A DNA stretch of 39,741 nucleotides from a bacterium (GCA_021791545.1 JAJYWL010000013.1:1-39741); one strand, 5' to 3'. Shown: positions 1 to 39,741, counted from the first letter of the stretch. Translations and numbers: made by a program. The notes: generated by a model not told the origin, from the letters alone.

Positions 1-1
1 T

Positions 2-58
2 AGCATAGTCAAAGGACTTCAAGACATCCTTAATACTCTTACAAACCTCATAAAATAA
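2..58 (+). CDS. C-terminal tail of a gene cut by the window edge (tentative)
   Basis: One frame is open from the left edge to a TAA at 56-58 and would encode an 18-residue amphipathic tail ending in LTNLIK. Its pattern of hydrophobic residues every three to four positions looks like a C-terminal helix. It lies 24 bases before the next gene on the same strand. The open stretch is too short to prove coding, and the family cannot be named. Confidence 0.35.
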   Translation, partial: SIVKGLQDILNTLTNLIK

Positions 59-70
59 CTCTCTAAGTGG

Positions 71-76
71 TAAAAT
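71..76 (+). promoter_or_regulatory. -10 element TAAAAT, leaderless start
   Basis: TAAAAT ends six bases before the ATG at 83. With a normal distance from -10 to the transcription start, the A of the ATG would be the first base of the mRNA. No good -35 box is seen at 17 bases, and there is no Shine-Dalgarno sequence. Confidence 0.5.
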
Positions 77-82
77 AGAAGA

Positions 83-301
83 ATGAGAATTACAGTTGTA
101 GCTCATCCTGGAGCAAAAAGACCAAGAGTAGAAGGAGATCTACTAGGAACAATCCATGTTTACGTAAAAGAACCTCCACTTGAGGGAAAAGCAAACCATG
201 CCATATTAGAAGCCCTGGCAAAATATCTAAATACCAAAAAATCTAATTTAGTTTTGACATCGGGAGAAACTTCAAAGATAAAGACTTTTGAAATAATCTA
301 A
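83..301 (+). CDS. DUF167 / YggU family protein
   Basis: This 72-residue protein has the family pattern: an N-terminal strand with a conserved pro-gly stretch (HPGAKR), then PPLEGKANHAILEALAKYL in the middle, and a C-terminal strand with SGETSK. DUF167 (UPF0235) proteins are small alpha/beta proteins of 70-100 residues with no settled biochemical role. The length is normal for the short form. The start is the only ATG near the -10 box at 71-76. Its TAA overlaps the TAG of the opposite-strand gene at 298 through the shared tetramer CTAA. The family call is secure, the function is not known. Confidence 0.9.
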   Translation: MRITVVAHPGAKRPRVEGDLLGTIHVYVKEPPLEGKANHAILEALAKYLNTKKSNLVLTSGETSKIKTFEII

Positions 302-456
302 ATATTCTCAAGTTTCTGTTTTAGATCATCAATTTGCTGCCGTAATTGCTCTTTCTCGACTTCGTCTTTTGCATCATCAAGCTTTTGCTGCAAATTATCG
401 ATCTGATTTTTTATTTCGTCCTCTCCTCCTTGAACCATATTTCCAAAGTCTGCCAT
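298..456 (-). CDS. Small coiled-coil protein, 52 residues
   Basis: A reading frame of 52 codons begins MADFGNMVQGGEDEI and continues as a run of Asp, Glu, Gln, Lys and Leu with leucine or isoleucine at heptad-like positions (DNLQQKL, DDLKQKL). This indicates one amphipathic coiled-coil helix and no membrane segment. An excellent Shine-Dalgarno sequence, AAGGAGGTG, lies a few bases before the ATG, which is strong support that it is translated. It fills what would otherwise be a gap between two rightward genes. No family is recognised. A role as a small oligomerising or adaptor protein is only a guess. Confidence 0.75.
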   Translation of the reverse strand: MADFGNMVQGGEDEIKNQIDNLQQKLDDAKDEVEKEQLRQQIDDLKQKLENI

Positions 457-535
457 ACTACACCTCCTTTAGTATTGATATTACTTGTTAAATTACAGAA
501 ACAATTCAACTTTAAGTAAGTATTTAGAAAGATGA

Positions 536-541
536 TAAAAT
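536..541 (+). promoter_or_regulatory. -10 element TAAAAT, leaderless start
   Basis: TAAAAT ends six bases before the ATG at 548, the same spacing as for the gene at 83. An AGTAAG hexamer lies at 515-520, close to where a -35 box would sit. No Shine-Dalgarno sequence precedes the ATG. Confidence 0.5.
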
Positions 542-547
542 TGACTA

Positions 548-997
548 ATGGATATCATCTCAAGCGCACCACATATTCCATATTTCACTACTTCACGTTA
601 TAGAGTCTCTGCAATGGTAGAACTGGCCAAACCAAGTAAAGGAGAATCCGGCGCCGATTTAGGTGCAGGAGACGGAAGAATCTCAATAGCTTTCGCCAAA
701 AAAGGAGTAACAATGGATGCTTTCGAAATAGACGAAAAACTGAGAATCCTGGCGAAAGAAAATATTGGGAAAGAGGGACTAGAAAATATTAATCTATTAA
801 ATGAAGATTTTTGGCTCTCCAATTTATCCAAATATGACATCATCTGCTGCTACCCCATGCCGGATATAATGGGAAGACTTGAAGAAAAACTTAAAAGAGA
901 ACTAAAACCCGGAGCAAGAGTGGTTCTCAATTACTTCCCTTTTCTTCATTGGAAAGAAAAGAAAATCAAAGACAACATTTATCTTTATGTTAAATAA
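548..997 (+). CDS. FAM173/ATPSCKMT-like class I methyltransferase
   Basis: This is a 149-residue SAM-dependent methyltransferase. Motif I is ADLGAGDGR (about residues 36-44), with the acidic end of strand 2 in FEID (about 59-62). The later part (YDIICCYPMP, then LEEKLKRELKPGARVV, then a PFLHW ending) resembles, from memory, the FAM173 group. In animals that group includes the lysine methyltransferases of the ATP synthase c subunit and adenine nucleotide carriers. The protein is about the size of the bare catalytic domain, without the membrane anchor of the animal enzymes. It meets the MFS gene head-on with no gap between the stop codons. The methyltransferase call is firm; the FAM173 subgroup and any lysine substrate are inference. 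Confidence 0.8.
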   Translation: MDIISSAPHIPYFTTSRYRVSAMVELAKPSKGESGADLGAGDGRISIAFAKKGVTMDAFEIDEKLRILAKENIGKEGLENINLLNEDFWLSNLSKYDIICCYPMPDIMGRLEEKLKRELKPGARVVLNYFPFLHWKEKKIKDNIYLYVK

Positions 998-2182
998 TTA
1001 AAAAGAAGATTCTCTCCTTTTAAGATTTATTGCTCTAAAAGAAATCGCAACACAAATAATAACAAGGATTGAACTTGCTAAGAAAGGGGCAGAAAGAGAA
1101 ATTCCGGAAAGAGCCGCTCCAACAATGGGTCCCAAGATCTGTCCTATACTACTATACGAAGCACTTAATCCCAAGATAGAACCCTGGGATTTGGCGTCTG
1201 TCTCCAAAGAAATTATTGCTCCCGTAAGAGGTTGAACTATTGAGTTGGAAAGACTCATCATCAAAAGTGAAACGATAAACATGATAAAGGAATTAAACAT
1301 AAACATGACAAAAAATGAAACCGCAAGAAAAACAAGCGAAGACGTAAAAGCCTGTGGAATTCCAAATCTCTTGGACACCCTGTCTACAAGGAAGAACTGT
1401 CCTACCAACCCTATTGCTCCTGTCATAGTAAAAAGAGCCGAGATAAGGGTTGGTTGTAAATGAAGAAATTTTACGGAATAAGGCTGGAAGGCATAAACGA
1501 AAGAAAAGAAAGCAAGGAAGTAAATAAGGGTGATAATAAGCATAGACCCTATGTTTTTATCAAATAATGCCTCATATAATTTTTTGAAATTAAAAAGACT
1601 TCCCTCCTGTACTTCTCCTATATGCTTATTTGTTTCGGGAAGAAAAATAAATGTCATTGCAACAGCAATAAATGAAATTATTGCGGCAACTATAAACGGG
1701 AGTGAAGGAGAAATTCCCACAGTAAGAGCTGATATCGCAGGACCAAAGACAAAACCAAAACCAAAAGAAGCACTAAGTATTCCAAAGCCCTTAGCCCTAT
1801 CCTCCACTTTAGTAGTATCGGAAATTACAGCAGATATAACAGGAAAATTCCCAGCAGTAATTCCATCAAGTGCCCTGGCTATAAAAAGATAAATTGCACT
1901 TGGTGCAAAAGCAGTTATAACAAAAGAGACAGCAGTACCTAAGATTGAGATTATAAGAAGAGGTCTTCTCCCATACTTATCAGACATCCTACCGATAAGG
2001 GGTGTGGCAAAAAACTGACAAACCGAAAAAAGCGAAAATAAAAGTCCGTTCTGAAAATCAGAAAGTCCAAAGTTATGCGAATATGTGTAAAGAATTGGAA
2101 TTATTATTCCGTATCCGAGTGAATTTACTACGGCAATAAGCGCAACAATAAATAAGCTCCTATTATTTCTGAAAATTCCCAT
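998..2182 (-). CDS. Major facilitator superfamily transporter
   Basis: This 394-residue protein has about twelve hydrophobic segments in two halves. The MFS motif A between helices 2 and 3 is clear (GRMSDKYGRR, residues 64-73), and a second-half counterpart is DRVSKRFG. The first helix pair and a glycine-rich helix 5 (SASFGFGFVFGP) match the drug:H+ antiporter DHA1 group, such as the TetA-like exporters. It probably moves a small molecule across the inner membrane, but the substrate cannot be read from sequence. It is divergent from the gene at 2291, and the shared upstream region carries a phased pentamer array (2219-2268). No Shine-Dalgarno sequence is evident before the ATG. Confidence 0.9.
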   Translation of the reverse strand: MGIFRNNRSLFIVALIAVVNSLGYGIIIPILYTYSHNFGLSDFQNGLLFSLFSVCQFFATPLIGRMSDKYGRRPLLIISILGTAVSFVITAFAPSAIYLFIARALDGITAGNFPVISAVISDTTKVEDRAKGFGILSASFGFGFVFGPAISALTVGISPSLPFIVAAIISFIAVAMTFIFLPETNKHIGEVQEGSLFNFKKLYEALFDKNIGSMLIITLIYFLAFFSFVYAFQPYSVKFLHLQPTLISALFTMTGAIGLVGQFFLVDRVSKRFGIPQAFTSSLVFLAVSFFVMFMFNSFIMFIVSLLMMSLSNSIVQPLTGAIISLETDAKSQGSILGLSASYSSIGQILGPIVGAALSGISLSAPFLASSILVIICVAISFRAINLKRRESSF

Positions 2183-2218
2183 GAACTACTGATGCTAAAG
2201 AAGAATACACAACAGTTA

Positions 2219-2268
2219 GTAAGAAATATGTAAGAAATCAGTAAGTAGTTTTCTTACTCTAGTCTTAC
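2219..2268. promoter_or_regulatory. Phased GTAAG/CTTAC pentamer array
   Basis: GTAAG occurs at 2219, 2230 and 2241, exactly 11 bases apart. The reverse complement CTTAC follows at 2253 and 2264, again 11 bases apart. The array lies between the divergent genes at 2182 and 2291 and overlaps the expected -35 zone of the rightward one. Helical phasing and inversion are what a multi-site operator would show; the binding protein is unknown. Confidence 0.45.
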
Positions 2269-2278
2269 CTTAGAAAAG

Positions 2279-2284
2279 TAAAAT
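2279..2284 (+). promoter_or_regulatory. -10 element TAAAAT, leaderless start
   Basis: TAAAAT ends six bases before the ATG at 2291. This is the same spacing as at 71-76 and 536-541. There is no Shine-Dalgarno sequence. Confidence 0.5.
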
Positions 2285-2290
2285 TTTACT

Positions 2291-3112
2291 ATGAACGGTA
2301 AGGTAATTTTTACAAAAAACGAAGAAGACGAAAAACAAAAACTTAAAGAAAGAGTGGAAAATTTAGAAGGAACTCTTAAAGAGCTTAAGGGAAAAGTCGA
2401 CGGACAAACAGATGGAATAAACTTTTCCGATAAAAAATATGAAGAAATTCATAATGAAGTAGAGGGCAAAAAAGGACCCGACGCCGAATACAATCCATTG
2501 GGAGAAAACGTAAAACCTATTAAAGAAAGACAAGAACTTGTAGCCGAGATGGAAACAAAAGCTGCCGAAAAAGAAAAAAAAGAAGCGGAGAAAAAAGGAA
2601 CGAAACCCAAAGAAGGAAAAGAAAAACCAATAATGATCCAAGGATACGAGGAAGCAATAAAAGAAACTATTAAACAAATGGATTACAACATGCAGAAGTT
2701 TGAAACTTTGGTAGAGGGTTCAAAAAAAGCACTGATTGAAGTAAGATCAGGCTTCCCTTTTAGTTTTCTTCCCAACAAAATAATTGTAGACGTAAATAAA
2801 ATAAGCACTGTCTCGTTTAAATTATTAGCAGAACCAGAAAAACACGCACCAGTAATTGAAGACATAGATTCCGTTTCGGTAAATAAAGCGTTCACTGTCG
2901 CAGCAATGAATATAATCCTAAAAAGCCAAGGACCAGATAAGCCGGTTGTTGTAAAATATCTTGAACCAAGGGGTGCGCAAAAAGCTAAAGTAGTAATAGA
3001 TGCGTTACTTACTGCAAAAAAACAAGGAATAGATTTAGTTGCTCTTTCTTCAATGGAGGTTCCCGAACTTCTTAAGAAACTTGAAGACTTAGGACAGCCC
3101 AAAAATAAATAA
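2291..3112 (+). CDS. Coiled-coil protein with an unassigned C-terminal domain
   Basis: The protein has 273 residues. Residues about 10-35 form a coiled coil (KLKERVENLEGTLKELKGK). A charged low-complexity stretch rich in Lys and Glu follows to about residue 115. The last 140 residues look globular, with alternating strands and helices (IIVDVNKIS, KPVVVKYLEPRG, VVIDALLTAKKQGIDLVALS). There is no signal peptide or membrane helix. I do not recognise the domain. The strand-helix pattern is faintly like SpoVS/Alba folds but not convincing. The start fits the -10 element at 2279-2284. It meets the CDF transporter gene stop to stop with no gap. Confidence 0.7.
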   Translation: MNGKVIFTKNEEDEKQKLKERVENLEGTLKELKGKVDGQTDGINFSDKKYEEIHNEVEGKKGPDAEYNPLGENVKPIKERQELVAEMETKAAEKEKKEAEKKGTKPKEGKEKPIMIQGYEEAIKETIKQMDYNMQKFETLVEGSKKALIEVRSGFPFSFLPNKIIVDVNKISTVSFKLLAEPEKHAPVIEDIDSVSVNKAFTVAAMNIILKSQGPDKPVVVKYLEPRGAQKAKVVIDALLTAKKQGIDLVALSSMEVPELLKKLEDLGQPKNK

Positions 3113-4039
3113 TTATCTTCTTGGAGTTTCAAGCTCTACCTGAATGTATCTTGCGGAAGGAACTTCTTCTCTTACTTTCTCTTTTATTTTATCCATCAAT
3201 TGCTCTAATTCTCTCGTACCAAGTCTCGATTCCATATGAACATCCAAATCAACAAGTAGCCTTTCTGTACCTATATGTAAAGTCTTAATTCCTAAGACTG
3301 ACTCTACCCCTTCCACCTCTTTTGCAGCTCTTATTATCTTTGCTTCCGTTTCTTCCGATGCTCTCTTTCCTATCAGAAGCTCCCTTATTCCTAGTACCAA
3401 GAAAACCGAAAAAATTGCCAGTATTACACCTATTATCATTGCGCCTAATCCGTCAAACCTTGAATCTCCCGTTAATATATAAATACTAAGAGCGACTGTC
3501 CCTATTAAAGAAGCGCAAGTACCCATAAGATCAAGAATAAACGTAGTTTTTGTTTCGACGAGAGACGATCTATAAAAAATTCTGAATATATGTTTTAAAG
3601 GTCTTCTTCTTAAAAGCCTGAAGAAACTTAAGAAAAAAGCATAACCGTTAGTACCAAGAGCTACTAAAAGTACCAAAAGAGCAAGGCCAACGTTATTTAC
3701 AATCTGCGGGTGTATAAATCTTTGATACCCAAAATAAAAAGAAAGAGTTGAAGTTAACCCAAACATTACTACAGCAGAAAGAAAACTCCAAAAATATATT
3801 TCGGTTCCGTAACCGAATGGGTGCGAATTATCTGCTTTATGCATGGATCTTTTGAGTCCTATCATCAGAAAACCGGATGCAACAAGATCAGAGATTCCCT
3901 CCAGAAGTTCCGTGAACATAATTACGCTTCCCGAAAGTATTGTTATGAAGAGGTTTAAAACGATATCAAGCAGGTCAATAGAAAATGAAGTTATTATTAC
4001 CCTTTTTGCACTTATTTTTTGCTCTGTCTTCTCATCCAT
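3113..4039 (-). CDS. Cation diffusion facilitator (CDF) family transporter
   Basis: This 308-residue protein has six transmembrane helices followed by a cytoplasmic ferredoxin-like domain (about residues 230-305), the standard CDF build. CDF proteins export Zn, Mn, Fe or Co in exchange for protons. The HPFGYGTE loop (73-80) after helix 2 matches the family HPYGHGK-type motif. The metal-binding pairs differ from Zn transporters such as YiiP: helix 2 has E47 and D51, and helix 5 has T166 and D170 where YiiP has His and Asp. The family is secure, but the altered site means the metal should not be assumed to be zinc. Confidence 0.9.
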   Translation of the reverse strand: MDEKTEQKISAKRVIITSFSIDLLDIVLNLFITILSGSVIMFTELLEGISDLVASGFLMIGLKRSMHKADNSHPFGYGTEIYFWSFLSAVVMFGLTSTLSFYFGYQRFIHPQIVNNVGLALLVLLVALGTNGYAFFLSFFRLLRRRPLKHIFRIFYRSSLVETKTTFILDLMGTCASLIGTVALSIYILTGDSRFDGLGAMIIGVILAIFSVFLVLGIRELLIGKRASEETEAKIIRAAKEVEGVESVLGIKTLHIGTERLLVDLDVHMESRLGTRELEQLMDKIKEKVREEVPSARYIQVELETPRR

Positions 4040-4045
4040 ATTTTT

Positions 4046-4054
4046 ATTATACCA
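4046..4054 (-). promoter_or_regulatory. Extended -10 promoter TGG-TATAAT, leaderless start
   Basis: On the minus strand TATAAT (4046-4051) is preceded by TGG, an extended -10 motif, and ends six bases before the ATG at 4039. There is no Shine-Dalgarno sequence. Confidence 0.65.
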
Positions 4055-4159
4055 ATTTAATAGGTAAAAAATTTACTATTGATAAGACACTTAAATTTGG
4101 GGAACTATTTTACATTTATAAAAGTATGCCAACTTCAAAAAGAAGTAAGAGAAAAGTAA

Positions 4160-4321
4160 TTATTTTTTCTTTTTAGGTGGAGGTACTTTCCCTCCATGCT
4201 CTCTTGCTTCACTTAGGCCAACGGCTATAGCTTGCTTTCGATTTTTCCATTTACCTTCATGTTTATGCTCATGCATTTCTTTTTCAACATATTTCTGAGC
4301 TTTTTCTCCATACTTTGCCAT
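4160..4321 (-). CDS. DUF6496 small basic protein
   Basis: This 53-residue protein begins MAKYGEKAQKYVEKEMHEHK, continues with NRKQAIAVGLSEAREHGGKVP and ends in a run of lysines. This matches the DUF6496 pattern, in which a helical N-terminus is followed by a conserved KQAIAIGLSEAR helix. The proteins are small and highly basic, and their function is not known; nucleic-acid binding is a reasonable guess from charge. An AAGGAGG Shine-Dalgarno sequence lies eight bases before the ATG. It starts 13 bases after the baeRF-like gene ends, so the two probably form one transcription unit. Confidence 0.85.
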   Translation of the reverse strand: MAKYGEKAQKYVEKEMHEHKHEGKWKNRKQAIAVGLSEAREHGGKVPPPKKKK

Positions 4322-4334
4322 AATCTTTTCCTCC

Positions 4335-4742
4335 TTAAGAAACTGCTTTCTTTGCCAATTCCGTAAGTTCTCCTAAAGAACGATCGGGTTCTGCTATGAA
4401 ACGGCCGATAACCAATTTTTGAAGATTATTAGGTAAAGCTTGCATAATGTCCCCGAGAAGTTCTCTATGTCCTCCTATAACTATACCTCCGTCAATCGGC
4501 TCACCTGTTTTTCTATCCATATACTTTTTTGCTTCCTCACCTACGTGTTTTAAATGCTTGATAAGTTCTCCATGGACCCATCTATCTACTTTCCCCTGTC
4601 TTCCATTATCAGCTTTTATTTTTTGATGAACGTTATCTTTGATAAATTCTCCCTGATCTTCAAAGCCTCCAAGAAATATTGTAAAGATTCTTCCCTTTGT
4701 CCTGTCTGCCGCTACAACAAGGTATCTCTTATCGTCGTTCAT
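4335..4742 (-). CDS. Short baeRF (bacterial eRF1-like) family protein
   Basis: The 135-residue protein has the signature of bacterial archaeo-eukaryotic release factor-like (baeRF) proteins. It starts with VVAADRTKGRIFTIFLGG, has a central HLKHVGEEAKKYM helix, and then GGIVIGGHRELLGDIM and LPNNLQKLVIGRF. Family members are usually 300 residues or more, with an N-terminal domain and a fuller C-terminal part. This one seems to keep only the RNase-H-like middle domain and the start of the next. It has no GGQ motif, so it should not hydrolyse peptidyl-tRNA in the manner of eRF1. A role on stalled or hibernating ribosomes is proposed for the family but unproven here. It probably heads an operon with the DUF6496 gene. 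Confidence 0.75.
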   Translation of the reverse strand: MNDDKRYLVVAADRTKGRIFTIFLGGFEDQGEFIKDNVHQKIKADNGRQGKVDRWVHGELIKHLKHVGEEAKKYMDRKTGEPIDGGIVIGGHRELLGDIMQALPNNLQKLVIGRFIAEPDRSLGELTELAKKAVS

Positions 4743-4749
4743 GCCTTAA

Positions 4750-4755
4750 ATTATG
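4750..4755 (-). promoter_or_regulatory. -10 element CATAAT, near-leaderless start
   Basis: On the minus strand CATAAT ends seven bases before the ATG at 4742, and no Shine-Dalgarno sequence is present. It is one mismatch from TATAAT. Confidence 0.4.
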
Positions 4756-4826
4756 GTAAAGTTAAGTTAAATTAATTCTAGAAAGAAGTAAGAACGAATT
4801 AAGAAACTTTTTATTTCAAGAACAAT

Positions 4827-4856
4827 AAAAAATCCAGGCTTTCACCTGGATTTTTT
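4827..4856 (-). terminator. Intrinsic terminator, symmetrical
   Basis: A perfect 12-bp stem (AAAAAATCCAGG paired with CCTGGATTTTTT) closes a six-base loop, CTTTCA. Read on the minus strand it follows the DUF2795 gene and ends in a U run, separating it from the baeRF promoter. It would also work on the plus strand. It is the only textbook terminator I see in the window. Confidence 0.9.
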
Positions 4857-4883
4857 AGTATATGGAAATTACAGAACGGAAAC

Positions 4884-5132
4884 TTACTCATCCCCTCCGT
4901 TATCAGTTTCGTTCCCGCCGTCCTCGTCACCAATGGCTTCGCTGACATCAGCAGGAGTTTGAAACTCTTCTTCTGGCATGGCCTTTAAAGCAGAGAGGAC
5001 ATTTTCGTCTGCGCCCTCTTCCTGCGCTGCTCTAACTAAATCGTCTTTTTTAGCAGGATAATCGACGTTTTTCAGAAACTTCTGTACCTGAACCGGATTT
5101 ACAACTGAGCCCTGATCACCTTGGTCCGGCAT
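4884..5132 (-). CDS. DUF2795 domain protein
   Basis: This 82-residue acidic protein has a DUF2795 domain at about residues 12-68. The features are VQKFLKNVDYPAKKDDLVRAA, an acidic helix ending in LSALKAMP, and PADVSEAIG. The domain is small and helical and is common in bacteria; its role is unknown. A tail of Asp, Glu, Gly and Asn follows. AAGGTGGTGAG precedes the ATG as a good ribosome-binding site, and that site lies inside the end of the upstream gene, which overlaps this one by 34 bases in another frame. The terminator at 4827-4856 follows the gene. Confidence 0.85.
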   Translation of the reverse strand: MPDQGDQGSVVNPVQVQKFLKNVDYPAKKDDLVRAAQEEGADENVLSALKAMPEEEFQTPADVSEAIGDEDGGNETDNGGDE

Positions 5133-5428
5133 GTTTTCTCACCACCTTTCATACTTACCTCTTCCATGCTAAATCTATACAAAAATTTATACGACTTATC
5201 TTTCTTTCCCCTATTCCAGTCGAACATCAATGCCAAATTATTTCTTTCGAATTCTCTAAAAAAATTATCCCATGTAGTTTTATTTTTCCTGTAATTAAAA
5301 CTCTCTTTATCTTGAGGAAATATTAAATCAAGTTTATTTTCTCCATCTCTTAGAAGAAGAACGGGCTTACCGTTATTTCTTTCAACCCATTCCTTTATTT
5401 GATTGTGGTTTTTGGTTACTACTTTCAT
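5099..5428 (-). CDS. Small protein resembling the short family often misnamed branching enzyme
   Basis: This 109-residue protein starts at MKVVTKNHNQIKEW. The pattern is THD/TKNH at the start, WVERNNGKP, then TTWDNFFREFERNNLAL and a final KSYKFLYRF. It resembles a family of about 70 residues that databases often label 1,4-alpha-glucan branching enzyme without support. I place no enzymatic role on it. It has a C-terminal extension beyond that family, and this extension overlaps the DUF2795 start. An upstream in-frame ATG at 5536 would overlap the GT-C gene and add a residue stretch unlike the family, so I chose the ATG at 5428, preceded by AAGG. Confidence 0.65.
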   Translation of the reverse strand: MKVVTKNHNQIKEWVERNNGKPVLLLRDGENKLDLIFPQDKESFNYRKNKTTWDNFFREFERNNLALMFDWNRGKKDKSYKFLYRFSMEEVSMKGGEKTCRTKVIRAQL

Positions 5429-5501
5429 ATTTATACCTTGAGCCAATATTAGGGTTACCGTGTAAGAAAACAATAAGAATATAGTTAAGTTTATGTCTGA
5501 C

Positions 5502-7058
5502 TTAGTACTGAGTGACCTTAAGCGAAGCAACTCCATACTGAAGAGTGTAGACTCTAAGCCATAAACCTTGGGAAAAATTGACGGTTTTTTCTATTTTATA
5601 GTGCTCATCAAGATAATTCTTTATTTTATTCTCATATCCCTGGTTATACGAATACACAACAAAAAGACGTGCATACTGTTTTTTATAATTATCAACTTGA
5701 GTTATAAGATCGGAAGAGTTAAATGGAGGAATTCCTCCTTCCTGCAATCTGTCCCACTGAGGTATCGTATCCAAAGTCGTAATTCCATTGTATGAATATT
5801 CAAGTGGATAAATGGTAAAAGGTGCCGTAACCGCAATCACATCGTTTGCCGAAGCATTTTTGTAAAGATATTCTGCCACACCCTTATAGTTTTCCTTAAC
5901 AGGAGTATAGGACGTGAAGTCCTGTTCAAAAGAAAAAACGAGCATGAGAACGATAACTGCTGCAATAAGATAAGAAGAAAGCTTTTTTGCATAATTAACC
6001 AATATCCAGGCAATAAGAAAGAAAAAGGTTGGCGTTATAAAAATAAGGTATCTCGAAAGAAAGACGGGTTTAATAAAAGATCCTAGATAAATGATAAAAA
6101 CGGGAATAAATGTAGCCATAAGAAAATATCTAACGGTAAAAAGAGGCTGCGTCTTTCTATGTGTAAATACGAAAAAGAATATTATTCCTAGAAGCGGCCA
6201 CATAGAAACAATAATCGTCTGTATCGCAGCAGTAGGAAAACCAAACATCACATTAACGAATAATTCAAATATGTTATATGTAGTCGGTTTTGGAATAAGT
6301 GGCTGGGTATTTGAGGCACTCCCATTTAAAAATACATAAAGTAACCAAGGTAAAAGCAAAATTGATGCACTTATTAGGATTTTAAAAAATTTTTTTACAA
6401 ATATTTTATTTTTTTCATCAGGATTATTTAAAAACTCACTTACACTAATTTTTCCACTTACTAAATTAACTAGTCCTTTATAAAGCACAAATAAAGCTTG
6501 GGTTCCCAAAAGAAGGATGAAAAAATAATGAGTATAAAGGCCAAAGGCTGCTGTAATAAAAAAACCCAATCCCCCCTTGTCTCCCCTAGTCCGGAACATT
6601 CTTAAAAAATAAAGACTGTTGGCTGCTGTTGCAAAAGCAAGCATACTATACATTCTTGCTTCACTCGAATACCAAAGAATGAAAGGAGATAAAGAAAACA
6701 GAATAACAGTGAGAAAAGCTACTCTCGAATTACTGGATTCTTTTGACATTTGAAAAAGAAAAGGAATAGTAAAAACAAAAAATATTACAGAAAGTATTCT
6801 TGCAACAGATATATCGGTTCCAAATATCAAAAGCCAATAATGAAGAAGTAAATTATATAAAGGAGGGTGTACATCTTGAGCTGTTAATTGAAGCATTGCC
6901 CCCATAGGTTTAGTTACTATCCAGATAGATTGTGCTTCATCAAGACCTATCGATTGATGCAAAAGAAAATAAGTATTAATTCCTATAACGCTGCCTAAAA
7001 ACACAAAGACAACAAAATATTTTAAAAATGTTGTGAGATAAAAGGTATAACTACGCAT
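5502..7058 (-). CDS. GT-C fold glycosyltransferase (GT39/ArnT-like)
   Basis: The 518-residue membrane protein has about eleven helices. The first helix is followed by an acidic LDEAQ loop and then DVHPPLYN, the signature of the PMT/ArnT-like GT-C enzymes, which take sugar from a polyprenyl-phosphate donor on the outer face of the membrane. The C-terminal 130 residues are a soluble extracytoplasmic domain. Its ATG overlaps the stop of the BcsA-like gene by eight bases, so the two are translationally coupled. It is the last gene of the exopolysaccharide operon. A role in decorating the polymer or a lipid carrier is plausible, and the donor is unknown. Confidence 0.85.
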   Translation of the reverse strand: MRSYTFYLTTFLKYFVVFVFLGSVIGINTYFLLHQSIGLDEAQSIWIVTKPMGAMLQLTAQDVHPPLYNLLLHYWLLIFGTDISVARILSVIFFVFTIPFLFQMSKESSNSRVAFLTVILFSLSPFILWYSSEARMYSMLAFATAANSLYFLRMFRTRGDKGGLGFFITAAFGLYTHYFFILLLGTQALFVLYKGLVNLVSGKISVSEFLNNPDEKNKIFVKKFFKILISASILLLPWLLYVFLNGSASNTQPLIPKPTTYNIFELFVNVMFGFPTAAIQTIIVSMWPLLGIIFFFVFTHRKTQPLFTVRYFLMATFIPVFIIYLGSFIKPVFLSRYLIFITPTFFFLIAWILVNYAKKLSSYLIAAVIVLMLVFSFEQDFTSYTPVKENYKGVAEYLYKNASANDVIAVTAPFTIYPLEYSYNGITTLDTIPQWDRLQEGGIPPFNSSDLITQVDNYKKQYARLFVVYSYNQGYENKIKNYLDEHYKIEKTVNFSQGLWLRVYTLQYGVASLKVTQY

Positions 7059-8559
7059 AACTCAATTCCTTCCTTGAGGTCTTTTCCGGTTTTAAATTCG
7101 GATTAACAACTGCCTTTAGGAAAGGAAGGAATAAAATTATGTTAAAAAGTCCCCAGGCAACATTAGATATTATTGATGCATCAACCCCCCTTGTCACAAC
7201 TGCAAATACCGTAGAGACAGACATAAGAAAAATGTAGAAAAAATGAGGATATGCCAAAAAGAGAAAATTTCCACTTTTTTGTTTTTTAGGAGTAACTACA
7301 AATGCCATTTTTTGATTTAAAAATGCAGATTTAATTGCCTTTAGCTGTAAGGTCCATGCACTTTGCGAAAAAGAAATAGCTCTAAAAGTAAGTCTTCCCG
7401 ACGCGACAGCAAAAAGAGTTGAAAGGTTAAGAAACATAAAGGGAAGAAAAAACAAAGCAAAAGAAGTTGTAGATGTTGAAACAACTTGCCTTCCTGTTAA
7501 AAGAAAAAGTATGGGCATTGCCATATCTATAAGAAGAACTAGACCGTTAAAATAATAAAGAGCTGATGATAAATATTGGAATCTTTGAGCCCAAGTAAGT
7601 CCTCTTTTGAAAATAGGGTTCTCCCAGAAAAGTACCTCAAGTGAACCTCTTGCCCATCTTAATTGCTGTTTCCAATAAGACTGCATATCCTCAGGAGCAA
7701 GACCTTCTGCAAGAACTTCTCTTGTGTATCTTGATATCCATCCATTTTGATGAATTTTTAATGAAGTCAAAAAATCTTCGGCAATATTATCGGTCCTCAT
7801 TCCCCCGGCATCTACCAAAGCCTTTCTTCTTATTACTACGTTAGTCCCGCACATGAAAGCTGAATTTACCCTGTCTTTTCCTTCCATTATCGGGCCAAAA
7901 AAGAATTCCTGCTGCTCCCAAGCTCCTTTGGTAATTTCATTTACTAAATTATTTTTATAATACTGTGGGGTCTGTACAAACCCGATTCTCTTATCTGAAA
8001 AATAAGGTATAGTTTTTTCCAAAAAATCCTCATGAGGAGACATATCTGCATCAAAAATTACTATGATATCTCTATGAGTCTGGAGCAATGCGTTATTAAT
8101 ATTTCCCGCCTTTGCTCCCCCGCCGATTCTTCTCGTTATACATGAAACTCCGTAACTATGCGCAAGCCTCACGATTTCATGCCAGTTATCTTTCTTACCA
8201 ACAAGACCATCATTTAATACATAGACTTTAAAATTGTCGTACCTCATATTCAGAGTTGCCTTTAATGTTTCTTCGACAATGTCAGTTGGTTCACCAGCAA
8301 CAGTAATAAAAACATCTACTGTGGGATGATAACTTTCATCGAAAAGAGTTTCTTTTTGTTTTGCCGGCCACATCGTAAACCAAAAAAGAGCAGACATAAG
8401 TACATGATAAAATTCTCCAAAAAGAAGAAGTATATAAAGAGCAGGTGTTGCGGCATGATCCGGCATCAACCACCAGGAAAAATAAATAAGAGCAGCTGCC
8501 GTATTAATTAATAAAATCTGTTTATCTACTTTTTTTGCAAAAATTAATTTCTTTTCCAT
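7051..8559 (-). CDS. bcsA: Cellulose synthase catalytic subunit-like GT2 (BcsA family)
   Basis: The 502-residue membrane GT2 has all the processive synthase marks: D117 in VLNDG, DAD at 170-172, ED at 261-262 and QQLRW at 298-302. The gating-loop motif FVVTPK is at 420-425. Two helices come before the catalytic domain and about five after it. Length stops soon after the last helices, so the c-di-GMP-binding PilZ domain of classical BcsA is absent. The enzyme should polymerise a UDP-sugar and export the chain. I chose the ATG at 8559, two bases after the GH8 stop, rather than a start 20 codons upstream inside that gene. The polymer may not be cellulose. Confidence 0.88.
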   Translation of the reverse strand: MEKKLIFAKKVDKQILLINTAAALIYFSWWLMPDHAATPALYILLLFGEFYHVLMSALFWFTMWPAKQKETLFDESYHPTVDVFITVAGEPTDIVEETLKATLNMRYDNFKVYVLNDGLVGKKDNWHEIVRLAHSYGVSCITRRIGGGAKAGNINNALLQTHRDIIVIFDADMSPHEDFLEKTIPYFSDKRIGFVQTPQYYKNNLVNEITKGAWEQQEFFFGPIMEGKDRVNSAFMCGTNVVIRRKALVDAGGMRTDNIAEDFLTSLKIHQNGWISRYTREVLAEGLAPEDMQSYWKQQLRWARGSLEVLFWENPIFKRGLTWAQRFQYLSSALYYFNGLVLLIDMAMPILFLLTGRQVVSTSTTSFALFFLPFMFLNLSTLFAVASGRLTFRAISFSQSAWTLQLKAIKSAFLNQKMAFVVTPKKQKSGNFLFLAYPHFFYIFLMSVSTVFAVVTRGVDASIISNVAWGLFNIILFLPFLKAVVNPNLKPEKTSRKELSYA

Positions 8560-8561
8560 AT

Positions 8562-9743
8562 TTATTTTGATAAATCTACTAAATAATGATTGTATAAACC
8601 TGCACCAAACCATAACCAATTCTGGTCATAATAGGGCAATCTTTTATCAAAATCATTTGCCGCGCTGGAATAAAGACTAAGAATCTTTTGTTCATAAATC
8701 TTTTTAGCAACCGGTTCATCTGTAACAAAAAAATACCCCAGGGCGGTTCCATACATTGACGGTTTTTCTGCAGGTATCAAAACTTGCCCGTCATATGTAT
8801 AAGAACCACTGATTTTATGTATCGCCTGCCAGGTATATTTAAGTTTGTTATAGTTATTGTTCAAATAATCATAAGCTCTTTTATCTTTATTCCATTCATA
8901 GTCCAAAGTGATTCTCCAAGGAACTCTCATAGCGTCAAAAGAATAATTTGAATCCAAATTTCCCTCGACGGGGGTGACAATATTCCCCGATGAATCCAAT
9001 GCCAACCAATCAGGCGGAAGACCTATCCCGGTTTTTCCTCCCAAGTTTGCCTGCCCAGATTTGTTTAGAAGATCATAAGCAGGTCCTACTAAACTATTCC
9101 AATCATGACGCGGATCTACTTTTGCAAATATTCTCCAGGCGTAAGGTGCAAAATATGATGGATTTATAATTACCTGCCCATTTGTCTTAGCCCAATTACC
9201 ACCGGTGACATACATTTTTCCACTGACAGTTGCCGTATCTAAAGTCCAAAGAGAACTAAGAATATTTTTTGCTTGAGACATGTAATTGGCGTCATTCCAT
9301 CTTTTTGAGGCAAAAATTAGCGCAAGGGCTATATCCGTATCGGCATCGCTTGCCGAATTTATTCCCCCATTTTCAATGAACCCATATCCGCTCCCCGTCT
9401 TGCCCCACTTCCATCCGAAAAGATTATCGTTAGGTCTTTTCATGTTTTTCTCGGTCCAACTCCAAAGTGAATCGAACTCACTCTTATCGTCTATCCAAAC
9501 ACTTCGAAGCATACCGTAACTTTGTCCTTCGGAGGTGGTTATGTTATTTGCCGAAAAATCAATTACTCGTCCATTTTGAATGAATTGATTCTTATACTTT
9601 TCCCACGAGGAAGTTAACATATCCTTACTGGAAAAAGTTCTGTTTATTCTGCTATATTCACTGTTTTTATATAAAACGATAACAACAATTATTAATCCAA
9701 GGAAGATAAGTAAATAACCAATATACTTTTTATATTTAGTCAT
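8562..9743 (-). CDS. Glycoside hydrolase family 8 (BcsZ-like endoglucanase)
   Basis: This 393-residue GH8 protein has a single N-terminal membrane anchor (residues about 8-25), so the catalytic domain should be outside the cytoplasm. The family acid is E72 in TSEGQSYGM, and the conserved aspartates lie in SDADTDIALA (133-140). GH8 includes endo-beta-1,4-glucanases, chitosanases and xylanases; bacterial cellulose operons normally carry one (BcsZ) that trims the polymer. It lies between a small membrane protein gene three bases upstream and the BcsA-like gene two bases downstream, which fits that role. The exact substrate is inferred from context. Confidence 0.9.
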   Translation of the reverse strand: MTKYKKYIGYLLIFLGLIIVVIVLYKNSEYSRINRTFSSKDMLTSSWEKYKNQFIQNGRVIDFSANNITTSEGQSYGMLRSVWIDDKSEFDSLWSWTEKNMKRPNDNLFGWKWGKTGSGYGFIENGGINSASDADTDIALALIFASKRWNDANYMSQAKNILSSLWTLDTATVSGKMYVTGGNWAKTNGQVIINPSYFAPYAWRIFAKVDPRHDWNSLVGPAYDLLNKSGQANLGGKTGIGLPPDWLALDSSGNIVTPVEGNLDSNYSFDAMRVPWRITLDYEWNKDKRAYDYLNNNYNKLKYTWQAIHKISGSYTYDGQVLIPAEKPSMYGTALGYFFVTDEPVAKKIYEQKILSLYSSAANDFDKRLPYYDQNWLWFGAGLYNHYLVDLSK

Positions 9744-9746
9744 CTT

Positions 9747-10151
9747 TTATTTCCAATCTAATACATCTTTTCCGGGAGAAAGTAAGATATTTATATTCTT
9801 TATCTTTCTCAAAAAGTTCAGTACTGCTCTTACGGGTAAAAACTCAAGAAGATAATAACCTAAAATAAAAAGAATAAATGAGAAACCGAGAAGTGTAAAA
9901 GTAAGCCACTGAGGGAAAGAATTATCTGTATAAAAATCGGCGTTTTGATCTGACGTAGCATTGATATTGTTTGGAGTTACAGCAAGTAAAGTATTATTAG
10001 TATCAAAATTCATTGGATCAGAAGTCTCGTAGTTTGCAAAAATTATTGTAGGTTCAGACTTTTGAGATACGGGAGAGATTAAAGAATTAAATATTCCAAA
10101 AGAAATTGTAAGTAGAACAAAAAATGTAAATAAAAATGCTTTCTTTATCAT
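9747..10151 (-). CDS. Small two-helix membrane protein of the exopolysaccharide operon
   Basis: The 134-residue protein has an N-terminal signal-like helix (about 4-25), a 55-residue outside region rich in Asn, Asp and Thr, and a second helix (about 85-105) with a short basic cytoplasmic tail. I do not recognise a family. It is the first gene of the operon with GH8, BcsA-like and GT-C genes, three bases before the GH8 start. Its position and topology would suit an accessory subunit of the synthase. It is much too short to be BcsB. A promoter lies at 10157-10184. Confidence 0.7.
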   Translation of the reverse strand: MIKKAFLFTFFVLLTISFGIFNSLISPVSQKSEPTIIFANYETSDPMNFDTNNTLLAVTPNNINATSDQNADFYTDNSFPQWLTFTLLGFSFILFILGYYLLEFLPVRAVLNFLRKIKNINILLSPGKDVLDWK

Positions 10152-10156
10152 AGTAA

Positions 10157-10184
10157 TTTATAGTTTTAAGAGGCTTCATGTTAA
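10157..10184 (-). promoter_or_regulatory. Promoter TTAACA-16-TATAAA for the exopolysaccharide operon
   Basis: On the minus strand TTAACA (10179-10184) and TATAAA (10157-10162) are 16 bases apart. The -10 ends five bases before the ATG at 10151, so the operon mRNA is predicted to have no or almost no leader. Two AGTAAG hexamers lie just upstream (10199 and 10215). Confidence 0.5.
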
Positions 10185-10237
10185 ATTTTTAAGGTGAAAG
10201 TAAGCTTAAGAACAAGTAAGGATTAAGAAAGAAAGGA

Positions 10238-10591
10238 CTAAAGATATTTTTCTACTACTTTTTCAAGGTCATCTATATCAAAAGGCTTGAGAAGACAATC
10301 ACTTGCTTTTATATCCTGACTTATTCTCTTTGTATTACTACTTGCCGAGATAATTACAATGGGAATATTTCTTGTAATAGGATCCTTGCGAAGCTCAACC
10401 GCAATCTCTTGTCCTGTAAGATGCGGCATCCAAAGATCGAGAAGAATTAGAGAAGGTTTTACTTTTTTTATTTTTTCCACAACGTCTTCGCTACTTCCAA
10501 GAGTTTCTACTTTATATCCCTTTTCTTCCAAAACTATTTTTATTACTTCTACGATTCCATCATCGTCATCGCAAATTAAAACTTTTTTCAT
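10238..10591 (-). CDS. Single-domain response regulator (CheY-like)
   Basis: The 117-residue receiver domain has the acidic pocket (CDDDD, residues 7-11), the phospho-acceptor D52 in LLDLWMP, the conserved Ser in IISAS (about 82) and Lys in LLKPF (about 103). There is no output domain. It must therefore act by protein contact or as part of a phosphorelay. It starts three bases after the stop of the histidine kinase and is surely its partner. The next gene downstream is the exopolysaccharide operon on the same strand, 87 bases away, with its own promoter. Confidence 0.93.
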   Translation of the reverse strand: MKKVLICDDDDGIVEVIKIVLEEKGYKVETLGSSEDVVEKIKKVKPSLILLDLWMPHLTGQEIAVELRKDPITRNIPIVIISASSNTKRISQDIKASDCLLKPFDIDDLEKVVEKYL

Positions 10592-10594
10592 TTT

Positions 10595-12772
10595 TTATTT
10601 CCTTAATGGCAATATTACAGTAAAAATAGATCCTTTTCCATCAGGATTATTACCAACTTCTATTGTTCCATTGTATCTCTTTACTATTTCACTCGATATA
10701 AAAAGGCCAATTCCCATTCCCGAAAATTTCTGAGAAGCATTTTCCGAACGATAGAATCTTTCAAAAATTCTTTCTCTCTGAGTCTCGTTAACTCCTATTC
10801 CATAATCTATTATAGAAATTTTTATTTTATTATTTTCTTTCTTTGTATCTACTATTACCCTATCTGACTCAGGAGAATATTTTATAGCATTATTCAAAAG
10901 ATTTGACAAAACTTGCTCGAATCTAAATTTGTCTCCGATAAATTTATAATCCACTCTTCCCCTTCTTATAATTTTATGTTTTTTCTCTCCTGCCTGGACA
11001 CTTTCTATTATTTCGTCCACCATTTTATCAAAATCAAATCTCAATGAAGCAAATTTTGCTCTACTTAATTGTATTCTTGAAACCTCCAACAGATCACCTA
11101 CTAATCTATTCAATTTATTTATGGATACCTCCATATTTTCCATGATCAAATTCATTCTTGGATTTTGGAATTTCGAAACTTCTCTTTTTAAAATTTGTTC
11201 ATAACCCTTAATTGTAGTTAGTGGTGTTTTGAGCTCATGACTTGCTACTGCAACAAACTCATCCTTTTGTCTTTCAAGTTCTAGTTGTTTTGAAATATCC
11301 CTTGTTATCACAGATATTTCCACAATATCTCCAAACTTATTAAATACTGGAGAGATTGTCAGTGAAACATCAATAATTTTCCCTTTCTTTGTAACTCTTT
11401 TTGTCTGAAAATTCTCAAGAGCCTCACCACTTGAAAGAGTTTTCATTATGTAATCCAACTCTTTTATCCTACTTTTGGGGAAAATCTTTATAATAGGCTT
11501 TCCTAACATCTCCTCTTCCCTAAATCCGTAAAGCTTTTCTGCTCCCCTGTTCCAGCTAGTTACTATCGCTCTTAAATCTTTACTTATGATAGGATCATCT
11601 GTTGACTCTACTATTGATGCCAGTCTCGAAGAATAACTTTCAGATTTTTTATGTTCGGTAAGATCAAGAACAAATGCTATTGCAGTCTGTTTTCTTTTAT
11701 CTAGTACTGAAGCGCCTATAAGTACGGGGATTTTATCACCATTTTTCTTAAGATATTCTTTCTCATAAGGGTTGACCATTCCTTTAACCTTAATTTCCTC
11801 CAAAGCATTTCTTGTAGTATTTTTAAACTCTTCAGGTGTTATATCAAAAAAAGTTAACTTTCTTTTTTCAAACTCTTTCCTTGAATACCTAAGCATTTTT
11901 AGAAACACATCATTTGCTTCTAATATAATTCCCCTTCTTAAATCAGCAACATAGACACCGATAACGCTTGAGGAAGTAAGCCTTTTGAGTTTTTCTTCAT
12001 CTTCTCTTAACTTTTCATAAACCTTCCTTCTTTCTGTAATATCTCTTAAAACTATTATCCTTAATTCATTTTTCTTATAACCGCTCTTTAGATCGGAAAT
12101 TAAATAATCTATTGGAATCCCTTCTTTACTTTTTTTGTTTAGAATCATGTTACTAGAAAAATCGTTTGAAACTTGTTTCCTATATAGATTATTTATATTA
12201 ATTTTTTTATTATTTTTACTGTCTAGAAATTCGACAGCAGTTCTAATGTTTTTTCCAATTGCTTCTTTTAATTCCAGTCCTGAAAGATTTTCTGCAGTAG
12301 AGTTCATATATGAAATTATTCCTTTTCTATCGGTCACTATAATTCCGTCATCAATATTTCCCATAACATTCATAAACCAGTCTCTTTGTTCCGTTGAGGA
12401 AATTGAAGATTCTTTTTGACTTACGATTATCCAAGAAAAGAAAATCCCCTGAAGAAAAAATATTGACAACTGAAAAGCGTGATTTCTTACAAAGAAAATT
12501 TCATGATACGGAGGGAAAAAAAAATACTCAAGAGTAAAAATTCCAAGAATTGTTGCAAAAACACCGGAGAACATATTACCCAAAAGAGCACATATTATTA
12601 TTACAAAATATATTAGAAGATAATTATCTCCCATTCCAGAAAGATTTAATCTATATCTTAGAAATACTGTAAGACCTGTAAGGATTATTGGGAAAATAAA
12701 AGTTGCAGAAAAATGTCCAATCTTCGTCTTCTCGAATCTCTTGTATATATCGACAGCATTTTTAAGGCTCAT
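10595..12772 (-). CDS. PAS-domain sensor histidine kinase
   Basis: The 725-residue kinase starts with a DUF4118-like/KdpD-like block of about four helices (residues 20-118), with almost no external loop. Three PAS domains follow (about 128-250, 258-380 and 382-500). The HisKA domain has VASHELKTPLTT with phospho-acceptor H512. The ATPase domain has NLLNNAIKYSP (N box), DYGIGV (G1) and GMGIGLF (G2). Membrane and PAS parts suggest it senses a redox or small-molecule cue near the membrane. I chose the ATG at 12772 because TATAAT ends nine bases before it. A GTG at 12817 would lie upstream of that box. It is co-transcribed with the response regulator. Confidence 0.92.
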   Translation of the reverse strand: MSLKNAVDIYKRFEKTKIGHFSATFIFPIILTGLTVFLRYRLNLSGMGDNYLLIYFVIIICALLGNMFSGVFATILGIFTLEYFFFPPYHEIFFVRNHAFQLSIFFLQGIFFSWIIVSQKESSISSTEQRDWFMNVMGNIDDGIIVTDRKGIISYMNSTAENLSGLELKEAIGKNIRTAVEFLDSKNNKKININNLYRKQVSNDFSSNMILNKKSKEGIPIDYLISDLKSGYKKNELRIIVLRDITERRKVYEKLREDEEKLKRLTSSSVIGVYVADLRRGIILEANDVFLKMLRYSRKEFEKRKLTFFDITPEEFKNTTRNALEEIKVKGMVNPYEKEYLKKNGDKIPVLIGASVLDKRKQTAIAFVLDLTEHKKSESYSSRLASIVESTDDPIISKDLRAIVTSWNRGAEKLYGFREEEMLGKPIIKIFPKSRIKELDYIMKTLSSGEALENFQTKRVTKKGKIIDVSLTISPVFNKFGDIVEISVITRDISKQLELERQKDEFVAVASHELKTPLTTIKGYEQILKREVSKFQNPRMNLIMENMEVSINKLNRLVGDLLEVSRIQLSRAKFASLRFDFDKMVDEIIESVQAGEKKHKIIRRGRVDYKFIGDKFRFEQVLSNLLNNAIKYSPESDRVIVDTKKENNKIKISIIDYGIGVNETQRERIFERFYRSENASQKFSGMGIGLFISSEIVKRYNGTIEVGNNPDGKGSIFTVILPLRK

Positions 12773-12781
12773 AACTCTATG

Positions 12782-12787
12782 ATTATA
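12782..12787 (-). promoter_or_regulatory. -10 element TATAAT for the kinase operon
   Basis: On the minus strand TATAAT ends nine bases before the ATG at 12772, so the leader would be two or three bases. The upstream AAAAGGAGAG looks like a Shine-Dalgarno sequence but lies too far from that ATG and, by this reading, is not transcribed. Confidence 0.5.
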
Positions 12788-12845
12788 CTCTCCTTTTGAG
12801 AGAGGCAATAATACCACTAATAGTAGGAATTGTAAAAAGAGGAAG

Positions 12846-13634
12846 TTAGTTAGATGATTCTGTTAATAAATCTTTAAGTCCTGTAGTCACATTTTTTGCT
12901 GCTTTTGTGTAATTACAAAAATCACAATCCGATGAAGGATCAGGAACAACATCTCTTGATAGACACTCATAAGCATCCCTTATTGCTTTTTCAACCCATG
13001 TATCATCTCCCTTATACGGAATTATCTTTATATCAAACTCTAATTTAGCATCAAATTTTTCGTTCTCCGTATTTCCATTACAATAAACAAAATAGCCTGT
13101 ATCACTTACTTCAAAATTATTTTTTCTGAAAAGCCATTGATATATTTCCATCTGTCTTTTGTAACCTATTTGCCATTCGGCATCAAGGTTAACTTCTTCG
13201 TCTTTTGATGTAGCCTTATAATCTACGATAATAAGCTGGCCTTTGGGATTTACCCATAAATCATCTATCCCTCCTGTTATAAAGAAATTTGTTGGTTTAT
13301 GTAGATAAGTAATACCTCCCCTTAATGCGTCTCTCCACTCGTTAAGTCTGGGATGTTTAAAAGGAATAGCATCTATTCCAAATTTCTTCATTAAGGGATG
13401 CTGTTCCTGTTTTTCTCTTAAGATATCAAACTCTTTTTTCAAAAGCTTATCAACAGCACTATTTAATGAGAAAGGGAATCCCGGTGGCCTATCTATTCCT
13501 AAGCGCCTGTCTAGATAAAAACATCTGGGACAATTTAAAAAAAGGTCAAGTCTTGCTCTACTTAACCTGTAGGGTGCACCCGATAAAGGGTTAAAGAGAT
13601 TTCCTTTTCTTTGAGGATTGTAGTACTTTGACAT
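12846..13634 (-). CDS. PD-(D/E)XK nuclease-like protein with two Cys pairs
   Basis: The 262-residue protein has a RecB/Cas4-type PD-(D/E)XK core: GGIDDLW (D124) followed by IIVDYKAT (D138, K140), with a helix ending in EIYQWLF (about 163-169), where such enzymes carry a QxxxY motif. A CPRC at 35-38 near the N-terminus and a CDFC at 237-240 near the C-terminus could bind a 4Fe-4S cluster or zinc, as in Cas4 and AddB. No cas gene or CRISPR array is in the window, so a CRISPR adaptation role is not supported. DNA repair or processing is more likely. TATAAT ends nine bases before the ATG. Confidence 0.82.
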   Translation of the reverse strand: MSKYYNPQRKGNLFNPLSGAPYRLSRARLDLFLNCPRCFYLDRRLGIDRPPGFPFSLNSAVDKLLKKEFDILREKQEQHPLMKKFGIDAIPFKHPRLNEWRDALRGGITYLHKPTNFFITGGIDDLWVNPKGQLIIVDYKATSKDEEVNLDAEWQIGYKRQMEIYQWLFRKNNFEVSDTGYFVYCNGNTENEKFDAKLEFDIKIIPYKGDDTWVEKAIRDAYECLSRDVVPDPSSDCDFCNYTKAAKNVTTGLKDLLTESSN

Positions 13635-13643
13635 TACTCAACC

Positions 13644-13649
13644 ATTATA
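13644..13649 (-). promoter_or_regulatory. -10 element TATAAT
   Basis: On the minus strand TATAAT ends nine bases before the ATG at 13634. No Shine-Dalgarno sequence is present. It lies between the nuclease-like gene and the 64-residue gene upstream. Confidence 0.45.
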
Positions 13650-13668
13650 AATTAAAAGAAGTTATTTG

Positions 13669-13863
13669 TTAAGCAATCGTTTCTTTTTCTTTTCTTTTAA
13701 ACGGCACGATCTTGGAAGAATCTACCGGAACCTCAATTACACTCTCTCCTCTTATTTCCGTTCTTGAAGGAAGACCTTTAGGTCCAATAGGTGGTCTTAT
13801 AGATTTAATTCTTGAAACTTCTCCCCCACCTTGAATTATTTCAAAATTATTTTTCTCTCCCAT
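13669..13863 (-). CDS. Unassigned 64-residue protein
   Basis: This protein starts MGEKNNFEIIQGGGEV and has a proline-glycine rich middle (RPPIGPKGLPSR), a short strand-like stretch (SVIEVPVDSSKIV) and a basic C-terminus. No family is recognised and there is no membrane helix. The ATG at 13863 is preceded by GGAGAAGG and lies one base after the stop of the MazG-like gene, so it is co-transcribed and probably co-translated with it. An in-frame start six codons upstream lies inside that gene and is less likely. Confidence 0.6.
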   Translation of the reverse strand: MGEKNNFEIIQGGGEVSRIKSIRPPIGPKGLPSRTEIRGESVIEVPVDSSKIVPFKRKEKETIA

Positions 13864-13864
13864 A

Positions 13865-14485
13865 TTACCTTCTCCTTCCAAGTCTTGTAGGAATTATATC
13901 AGCTCTTGAAACCCTTTGATTAAGACTTATTATTGCCTCAATTACTTCTTCCATATCTGCCATTTCTTCTATAAACTTGGGTCTTTTTTGTGCTTCAGTT
14001 AAGGCAACTCCGTTAACCTGAAGCTTATCTACAGCCAATAACTCCATAAACTCTTCCCTCATTTTTGCAGCAAGAAGAATAGGCATTTCACTTTTGTCTG
14101 CAACCCTTGTTACGGCAGTTTTTCCGTCTTTCTTGAAAAGTTGCGGAACTTTATCTCTAATAAGTTTCGGTTGCCCGTAATCTTCTCCATCGCTTACAGA
14201 AACAAGAACAAGATGCTTGGTGAATTTCCCGTTTGAAACCTGTTTTGCTTCTTTTCTTGTCCTAACCATTTCAATAGTAAGTCTCGGATTTAAGTTTATT
14301 ATTGCCTCCATCCCTTCATAGATGGATCTTAGGTTTCCTCTAAGACTTTTCCATGTAGGTTCAGCTGCCCATTTTTCTATATTTTGTTCAAGACTCGTTA
14401 CCCCTATATCGATTCTTGCAACAATTCCTTTAAAAGCCTCATTTTGTAAATCTCTTCCACTTGCTGTTTCACTTCCCTTGTCCAT
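13865..14485 (-). CDS. MazG-like nucleotide pyrophosphohydrolase
   Basis: The 206-residue protein has a C-terminal all-alpha NTP pyrophosphatase domain. The pattern is PKLIRDKVPQLFKKDGK (about 105-121), a helix with KMREEFMELL (about 146-155) and EEMADMEEVIEAI (about 178-190). The EExxE and ExxD-type acidic residues bind Mg. The nearest relatives are the phosphoribosyl-ATP pyrophosphohydrolase-like family with a KLVRDKIP signature. It would clear a non-canonical nucleotide or an NTP-linked metabolite. The first 100 residues are a separate helical domain I cannot assign. No histidine biosynthesis genes are nearby, so HisE is unlikely. Confidence 0.75.
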   Translation of the reverse strand: MDKGSETASGRDLQNEAFKGIVARIDIGVTSLEQNIEKWAAEPTWKSLRGNLRSIYEGMEAIINLNPRLTIEMVRTRKEAKQVSNGKFTKHLVLVSVSDGEDYGQPKLIRDKVPQLFKKDGKTAVTRVADKSEMPILLAAKMREEFMELLAVDKLQVNGVALTEAQKRPKFIEEMADMEEVIEAIISLNQRVSRADIIPTRLGRRR

Positions 14486-14492
14486 AACACCT

Positions 14493-14501
14493 ATTCTACC
14501 A
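14493..14501 (-). promoter_or_regulatory. Extended -10 TGG-TAGAAT, near-leaderless start
   Basis: On the minus strand TAGAAT (14493-14498), preceded by TGG, ends seven bases before the ATG at 14485. There is no Shine-Dalgarno sequence. Confidence 0.5.
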
Positions 14502-14529
14502 GATAAGTAAATACATAATATGGTTGTGC

Positions 14530-14558
14530 TTGATTTTACTTTCCTATAGTTTTATAAT
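14530..14558 (+). promoter_or_regulatory. Promoter TTGATT-17-TATAAT
   Basis: TTGATT (14530-14535) and TATAAT (14553-14558) are 17 bases apart. The -10 ends ten bases before the ATG at 14569, giving a predicted leader of about four bases and no room for a Shine-Dalgarno sequence. Confidence 0.75.
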
Positions 14559-14568
14559 TCAGAGCAAT

Positions 14569-14943
14569 ATGACATTAGAACAAAGAAATGTGTTCCATAG
14601 ATCTGAAGGATTCAGCACCCATTTAAGGGAAAGAAGGACTCAGTTAAGAAAACAATATCCCCGTTTAGAAACTGCTCCATGGACAGGACCTGACGGAGTA
14701 CAGAGTTATGTAGCTGAGGCTACTCCCAACTGGTCTTCTTTGCAAAAATATGAACCTATAATGCGCGAGTGGTTTGAGGTAAGAAAGCAAATATTTGCCG
14801 CAGATTCAAAAGAAAAAAGATGGAAACTGACAGACGAATTCTATAAAAAACACGACGGCATGAAAACACCCGAAGGAGAAGAAGTAATGGCCGTTATTTC
14901 CGGTCCCTTCAGCATAATTACAAACCTCGTTTCGAACTGGTAG
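14569..14943 (+). CDS. Unassigned 124-residue protein
   Basis: This soluble protein starts MTLEQRNVFHRSEGF and is rich in Arg, Lys, Glu and Trp. Two helix-like stretches (THLRERRTQLRKQYPR and SLQKYEPIMREWFEVRKQIF) flank a WTGPDGVQSYVAE strand. No family is recognised. The consensus promoter at 14530-14558 fixes the start at the ATG at 14569, because the in-frame TTG at 14524 lies upstream of that promoter. The gene lies 37 bases before the transketolase genes on the same strand and may be co-transcribed with them. Confidence 0.7.
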   Translation: MTLEQRNVFHRSEGFSTHLRERRTQLRKQYPRLETAPWTGPDGVQSYVAEATPNWSSLQKYEPIMREWFEVRKQIFAADSKEKRWKLTDEFYKKHDGMKTPEGEEVMAVISGPFSIITNLVSNW

Positions 14944-14980
14944 ACTTGTTTTTTAACACAAATTCAGCCATGCTATATGT

Positions 14981-15835
14981 ATGGTCCACAATCTGTCCGA
15001 AGAAAAACTCAAAGACCTCAAGTTAAAGGCAAATAAGATAAGAAAACTCGTAATTGAGGAACTTTCAGAAGCAAAATCTGGGCATAGCGCAGGGTCACTG
15101 GGAATGGCAGATATATTTTCAGCTTTTTATTTCCATATCCTAGATCATAACCCTAAAAACCCAAATTATGAAGAAAGAGATAGATTAATTCTCTCAAACG
15201 GACATATTTGTCCTGTAAGGTACGCTGCCATGGCTCTCTCAGGATATTTTCCTCTTGAAGAACTCAAGACTTTAAGAAAATTTGGTTCGAGACTTCAAGG
15301 ACATCCTCATAGAACATCACTTCCCGGTACTGAAACAACCTCTGGACCGTTGGGAGAAGGATTATCACAAGGAATAGGAATAGCTCTTACGGCAAATTTG
15401 GATAACAAAAAATATCATACTTATGTTATCGCCTCCGACGGAGAACATGAAGAAGGAAATACATGGGAAGCTGCGATGTTTGCCGGAAAAAACAAACTTT
15501 CAAATCTTACTTTAATAATAGACAGAAACAATATCCAAATTGACGGAAATACCGAAAAAGTAATGCCCCTGGAGCCTTTAAAAGAAAAATATTTAAGCTT
15601 TAACTGGAATGTAATTGAGGTAGACGGAAATGACATAGAAGAATTTATATTTGCAATAGAGAATGCCTTAAGCGAAAAATCTAAACCTACCGTTATTATT
15701 GCCCAAACTGTTCCGGGAAAAGGAGTTTCTTTCATGGAAAACGATTACCTATGGCACGGAAAAGCACCAAATCAAGAAGAGACCGAAAAAGCACTTTTGG
15801 AACTAAATGCTATAGAAAGAAAACTAAATGCTTAA
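14981..15835 (+). CDS. Transketolase, N-terminal subunit
   Basis: The 284-residue protein is the thiamine diphosphate-binding (PP) half of transketolase, encoded separately from the Pyr half. The motifs are GHSAGSLGMADIF (about 29-41), a His-rich HPHRTS loop, GPLGEGLSQGIG and the cofactor-binding SDGEHEEGNTWEAA (about 148-161), a form of the GDGxxxEGxxWEA signature. With the next gene it would form an alpha2beta2 enzyme that moves two-carbon units between sugar phosphates in the non-oxidative pentose phosphate pathway. The stop overlaps the start of the C-terminal subunit by eight bases, which implies coupled translation. A weak -35/-10 pair may lie just before the ATG. Confidence 0.92.
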   Translation: MVHNLSEEKLKDLKLKANKIRKLVIEELSEAKSGHSAGSLGMADIFSAFYFHILDHNPKNPNYEERDRLILSNGHICPVRYAAMALSGYFPLEELKTLRKFGSRLQGHPHRTSLPGTETTSGPLGEGLSQGIGIALTANLDNKKYHTYVIASDGEHEEGNTWEAAMFAGKNKLSNLTLIIDRNNIQIDGNTEKVMPLEPLKEKYLSFNWNVIEVDGNDIEEFIFAIENALSEKSKPTVIIAQTVPGKGVSFMENDYLWHGKAPNQEETEKALLELNAIERKLNA

Positions 15836-16817
15836 TCCTAATCTTAACTTAAACGAAAAGTTATTCGACAATCCCGAAAAAGTAGCAACCCGCGAAGGCT
15901 TTGGGCAGGCTCTGGTAAGGCTTGGTAAAATAAACCCCGATGTAGTCGTACTTACCGCCGATCTTAAAGAATCAACAAAATGCGAAGAATTTGCTAAAGC
16001 TTTTCCCAACCGTTTCTTTGAAGTAGGAGTTGCGGAACAAAACCTTGCAGCCGTAGCAGCAGGACTGGGAGTGAGCGGAAAAGTTCCTTTCATAGCTTCC
16101 TATTCAGTCTTTTCTCCCGGAAAAAACTGGGAAACAATTCGAACAACTATTGTATACAACAAAGCTAATGTCAAGATAGCAGGACATCATGCCGGAATAA
16201 TAACTGGACCTGACGGTGCTACCCACCAGGCGACAGAAGATTTAGCTTTAACTCAGAGTCTTCCCGGACTCTCTGTTTTTATTCCCTGTGATGCAATTGA
16301 GGCAAGAAAAATGACCGTTGAAAGCGCAGAAATTGAAGGTCCTGTATATCTTAGATACTCTAGAGAAAAGACTCCACTAATTACAACCGAAGAGACTCCT
16401 TCTCCAAAAGGAAAAGTTGCGACATTTTGGACGAGCGAAAAACCCCAAGTTACAATTTTTGCAACGGGACATATGGTTTATTATGCCCTTTTAGCAGCAA
16501 AAAACCTTGAACAAGACGGAATACAAAGCCTTGTTATTAACGTATCCTCACTGAAACCTTTAGATGAAGAAGGAATTATCGAAGCAGTTAAAAAAACAGG
16601 TTGCGGTGTAACAGTGGAAGATCATCAGATCATTGGAGGCCTAGGAAGCACAATCTCTCAAGTTTTAGCAAAAAATACTCCCGCGCCTTTAGAATTTATA
16701 GGACTTAGGGATGTTTTCGGCCAATCGGGTGAAGCATCTGAACTTATAAAAGAATATCAAATGGATGAAAAATCAATTGCTGAGGCCGCAAAAAAAGTTA
16801 TTAAAAGGAAGGGTTAA
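15828..16817 (+). CDS. Transketolase, C-terminal subunit
   Basis: The 329-residue protein carries the pyrimidine-binding and C-terminal transketolase domains. Marks are the REGFGQALVRLG start, TADLKEST, and FFEVGVAEQNLAAVAAGLG (about 64-82), with the catalytic Glu that activates thiamine diphosphate. GPDGATHQATEDLALTQSLP and a Rossmann-like C-terminal domain follow (TIFATGHMVYYALLAA). It pairs with the protein at 14981. A family member could instead act as a DXP synthase-like or dihydroxyacetone synthase-like enzyme, but the split form is usually transketolase. It meets the DUF2090 gene head-on through a shared TTAA. Confidence 0.92.
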   Translation: MLNPNLNLNEKLFDNPEKVATREGFGQALVRLGKINPDVVVLTADLKESTKCEEFAKAFPNRFFEVGVAEQNLAAVAAGLGVSGKVPFIASYSVFSPGKNWETIRTTIVYNKANVKIAGHHAGIITGPDGATHQATEDLALTQSLPGLSVFIPCDAIEARKMTVESAEIEGPVYLRYSREKTPLITTEETPSPKGKVATFWTSEKPQVTIFATGHMVYYALLAAKNLEQDGIQSLVINVSSLKPLDEEGIIEAVKKTGCGVTVEDHQIIGGLGSTISQVLAKNTPAPLEFIGLRDVFGQSGEASELIKEYQMDEKSIAEAAKKVIKRKG

Positions 16818-17704
16818 ATCTTAGAACTTGCAAATATTTCGTAAAGGTCTTCAAAAGCTGTGGCAATTTCCTCTTCTGCCTGTTCCTTAGTAGTATCTCC
16901 CGCTTTTACACTTTCCAAAATATCCCAAAAAATTGTTCTTCCTACAGCAAATCCTATTACTCCTTTTACTCTTGCGCCTGTCTCAAGCCATTCCTCAACT
17001 TTTTCCTCCGTCTCCCCTCTTCCTAATATGACAACTCCCGCTTCTCTTCCCCCCTGCCTTGCTTTCTCAACAGCCATTTTATAATCTTCTTCTTTATCCA
17101 TTCCCTCAAGTTTCCATACATCCGGCTCTACTCCGGCTTGCTGCATTTCGGTTATCATCTGTGCAGTAAGCTTGGGACGCAGAATTGCATCATAATCATC
17201 TCTTGAAGAAGTTTGAAACTTTGGAAGAACCAAGACCTCAAGAAGAAACCTAACATTGTTATCATGAGAAAAATCAGAAACTTTTTTTAATTTCTCGAGT
17301 TGCCTTACTTTAAGTTCCGGATCATCTTGAGGATTATACTTTACAAGTATCTTAGAAAAATCCGGAGAAAAATCCTTAAGCCTATCCAGAATTCCATCCA
17401 TTAATTCAAGTTCTGAAGTGCCGCTTTTTTCGAGAGTAAAAATAGTGATAAAACCATTCTTTTTTGCATCCTCAAGAATATCATTCCCGAATTCTTCGTC
17501 TACAAGGATTGCTGCATTTTCTTTCGGAACATCTACTAAAGCCTTCTTAAACCCTTCATAGATTATTTTTTTATATTCCCTGATTTCTGATTTTTGATCT
17601 TCGCTTAAATCATCTACTCCTTTTAGGGAAAACATTTTCTGGGCAAAGGTTGCCCTGTGGTCAAAAGCGAGAATATATAGATCTTTGTTATATCCCGATT
17701 GCAT
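16814..17704 (-). CDS. DUF2090 aldolase-like protein (IolC C-terminal type)
   Basis: The 296-residue protein is the DUF2090 TIM-barrel family, found elsewhere fused to the sugar kinase IolC and related to the 2-deoxy-5-keto-gluconate-6-phosphate aldolase. Marks are YILAFDHRATFAQKMF at the N-terminus, ILVDEEFG, KILVKYNP, FLLEVLVLP and DVWKLEG. These suggest a class I-like barrel. No other inositol catabolism gene is in view, so the substrate is probably another sugar phosphate. It meets transketolase convergently. A strong leaderless-type promoter lies at 17711-17740. Confidence 0.8.
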   Translation of the reverse strand: MQSGYNKDLYILAFDHRATFAQKMFSLKGVDDLSEDQKSEIREYKKIIYEGFKKALVDVPKENAAILVDEEFGNDILEDAKKNGFITIFTLEKSGTSELELMDGILDRLKDFSPDFSKILVKYNPQDDPELKVRQLEKLKKVSDFSHDNNVRFLLEVLVLPKFQTSSRDDYDAILRPKLTAQMITEMQQAGVEPDVWKLEGMDKEEDYKMAVEKARQGGREAGVVILGRGETEEKVEEWLETGARVKGVIGFAVGRTIFWDILESVKAGDTTKEQAEEEIATAFEDLYEIFASSKI

Positions 17705-17710
17705 ACCTTA

Positions 17711-17740
17711 ATATTGAAGGAGTTTGCTCATCTTTGTCAA
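17711..17740 (-). promoter_or_regulatory. Promoter TTGACA-18-CAATAT, leaderless start
   Basis: On the minus strand a perfect TTGACA (17735-17740) is 18 bases from CAATAT (17711-17716), which ends six bases before the ATG at 17704. There is no Shine-Dalgarno sequence. Confidence 0.7.
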
Positions 17741-17750
17741 GGCAACAAAA

Positions 17751-17785
17751 ATACCCGCCAGCGAGCCCCGCCGACGGGCAGCCCC
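17751..17785. repeat. GC-rich tandem imperfect repeat
   Basis: A 35-base patch of about 80% G+C lies in an AT-rich intergenic region. On the minus strand it holds CCCGTCGGCGGG and CTCGCTGGCGGG, 9 of 12 bases identical and 14 bases apart, followed by TATTTTT. It could be a dispersed GC-rich repeat or a terminator for leftward transcripts coming through from cysS. Confidence 0.5.
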
Positions 17786-17837
17786 AATTTTAACTTCAAA
17801 AAGTAAGAATAAGCTTAGAAAAAAGAAAGAAAAGTAA

Positions 17838-17867
17838 TTGACAGAACTAAACTAAAAGTGATATAAA
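17838..17867 (+). promoter_or_regulatory. Upstream promoter TTGACA-18-TATAAA
   Basis: TTGACA (17838-17843) and TATAAA (17862-17867) are 18 bases apart. The predicted start, near 17874, has no start codon close by, so this promoter would give the 57-residue gene a leader of about 50 bases or make a short RNA. It is the outer one of a tandem pair. Confidence 0.6.
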
Positions 17868-17876
17868 CACCCTCGT

Positions 17877-17912
17877 GGCTTAAAAGGTATTGACAAAGAT
17901 TTTTTTTAAGCC
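17877..17912 (+). repeat. 9-bp perfect inverted repeat around a -35 box
   Basis: GGCTTAAAA (17877-17885) and TTTTAAGCC (17904-17912) are perfect inverted copies with 18 bases between them. The interval holds the TTGACA of the inner promoter at 17890. It can act as an operator on DNA or as a hairpin in RNA made from the outer promoter. Confidence 0.6.
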
Positions 17913-17918
17913 TACGCT
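17890..17918 (+). promoter_or_regulatory. Inner promoter TTGACA-17-TACGCT, near-leaderless start
   Basis: TTGACA (17890-17895) and TACGCT (17913-17918) are 17 bases apart. The -10 ends seven bases before the ATG at 17926, as in other leaderless-type starts of this window. Confidence 0.6.
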
Positions 17919-17925
17919 TATTATT

Positions 17926-18099
17926 ATGATGGAAATTATTTCTGAAATTAAGCATTTTCTTGCTCCTTCGCAAGAACCTTCCTCGCACATCCTCACCCCT
18001 ACTCAAACATCAACAAGACCACTAGGAATAGAAATACTAAGAAAACAAGCAGAAATTAAAGCAAGACATTCAAGAAGACCTCTTTCCAGGGAAGTTTAA
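17926..18099 (+). CDS. Unassigned 57-residue protein
   Basis: This small protein starts MMEIISEIKHFLAP, has a Ser-Pro-Thr rich middle (SQEPSSHILTPTQTSTRP) and a basic C-terminal helix (GIEILRKQAEIKARHSRR). No family is recognised and there is no membrane helix. Two promoters in tandem point at it, and the inner one sets the ATGATG at 17926 as the start. It meets cysS convergently through the shared tetramer TTAA, the arrangement seen for other real gene pairs here. That context is the main support for calling it a gene. Confidence 0.65.
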   Translation: MMEIISEIKHFLAPSQEPSSHILTPTQTSTRPLGIEILRKQAEIKARHSRRPLSREV

Positions 18100-19424
18100 G
18101 TTTTATCCTCGACTCTGTAACCCATTTCAATTATCTTTTCTCTAATCTTATCCGCTTCTTCATACTTTCTTTCTTTCCTTAATTTTTCTCTTTCTTCCAA
18201 AAGCTTTTTAACTTCATCCGGCAATATCTTCTCTGTCTTTACGAATTTCTCCGATTCGTCGAGAGATAATCCCAAAACTTTGTCCATTTCTAATATGGTT
18301 GCAAGTTTTTCACCCGATGGAAGATCCGATTTCAATGTTTCCCAAACAAGGGATAAGGCTTGAGCGATATTAAGATCGTCATCAATAGCTTTTTTGAAAG
18401 AATCTAACCTTACTTCGGATACTTTCGCCTTATCTCCTAAGCCTGCTATTTCTTTTCTTAATCTTCCTAACGCGCTTTGTGCGGCTTCCAATGATTCCCA
18501 TGTAAAATTCATTTCCTGTCTATAATGAGTCTGAAGATAAAGGTATCTTAAAGCCAAAGGCTCAATTCCTTTTTCCTCCAAATCTTTTAAGGTATAAAAA
18601 TTGCCCAAGGATTTACTCATTTTCTTTCCGTCTACCAAAATATGTGCGCCATGAACCCAATATCTTACAAATGTTTCCCCTGTTTCTGCCTCAGATTGAG
18701 CTATCTCATTCTCATGATGAGGAAACATTAAGTCTATTCCTCCCGCATGTATATCAATTGTTTTCCCCAATATGCTCTGGCTCATAACCGAACACTCTAT
18801 ATGCCAACCCGGTCTTCCCTTTCCCCAAGGAGAATCAAAACCAACCTCGTCTTCTTCTACGGATTTCCATAAAGCAAAATCCTGAACATTATCTTTCTCA
18901 TATTCATCCGATAAAACACGCGTTCCTGTCTTAAGCTCTCTTTGGGATACGTTTGAAAGCTTTCCATAATTTTCAAACTTAGATATATCAAAATATACAG
19001 ATCCGTCATTTTCTACATAGGCATAGCCTTTCTCGACTAGATCTTTTATATAACTAATCATTTTCCCTACATATTCTGTTGCTCTGGGTTGTTCCTTTAA
19101 GGCTTTGGGGTCGATATTAAGTTTTTCTACATCCTCAAGAAAAAATTCGGTATATTCATCTGCTATTTTTTCTATAGTTGTTCCTCTTTCTTTTGCTCTT
19201 TTTATTATCTTGTCGTCTATATCGGTGATATTTTGTACGGCCTCTACATTAAAGCCGTTAAATTCCAAGGCTCTTCTTAATAGATCCGAAAATACGAAAG
19301 TCCTTAGATTTCCTATATGCATGTAATCGTAAACAGTGGGTCCGCAGGTATACATTGTGACTCTGGGGGGATTAATGGGCTTAAAATCTTCTATTGTTTT
19401 TGTAAGGGAATTAAATATCTTCAT
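18096..19424 (-). CDS. cysS: Cysteinyl-tRNA synthetase
   Basis: This 442-residue class I synthetase charges tRNA-Cys. The motifs are CGPTVYDYMHIGN (C27 and the HIGH-type HIGN at 36-39), the zinc ligands (a Cys in WHIECSVM and His/Glu in HHENEIAQSE), and KMSKSLGNF in the later part. The C-terminal domain is short, with a final helix (LLEEREKLRKERKYEEADKIR) typical of the family. It is the last gene of the long leftward cluster, 41 bases after the 149-residue gene. No Shine-Dalgarno sequence is visible; TATCCT ends ten bases before the ATG, so it may have its own promoter. Confidence 0.97.
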   Translation of the reverse strand: MKIFNSLTKTIEDFKPINPPRVTMYTCGPTVYDYMHIGNLRTFVFSDLLRRALEFNGFNVEAVQNITDIDDKIIKRAKERGTTIEKIADEYTEFFLEDVEKLNIDPKALKEQPRATEYVGKMISYIKDLVEKGYAYVENDGSVYFDISKFENYGKLSNVSQRELKTGTRVLSDEYEKDNVQDFALWKSVEEDEVGFDSPWGKGRPGWHIECSVMSQSILGKTIDIHAGGIDLMFPHHENEIAQSEAETGETFVRYWVHGAHILVDGKKMSKSLGNFYTLKDLEEKGIEPLALRYLYLQTHYRQEMNFTWESLEAAQSALGRLRKEIAGLGDKAKVSEVRLDSFKKAIDDDLNIAQALSLVWETLKSDLPSGEKLATILEMDKVLGLSLDESEKFVKTEKILPDEVKKLLEEREKLRKERKYEEADKIREKIIEMGYRVEDKT

Positions 19425-19465
19425 CTTAAACTTAAGGATATTTTACTTTATTGAAAGTAAAATGA

Positions 19466-19915
19466 CTAGCCCATAGCTCCCCTGAATCTTTCGGTTTGTT
19501 GTTGAGCTATGACTGTTGCGTCCAGTTTGGGTTTTTGAGCTTGTTTTTCTTGGAGTTCTGCCATTTCCTGTCTTTTCTCTTGTTCCAACTTCTCTGCTTT
19601 GGGAGGCTCTTTTGGTCTTAAAACCTCAAGAAGATTTTGATAGTACGCTGAGTGAAGTTCCTGCCTTAATTTATCCATTTTTGCTTTTCTTTGTAATTCT
19701 TCTTCATTCGGATCCGTAGTTTTAGTGTTTGGATCTGACGGAGCATAAAAATCTTTTATGACTTCTCTTGTTGCTTCACTTTGTGCGACTTTTTCGGAGC
19801 CTGTTATTTGTGCTTTAGCACCCTGTGCAATATCCGAAACTGCCTGTTTTGCCGAATCCGAGGCAGCGTTTTGTCCTTTCTCTATAAGTTCCCCGAGCAG
19901 AGAGTTCTTATCCAT
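19466..19915 (-). CDS. Unassigned 149-residue helical protein
   Basis: This soluble protein is almost entirely helical and charged. An Ala-Ser-Gln rich N-terminal part (ASDSAKQAVSDIAQGAK) is followed by a Lys-Glu-Gln coiled-coil region (RKAMKAKMDKLRQEL type) and a conserved-looking end, QQQTERFRGAMG. I do not recognise the family with confidence; similar proteins are typical of CPR genomes. Its start overlaps the stop of the PRTase-like gene by eight bases, so they are translationally coupled and may act together. Confidence 0.7.
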   Translation of the reverse strand: MDKNSLLGELIEKGQNAASDSAKQAVSDIAQGAKAQITGSEKVAQSEATREVIKDFYAPSDPNTKTTDPNEEELQRKAKMDKLRQELHSAYYQNLLEVLRPKEPPKAEKLEQEKRQEMAELQEKQAQKPKLDATVIAQQQTERFRGAMG

Positions 19916-21206
19916 TTTTATCTTTTACTTTCTCTAAAAATTCCCCCACCCATTTTTCCGCATCTCTTGGATCCATGTACATCGATATTATTCCGGAGCT
20001 TGTTTTTACATTATTTTTCACTCTTGCTCCCTTCAAAACATCATTTCCAAACTCAGATAATCTTGAGCCTTCTTTTCCCAAGTAATATCCCATCTGAAGA
20101 TCTATGATATCGGGAAAATCTTCTCCGTAATCACCTGTCTGACAAAGGTTCATAAAAGCAAGAAAAACATCCTGATAATCAAGAACTGCTTCATCCCTTG
20201 GAGGAACTAGCCAAAGACAGCTTTGAGGAAGAAAACCCAAAGGCAAAGCTGTATCTAAAAAGTATTTCCTGGTATTGAAATTACTTATATTCAAGGCCGA
20301 GACACCAAGAAAAGCAGGACCCTCGTCCTCTGTAATAAGAGGAAATCTTGTGTATTGTTCTTCTACATTATCTATGTAATTTGGATTTACAGCCCTTCTT
20401 ATTCTCTCCGCATACCTTTTTTGAAGCCTTCCTTCTTTGTTATCGACAGCAAAAATTGGAGTTACGGGATGTCCCAGTTCATTAAAAGCTTCGGAGATAT
20501 TCGTAACAGCTCTTCCGGATAAAACGGTATCTATGAGAATTATCTCCCTATTAGGATCCGAAGAGACGCTTCTAAGCGAATCGGCATACTCTTCGGGTGA
20601 TGAACCAAATGTCTTGAAAACATTGGGATTTACCTTACTTAAAAGAAAAAAATGCCAGGCTAAATCAAGACTTGAACCATCTCCATACAAAAGACTGTCT
20701 ATGGACTTTGCGCAAGAAGTTCTTAGGCCTTTAGCCAGATCTTCGGCATCGCTATTTACCCTTTCAACGTTAACCGATGCACTATTTTTTACTTTTGTCT
20801 GTGAAGAATCGGGATCAAAAAAGAGAGAAACATCTGCTGTAAATGGATAAAGAACAATATCTACAGTAGTCTCTCCTTCTTTAGCTGGAAGTTCTGAAGG
20901 TGCAAGATCCGGAGCAAGGTACTGGAAGATCTTACTTGGATAAAAATTCATTCTGGAAGGATTTCCCAAAGGACCCGAATCGTGTCCCTCTCTAAGCGAA
21001 TTAATTGCATTCAGGAAAATTGGAATGGCACCTCTTGAAGGAATTAATATAGTAGGTTTTTTACCTTCATCAATCATTCTTTCAACGGCATAGCTTAATT
21101 TTAATCCTACTTGTTCACAACCGTCTTTATAGTCTTTTATTTCTTTTTCGGAAAACACATGTTCCTGTTGCTGAACCTCCTCTGGTACACTCTGTGGTCT
21201 TTCCAT
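19908..21206 (-). CDS. Phosphoribosyltransferase-fold protein with C-terminal extension
   Basis: The 432-residue protein has a type I PRTase core split by an insert. KPTILIPSRGAIPIFLNAI (about 50-68) resembles the first strand and PPi-loop region. EIILIDTVLSGRAVTN (about 225-240) resembles the PRPP-binding motif, with IDTVLSGRA in place of the usual DDxxxTG. The next strand is TPIFAVDNKEG. About 150 residues follow that I cannot assign. Loss of one of the two PRPP-motif acids suggests altered or no transferase activity. It starts on the last base of the recR stop (TAATG) and is two genes from prs, which makes PRPP. Function unknown. Confidence 0.65.
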   Translation of the reverse strand: MERPQSVPEEVQQQEHVFSEKEIKDYKDGCEQVGLKLSYAVERMIDEGKKPTILIPSRGAIPIFLNAINSLREGHDSGPLGNPSRMNFYPSKIFQYLAPDLAPSELPAKEGETTVDIVLYPFTADVSLFFDPDSSQTKVKNSASVNVERVNSDAEDLAKGLRTSCAKSIDSLLYGDGSSLDLAWHFFLLSKVNPNVFKTFGSSPEEYADSLRSVSSDPNREIILIDTVLSGRAVTNISEAFNELGHPVTPIFAVDNKEGRLQKRYAERIRRAVNPNYIDNVEEQYTRFPLITEDEGPAFLGVSALNISNFNTRKYFLDTALPLGFLPQSCLWLVPPRDEAVLDYQDVFLAFMNLCQTGDYGEDFPDIIDLQMGYYLGKEGSRLSEFGNDVLKGARVKNNVKTSSGIISMYMDPRDAEKWVGEFLEKVKDKNG

Positions 21207-21811
21207 TAGTATGAACTCCTTCCTTCCATAGCCCTTTGAAGGGTTATGTCATCAGCATACTCTAAATCTGCTCCTACAGGAAGTCCCCTTCCTATTCTTG
21301 TTATTCTAATTTCCGGATTTAGATTTTTTATTTGTTTACTTAAATACATTGCCGTTGCCTCGCCTTCCATTGTAGGATTTGTGGCAAGGATTATCTCCTG
21401 AATATTCTTTCCGTTTTTAAGTCTTAACATTAACTGTTCAATAAAAATCTCGTCAGGTCCTATGTTATTTAAAGGATCAATCTTTCCGTGTAGGACGTGA
21501 TAAAGACCTTTATATCTATTCCCCTTTTCCAGGGCAAGAACGTCCAAGGGTTGTTCAACCACACAAATTGTCGAACCGTCTCTTTCTGCGTCCGCACAAA
21601 CACTGCATGGATTAGTGCTTCCTATCATATAACACTGTGAACATAAAATAGTTTCTTTTTTGAGGTTTTCAAGCGAGAGGGCAAACTTATCCAGTTCACC
21701 TTGGGGAACATGGAGAAGATAAAATGTAAGCCTCTGGGCGGTTTTAGGACCGACCCCCGGAAGCTTCTCAAATGATTCAATAAGATTTTGTATGGCTTTT
21801 GGAATTATCAT
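21206..21811 (-). CDS. recR: Recombination protein RecR
   Basis: The 201-residue protein has the RecR build: a helix-hairpin-helix (KLPGVGPKTAQRL, residues 17-29), a zinc finger (C57, C60, C69, C72) and a Toprim domain starting ICVVEQPLDVLALE, with the C-terminal GRGLPVGADLEYAD Walker-like end. RecR forms a ring that, with RecO, loads RecA on gapped DNA. It is nine bases after prs. The dnaX-ybaB-recR association is widely conserved, and here prs is inserted between ybaB and recR. Confidence 0.97.
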   Translation of the reverse strand: MIIPKAIQNLIESFEKLPGVGPKTAQRLTFYLLHVPQGELDKFALSLENLKKETILCSQCYMIGSTNPCSVCADAERDGSTICVVEQPLDVLALEKGNRYKGLYHVLHGKIDPLNNIGPDEIFIEQLMLRLKNGKNIQEIILATNPTMEGEATAMYLSKQIKNLNPEIRITRIGRGLPVGADLEYADDITLQRAMEGRSSY

Positions 21812-21820
21812 TTTTAAAAG

Positions 21821-22723
21821 TTAACTGGAAATAGCATTCGCTATTGTATCTGCTATTGAAATAATTTCAAGCTTTGGAAATTTCTTCTCCTCCGGAATAT
21901 ATACGGAATCAGTAAGATAAACTTTTTCGATAAGTTCATTTTCCAAGATTTCTGGAGCTTCTTTGGATAACACCCCGTGTGTTGCAAAGACATAAATTTT
22001 ATTTACACCTTTTTCTTTCAAAAGCTCTGCAGCCGCAATTATCGTTTTCCCGGTAGATATCATATCATCAACTATAAAAGCAGTTCTATCTTTTACTTCC
22101 CTGTCTATAGAAGCATCTCTTATGCTCCCTGTTTCCAGATCTCTATCTTTCTCTATTATTGCGTAGGGCATATTGTCCAACATTTCCGAAAGCTGTTTTA
22201 TTCTTCTTATTCCACCCATATCAGGTGTTACAAGAATTGTTTTACCTTCCAATGTTTCCATTATTTCTCTGATTTTTTGGGCGAAAAGAGGAAGAGCTGA
22301 TAAATGCAGCACCGGAATAGAAAAAACTTCAGGGATTTTTACAGAATGTAAATCTAAACAGACAATTTTCGAGAGACCTACTCTTTCGAGTGTTTCACTA
22401 ATAACTTCCAACGATACTGCTTCCCCACTTCTAAATACATGATCCTGTCTTTGGTATCCAAGATATGGAACTATTCCCGTTACCGATCTGGCGCCGCTCC
22501 TTCTTAAAGCATCTACTATTAAAAAAAGTTCCATGTAATTCTGATCGCCCGGAGTTGCCGTTGGCTGAATTACAAAAGTATCTTTTTCTAAAACGTCGTC
22601 GATAACCCTTATCCTTCTTTCACCATCGGGGAAAACAGTTATTTCTAGCGAAGATACGACAAGATTTAAATATCTTGCTACGCTTTCGGCTAATTCTTTG
22701 TTTGAACTTCCTGAAAAAATCAT
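21821..22723 (-). CDS. prs: Ribose-phosphate pyrophosphokinase
   Basis: The 300-residue enzyme makes PRPP from ribose-5-phosphate and ATP. It begins MIFSGSSNKELAESVARYL, has FPDGERRIRV near residue 33-42, GYQRQDHVFR for nucleotide binding and the PRPP loop AFIVDDMISTGKTI (about 213-226). It is slightly shorter than the usual 310-315 residues. The ribose-5-phosphate can come from the pentose phosphate genes in this window. It lies between ybaB and recR, 15 and 9 bases away. Confidence 0.96.
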   Translation of the reverse strand: MIFSGSSNKELAESVARYLNLVVSSLEITVFPDGERRIRVIDDVLEKDTFVIQPTATPGDQNYMELFLIVDALRRSGARSVTGIVPYLGYQRQDHVFRSGEAVSLEVISETLERVGLSKIVCLDLHSVKIPEVFSIPVLHLSALPLFAQKIREIMETLEGKTILVTPDMGGIRRIKQLSEMLDNMPYAIIEKDRDLETGSIRDASIDREVKDRTAFIVDDMISTGKTIIAAAELLKEKGVNKIYVFATHGVLSKEAPEILENELIEKVYLTDSVYIPEEKKFPKLEIISIADTIANAISS

Positions 22724-22738
22724 CTATTTTTTACCGCT

Positions 22739-23020
22739 TTAAGCACCACCTAAAAGTCCTGCCAAACCTCCCTGCATTTGGGAAAGTTTCTTTGCGGCAA
22801 CTTCCTGTGACTTTTTGATTGCTTCATTTACGGCTTCCTTTATATCATTATCGGATCTGCCGTTTGTCTTTATTTCTTTAAGTCTTTGATCACCTGTGAT
22901 GACTATTTCAACTCCGTTTTTTTCTACACTTACTTCTTCTGCCTGAAGTTCTTTTTGAATCTTCATGGCCTGATCTCTCATTTTTTTAAGTTCGCCTAAT
23001 TGTCCGAATGGATTATTCAT
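22739..23020 (-). CDS. ybaB: YbaB/EbfC nucleoid-associated protein
   Basis: This 93-residue protein starts MNNPFGQLGELKKMRDQAMKIQKEL and has the VSVEKNGVEIVITGDQRLKEIK strands and a final KLSQMQGGLAGLLGG. These are typical of YbaB/EbfC, a dimeric DNA-binding protein. The gene has a strong Shine-Dalgarno sequence (AAGGAGGTGA) seven bases before its ATG and lies 14 bases after dnaX, the conserved order in bacteria. Confidence 0.95.
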   Translation of the reverse strand: MNNPFGQLGELKKMRDQAMKIQKELQAEEVSVEKNGVEIVITGDQRLKEIKTNGRSDNDIKEAVNEAIKKSQEVAAKKLSQMQGGLAGLLGGA

Positions 23021-23034
23021 TAATTTTCACCTCC

Positions 23035-24411
23035 TTAAGATAAAATTACAGATACTTCAAGTTCTTTTCCCGTAAGCTCTTTTAGACTATCCTGCAATAC
23101 CTTTTTTGCTTTTTGCTCTTCAAGTCTTTCTTTATGAAACTTGTATTTAGTTTCAATAATAAAGCTCTTTCCATCATAGCTTTTAAGAGAGCATGAATGC
23201 AAGACTCCGGCAACTGAAACATTATGTTTTTTTGTTTCCTCAATCAAATCTTTGAAAATTTTCTCTTCTCCGTCGGCCTTTACTGGAACTTTAGCAGGTA
23301 CCGGATCAGAGTTAGATTCTTTTTCGCTTACAACCTCAGCAACCGGAACTTCTTCTGTCCACTCGATTATAAAAAACTCTAAAGGCATCTGAGACAAAAG
23401 CGAATACCTTGAATCCATATGGGCCTTGGAAAGCATTTCAAGCATCCTTTTTATTTCGGGAAGTGTTAATTTATGTTTAGCTTTGTCCTCCAAGACTCCG
23501 ATTTTTCCAAGAAGCGACTCATGGAGATTCTCCATTAACTTTTCTATGAAAAATCTTGCATCAACTCCTTGCTTTTGCATTTTTTCCAAAAGTTCAAAAG
23601 CTTTCTTCCTGTCTTTTTCGGAAAGCCTGTCGAGCATTTCCAGAATATATCCCTCAATTCCCAAAAGTTTGAATTTTTCGTCAACTAAATCTTTTGTTAT
23701 TGTTTTTCCATTGGAAATGAGGCTTACTTCTTCGAGTATTTTTACTCCGTCTCTAAAGCTTCCATCTGCAAGTTTTGCTATTTCGACAAGAGCATCCTTT
23801 TCCGTTTTTAGATCTTCTGCTTTAGAAACTCTTGTTAAGGATCTGACAAATTCTTCCTGAGTTGCCTTTGTAAAGTTAATATGGAAACATCTCGAGACTA
23901 TGGTTCCCGGAACTTTATTTGGTTCTGTAGTACAAAGAATGAAAATAGCATGACTTGGTGGTTCTTCCAGGGTCTTAAGGAGTGCATTAAAAGCCTCCGT
24001 TGTAAGCATGTGTACTTCATCGATTATATAGACTTTTTTCAAAGCTCTACTTGGTGAAAGTTTTATCTTCTCTCTCAAATCCCTTATTTCATCTATTCCT
24101 CTGTTTGAAGCACCATCTATTTCCAAAATATCGAAGTTGTTTCCGTTTGAAATTGAAGTACATTGATCACAATGATTGCAGGGTTCAATCTCTTTTTCTG
24201 TTTTCTTTCCCTTTATATCTCTATGCTTTTCGCAGTTTATTATCTTCGCAACTATTCTTGCAGTGGAAGTCTTACCAAGACCTTTTGGTCCTGTAAACAA
24301 AAATGCGTGAGGATAAGTATTTTTGGAAAAAACAGAATATAATGTCTCTCTTATTTCGGCGCTATCCAGTTCTTCTATTTTTTGAGGTCTATATTTTCTA
24401 TAAAAAACCAT
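23035..24411 (-). CDS. dnaX: DNA polymerase III subunit gamma/tau
   Basis: The 458-residue clamp-loader ATPase starts MVFYRKYRPQK. It has the Walker A GPKGLGKTS (41-49), a four-Cys zinc site (C60, C78, C81, C84) with a Lys-rich insert between the first two Cys, YIIDEVHML (Walker B) and an SRC-type arginine finger (IVSRCFHI). The C-terminal part is short, with EEVPVAEVVSEKES linker residues and then a small domain. I chose the ATG at 24411 (GGAG upstream). A start nine codons upstream lies between ybeY and this box and does not match the family. Confidence 0.95.
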   Translation of the reverse strand: MVFYRKYRPQKIEELDSAEIRETLYSVFSKNTYPHAFLFTGPKGLGKTSTARIVAKIINCEKHRDIKGKKTEKEIEPCNHCDQCTSISNGNNFDILEIDGASNRGIDEIRDLREKIKLSPSRALKKVYIIDEVHMLTTEAFNALLKTLEEPPSHAIFILCTTEPNKVPGTIVSRCFHINFTKATQEEFVRSLTRVSKAEDLKTEKDALVEIAKLADGSFRDGVKILEEVSLISNGKTITKDLVDEKFKLLGIEGYILEMLDRLSEKDRKKAFELLEKMQKQGVDARFFIEKLMENLHESLLGKIGVLEDKAKHKLTLPEIKRMLEMLSKAHMDSRYSLLSQMPLEFFIIEWTEEVPVAEVVSEKESNSDPVPAKVPVKADGEEKIFKDLIEETKKHNVSVAGVLHSCSLKSYDGKSFIIETKYKFHKERLEEQKAKKVLQDSLKELTGKELEVSVILS

Positions 24412-24454
24412 ACTCTTTCTCCGGTGTAATAATATCAATTTTTAGAGTAATGTT

Positions 24455-24841
24455 CTACTCGTGGTGGACGCCAAGAAGATGAAGCATTCCATGCTCTACC
24501 AACTGATCCACCTTATCATCTACCAACATTTCGTCTCTGGATGCATCTCTTATAACTTGAGGGTAAGAAAGAACAATGTCTCCAAGTCTTAAGGTCTCAC
24601 CGTTAGAAACAGGTATCGTCTCTCCTTCTGTTTGTGAGAAAGAGAGGATGTTTCTTGTCTTATCTTCTCCCTTATACTTTTTAGAGAGTTCCCTCATTTT
24701 CCTGTCTCCAACAATTGCAACAGAAACCTCAACGGGTGAGGAAATTTCATTCTTTGTTACAACATTTTCAACAGCCTGCTTTATTCGCTTTCTGTTTACT
24801 TTGTATCTGCTCTCGACAAAAATAAGAGTATTTATACCCAT
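24455..24841 (-). CDS. ybeY: Endoribonuclease YbeY
   Basis: The 128-residue protein has the YbeY/UPF0054 zinc motif HGMLHLLGVHH at 117-127: H117, H121 and H127 are the ligands, with H126 in place of the usual Asp. KYKGEDKTRNILSF earlier is the conserved substrate side (usually RxKDxPTDVLSF). YbeY is a single-strand RNase used in 16S rRNA 3-prime maturation and ribosome quality control. The protein stops one residue after the motif, whereas most relatives continue for 10-20 residues, so this is a short form. It follows rpsU by three bases. Confidence 0.92.
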   Translation of the reverse strand: MGINTLIFVESRYKVNRKRIKQAVENVVTKNEISSPVEVSVAIVGDRKMRELSKKYKGEDKTRNILSFSQTEGETIPVSNGETLRLGDIVLSYPQVIRDASRDEMLVDDKVDQLVEHGMLHLLGVHHE

Positions 24842-24844
24842 AAA

Positions 24845-25030
24845 TTATGCTGTGGGAAGTCTTTTTGCCCTTCTTGCATCTTCAGCCTTTTGCTTTCTGG
24901 CAAGAGAAGGTTTGAGATAAAATTCTCGCCTTTTAGCTTCCTGAAGAATACCTTCGGACATAACTTTCCTTGAAAATTTTCTTATAAGGGCGTCATCGCT
25001 ATCGCCCGGCATTTTTTTGACTACTACCAT
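24845..25030 (-). CDS. rpsU: 30S ribosomal protein bS21
   Basis: The 61-residue basic protein has the bS21 pattern: VVVKKMPGDSDDALIRKFSRKV, then GILQEAKRREFYLKPSLARKQK. bS21 sits next to the anti-Shine-Dalgarno region of the 30S subunit and assists initiation. An AAAGGAGGTG Shine-Dalgarno sequence lies ten bases before the ATG. It is placed between the HIT gene and ybeY, in a cluster with dnaX and recR. Confidence 0.95.
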   Translation of the reverse strand: MVVVKKMPGDSDDALIRKFSRKVMSEGILQEAKRREFYLKPSLARKQKAEDARRAKRLPTA

Positions 25031-25048
25031 AAATTAAAAACACCTCCT

Positions 25049-25366
25049 TTATTTGGCTTTTTCCATCGGTCCAATAAGATGGAAATGTAAGTGGTCTACC
25101 AATTGGTGACCACCGCCATTTACTTTTAATCTATATCCTTTCCCAACTAAACCTTTTTCTTTAACCATTTTCTGGGCTACTTTCATTATCTTTTGAAAAA
25201 GACTGTGATCTTCAACATCGATAAAATCTACAACATGCTTTTTAGGAACAATAAGAAGATGAACGGGTTTCTCAGGATGTATATCCTCAAAAACCATTAG
25301 TTCCTCATCTTCATATATGAAATCTTTTCCTACTTCACCGCTGGCAATCTTACAAAATATATCCAT
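25049..25366 (-). CDS. HIT family protein (HINT-like nucleotide hydrolase)
   Basis: The 105-residue protein has the histidine triad HLHFHLI (H92, H94, H96) near its C-terminus, and an N-terminal DIFCKIASGEV start that matches the Hint branch. Such proteins hydrolyse aminoacyl-AMP or AMP-lysine-type phosphoramidates. The conserved His/Asn near GGGHQLVDH is the fourth active-site position. It begins one base after the stop of the DHH-type gene and is followed by rpsU, so it is part of the leftward cluster. Confidence 0.92.
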   Translation of the reverse strand: MDIFCKIASGEVGKDFIYEDEELMVFEDIHPEKPVHLLIVPKKHVVDFIDVEDHSLFQKIMKVAQKMVKEKGLVGKGYRLKVNGGGHQLVDHLHFHLIGPMEKAK

Positions 25367-25367
25367 T

Positions 25368-26267
25368 TTAAACGCCTTTTACGACTTCTATTATATCACT
25401 TAAAGGAAGCTTAGTCGGCTTCATTTTAGGGTTTTTTGTCGTGCCGTTCAAAAGCATTTTTTTAGATACGTGTAAAAACCAGGTTGCATTTGGATCCATT
25501 TTCTTTAGCTTTTCGTAAACAAGAGTCAAATCAACATCATCTTTTTTTCCTGAAGAAGGTCTTGCTTTAATCCTGACATATCCCTTTCTTGGATCTTTTC
25601 TTACTGCAATTACATAACCCATTTTTTGTGAAAGCTTTACTACCGAATCGTTTATTCCCGAAAAGGCTATTCCCTTTCCAAATCTTGTTTCAAATTCTAT
25701 TCCCTTTTCTTTTATTTCTTGCTCTGCCCAGATTCTGTTTTCAAACGTATGTCTTATCGCATCCAGAGCTTCAAAGACAAATCCCGCATAATATTCATCC
25801 TGATTTGGATTTTTGTACTTAAGCCCTTCAAGGATATCTATCAAATTAAACATATGGTAATCGGCAATTGGATCTCCCCAGAAAACTTCTCTGAAATGAT
25901 CGTCCTCAACAACTACTCCTATCATTCTTTTCAATGCTTCGAGTTTATCGCTATGCATTTTGGGAGCTGCTTTATCCATTTCACTTATTACATAATCCAA
26001 AGTTAAGCTTGCTGCGCAAACCTTTATATCTGAAGTCTGATGATGGTCCAAAGGACCAAGACCTGTATCTACATGAATATATTCATCTTCCCCTTTTTTC
26101 TCAACGGCGTATTCGAAACTTTGTCCCTTAGGAAGAGGTAACACTCTTTCTCCTGCCGCGACAAACATAAGCTTTGCATCTTCCCAACCCGGAAGAAATT
26201 TCTTAATAAGCCAGCAGGATGTCAAAGCATCCATGTCAGGTGAACTGTGTGTAACAATGTATTTCAT
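25368..26267 (-). CDS. DHH/MYG1-like phosphoesterase
   Basis: The 299-residue protein has THSSPDMDALTS (D11, D13) and HVDTGLGPLDHHQ (D67, then D74, H75, H76). That is the metal-binding set of DHH phosphoesterases such as RecJ, NrnA and MYG1. Other invariant-like residues are EDDHFREV and a C-terminal FLHVSKKML block, which resembles the MYG1 type. The likely activity is cleavage of phosphodiester bonds in nucleotides or short RNA/DNA. It heads the leftward cluster. A TTG four codons upstream is possible but the ATG at 26267 follows GGGAG and TATACT, and is preferred. Confidence 0.8.
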   Translation of the reverse strand: MKYIVTHSSPDMDALTSCWLIKKFLPGWEDAKLMFVAAGERVLPLPKGQSFEYAVEKKGEDEYIHVDTGLGPLDHHQTSDIKVCAASLTLDYVISEMDKAAPKMHSDKLEALKRMIGVVVEDDHFREVFWGDPIADYHMFNLIDILEGLKYKNPNQDEYYAGFVFEALDAIRHTFENRIWAEQEIKEKGIEFETRFGKGIAFSGINDSVVKLSQKMGYVIAVRKDPRKGYVRIKARPSSGKKDDVDLTLVYEKLKKMDPNATWFLHVSKKMLLNGTTKNPKMKPTKLPLSDIIEVVKGV

Positions 26268-26365
26268 TTGTACTCCCAAGTATACCTTTTTTTGGCCTTA
26301 AATGAAAGACTTCTATAAGATAATCTACTTAAAAAAAGACAAGATGAGTTTAACTTTACTTAATC

Positions 26366-26395
26366 TTGACATTCAAATTTTTATAATCCTATAAT
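26366..26395 (+). promoter_or_regulatory. Consensus promoter TTGACA-18-TATAAT, leaderless start
   Basis: A perfect TTGACA (26366-26371) and a perfect TATAAT (26390-26395) are 18 bases apart. The -10 ends six bases before the ATG at 26402, so the ATG should be the 5-prime end of the mRNA. This is the clearest case of the pattern. Confidence 0.85.
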
Positions 26396-26401
26396 GTTCT
26401 T

Positions 26402-26902
26402 ATGGGTAACCCTTTTAGCAGAGAAAATCTTATAAAAGGAACTGTGATAACGGCAATCGTTGGAACCGGTGCTGTTGCAGCAGCAACTGAAGCTCAAAAG
26501 AATAATCCTACCCAAACTCCTCAAAGCGGTCCTACCGAAATTCTTGACACTCCTCTTCCCTCGGAAAGAACTTATCAAAGTCAAATTATAGAAACTCCCC
26601 CCTCCAGTCAAACACCTGAGCCAACGCCATTAGCAACGGATGCCCCAAGACCCACAGAAACTCTCCCTCCTCCGGCAATATCTACTCCCAAGCCTACGGA
26701 GGAAATACCAACCCCAGCTGTTTCTACGCCTAAACCAAAAACAACTGAAGTTATTCCTCCCCCTGCAGTATCAACACCAAAACCGACAGAAGTAATTCCA
26801 CCGCCCGCAACTCAAACACCTTCACCAACGGAGGTTCTTCCTCCTCCTGCAGTATCGACACCCAATCCTGATTTACCGACTCCGCCCCCCTCGGAAGAAT
26901 AA
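26402..26902 (+). CDS. Proline/threonine-rich repeat protein, membrane anchored
   Basis: The 166-residue protein has an N-terminal hydrophobic segment (about residues 12-28, TVITAIVGTGAVAAA) with basic residues before it. The rest is low-complexity Pro, Thr, Ser and Glu. Repeats of about 13-15 residues recur from residue 80 with the core PPPAVSTPKPTE, at least five copies with drift. This is typical of a wall-spanning or surface stalk, probably exposed outside. No enzyme domain is present. The repeat length is likely to vary between strains. It starts at a perfect leaderless-type promoter. Confidence 0.75.
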   Translation: MGNPFSRENLIKGTVITAIVGTGAVAAATEAQKNNPTQTPQSGPTEILDTPLPSERTYQSQIIETPPSSQTPEPTPLATDAPRPTETLPPPAISTPKPTEEIPTPAVSTPKPKTTEVIPPPAVSTPKPTEVIPPPATQTPSPTEVLPPPAVSTPNPDLPTPPPSEE

Positions 26903-26941
26903 CTTGACAACAGCGGTTAAAAAATGGGACGATAGATAAAG

Positions 26942-27325
26942 ATGGACCCATTAAAAACAACAAATTTAGATCCTAAGCTTAAAGAAGCATATGATAGAGT
27001 GATGGGCCTCAATAATACTCCTGCTCCATCTGCTCCCGAAGCACCTGCTCCCGCTAAACCGGTTGAGCCGGCAGCTCCTGTTGCACCTACTCCTGTTATG
27101 CCACAACCTGTTAGTGATCCTAATTTCATCCCTCCACAGCCCGCTGCCACACCCACACCACCACTAATTAATACTCCTACTCAAAGCGTAAATGTTGGAA
27201 CTGTATTTAAATCTAAAACGGATAAACCAAAAAATAAAATGTTAATGCCGTTAATCATTGTCGGTGGAGTTATATTCTTTGTAGCCTATGCAGTAGTCTT
27301 CGCTAAAATCTTCGGGTTATTTTAA
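26942..27325 (+). CDS. Proline/alanine-rich protein with a C-terminal membrane anchor
   Basis: The 127-residue protein has a short helical start (TTNLDPKLKEAYDRVMGLNN), an Ala-Pro rich linker (about residues 27-75) and one C-terminal membrane helix (about 103-122), preceded by lysines. A tail-anchored topology with the linker in the cytoplasm is most likely. No family is recognised. TTGACA at 26904-26909 with GACGAT at 26928-26933 may be its promoter, eight bases before the ATG. It overlaps the end of proS by nine bases. Confidence 0.7.
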   Translation: MDPLKTTNLDPKLKEAYDRVMGLNNTPAPSAPEAPAPAKPVEPAAPVAPTPVMPQPVSDPNFIPPQPAATPTPPLINTPTQSVNVGTVFKSKTDKPKNKMLMPLIIVGGVIFFVAYAVVFAKIFGLF

Positions 27326-28537
27326 TCTTTTTAAAACTTCCTCTAAACTTAAAAGCTCTGTTTTATCCGATGTTCTCTCTTTGTATTCTATTTTATCTCC
27401 AGTTTTTGGACTTACGACGAGTCTTACAGGAATTCCAACCAAATCTGCATCATTGAATTTTTGTCCGGGTCCGATTTCCCTGTCGTCATAAAGAACTTCT
27501 ATTCCTTCTGCCAGTAATTCTTCATATAACTTATCACCTTTTTCGTTATCCTGGATTGAGATGAGATGAACGTTATAGGGAGCAACCGCTTTGGGCCATA
27601 CTATTCCTTTATCATCATGGAAAAGCTCAACCAGTGTCCCAATAAGTCTTGTGATTCCTATTCCGTAGCTGGCAAAATATGGAAACTTTCTTGTTCCGTC
27701 TTTATCTGTAAACATTACATTCATTTTTTCCGAATAGACAGTTCCGAATTTAAATATATTACCAACCTCTATCGATCTTGATTCCTTAACTACTCCTCCA
27801 CATTTAGGACATTTATCTCCCACTTTTACAGTTGCTACCTCTTTGTTTTGGGAAAAATCACATTTTTCGCAGTAAAATATCATGTCCTCACCCTGATCCG
27901 AAAGAACTTGGAATTCATGGGTATGAGAATCTGTAAAGACTCCCCCGGATGCTTCAACTATCCTTGCTTTGAGATTCATCTTTTCATAAATCCTAAGATA
28001 TGCATCCGCTACTTGCCAATAGTATTTATCCAAGTCTTCGGAAGAAGTATGAGCACTGTATAAATCCTTCATCAAGAATTCTCTTCCTCTTAGTATCCCG
28101 GATTTTGCTCTTGGCTCATCTCTAAATTTGGTTGAAAAGTGATAAATCTTGACGGGAAGATCTTTATACCCGGAAACTTTTTTCCTTATTAAATCTAGAA
28201 CTATTTCTTCATGGGTAAAAGAAAGTGCGTACTCTTTTTTGTTTTTTTCAAATTGATACATTACCTCTTTTGCTGTTTCCCATCTTCCTGTTTCGTTCCA
28301 TACTTCTTTAGGGTGCAAAAGGGGCATTAATAATTCGTTTGCTCCCGTTGCGTCCATTTCTTCCCTTACGATCTGTTCTATTTTTTCTTTGACTCTGTAA
28401 CCTAACGGAAGAAGAGTAAAAGAACCTGCCATAAGTTTATCTATAAATCCTGCTTTAATAAGAAGTTGTGCATTTACGGAGACTTCTTCTCTTGGAGCTT
28501 CTCTTAATGTTTTTCCGAATAAATTTGAATATCTCAT
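27317..28537 (-). CDS. proS: Prolyl-tRNA synthetase, short form without the editing domain
   Basis: The 406-residue class II synthetase charges tRNA-Pro. Motif 2 (FRDEPRAKSGILRGREF, about 138-154) and motif 3 (GIGITRLIGTLVE) are present with the C-terminal anticodon domain. Typical bacterial ProRS has about 570 residues with an INS editing domain between motifs 2 and 3. Here that space holds only a short zinc-ribbon-like block with C223, C226, C243 and C246. The enzyme should lack post-transfer editing of Ala-tRNA-Pro. A promoter with an extended -10 lies at 28546-28554. Confidence 0.95.
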   Translation of the reverse strand: MRYSNLFGKTLREAPREEVSVNAQLLIKAGFIDKLMAGSFTLLPLGYRVKEKIEQIVREEMDATGANELLMPLLHPKEVWNETGRWETAKEVMYQFEKNKKEYALSFTHEEIVLDLIRKKVSGYKDLPVKIYHFSTKFRDEPRAKSGILRGREFLMKDLYSAHTSSEDLDKYYWQVADAYLRIYEKMNLKARIVEASGGVFTDSHTHEFQVLSDQGEDMIFYCEKCDFSQNKEVATVKVGDKCPKCGGVVKESRSIEVGNIFKFGTVYSEKMNVMFTDKDGTRKFPYFASYGIGITRLIGTLVELFHDDKGIVWPKAVAPYNVHLISIQDNEKGDKLYEELLAEGIEVLYDDREIGPGQKFNDADLVGIPVRLVVSPKTGDKIEYKERTSDKTELLSLEEVLKRLK

Positions 28538-28545
28538 CTTGAATG

Positions 28546-28554
28546 ATTATATCA
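28546..28554 (-). promoter_or_regulatory. Extended -10 TGA-TATAAT, near-leaderless start
   Basis: On the minus strand TATAAT (28546-28551), preceded by TGA, ends eight bases before the ATG at 28537. No Shine-Dalgarno sequence is present. Confidence 0.6.
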
Positions 28555-28596
28555 AATTTTCTCCTATAAGCTCTAGCATTTTAAAAAACTTTATTG

Positions 28597-28602
28597 TATA
28601 CT
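28597..28602 (+). promoter_or_regulatory. -10 element TATACT
   Basis: TATACT ends nine bases before the GTG at 28612, the likely start of the next rightward gene. It is preceded by TG, though the one-base spacer of an extended -10 is missing. The predicted leader is two or three bases. Confidence 0.45.
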
Positions 28603-28611
28603 TTCCAGATT

Positions 28612-28989
28612 GTGTCAGAGAGAGAATCAGCAATACAACCGAACGGAACTCACGAAAAAGCAAGAGTTGTCGAGCCCCTACTCTTCTATAGATCAAAGCG
28701 ATACGGCGTTGATTATGCTGTGGTCGTCCCCAGGCTTAGTAATCTAAGAAGTATTGAAGCTACAATCAGAAGAGAAATGAAAAAAGGTTCAATCTTTGAA
28801 ATGAAAATAGCAAGCGACATAGATGTCGAATCGGGAAGAGGTGTGGGAGGAATCCTTGTTAGACCTCACCACTTCAAAGAAGCTAGAGAATTAGGGGTAG
28901 ACGGAAAAGAACATTTCATAGCAAAAATCATGGATGCAGTATCGGACTCCGAACTGGTAGTTTTTAATCGCCTCTCCTTAAAAAGATAA
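28612..28989 (+). CDS. Unassigned 125-residue protein
   Basis: This soluble protein has a strand-rich middle (YGVDYAVVVPRLSNL), a helix with many Arg and Lys (RSIEATIRREMKKG), and ASDIDVESGRGVGGILVRPHHFKEARELG. No family is recognised. I set the start at the GTG at 28612, because an in-frame TTG at 28594 would lie upstream of the -10 box at 28597-28602. It is divergent from proS. The TATAAT of the HD gene lies just after its stop. Confidence 0.65.
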   Translation: MSERESAIQPNGTHEKARVVEPLLFYRSKRYGVDYAVVVPRLSNLRSIEATIRREMKKGSIFEMKIASDIDVESGRGVGGILVRPHHFKEARELGVDGKEHFIAKIMDAVSDSELVVFNRLSLKR

Positions 28990-28998
28990 TATCTTTAC

Positions 28999-29007
28999 TG
29001 ATATAAT
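28999..29007 (+). promoter_or_regulatory. Extended -10 TGA-TATAAT, leaderless start
   Basis: TATAAT (29002-29007), preceded by TGA, ends six bases before the ATG at 29014. No Shine-Dalgarno sequence is present. Confidence 0.7.
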
Positions 29008-29013
29008 ACGGTA

Positions 29014-29679
29014 ATGGACGACCTATCAACAAAAATACAGGAAAATCCCCTATTTCTAAAACTTAAAACCGTAATAGAAAATAACCCATATCACGATAAC
29101 CAGGATGTTTATTCCCACTCTATAAAAACCTACGAAACCGCAAAAAAACTGATAACAGGAGATTTTATTGAAAATTCCGAAGAAAAAGAATTGTTTCTGG
29201 AATTTATTAATGAAGATTACGAAGGAGCTAAAAGACATGATCTCATGCTTATCACCTCTTTAATTCATGACATAGGAAAAATACTTTATTACAAAGAAGA
29301 CGGAAAAGAAAAATCAATAAGGCACGTAAGTACTGAAGGAAAAACAAGGCTTCCCGGACACGAATATTGGGGATCAACAATAGTTCCTGAGCTTTTAAAA
29401 GATTCAGGTCTTTCGGAAAAAGCAATCGAAAGGATTGCGGATGTTGTAAGACTTCATGACAGCTTTAATGAAGGATATTTTAAGCAGGCTTCAGATTGGG
29501 ATTTGGAAAATTTAATTGACGATATTAAATCTAGAGCTGAGGGATTATACAAAGAAGCTTTGTTTAATATTCTTTGCGATTGTTATTATGCTCCGGTATA
29601 TGACTTTGCTAAAAAAAGGATTATAGAGGTTTTTAATTCCCCCTTCATATATACTCAAAGAGAATACTTTATAAAATGA
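29014..29679 (+). CDS. HD domain phosphohydrolase
   Basis: The 221-residue protein is an HD-superfamily metal-dependent phosphohydrolase. The ligands are H35 (DVYSHSIKTY), H85 and D86 (LIHDIGK), with later histidines in PGHEYW and VRLHDSF. HD enzymes act on nucleotides, ppGpp-like alarmones, cyclic dinucleotides or tRNA ends. The protein has no extra domain to choose between these. The TGA overlaps the ATG of the HAD gene as ATGA, so the two are co-translated and may work on the same phosphorylated substrate. Confidence 0.88.
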   Translation: MDDLSTKIQENPLFLKLKTVIENNPYHDNQDVYSHSIKTYETAKKLITGDFIENSEEKELFLEFINEDYEGAKRHDLMLITSLIHDIGKILYYKEDGKEKSIRHVSTEGKTRLPGHEYWGSTIVPELLKDSGLSEKAIERIADVVRLHDSFNEGYFKQASDWDLENLIDDIKSRAEGLYKEALFNILCDCYYAPVYDFAKKRIIEVFNSPFIYTQREYFIK

Positions 29680-30359
29680 AAATACCATTATTTGATATTG
29701 ACGGAACATTATTCAAAACAGGAGGACAACTTCACCAGGAAGCATTCAATTATGCTTTTGAGAAAGTATATAAAATACCCGCCAAGCAGACAGATATCCA
29801 ACCAGAAGGGATGACCGATAAACAAATCATCATTGAGGTCCTTAAAGTTCATGGAATTTCCCCGGAAGTATCAAGACAAAAAGTTGAACAAGCAATGGCG
29901 CAAATGAGTAAATACTTCGTCTCCCATAAAGAAGAAGCAAAACCTGTTATTCTTCCGGGAGTCATTAGCTTACTGAAAAAGCTTAAAGAAAAAAATGTTC
30001 CCATGGGAATACTCAGCGGGAACGTTGAAACAATCGGCTGGACAAAGATAGAACAGGCGGGAACAAGAAAATATTTTTCATTTGGAGCTTTTGGCGACAA
30101 AACAGAAAAAAGAGCAGAACTTGTAGAAATAGCAAGACAAAATGCAGGTAAAGTATTAAATAGGGATCTTGAAATTAATGACTTTATCATCATCGGAGAT
30201 ACACCTAAAGATATCCAATGTGCAAGAGATAACGGTATAGAAACCGTTCTTGTATCAACCGGCATTTATTCCTTTGAAGAACTTCAAAAATTAGAACCGG
30301 AAGTTTTAGTACATAATTTTGAAGAAGAATTACAAAAAGTAGTAGATTTTATTTCTTGA
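29676..30359 (+). CDS. HAD-superfamily hydrolase (phosphoglycolate phosphatase-like)
   Basis: The 227-residue protein has HAD motif I FDIDGTLF (nucleophile D7, acid D9), motif II in GILSGN and motif IV GDTPKDIQCARDNGI, with a helical cap between motifs I and II. It is a small-molecule phosphatase of the phosphoglycolate phosphatase type; the substrate is not fixed. It starts within the HD gene stop (ATGA). Its last 11 bases overlap the end of gnd on the opposite strand. Confidence 0.92.
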   Translation: MKIPLFDIDGTLFKTGGQLHQEAFNYAFEKVYKIPAKQTDIQPEGMTDKQIIIEVLKVHGISPEVSRQKVEQAMAQMSKYFVSHKEEAKPVILPGVISLLKKLKEKNVPMGILSGNVETIGWTKIEQAGTRKYFSFGAFGDKTEKRAELVEIARQNAGKVLNRDLEINDFIIIGDTPKDIQCARDNGIETVLVSTGIYSFEELQKLEPEVLVHNFEEELQKVVDFIS

Positions 30360-31290
30360 TTTCATGTCCCCCGAAAGCATTTCTTAATGCATTTAACACT
30401 TTCACAGTAAATGTGGTCTGAAGTTTTTTGTCTTTCTGAGTCTTTAATCTGAAATTAAGTGATTCCTCAATTATCTTAACGTTTACTTTTTCTCTTTTTG
30501 CCTCCTCAACTGTCCAAAGCGCTTCTCCCGACTGAGCAACCGGTCCCTCCATACCTGAAAGTTTCTTGTTGTTTTTTAATGAATATGCAAGTAGATCCAT
30601 CAAAAATCCTGAAATTATAGTCCCCTTTTGGAAAATTTTTGCAGCATCAAGAAGATTTAATTTATATTTTGATTTTTCTAAGACCTCAAACCCCTCCCCC
30701 AAGGATTGCATTATTCCGTATTCGATACCGTTATGAACCATCTTTACGAAGTGTCCTGCTCCCCCTTCACCAAAATACGCATATCCACCATTTGGCTTTG
30801 CAAGAGTTTTTAGTATAGGTTCTATATGTTTAAAAGCTTTTTTTGAACCTCCTACCATTAGAGGATATCCTCTATCTGCAGCAAGTATTCCTCCGCTTAC
30901 ACCTATTCCCAAATACTGGATTCCTCTTTTTTTGAAGTCTCTAAATCTTCTTTCAGTATCTTTGAAATTTGCATTTCCTCCGTCAATGATTATGTCTCCT
31001 CTATCTATATATTTTGAGAGTTCTTTAAGTACTTCTTCCGTAGGTTTTCCCGAAGGAAGCATAAGCCAGAAAATCCTTGGCTTTCTCATGCTGAAAACCA
31101 GATCTTCGATGGTATCTGCAGCTTTTAATGATTTTCTTTTAAAAGAAATCAGACCGGGTTTTTCGTATTCGAGGAATTTAAAGACCGCTTCTTTGCTTCT
31201 GTTCCAGACCAAAACCTCATGTCCCTCTCTATATAGCTTGAGAGCAATCCTTCCCCCCATCCTGCCGATTCCTAAAATTGCTATCCTCAT
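30349..31290 (-). CDS. gnd: 6-phosphogluconate dehydrogenase, short form
   Basis: The 313-residue enzyme starts MRIAILGIGRMGGRIA (nucleotide motif GxGxMG, residues 7-12). It has DGGNANFKDTERR (about 100-112), GVSGG near 130 and the catalytic GGAGHFVKMVHNGIEY (about 164-179). It is the short decarboxylating type of about 300 residues, not the 470-residue enterobacterial type; this form is often NAD-linked. It turns 6-phosphogluconate into ribulose-5-phosphate. Its ATG overlaps the TGA of the tRNA-binding gene, so zwf, that gene and gnd are translated together. Confidence 0.93.
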   Translation of the reverse strand: MRIAILGIGRMGGRIALKLYREGHEVLVWNRSKEAVFKFLEYEKPGLISFKRKSLKAADTIEDLVFSMRKPRIFWLMLPSGKPTEEVLKELSKYIDRGDIIIDGGNANFKDTERRFRDFKKRGIQYLGIGVSGGILAADRGYPLMVGGSKKAFKHIEPILKTLAKPNGGYAYFGEGGAGHFVKMVHNGIEYGIMQSLGEGFEVLEKSKYKLNLLDAAKIFQKGTIISGFLMDLLAYSLKNNKKLSGMEGPVAQSGEALWTVEEAKREKVNVKIIEESLNFRLKTQKDKKLQTTFTVKVLNALRNAFGGHEIKK

Positions 31291-31613
31291 ACAACCAATG
31301 TCCCTTCAGGAATATCTTCTGCCGGAATAAGTAGAACTGGTTTATCTTCTGTATCCATTGCCATTAACATTCCCTGTGATTCTTCTCCTCTCATTACTCT
31401 TGTTTCAAGGTTTACTATGAAAGGAAGTTTCTTCCCTTCCAAATCTTCGGGATTATACCACTCGGCGATTGCTGACAGAATTTGTCTTTTGAAATCTCCG
31501 AAATCTACCTGAAGTTTTAAAAGCTTGTCTGCATTTTCAACTTTAGTAGCTTCCGTTACTTTTCCGATTCTTATTTCTACTTTTTTGAATTCATCTATAT
31601 TTATCGTATCCAT
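31287..31613 (-). CDS. Free-standing tRNA-binding domain (MetG C-terminal/Trbp111-like)
   Basis: The 108-residue protein is an OB-fold tRNA-binding domain, as found at the C-terminus of methionyl-tRNA synthetase and in Trbp111. Marks are VEIRIGKVTEATKVENADKL (about 12-31), RQILSAIAEWYNPEDLEGK, and RGEESQGMLMA near the end. Length is normal for the free form. It usually binds tRNA in a structure-specific way as a dimer. It is tightly packed between zwf (TAATG overlap) and gnd (ATGA overlap), which is an odd setting for a translation factor. Confidence 0.9.
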   Translation of the reverse strand: MDTINIDEFKKVEIRIGKVTEATKVENADKLLKLQVDFGDFKRQILSAIAEWYNPEDLEGKKLPFIVNLETRVMRGEESQGMLMAMDTEDKPVLLIPAEDIPEGTLVV

Positions 31614-33061
31614 TACTCTCCTCCTTTCCGGCTTTCAAGCCATTTTTTTCCATCTTTTTCTATTAACTCTTGAGACTCTTTTGGTCCCCAGGAACCTTCT
31701 TTATATACCTCTATTTTCTCCTTTTCTTTTTCCCAATTATTTAAAATATTAGTAATAAGTTTCCAAGAACTTTCAAGCTCATCGCTTCTATTAAAAAGCA
31801 TTTGATCTCCCGAAAAAATATCCAAAAGTATTCTTTGATATGCTTCAAGTCCTCTTGTACCGAACGTCTCGTTATAATTAAACTTCATATCTACGGATTC
31901 CAATCCAAGCTTTGCTCCGGGTTTTTTAGCTATAAATCTTAGCTTTATACCCTCATTTGGCTGTATCCTGAAAGTTATTACGTTTCCGATCTCGGGACAT
32001 CCAAATTCTTTGAATAATATATGACAGGTCTGGATAAAAACAACAGAAATCTCTACCAAGTCTTCGGGCATTTTCTTTCCCGCCCTGATATAAAAAGGAA
32101 CACCTTTGAATCTTTCAGTATCTACGAAAAGCTTCATTCCAACAAATGTCTCGGTCTCCGAATTATTGGGAACATCCTGTTCTTTTTTATATCCTTCGTA
32201 TTGTCCTTTTACCACAGCACCTTTCTCGGCACATCTTATCGACTTAATTACTTTTGCTCTTGCCTCTCTTAAATCTTCTTTTGTAAAACTTTTTGGCTGT
32301 TCCATTGCAACAGTTGCAAGAAGCTGCATTATATGATTTTGTGCAACGTCTCTTAACATTCCTACGCCTTCAAAAAATTTACCTCTTCTTCCAATTCCTT
32401 CTTTTTCAGCCCACGTTATCTGGACATGATCTATGTAATTTCTGTTCCAAACAGGCTCGAAAATACCGTTTGCAAACCTGAAAGCAAGCATATTTTGAAC
32501 AGTTTCTTTACCCAAGTAATGGTCTACTCTAAATATCTGTTCTTCTTCAAAAATTTGGGCAAGTCTTTTATCAAGATTCCTTGCAGTCTCCAGATCTTTT
32601 CCGAAAGGCTTTTCAATAATCATCCTTGTCCAGTTCCCCTTCCCAAAGTCTTTAGACGGATAACCACATCCCTCGGATAATTTTGTTTCTACCAATTTAT
32701 CAAGGATTGTCCTGTAATGGTCGGGAGGAGTTGCGAGATAGAAAAATCTGGTGATGCATGCGCCCATTTCCGTATCAATCTTCTTGAGGTTTTCCGAAAG
32801 CTCGATGTAAGGTTTTTCATCTTCGAAACTTCCCGATTGATAACTCAGATGTTTAGAAAAGCCTTTCCATTTAGGATCTTCTCTTTCCTTCTCAAAGTAA
32901 TTTCTAAATTCTTCATTTTGGAAGTCTCTTCTTGAAAATCCTATTATGAAAAATTCCTCCGGCAAAAGGTTTTCCTTATATAAAGAAAAAAGAGCAGGTA
33001 TCAATTTGTTTTGGGCAAGGTCTCCGGTGGCTCCGAAGATGATCATTATGAATGGAGTCAT
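31613..33061 (-). CDS. zwf: Glucose-6-phosphate 1-dehydrogenase
   Basis: The 482-residue enzyme starts with the coenzyme fold (MIIFGATGDLAQNKLIPAL, residues 6-24). It has the EKPFGKDLETAR motif and the active-site RVDHYLGKE (about 177-185), followed by the beta+alpha domain. It oxidises glucose-6-phosphate to 6-phosphogluconolactone and yields NADPH. It heads the zwf-tRNA-binding-gnd operon, with a -10 at 33069-33074. It is divergent from gdhA, an NAD(P)-linked enzyme. Confidence 0.97.
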   Translation of the reverse strand: MTPFIMIIFGATGDLAQNKLIPALFSLYKENLLPEEFFIIGFSRRDFQNEEFRNYFEKEREDPKWKGFSKHLSYQSGSFEDEKPYIELSENLKKIDTEMGACITRFFYLATPPDHYRTILDKLVETKLSEGCGYPSKDFGKGNWTRMIIEKPFGKDLETARNLDKRLAQIFEEEQIFRVDHYLGKETVQNMLAFRFANGIFEPVWNRNYIDHVQITWAEKEGIGRRGKFFEGVGMLRDVAQNHIMQLLATVAMEQPKSFTKEDLREARAKVIKSIRCAEKGAVVKGQYEGYKKEQDVPNNSETETFVGMKLFVDTERFKGVPFYIRAGKKMPEDLVEISVVFIQTCHILFKEFGCPEIGNVITFRIQPNEGIKLRFIAKKPGAKLGLESVDMKFNYNETFGTRGLEAYQRILLDIFSGDQMLFNRSDELESSWKLITNILNNWEKEKEKIEVYKEGSWGPKESQELIEKDGKKWLESRKGGE

Positions 33062-33068
33062 CGTAAAT

Positions 33069-33097
33069 ATTATATGTAAAGTAGCTTTAAATATAAA
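33069..33097 (-). promoter_or_regulatory. Promoter TTTATA-17-TATAAT, near-leaderless start
   Basis: On the minus strand TATAAT (33069-33074) is 17 bases from TTTATA (33092-33097) and ends seven bases before the zwf ATG at 33061. There is no Shine-Dalgarno sequence. Confidence 0.6.
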
Positions 33098-33131
33098 TAG
33101 GTAAACTTAGAAAAAGCTTATAGAAATCCCA

Positions 33132-33159
33132 TTGACAACCCGACTATAAGTTGTATACT
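33132..33159 (+). promoter_or_regulatory. Promoter TTGACA-16-TATACT
   Basis: A perfect TTGACA (33132-33137) and TATACT (33154-33159) are 16 bases apart. The -10 ends 12 bases before the ATG at 33172, so the leader is about six bases and carries no Shine-Dalgarno sequence. Confidence 0.7.
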
Positions 33160-33171
33160 TTTCTTTTGTAT

Positions 33172-34467
33172 ATGGATGATGGCGTTTATTCAAAGTCAAG
33201 AGAAGAACTTCTGGAAGTTGGCAAGAAGTATAGAATCCCCCAGGATTCCCTCGAAGATTTCCTCGAACCGAACAAAATTTTAGAAATTTCAATCCCTCTT
33301 AAAATCGGAGAAAAAACAATAACTTTTAAAGGATTTAGAAGTCAACATAACAATAATTTAGGCCCGTATAAAGGAGGTTTAAGGTTTCATCCTAATGTAA
33401 ATAAAGACGAAGTAATGGCACTTTCTCTTTGGATGAGCCTTAAGACTGCAATCGTCGGAGTTCCTTTCGGTGGAGGAAAAGGAGGAATTGCAGTAGATCC
33501 CAAAGCGCTAACGGAAAAACAACTCGAAAATCTTTCAAGAGAATATGTCAGAAGAATCCACGAAGTAATAGGTCCACATAAAGACGTCCCCGCTCCGGAT
33601 GTTAATACGAATCCCAAAATTATAGATTGGATGATGGATGAATACATAAAACTTAGTAAAAAGTCAGGAGGAAAACAACAAAAGCTTCATCACCTCTACT
33701 CAACATTTACCGGAAAATCAAAATACGGGCTTGAGGGAAGAACCGAAGCAACCGGTTTTGGAGGAGTTGTTGTACTTAAGGAACTCGCAAAAAAATTGAA
33801 ACTCGATCCCAAAAAACAGACAGTTGCCATCATGGGATTTGGAAATGTAGGCTACTATTTCGCAAAATTTGCTTCTGAAGCAGGATTTAATGTAATAGCG
33901 GTTTCCGACTCAAAGGGAGGAATAATAAAAAAAGGAGATAAAGCATATACACCATTGGACATTCCCCTAGTTCTTGATTGTAAACTTGAAAAAGGAAGTC
34001 TTGCAGGATGCTACTGTGCAGGTGGGGTCTGTGATACAAGAAGCGGACAATTAATTTCTAATGAAGAACTTCTTAAGCTTCCCGTTGATATTCTTGTCCC
34101 CGCAGCACTTGAGGATGTAATAAATGAAAACAACATGCAAAACATTAAGGCAAAAATAATTGTTGAGATGGCTAATGGTCCCGTTTCTCCAAAAGCCTAT
34201 CATTACCTTACCGAAAAAGGGGTTATCATTGCTCCCGATATTTTGGCAAACTCGGGCGGAGTTGCCGGAAGCTTTATTGAATGGGAACAGAATCTAAAGA
34301 ATAAGAAATATAAAAAGGAAGCAGTCCTTAAAAGGCTTGAAAAAATGATGCAAGACGCTTTTGAAAATGTCTGGAATATCTCAAAGAAAAATAAGACAAA
34401 TCTTAAGGAAGCCTCTTATCTTCTGGCTCTAAACAAGATTCTTAAAACTCCTCAAAAAAGTAAGTAA
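33172..34467 (+). CDS. gdhA: Glu/Leu/Phe/Val dehydrogenase (glutamate dehydrogenase)
   Basis: The 431-residue enzyme has the dehydrogenase marks: GPYKGGLRFHPNV in the N-terminal part, PFGGGKGGI with the catalytic lysine, the DVPAPDVNTN loop, and the nucleotide fold GFGNVG. It interconverts glutamate and 2-oxoglutarate using NAD(P). The start at ATG 33172 follows the promoter at 33132-33159; the in-frame TTG at 33151 overlaps that -10 and is rejected. A CYCAGGVCD insert in the second domain is slightly unusual and could bind metal. Confidence 0.95.
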   Translation: MDDGVYSKSREELLEVGKKYRIPQDSLEDFLEPNKILEISIPLKIGEKTITFKGFRSQHNNNLGPYKGGLRFHPNVNKDEVMALSLWMSLKTAIVGVPFGGGKGGIAVDPKALTEKQLENLSREYVRRIHEVIGPHKDVPAPDVNTNPKIIDWMMDEYIKLSKKSGGKQQKLHHLYSTFTGKSKYGLEGRTEATGFGGVVVLKELAKKLKLDPKKQTVAIMGFGNVGYYFAKFASEAGFNVIAVSDSKGGIIKKGDKAYTPLDIPLVLDCKLEKGSLAGCYCAGGVCDTRSGQLISNEELLKLPVDILVPAALEDVINENNMQNIKAKIIVEMANGPVSPKAYHYLTEKGVIIAPDILANSGGVAGSFIEWEQNLKNKKYKKEAVLKRLEKMMQDAFENVWNISKKNKTNLKEASYLLALNKILKTPQKSK

Positions 34468-34499
34468 AACGAGCAGAAGACCTATATTTCAAGAGCTTC

Positions 34500-34528
34500 T
34501 TGACAGCTCACCCTTTCGAGGCTATAAT
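34500..34528 (+). promoter_or_regulatory. Consensus promoter TTGACA-17-TATAAT, near-leaderless start
   Basis: Both boxes match the consensus perfectly with optimal 17-base spacing. TATAAT ends eight bases before the ATG at 34537, so the leader is one or two bases. Confidence 0.85.
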
Positions 34529-34536
34529 CCTCAACT

Positions 34537-34911
34537 ATGGCAGTCTTAGAAGCAAGGGATGGAACTCGAGCAATGCAAATTGCCGAAAGAGAACACTTGC
34601 TTGATCCCGATACTTTGGAAATTACAACGAGAACTCTTGCAGAAAGAGCCATGGATAAATACGGCCTGAGATATGACGGACAGCATACTTTTAAAAACGG
34701 CCATGCAAATCTTTCCCCAAGACCAGAAGGAAACGTTTTTATTCAGGTGAAAACCGATTCAGCAATACTTAGGCTTCAGACCGGTCCTTTTACAGGAGAC
34801 GGAGGAGTAGCATATCCACCTGAGTTTTGGATAGTTGATCCTAAAACAAACAAAACGACAAAAGCAAACTCGATAGAAGCCTCCAGAGTTGCTTTCGATA
34901 TCGTAAGCTAA
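34537..34911 (+). CDS. Unassigned 124-residue protein
   Basis: The protein starts MAVLEARDGTRAMQIAER and continues with a helix and several strands (GNVFIQVKTDSAILRLQTG, AYPPEFWIVDPKTN). It has no membrane helix or signal. No family is recognised. It has one of the best promoters in the window, so it is probably well expressed. Its TAA shares the tetramer CTAA with the pgl stop on the other strand. Confidence 0.7.
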   Translation: MAVLEARDGTRAMQIAEREHLLDPDTLEITTRTLAERAMDKYGLRYDGQHTFKNGHANLSPRPEGNVFIQVKTDSAILRLQTGPFTGDGGVAYPPEFWIVDPKTNKTTKANSIEASRVAFDIVS

Positions 34912-35651
34912 ACTTTTTGGTCTGTTATAAGTAAGGTCTTCTTTGCTATATCTTTTCTTAAATAAAATCTTGAAGGAATTTCTCGTACACTTCCCTCTTC
35001 AAACATTTCAGATAAAGCTTTTTTCTTCTCCTCACCGAAAGCTAATACAATCATGAAATCAAGCATAGTAAGAGCAGGAAAAGTCATGGTAATCCTTTGC
35101 CCAAAAGGTCCTTTATCATCATTAAAGTAATTTACAAATAGACTACTTTCTTCAAAAATTGGATTTTCAAAATCTACTCTGTCTGAAGCAATTCCTGCAG
35201 TGTGTCCATCTTTTCCTATTCCCAAAACTGCTCCGGACTTTTTAAAATGCATTAAAAGATACCTTACCGTTTCATCATAATCTTCTGAAGTTTCTTCCTG
35301 ACTTCTTTCTTCTAAAATCTTATACACTCTTGTTTTCTTTTCTTTCATTAAATCAAATAATTTCGTCTCCTCTATCATTTTTTCATTTGAGTTAGCGTGC
35401 ATTATTTCTCCGTATCTTTCATCTACTAGAGCCACTGCTCCGGAAGTTAATCTCCCCTCTTTTGCAATCTGTTGATATAGAGGTTTTGGAGTAAATCCAC
35501 CTGACAGAAAAAGAATCGTTTCCTTATCAACAAGATGATAAAGAACTTCTTTAGCAAGTTTAATTCCGTCTTCCTCTTTTTCTACTTTTACATAATTAAT
35601 ACCTTGCCTTATCCAGATAAGTCTTGATAAAAATGTCAGATTTTTAAACAT
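34908..35651 (-). CDS. pgl: 6-phosphogluconolactonase
   Basis: The 247-residue protein has the lactonase/glucosamine-6-phosphate isomerase fold: LSGGFTPKPLYQQIA (about 50-64), VDERYG, and LGIGKDGHTAGI (about 142-153), with the catalytic His. It hydrolyses the zwf product, so zwf, pgl and gnd complete the oxidative pentose phosphate branch. It is not in the zwf operon but lies about 2 kb away. A -10 at 35658-35663 gives a leaderless start. Confidence 0.9.
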   Translation of the reverse strand: MFKNLTFLSRLIWIRQGINYVKVEKEEDGIKLAKEVLYHLVDKETILFLSGGFTPKPLYQQIAKEGRLTSGAVALVDERYGEIMHANSNEKMIEETKLFDLMKEKKTRVYKILEERSQEETSEDYDETVRYLLMHFKKSGAVLGIGKDGHTAGIASDRVDFENPIFEESSLFVNYFNDDKGPFGQRITMTFPALTMLDFMIVLAFGEEKKKALSEMFEEGSVREIPSRFYLRKDIAKKTLLITDQKV

Positions 35652-35657
35652 TTTTTA

Positions 35658-35663
35658 ATTTTA
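35658..35663 (-). promoter_or_regulatory. -10 element TAAAAT, leaderless start
   Basis: On the minus strand TAAAAT ends six bases before the pgl ATG at 35651. There is no Shine-Dalgarno sequence. Confidence 0.55.
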
Positions 35664-35699
35664 TCAAAAAGGCTCGATGCAAGAGTAAGAAAAAAATGC

Positions 35700-35705
35700 T
35701 ATTAT
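35700..35705 (+). promoter_or_regulatory. -10 element TATTAT, leaderless start
   Basis: TATTAT ends six bases before the frr ATG at 35712. AGTAAG at 35684-35689 lies in the spacer region. No Shine-Dalgarno sequence is present. Confidence 0.55.
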
Positions 35706-35711
35706 TGAGTT

Positions 35712-36257
35712 ATGAATTTGGACGAAGTAAATCAAAGGATGCAAAAAGTCCTTGAAGTTTTAAAGGTAGATCTTTCAACAGTTAGAACAGGAAGAGCAAC
35801 CCCCTCTTTAGTTGAAAATGTTGTAATAAATGCCTATGGAGGATCTGCAAAAATGAGAGTCATGGAACTTGCCACCATCTCTACATCCGATTCCCAAACG
35901 ATATTAATTACACCCTTTGACCAATCAATAATAGGTGAAATAAATAAAGGAATCATGGAAGCAAATATCGGCCTTACTCCTGTTATCGACGGACAAAATA
36001 TCAGAATTTCAATCCCCCTTCTTTCCGAGGAGAGAAGACAACAACTTGTTCAATTAGTAAATCAAAAACTTGAAGGAGCAAAAATCCAAGTAAGACAAGT
36101 ACGACATGAAGGCATGACAGATGTCAAAAAAGATGAAGAAATATCAGAAGACGAAGTTGCGAGACTTGAAAAAGAAATCCAAAGATTAACAGATGATACA
36201 ATTTCACAAATTGACGCTCTTGGGAAGAAAAAAGAAGAAGAATTAATGCAAGTCTAG
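35712..36257 (+). CDS. frr: Ribosome recycling factor
   Basis: The 181-residue protein has the RRF pattern: LKVDLSTVRTGRATPSLVENV near the start, LATISTSDSQTILITPFDQ, the ANIGLTPVIDGQNIRISIP loop, and a long C-terminal helix with DEVARLEKEIQRLTDD. RRF splits post-termination ribosomes together with EF-G. It is usually next to pyrH; here it stands alone between pgl and rseP. It is an essential translation factor with a leaderless-type promoter. Confidence 0.96.
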   Translation: MNLDEVNQRMQKVLEVLKVDLSTVRTGRATPSLVENVVINAYGGSAKMRVMELATISTSDSQTILITPFDQSIIGEINKGIMEANIGLTPVIDGQNIRISIPLLSEERRQQLVQLVNQKLEGAKIQVRQVRHEGMTDVKKDEEISEDEVARLEKEIQRLTDDTISQIDALGKKKEEELMQV

Positions 36258-36262
36258 TCTCA

Positions 36263-36291
36263 TTGAAAAATTCCTCAAAGTAATGTAGTCT
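36263..36291 (+). promoter_or_regulatory. Possible promoter TTGAAA-17-TAGTCT
   Basis: TTGAAA (36263-36268) and TAGTCT (36286-36291) are 17 bases apart, and the -10 ends seven bases before the ATG at 36299. The -10 is poor, so this is a weaker call. Confidence 0.35.
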
Positions 36292-36298
36292 ATATCCT

Positions 36299-37420
36299 AT
36301 GCTTTTAACGGTAATAATTTTTTTGGTAATACTATCCCTCCTCGTATTGATACATGAAGCCGGTCACTTCATAATGGCAAGAATTTTCGGAATAAAAGTT
36401 GAAGAATTTGGTTTTGGACTTCCACCAAGAGCGCTTGTCCTTTTTAAAAGAGGAGATACAGTTTATACCTTAAACTGGCTTCCGATAGGAGGCTTTGTAA
36501 AGCTTTATGGAGAAGACGAAGCAGGAAGCGGATCTGTAAGCGTTAAGGAACAGAAAGTGAGCAAAAAGGATATGGGAAGAGCTTTCTTTGCAAGACCTGC
36601 GTGGCAAAGAGCAGTCGTAATAGTAGCCGGAGTCTTCATGAATTTTGCTCTTGCCGTAATAATAATCTCCGTTCTTTTCTCGGCAGTTGGGGTCCCTATG
36701 GCAGGAGATAAAGTAGAAGTTAGTGCGCTTGTAAAAGGTGCTCCTGCTCAAAGTGCAGGTCTTAAAGTCGGAGATACAATCGAGTCTATAAACGGACAAA
36801 AAATAACTACCCCAGCTCAACTAGTTTCCTATACAAAAGAAAGATTAGGTCAAAAACTTACATTAAAAGTAGTTACAAAAGACAACAAAACAGAAACTCT
36901 TCAGGTTACTCCAAGAAAAGTATATCCTTCGGATGAAGGACCAATGGGAATAGCAATTTCTCCCAATGTTATAACCAAGAAATATCCCTGGTATCAAGCT
37001 CCTTTTTCGGGAACTTGGGAAGCGCTTAAAGAATCTTATATGATTCTGTCCGGACTTGTAGTGTTAGTTTCCCAACTTTTGTTCCATGCAAGTGTTCCTA
37101 CGGATATTGCCGGACCGGTTGGGATTGCACAGCTTACTGGACAAGTAGTTCAGATAGGCCCGGTTGCGGTCTTATCTTTTATTTCCCTTCTCTCTCTTAA
37201 TCTTGCAATATTAAACGTACTTCCAATTCCTGCACTAGATGGAGGAAGATTATTCTTTATTCTTATTGAGGCAATATTTAGAAGAAAAGTAGATCAAAGA
37301 ATTGAGGGATATGCACATGCTATAGGAATGGCATTACTTCTTGCCCTTATTCTTCTTATAACAATACACGATTTATTCAGGCTTTTTACAGGACAACCTT
37401 TAATTCCGCAGTTAAAATAG
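36299..37420 (+). CDS. rseP: Site-2 protease family zinc metalloprotease RseP
   Basis: The 373-residue membrane protease has the zinc motif HEAGH (H19, E20, H23) in the first helix and the third ligand region NVLPIPALDGGRL (about 305-317). A PDZ domain lies at about 130-200 (AQSAGLKVGDTIESINGQ). It cleaves regulatory proteins or leftover signal peptides inside the membrane. It has one PDZ domain, as in many short RseP forms. Its stop is four bases from the tsf stop on the other strand. Confidence 0.95.
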   Translation: MLLTVIIFLVILSLLVLIHEAGHFIMARIFGIKVEEFGFGLPPRALVLFKRGDTVYTLNWLPIGGFVKLYGEDEAGSGSVSVKEQKVSKKDMGRAFFARPAWQRAVVIVAGVFMNFALAVIIISVLFSAVGVPMAGDKVEVSALVKGAPAQSAGLKVGDTIESINGQKITTPAQLVSYTKERLGQKLTLKVVTKDNKTETLQVTPRKVYPSDEGPMGIAISPNVITKKYPWYQAPFSGTWEALKESYMILSGLVVLVSQLLFHASVPTDIAGPVGIAQLTGQVVQIGPVAVLSFISLLSLNLAILNVLPIPALDGGRLFFILIEAIFRRKVDQRIEGYAHAIGMALLLALILLITIHDLFRLFTGQPLIPQLK

Positions 37421-37424
37421 AGGG

Positions 37425-37874
37425 TTAAATTTCGTAGCGTGTGAATTCTTTTATTTTTATATTCTCTCCGAGTTTACCGATTAATGCTTTTACCAAATCT
37501 TCTATTGTCTTAGAAGCATCTCTTATATATTCCTGTTTAAGCAAAGCTTCTGTTGTTTTAGGATCCATTGCGGCAATCTGCATTGCTACTTCATGGGCAA
37601 GTTCCTTAAATTCATCTGTTCTTGCTACAAAGTCTGTTTCACAAAGGATTGTAAGTAGAACTCCTACTTTTCCGTTCTGATGAATATATGCTTCTACAAG
37701 CCCCGATGCTGTTTCTCTTCCTGCCTTTTTCTCTGCTTTTTCGGCACCTCTTTTAACTAACCATTCAATAGCTTTTTTATAATCTCCTTTTGATTCATCA
37801 AGAGCTTTTGTGATATCTGCAATAGAGGCTTGTGTTTCTTCTCTTATCTGCTTAATTAACTTTACGTCTGCCAT
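37425..37874 (-). CDS. tsf: Elongation factor Ts, reduced form
   Basis: This 149-residue EF-Ts has an N-terminal UBA-like domain (IKQIREETQASIADITKAL, about 6-24), a linker and one core domain with TDFVARTDEF (about 80-89). The E. coli protein has 283 residues with two core subdomains and a coiled-coil dimerisation insert, which are missing here. It should still bind EF-Tu through TDFVA. AAGGAGA lies upstream as a Shine-Dalgarno sequence. Its ATG follows the rpsB stop directly. Confidence 0.95.
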   Translation of the reverse strand: MADVKLIKQIREETQASIADITKALDESKGDYKKAIEWLVKRGAEKAEKKAGRETASGLVEAYIHQNGKVGVLLTILCETDFVARTDEFKELAHEVAMQIAAMDPKTTEALLKQEYIRDASKTIEDLVKALIGKLGENIKIKEFTRYEI

Positions 37875-38738
37875 TTACTTGGTCTCCTTTTTTACTTTCT
37901 TTTCCTTTACTTCCTTTGTTTTTGCAGCTTTCTTTGCCGTCTTTTCTTCTTTTACCTCTTTTTTAGTTTCTGCCTTTTTCTCTACCTTTTCTTCTTTCTT
38001 GGGTTCTTCTTTTTTCTCTTTCTTTCCTTCTACCCAAGCATCAAGAATATGTCCCGCAATTAATCTTATTGAACCTACTGCGTCGTCGTTTGCTGGTATA
38101 GGATAGTTAATTACCGTAGGATCTGCGTTGGTATCAACGATAGCAACTGTAGGAACTCCGACACTTGTAGCTTCTCTTACTGCCAAGTATTCCATGTGAG
38201 AATCAATGATAAACATTACATCGGGTTTTTGTTCCATCTTTGAGATTCCACTGTAAAGACTCTCAAGTCTTAGTCTTTCTTTATCAAAAAGTCCTAATTC
38301 TTTCTTTGTGTATTTTGCTCTTTCGGTAGCACTATTTAGAAGATCTGTTAAATCTTTAAGTTTCTTGAAGTTCTTTGATACTTCGGTAAAGTTTGTAAGT
38401 ATACCGCCAATCCATTTATCTGTAATTGCGAATATGCTTTCTTTTGAGTCTGTTTGAGTAGGTTTGAGTACTTCTCTTACTCTCTCTAGTTCCTCTATTA
38501 CGATAGGCTGTGCTTGTCTTTTTGTAGCTACTACAAGTATATTTCCCCCATCTTGAGCAACCTTTTTTACAAATGCTGCGGCCTCGTCTAGACCTTCTTT
38601 TGTTTTTGCCAAGTCAATTATCTGGATGTTGTCTCTTGCTTCGAAAACAAAATCTCTTGCTTTTGGGTTAGACCTTGTAACCTGATGTCCAAAATGACAA
38701 CCGGCCTCAAGAAGTTCTTCTAATGTTATATCTTTCAT
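37875..38738 (-). CDS. rpsB: 30S ribosomal protein uS2 with a Lys/Glu-rich tail
   Basis: The 287-residue protein starts MKDITLEELLEAGCHFGHQ and has the uS2 body to about residue 235: FVFEARDNIQIIDLAKT, DKWIGGILTNF and PTVAIVDTNADP. The last 52 residues are a Lys, Glu and Ala repeat-like tail, which most bacterial uS2 proteins lack or have in shorter form. It forms an operon with tsf. The transcript has a leader of about 85 bases that can fold, with AAAGGAC upstream of the ATG. A TTGCAT-17-TATAAT promoter drives it. Confidence 0.97.
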   Translation of the reverse strand: MKDITLEELLEAGCHFGHQVTRSNPKARDFVFEARDNIQIIDLAKTKEGLDEAAAFVKKVAQDGGNILVVATKRQAQPIVIEELERVREVLKPTQTDSKESIFAITDKWIGGILTNFTEVSKNFKKLKDLTDLLNSATERAKYTKKELGLFDKERLRLESLYSGISKMEQKPDVMFIIDSHMEYLAVREATSVGVPTVAIVDTNADPTVINYPIPANDDAVGSIRLIAGHILDAWVEGKKEKKEEPKKEEKVEKKAETKKEVKEEKTAKKAAKTKEVKEKKVKKETK

Positions 38739-38823
38739 AAATTTTTATGTCCTTTATTCCGCCACCGGGACGAGGATTTGGTAGATACCTAATACTCAAG
38801 GACACTGTCCTGGTGTGAGTGAT
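38739..38823 (-). promoter_or_regulatory. Structured 5-prime leader of rpsB (possible autoregulatory element)
   Basis: The leader can form a hairpin AGGAC-AGT-GTCCT (38799-38811). It can also form a longer-range stem between CACCAGGAC (38807-38815) and GTCCCGGTG (38763-38771), 8 of 9 pairs. The two share AGGAC and exclude each other. uS2 is known to control its own operon in other bacteria. If read on the other strand the long stem gains a G-U pair, so the direction of the structure is not proven. Confidence 0.45.
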
Positions 38824-38829
38824 TGCACT

Positions 38830-38858
38830 ATTATATATGAAGCAAAAAAAAGATGCAA
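38830..38858 (-). promoter_or_regulatory. Promoter TTGCAT-17-TATAAT of rpsB-tsf
   Basis: On the minus strand TATAAT (38830-38835) is 17 bases from TTGCAT (38853-38858). It lies about 92 bases before the rpsB ATG, in contrast with the leaderless-type promoters elsewhere. Confidence 0.65.
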
Positions 38859-38867
38859 GAGTTGCTG

Positions 38868-38873
38868 TATAAT
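38868..38873 (+). promoter_or_regulatory. -10 element TATAAT, near-leaderless start of ddl
   Basis: TATAAT ends seven bases before the ATG at 38881; the gap is C followed by T residues. No -35 or Shine-Dalgarno sequence is seen. Confidence 0.5.
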
Positions 38874-38880
38874 CTTTTTT

Positions 38881-39741
38881 ATGAAAATCCTAATAATTAC
38901 AGGAGGATTATCATCTGAAAGAAGTGTCTCCCTTAGATCTGCCAAATTCGTGAATCAAGCCCTCATAAATCTTGGTTACAATACTAAGTTATTTGATCTT
39001 AAAAAAGGTCTAGAAAACCTCAAGAATGAATCTAAAAGCTTTGATATTCTCTTCCCTGTTCTTCATGGAGAAGAAGGAGAAGGAGGAAATCTCCATAAGT
39101 TTCTAGCAACTCTTAAAAAGCCTATTGTTGGAACAAGAAACTATAAAGGACTAAGAAAAGCTTGGTATAAAATATCTTTTAAGAAATACTGTGATGAAAA
39201 TTCTATTCCTACTCCCCCATGGAAGAAAATAAAATATGAAAAGGATATATTAAACTTCGGATTTCCATCTGTTTTAAAAAGTACTAACGGAGGATCTTCC
39301 AAAGAGGTAATAATTCTTAACAAAAAAGAAGATCTAAAAAACAGAGCTTGTCAGAAACTACTCTCCTCGGATTCTCCTCTTTTTGTTGAAAAATATATAA
39401 AAGGAATAGAAGCAACAGTGGGGATTTTAAACGATGAAGCGTTACCGGTAATGGAAATTGTTCCTCCAAAGGGAAAATGGTTTGATTACAAAAATAAATA
39501 TTCTGGAGAGACAAAGGAAATTCCAAATGCCCCGAGCTTAAGTGAAGATATGAAAAAGAAGCTTCAAGTAATAACCCTTAAAATACATAAACATTTTAAC
39601 CTGGGATCATACTCAAGAACCGATTTTATCATCGATAAAGATAAAGCTTATGTTCTGGAAATTAATACAATTCCAGGATTAACTAAGGAAAGTCTTTTGC
39701 CTAAAATAGCTAAATCAAAAGGAATAGAAAGCTTTGAAGAA
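38881..39741 (+). CDS. ddl: D-alanine--D-alanine ligase, 3-prime end outside the window
   Basis: The frame is open for 287 codons to the window edge. It starts MKILIITGGLSSERSVSLRS, with the Ddl start motif GGxSxE. Then come VLHGEEGEGGNLHKFLA (usually HGxxGEDGxxQ), the ATP-grasp part (VLKSTNGGSSKEV), FVEKYIKG, SRTDFII and the metal/ATP-binding VLEINTIPGLTKESLLPK. It joins two D-Ala for peptidoglycan. The D of GEDG is replaced by G here. Only the final few dozen codons should be missing, as Ddl is usually 300-360 residues. It is divergent from rpsB. Confidence 0.9.
   Translation, partial: MKILIITGGLSSERSVSLRSAKFVNQALINLGYNTKLFDLKKGLENLKNESKSFDILFPVLHGEEGEGGNLHKFLATLKKPIVGTRNYKGLRKAWYKISFKKYCDENSIPTPPWKKIKYEKDILNFGFPSVLKSTNGGSSKEVIILNKKEDLKNRACQKLLSSDSPLFVEKYIKGIEATVGILNDEALPVMEIVPPKGKWFDYKNKYSGETKEIPNAPSLSEDMKKKLQVITLKIHKHFNLGSYSRTDFIIDKDKAYVLEINTIPGLTKESLLPKIAKSKGIESFEE

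Follow-up and report, generated by a model that had tools for sequence, protein, structure and literature searches.

The locus described here raises the question of whether four closely packed genes are enough to make and export a cellulose-type polymer in a bacterium with a very small genome. The initial annotation had described a compact exopolysaccharide operon at positions 5502-10151 of the window (the whole 39,741-nucleotide stretch of DNA that was analysed), and our analysis agrees with it on all four genes, on their family assignments and on the tight junctions between them. The operon lies on the minus strand, running from 10151 to 5502, with the genes arranged head to tail:

9747..10151, minus strand: small protein of 134 residues, with no Pfam family or domain but recognised by a leave-one-out profile
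8562..9743, minus strand: GH8 endoglucanase of 393 residues (PF01270, E-value 7.6e-51)
7051..8559, minus strand: cellulose-synthase-type processive GT2 of 502 residues with 2+4 predicted transmembrane (TM) helices (PF13641, 1.9e-24; TIGR03030)
5502..7058, minus strand: GT-C glycosyltransferase of the PMT_2 kind, 518 residues (PF13231, 6.2e-11)

The gap between the small-protein gene and the GH8 gene is 3 bases, that between the GH8 and GT2 genes is 2 bases (the GH8 stop codon, AT, and then ATG), and the GT2 and GT-C genes overlap by 8 bases. The GT2 start used here is the ATG at 8559, the mechanically assigned start of the open reading frame being a TTG at 8619. Rfam and tRNA scans of the window found nothing. 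A histidine kinase and response regulator encoded upstream (10238-12817) were rejected as parts of the module because they are not kept at other loci.

The source genome comprises 775,354 bases in 17 contigs and is 96% complete and 0.1% contaminated. Its small size, and the named relatives that carry the operon (records of Candidatus Levyibacteriota, which belong to the Microgenomates group of the Patescibacteria, of Daviesbacteria and of Dojkabacteria), bear out the earlier guess: the operon belongs to a CPR cell, a very small and probably host-dependent bacterium. Neither BcsB (PF03170) nor PilZ (PF07238) gave a match anywhere in the genome, in searches that did detect their targets in control genomes, those of E. 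coli and Bacillus subtilis among them. The proposal of an exopolysaccharide-synthase operon lacking both proteins in a CPR cell is thus supported. One GGDEF protein is encoded in the genome, so c-di-GMP signalling could act through some other receptor. Other contigs of the same genome carry one further GH8 and one further synthase-like GT2 that is distant. The genome also encodes a GalU-like UDP-glucose pyrophosphorylase (317 bits against a curated cut-off of 327) and, scoring below their curated cut-offs, polyprenyl-phosphate sugar transferases of the ArnC/DPM type that are candidate donor synthases for the GT-C.

A survey of CPR genomes, proposed in the initial annotation, shows that the same module recurs, always with the GT-C. 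A profile built from three synthases and searched over 374 genomes of the class found 13 genomes at 724 bits or above, the next scoring 320. A GT-C profile built on the members from those 13 genomes gave at least 690 bits in exactly the same 13, and 183 in the next genome; since untrained GT-Cs of other classes score 329-539 bits with this profile, it would have revealed any orthologue that had been missed. All 13 class genomes carry the genes in the order small protein, GH8, GT2, GT-C, and the flanking genes differ. Beyond the class there are 14 loci: 13 from other CPR groups, whose synthases score 563-702 bits in a phylum-wide sample of 380 genomes, and one Dojkabacteria record (contig L032), which has the order GH8-GT2-GT-C. 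Twelve of the 13 other-class loci have a GH8 before the synthase and a GT-C after it, and at the remaining one (L109) the GT-C is present and the contig ends where the GH8 would be. The GH8-GT2-GT-C order is therefore found at every locus with enough contig (13 class loci, L032 and 12 other-class loci), and its repetition at 25 loci besides the window's own, all on contigs long enough to show it, indicates that the operon is not a chance arrangement. In the tree, the 27 module synthases group together in a single clade (SH-aLRT 99) that excludes other CPR GT2s. The module occurs in about 3.5% of class genomes and is patchy, being present in genome G309 and absent from its congener G031. This scattered distribution, together with a Dojkabacteria synthase that nests inside the class clade in the tree, suggests that the history of the module involves loss or transfer.

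The synthase contains all of the catalytic and gating motifs attributed to it initially (D118, D171-A-D, D263, QQLRW at 299 and FVVTPK at 421), and the corresponding pattern of D, DxD, D, QxxRW and F-x-[VI]TxK is kept in 27 of 27 module synthases. Its best NCBIfam match is the CelA profile TIGR03030, at 4.4e-89 and 299-300 bits against a cut-off of 699. The same profile is the best curated match of all 14 synthases tested (below the cut-off), some 60 E-value orders ahead of PgaC, with NodC also far behind. Sequence and profile searches of the PDB place bacterial cellulose synthases first, followed by plant CesA and CslF6, and a fold search with a low-confidence structure model (pLDDT 61) gives the same leading family, with BcsA at 2e-23, CesA at 2.5e-14 and hyaluronan synthase at 2.6e-10. 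On profile and predicted fold, then, the synthase resembles BcsA and plant CesA and not hyaluronan or chitin synthases. The hyaluronan- or chitin-type enzyme that had been raised as an alternative is ruled out by the profile, PDB and fold rankings, the chitin-type NodC being a weak family match. Because the synthase lies far below the curated CelA cut-off, this resemblance does not establish the identity of the product, and for the synthase RiGT2 it is stated that a mixed-linkage glucan product cannot be distinguished from sequence (PMC10374906). The structure model and hydropathy indicate two N-terminal and four C-terminal TM helices. The alignment to Cereibacter BcsA begins only at residue 59 of chain 4hg6_A, and the extra N-terminal helices of BcsA are absent from the module synthases. 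At the other end, the protein stops 17 residues after its last predicted helix, and across the module synthases (n=27) this tail is at most 75 residues long, not enough to hold a PilZ domain.

The GH8 has an N-terminal TM anchor at residues 7-25, and one such anchor is present in all 13 class members. All 25 relatives retain residues E72 and D133, and 23 of the 25 retain D270; we take E72 to be the general acid and D270 the base position, with roles carried over by alignment from C. thermocellum CelA and E. coli BcsZ. The closest solved structures are GH8 glucanases and cellulases, and the protein scores 142 bits against the BcsZ equivalog, for which the cut-off is 299. The GH8 family also includes enzymes for other glycans. 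A gene of the GH5 cellulase family adjoins six class loci (L023, L058, L059, L062, L064 and L066). For a PDB comparison the L059 enzyme was used, and it gave a 522-bit match to Acidothermus endocellulase E1; no GH5 above the cut-off is present in the window's own genome. The GH5 genes beside these six loci favour a beta-1,4-glucan as the product, or they could alternatively reflect the use of outside cellulose.

The GT-C matches PMT_2 at 43.2 bits against a cut-off of 26.1 and has an acidic pair, D40-E41, in its first extracytoplasmic loop that is conserved in more than 90% of members. Membership of Pfam PMT_2 and the DE motif in the first outer loop are shared with ArnT, Pmt and the mycobacterial Rv1635c-type enzymes; the module GT-C differs from these in that a search of the PDB with its sequence profile matched no chain. 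The top fold matches of its low-confidence structure model (pLDDT 54) are GT-C enzymes (OST, Pmt), these matches being weak and without statistical significance. The sugar donors of GT-C enzymes of the PMT_2 kind are linked to polyprenyl phosphate, and the transfer takes place at the outer face of the membrane. By its perfect co-occurrence in the class sample, which is the strongest new fact to come from this work, the GT-C is an obligate partner of the synthase. The known modifications of Bcs products are phosphoethanolamine or acetyl groups (PMC7710045), and in the literature searched we found no cellulose synthase with a GT-C partner that adds sugars to its product. Nor did we find a prior description of a CPR cellulose-synthase operon in the literature searched, most subscription papers lying outside it.

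The 134-residue protein has an N-terminal signal or TM helix (residues 7-25) and a C-terminal TM helix (87-105), separated by a low-complexity extracytoplasmic segment that is not conserved. The outer stretch is variable, disordered and often Pro/Thr/Ser-rich across the class, the window's own protein not being Pro/Thr-rich. A juxtamembrane [FY]Y motif (Y74 in the window's protein) lies about ten residues before the C-terminal helix. The L064 copy is short and has no clear second helix. Leave-one-out profiles recognised all 12 class members tested (E 1e-9 to 4e-4) and ranked every one of them above the best unrelated reading frame among 827 (E 0.004-0.02), which establishes the small protein as a true family. 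Of 12 loci outside the class, 7 lack any candidate in the nearest 420 or so bases, and proteins of similar layout occur at the five others (L097, L098, L099, L100 and L105). The class profile was not significant on other-class upstream proteins (best E 0.035), and the small protein was on these grounds rejected as a universal part of the module.

Comparison with known systems places the module close to, yet outside, the Bcs family. With Bcs (BcsA-BcsB-BcsZ(-BcsC)) it shares the GT2 catalytic motifs, the FxVTxK gating loop, the four C-terminal helices and a partner GH8 of the BcsZ kind with its catalytic residues kept. It differs in having no BcsB, PilZ or extra N-terminal helices, in proteins that do not reach the curated CelA and BcsZ cut-offs, in the membrane anchoring of its GH8 and in the addition of an obligate GT-C. 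Judged from its sequences the module would work like a cellulose synthase system, but it fails three defining Bcs features, namely PilZ, BcsB and the curated BcsA score. Plant CesA and CslF6 likewise have neither BcsB nor PilZ, and CesA fold matches come next after BcsA, although identity to CesA in the fold alignment is only about 17%. Plant CesA has additional RING, PCR and CSR regions and forms trimers.

Clostridial Ccs (ccsZABHI; PMC7710045) is also a Gram-positive-type cellulose operon without a BcsB homologue, with a two-helix accessory protein that has an outer segment and with a GH5 enzyme. However, its CcsA has PilZ, its CcsB has a CBM11-like domain between the two helices and it includes acetylation genes (PMC7710045), whereas the CPR module has GH8 and GT-C and a small protein with no recognised folded outer domain and no CBM11-like Pfam domain. 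RiGT2 of Romboutsia ilealis is similarly BcsA-like, with no BcsB gene and without the first helix of BcsA, but it has, and needs, a PilZ-like domain, and the accessible part of the report mentions no GH8 or GT-C partner (PMC10374906). The cyanobacterial type IV and Xcs systems combine a BcsA-like synthase lacking BcsB with an endoglucanase, but have an HlyD-like partner and TolC (PMC12430437); the module here has neither, no HlyD-like partner being encoded at 5502-10151 and the synthase being flanked elsewhere by GH8 and GT-C genes. CPR genomes also contain a separate module, GT2-HlyD-GH81; it is closer to type IV and Xcs than the GH8-GT2-GT-C module is, and looks like a beta-1,3 machine.

The observed gene content, conserved order, co-distribution, intact motifs and absence of BcsB and PilZ form the basis from which we infer the linkage of the product, the sugar and acceptor of the GT-C, the role of the small protein and the use of the polymer. 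The four-gene kit most likely makes a cellulose-like sugar polymer. We consider it probable, with appreciable room for doubt, that the module is a beta-1,4-glucan synthase free of BcsB and PilZ, accompanied by a membrane-tethered glucanase in an editing role and by a dedicated GT-C, dependent on lipid-linked sugar, that would decorate the polymer or tether it. In such a compact, monoderm-type cellulose-synthase module the GT2 would polymerise UDP-glucose on the cytoplasmic face and pass the beta-1,4-glucan-like chain out through the channel formed by its own six helices, without BcsB, an outer-membrane pore or a PilZ switch. The GH8, held on the outer face by its single helix, would act like BcsZ, trimming or releasing the chain as it emerges. 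The GT-C, also on the outer face, would use a polyprenyl-phosphate-linked sugar to decorate the glucan or to couple it to the cell surface. The small protein of Microgenomates-type genomes, with its disordered outer segment and conserved [FY]Y-plus-helix end, may be a dedicated accessory at the channel exit.

An accessory role of this kind is plausible by analogy, since clostridial CcsB has been proposed as a non-homologous two-helix stand-in for BcsB (PMC7710045). The initial annotation went further in suggesting that the 134-residue protein may replace BcsB, and a minimal functional substitute for the BcsB membrane anchor, needed for synthase activity, would fit the CcsB precedent, the position of the gene immediately upstream of the GH8 gene in 13 of 13 class loci and the conservation of the juxtamembrane Tyr and helix. 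The suggestion is nevertheless weakened by several observations. A search of an E. coli BcsB with the small-protein profile gave nothing, so that the protein was also rejected as a distant BcsB; the module synthases lack the extra N-terminal helix by which BcsA coils with BcsB (PMC10374906); the search for a small protein came up empty at 7 of the 12 non-class loci; and plant CesA and RiGT2 need no BcsB (PMC10374906). We therefore regard a true BcsB substitute as possible but doubtful.

Two further readings accept a working operon and assign its activities differently, and we consider both unlikely. The product might be a (1,3;1,4)-mixed-linkage or other non-cellulose beta-glucan of which GH8 and GH5 would cut the 1,4 stretches: a glucan of this kind is the product of RiGT2, a BcsA-like synthase of a Gram-positive bacterium that works independently of BcsB (PMC10374906), and BgsA and curdlan-type synthases are BcsA-like as well. 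Against this, the module synthases fall outside the BgsA/curdlan-like clade, in a tree whose deep branching is weakly resolved, and the apparent beta-1,3 machine in CPR is the separate GT2-HlyD-GH81 module. The GT-C might glycosylate a surface protein and not the glucan, one example being the operon's own S/T/P-rich or N/D/T-rich small protein: protein O-mannosyltransferases belong to PMT_2, and many of the small proteins have an outer segment rich in Pro, Ser and Thr. Against this are the presence of the GT-C at all loci, including the 7 at which no small protein was found, and the composition of the window's own protein. It is very improbable that the operon is what remains of a decayed or wrongly assembled cell-wall glycan pathway and makes no polymer: its sparse distribution would fit, but the synthase motifs are uniformly intact, the reading frames are intact and the same order is found in many families.

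Given the small genomes and very limited biosynthesis of CPR cells, the retention of a conserved polymer operon in scattered lineages of this kind suggests that the surface polymer is useful. A broader form of the decorated-glucan reading, in which a CPR-wide machine makes a sugar-decorated or surface-coupled cellulose, with lipid-derived branches added to the emerging glucan by the GT-C, the small protein, a new family, as a minimal exit subunit and a function in contact between epibiont and host, is a tentative proposal that we hold to be rather unlikely in its entirety. An immediate comparison for the module is the three-gene EPS locus SEML1_0081-0083 of the Saccharibacterium Southlakia epibionticum, which Tn-seq identified as important for growth on the host (PMC10633639). 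If confirmed, the module would rank with the smallest bacterial kits described for cellulose-type secretion, and would add to a well-studied machine an apparently unreported partner, a lipid-sugar GT-C.

Two further features of the window lie, like the operon, on the minus strand:

10238-12817: histidine kinase with DUF4118 and three PAS domains, and a response regulator with a lone receiver domain
12846-13634: protein of 262 aa

The kinase and regulator share the strand of the operon and end 86 bases before it, and possibly provide its local control; the pair is not conserved at the other operon loci. The 262-aa protein matches Cas4 below the cut-off (33 of 65 bits) and is likely a PD-(D/E)XK-type nuclease.

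Two of the operon's enzyme families occur again in the 775-kb genome that holds the window, and a relative of the additional synthase is found at another locus (L026):

L021:6794-9360, on contig C10 of that genome: a 735-aa GT2, its second synthase-like one, with a long Pro/Thr tail, together with the small protein that precedes it
L026:5919-8538: orthologue of this GT2
L029:5290-7386, own genome, contig C4: secreted GH8, 698 aa, with N-terminal repeats

The 735-aa GT2 is preceded by a 120-aa two-helix protein that belongs to no family, and the partner protein of its orthologue scores weakly (E 0.008) with the profile of the small two-helix proteins that sit before GH8. The 698-aa GH8 adjoins no synthase.

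Other groupings of these enzymes are present at further loci:

L072:38-3134: distant GT2 followed directly by a ~490-aa protein, without GH8
L073:7777-10871: distant GT2 followed directly by a ~490-aa PMT_2 GT-C, without GH8
L022:1-6000, family relative: one run of GT2 (gene cut by the contig end), 360-aa GH26-like protein, GH8 and 843-aa protein

The first two loci hint at a further GT2/GT-C pairing besides that of the operon. In the third, the end of the 843-aa protein resembles NodB deacetylase, this and the GH26 assignment having been made by eye.

CPR loci also carry a second synthase module, distinct from the GH8-GT2-GT-C operon, composed of a BcsA-like GT2, an HlyD-like protein and an enzyme of the beta-1,3-glucanase family GH81:

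L025:7080-11291
L069:6025-10327
L111:6215-10587

A similar gene layout is seen at L067, L110 and L112. The module, which resembles the cyanobacterial HlyD-type arrangement, is probably a beta-1,3-glucan machine. In the cultivated Saccharibacterium Southlakia, a three-gene EPS locus (SEML1_0081-0083) is essential or growth-limiting by Tn-seq (PMC10633639), and this locus could be either a GH8-GT2-GT-C module or a GH81 module.
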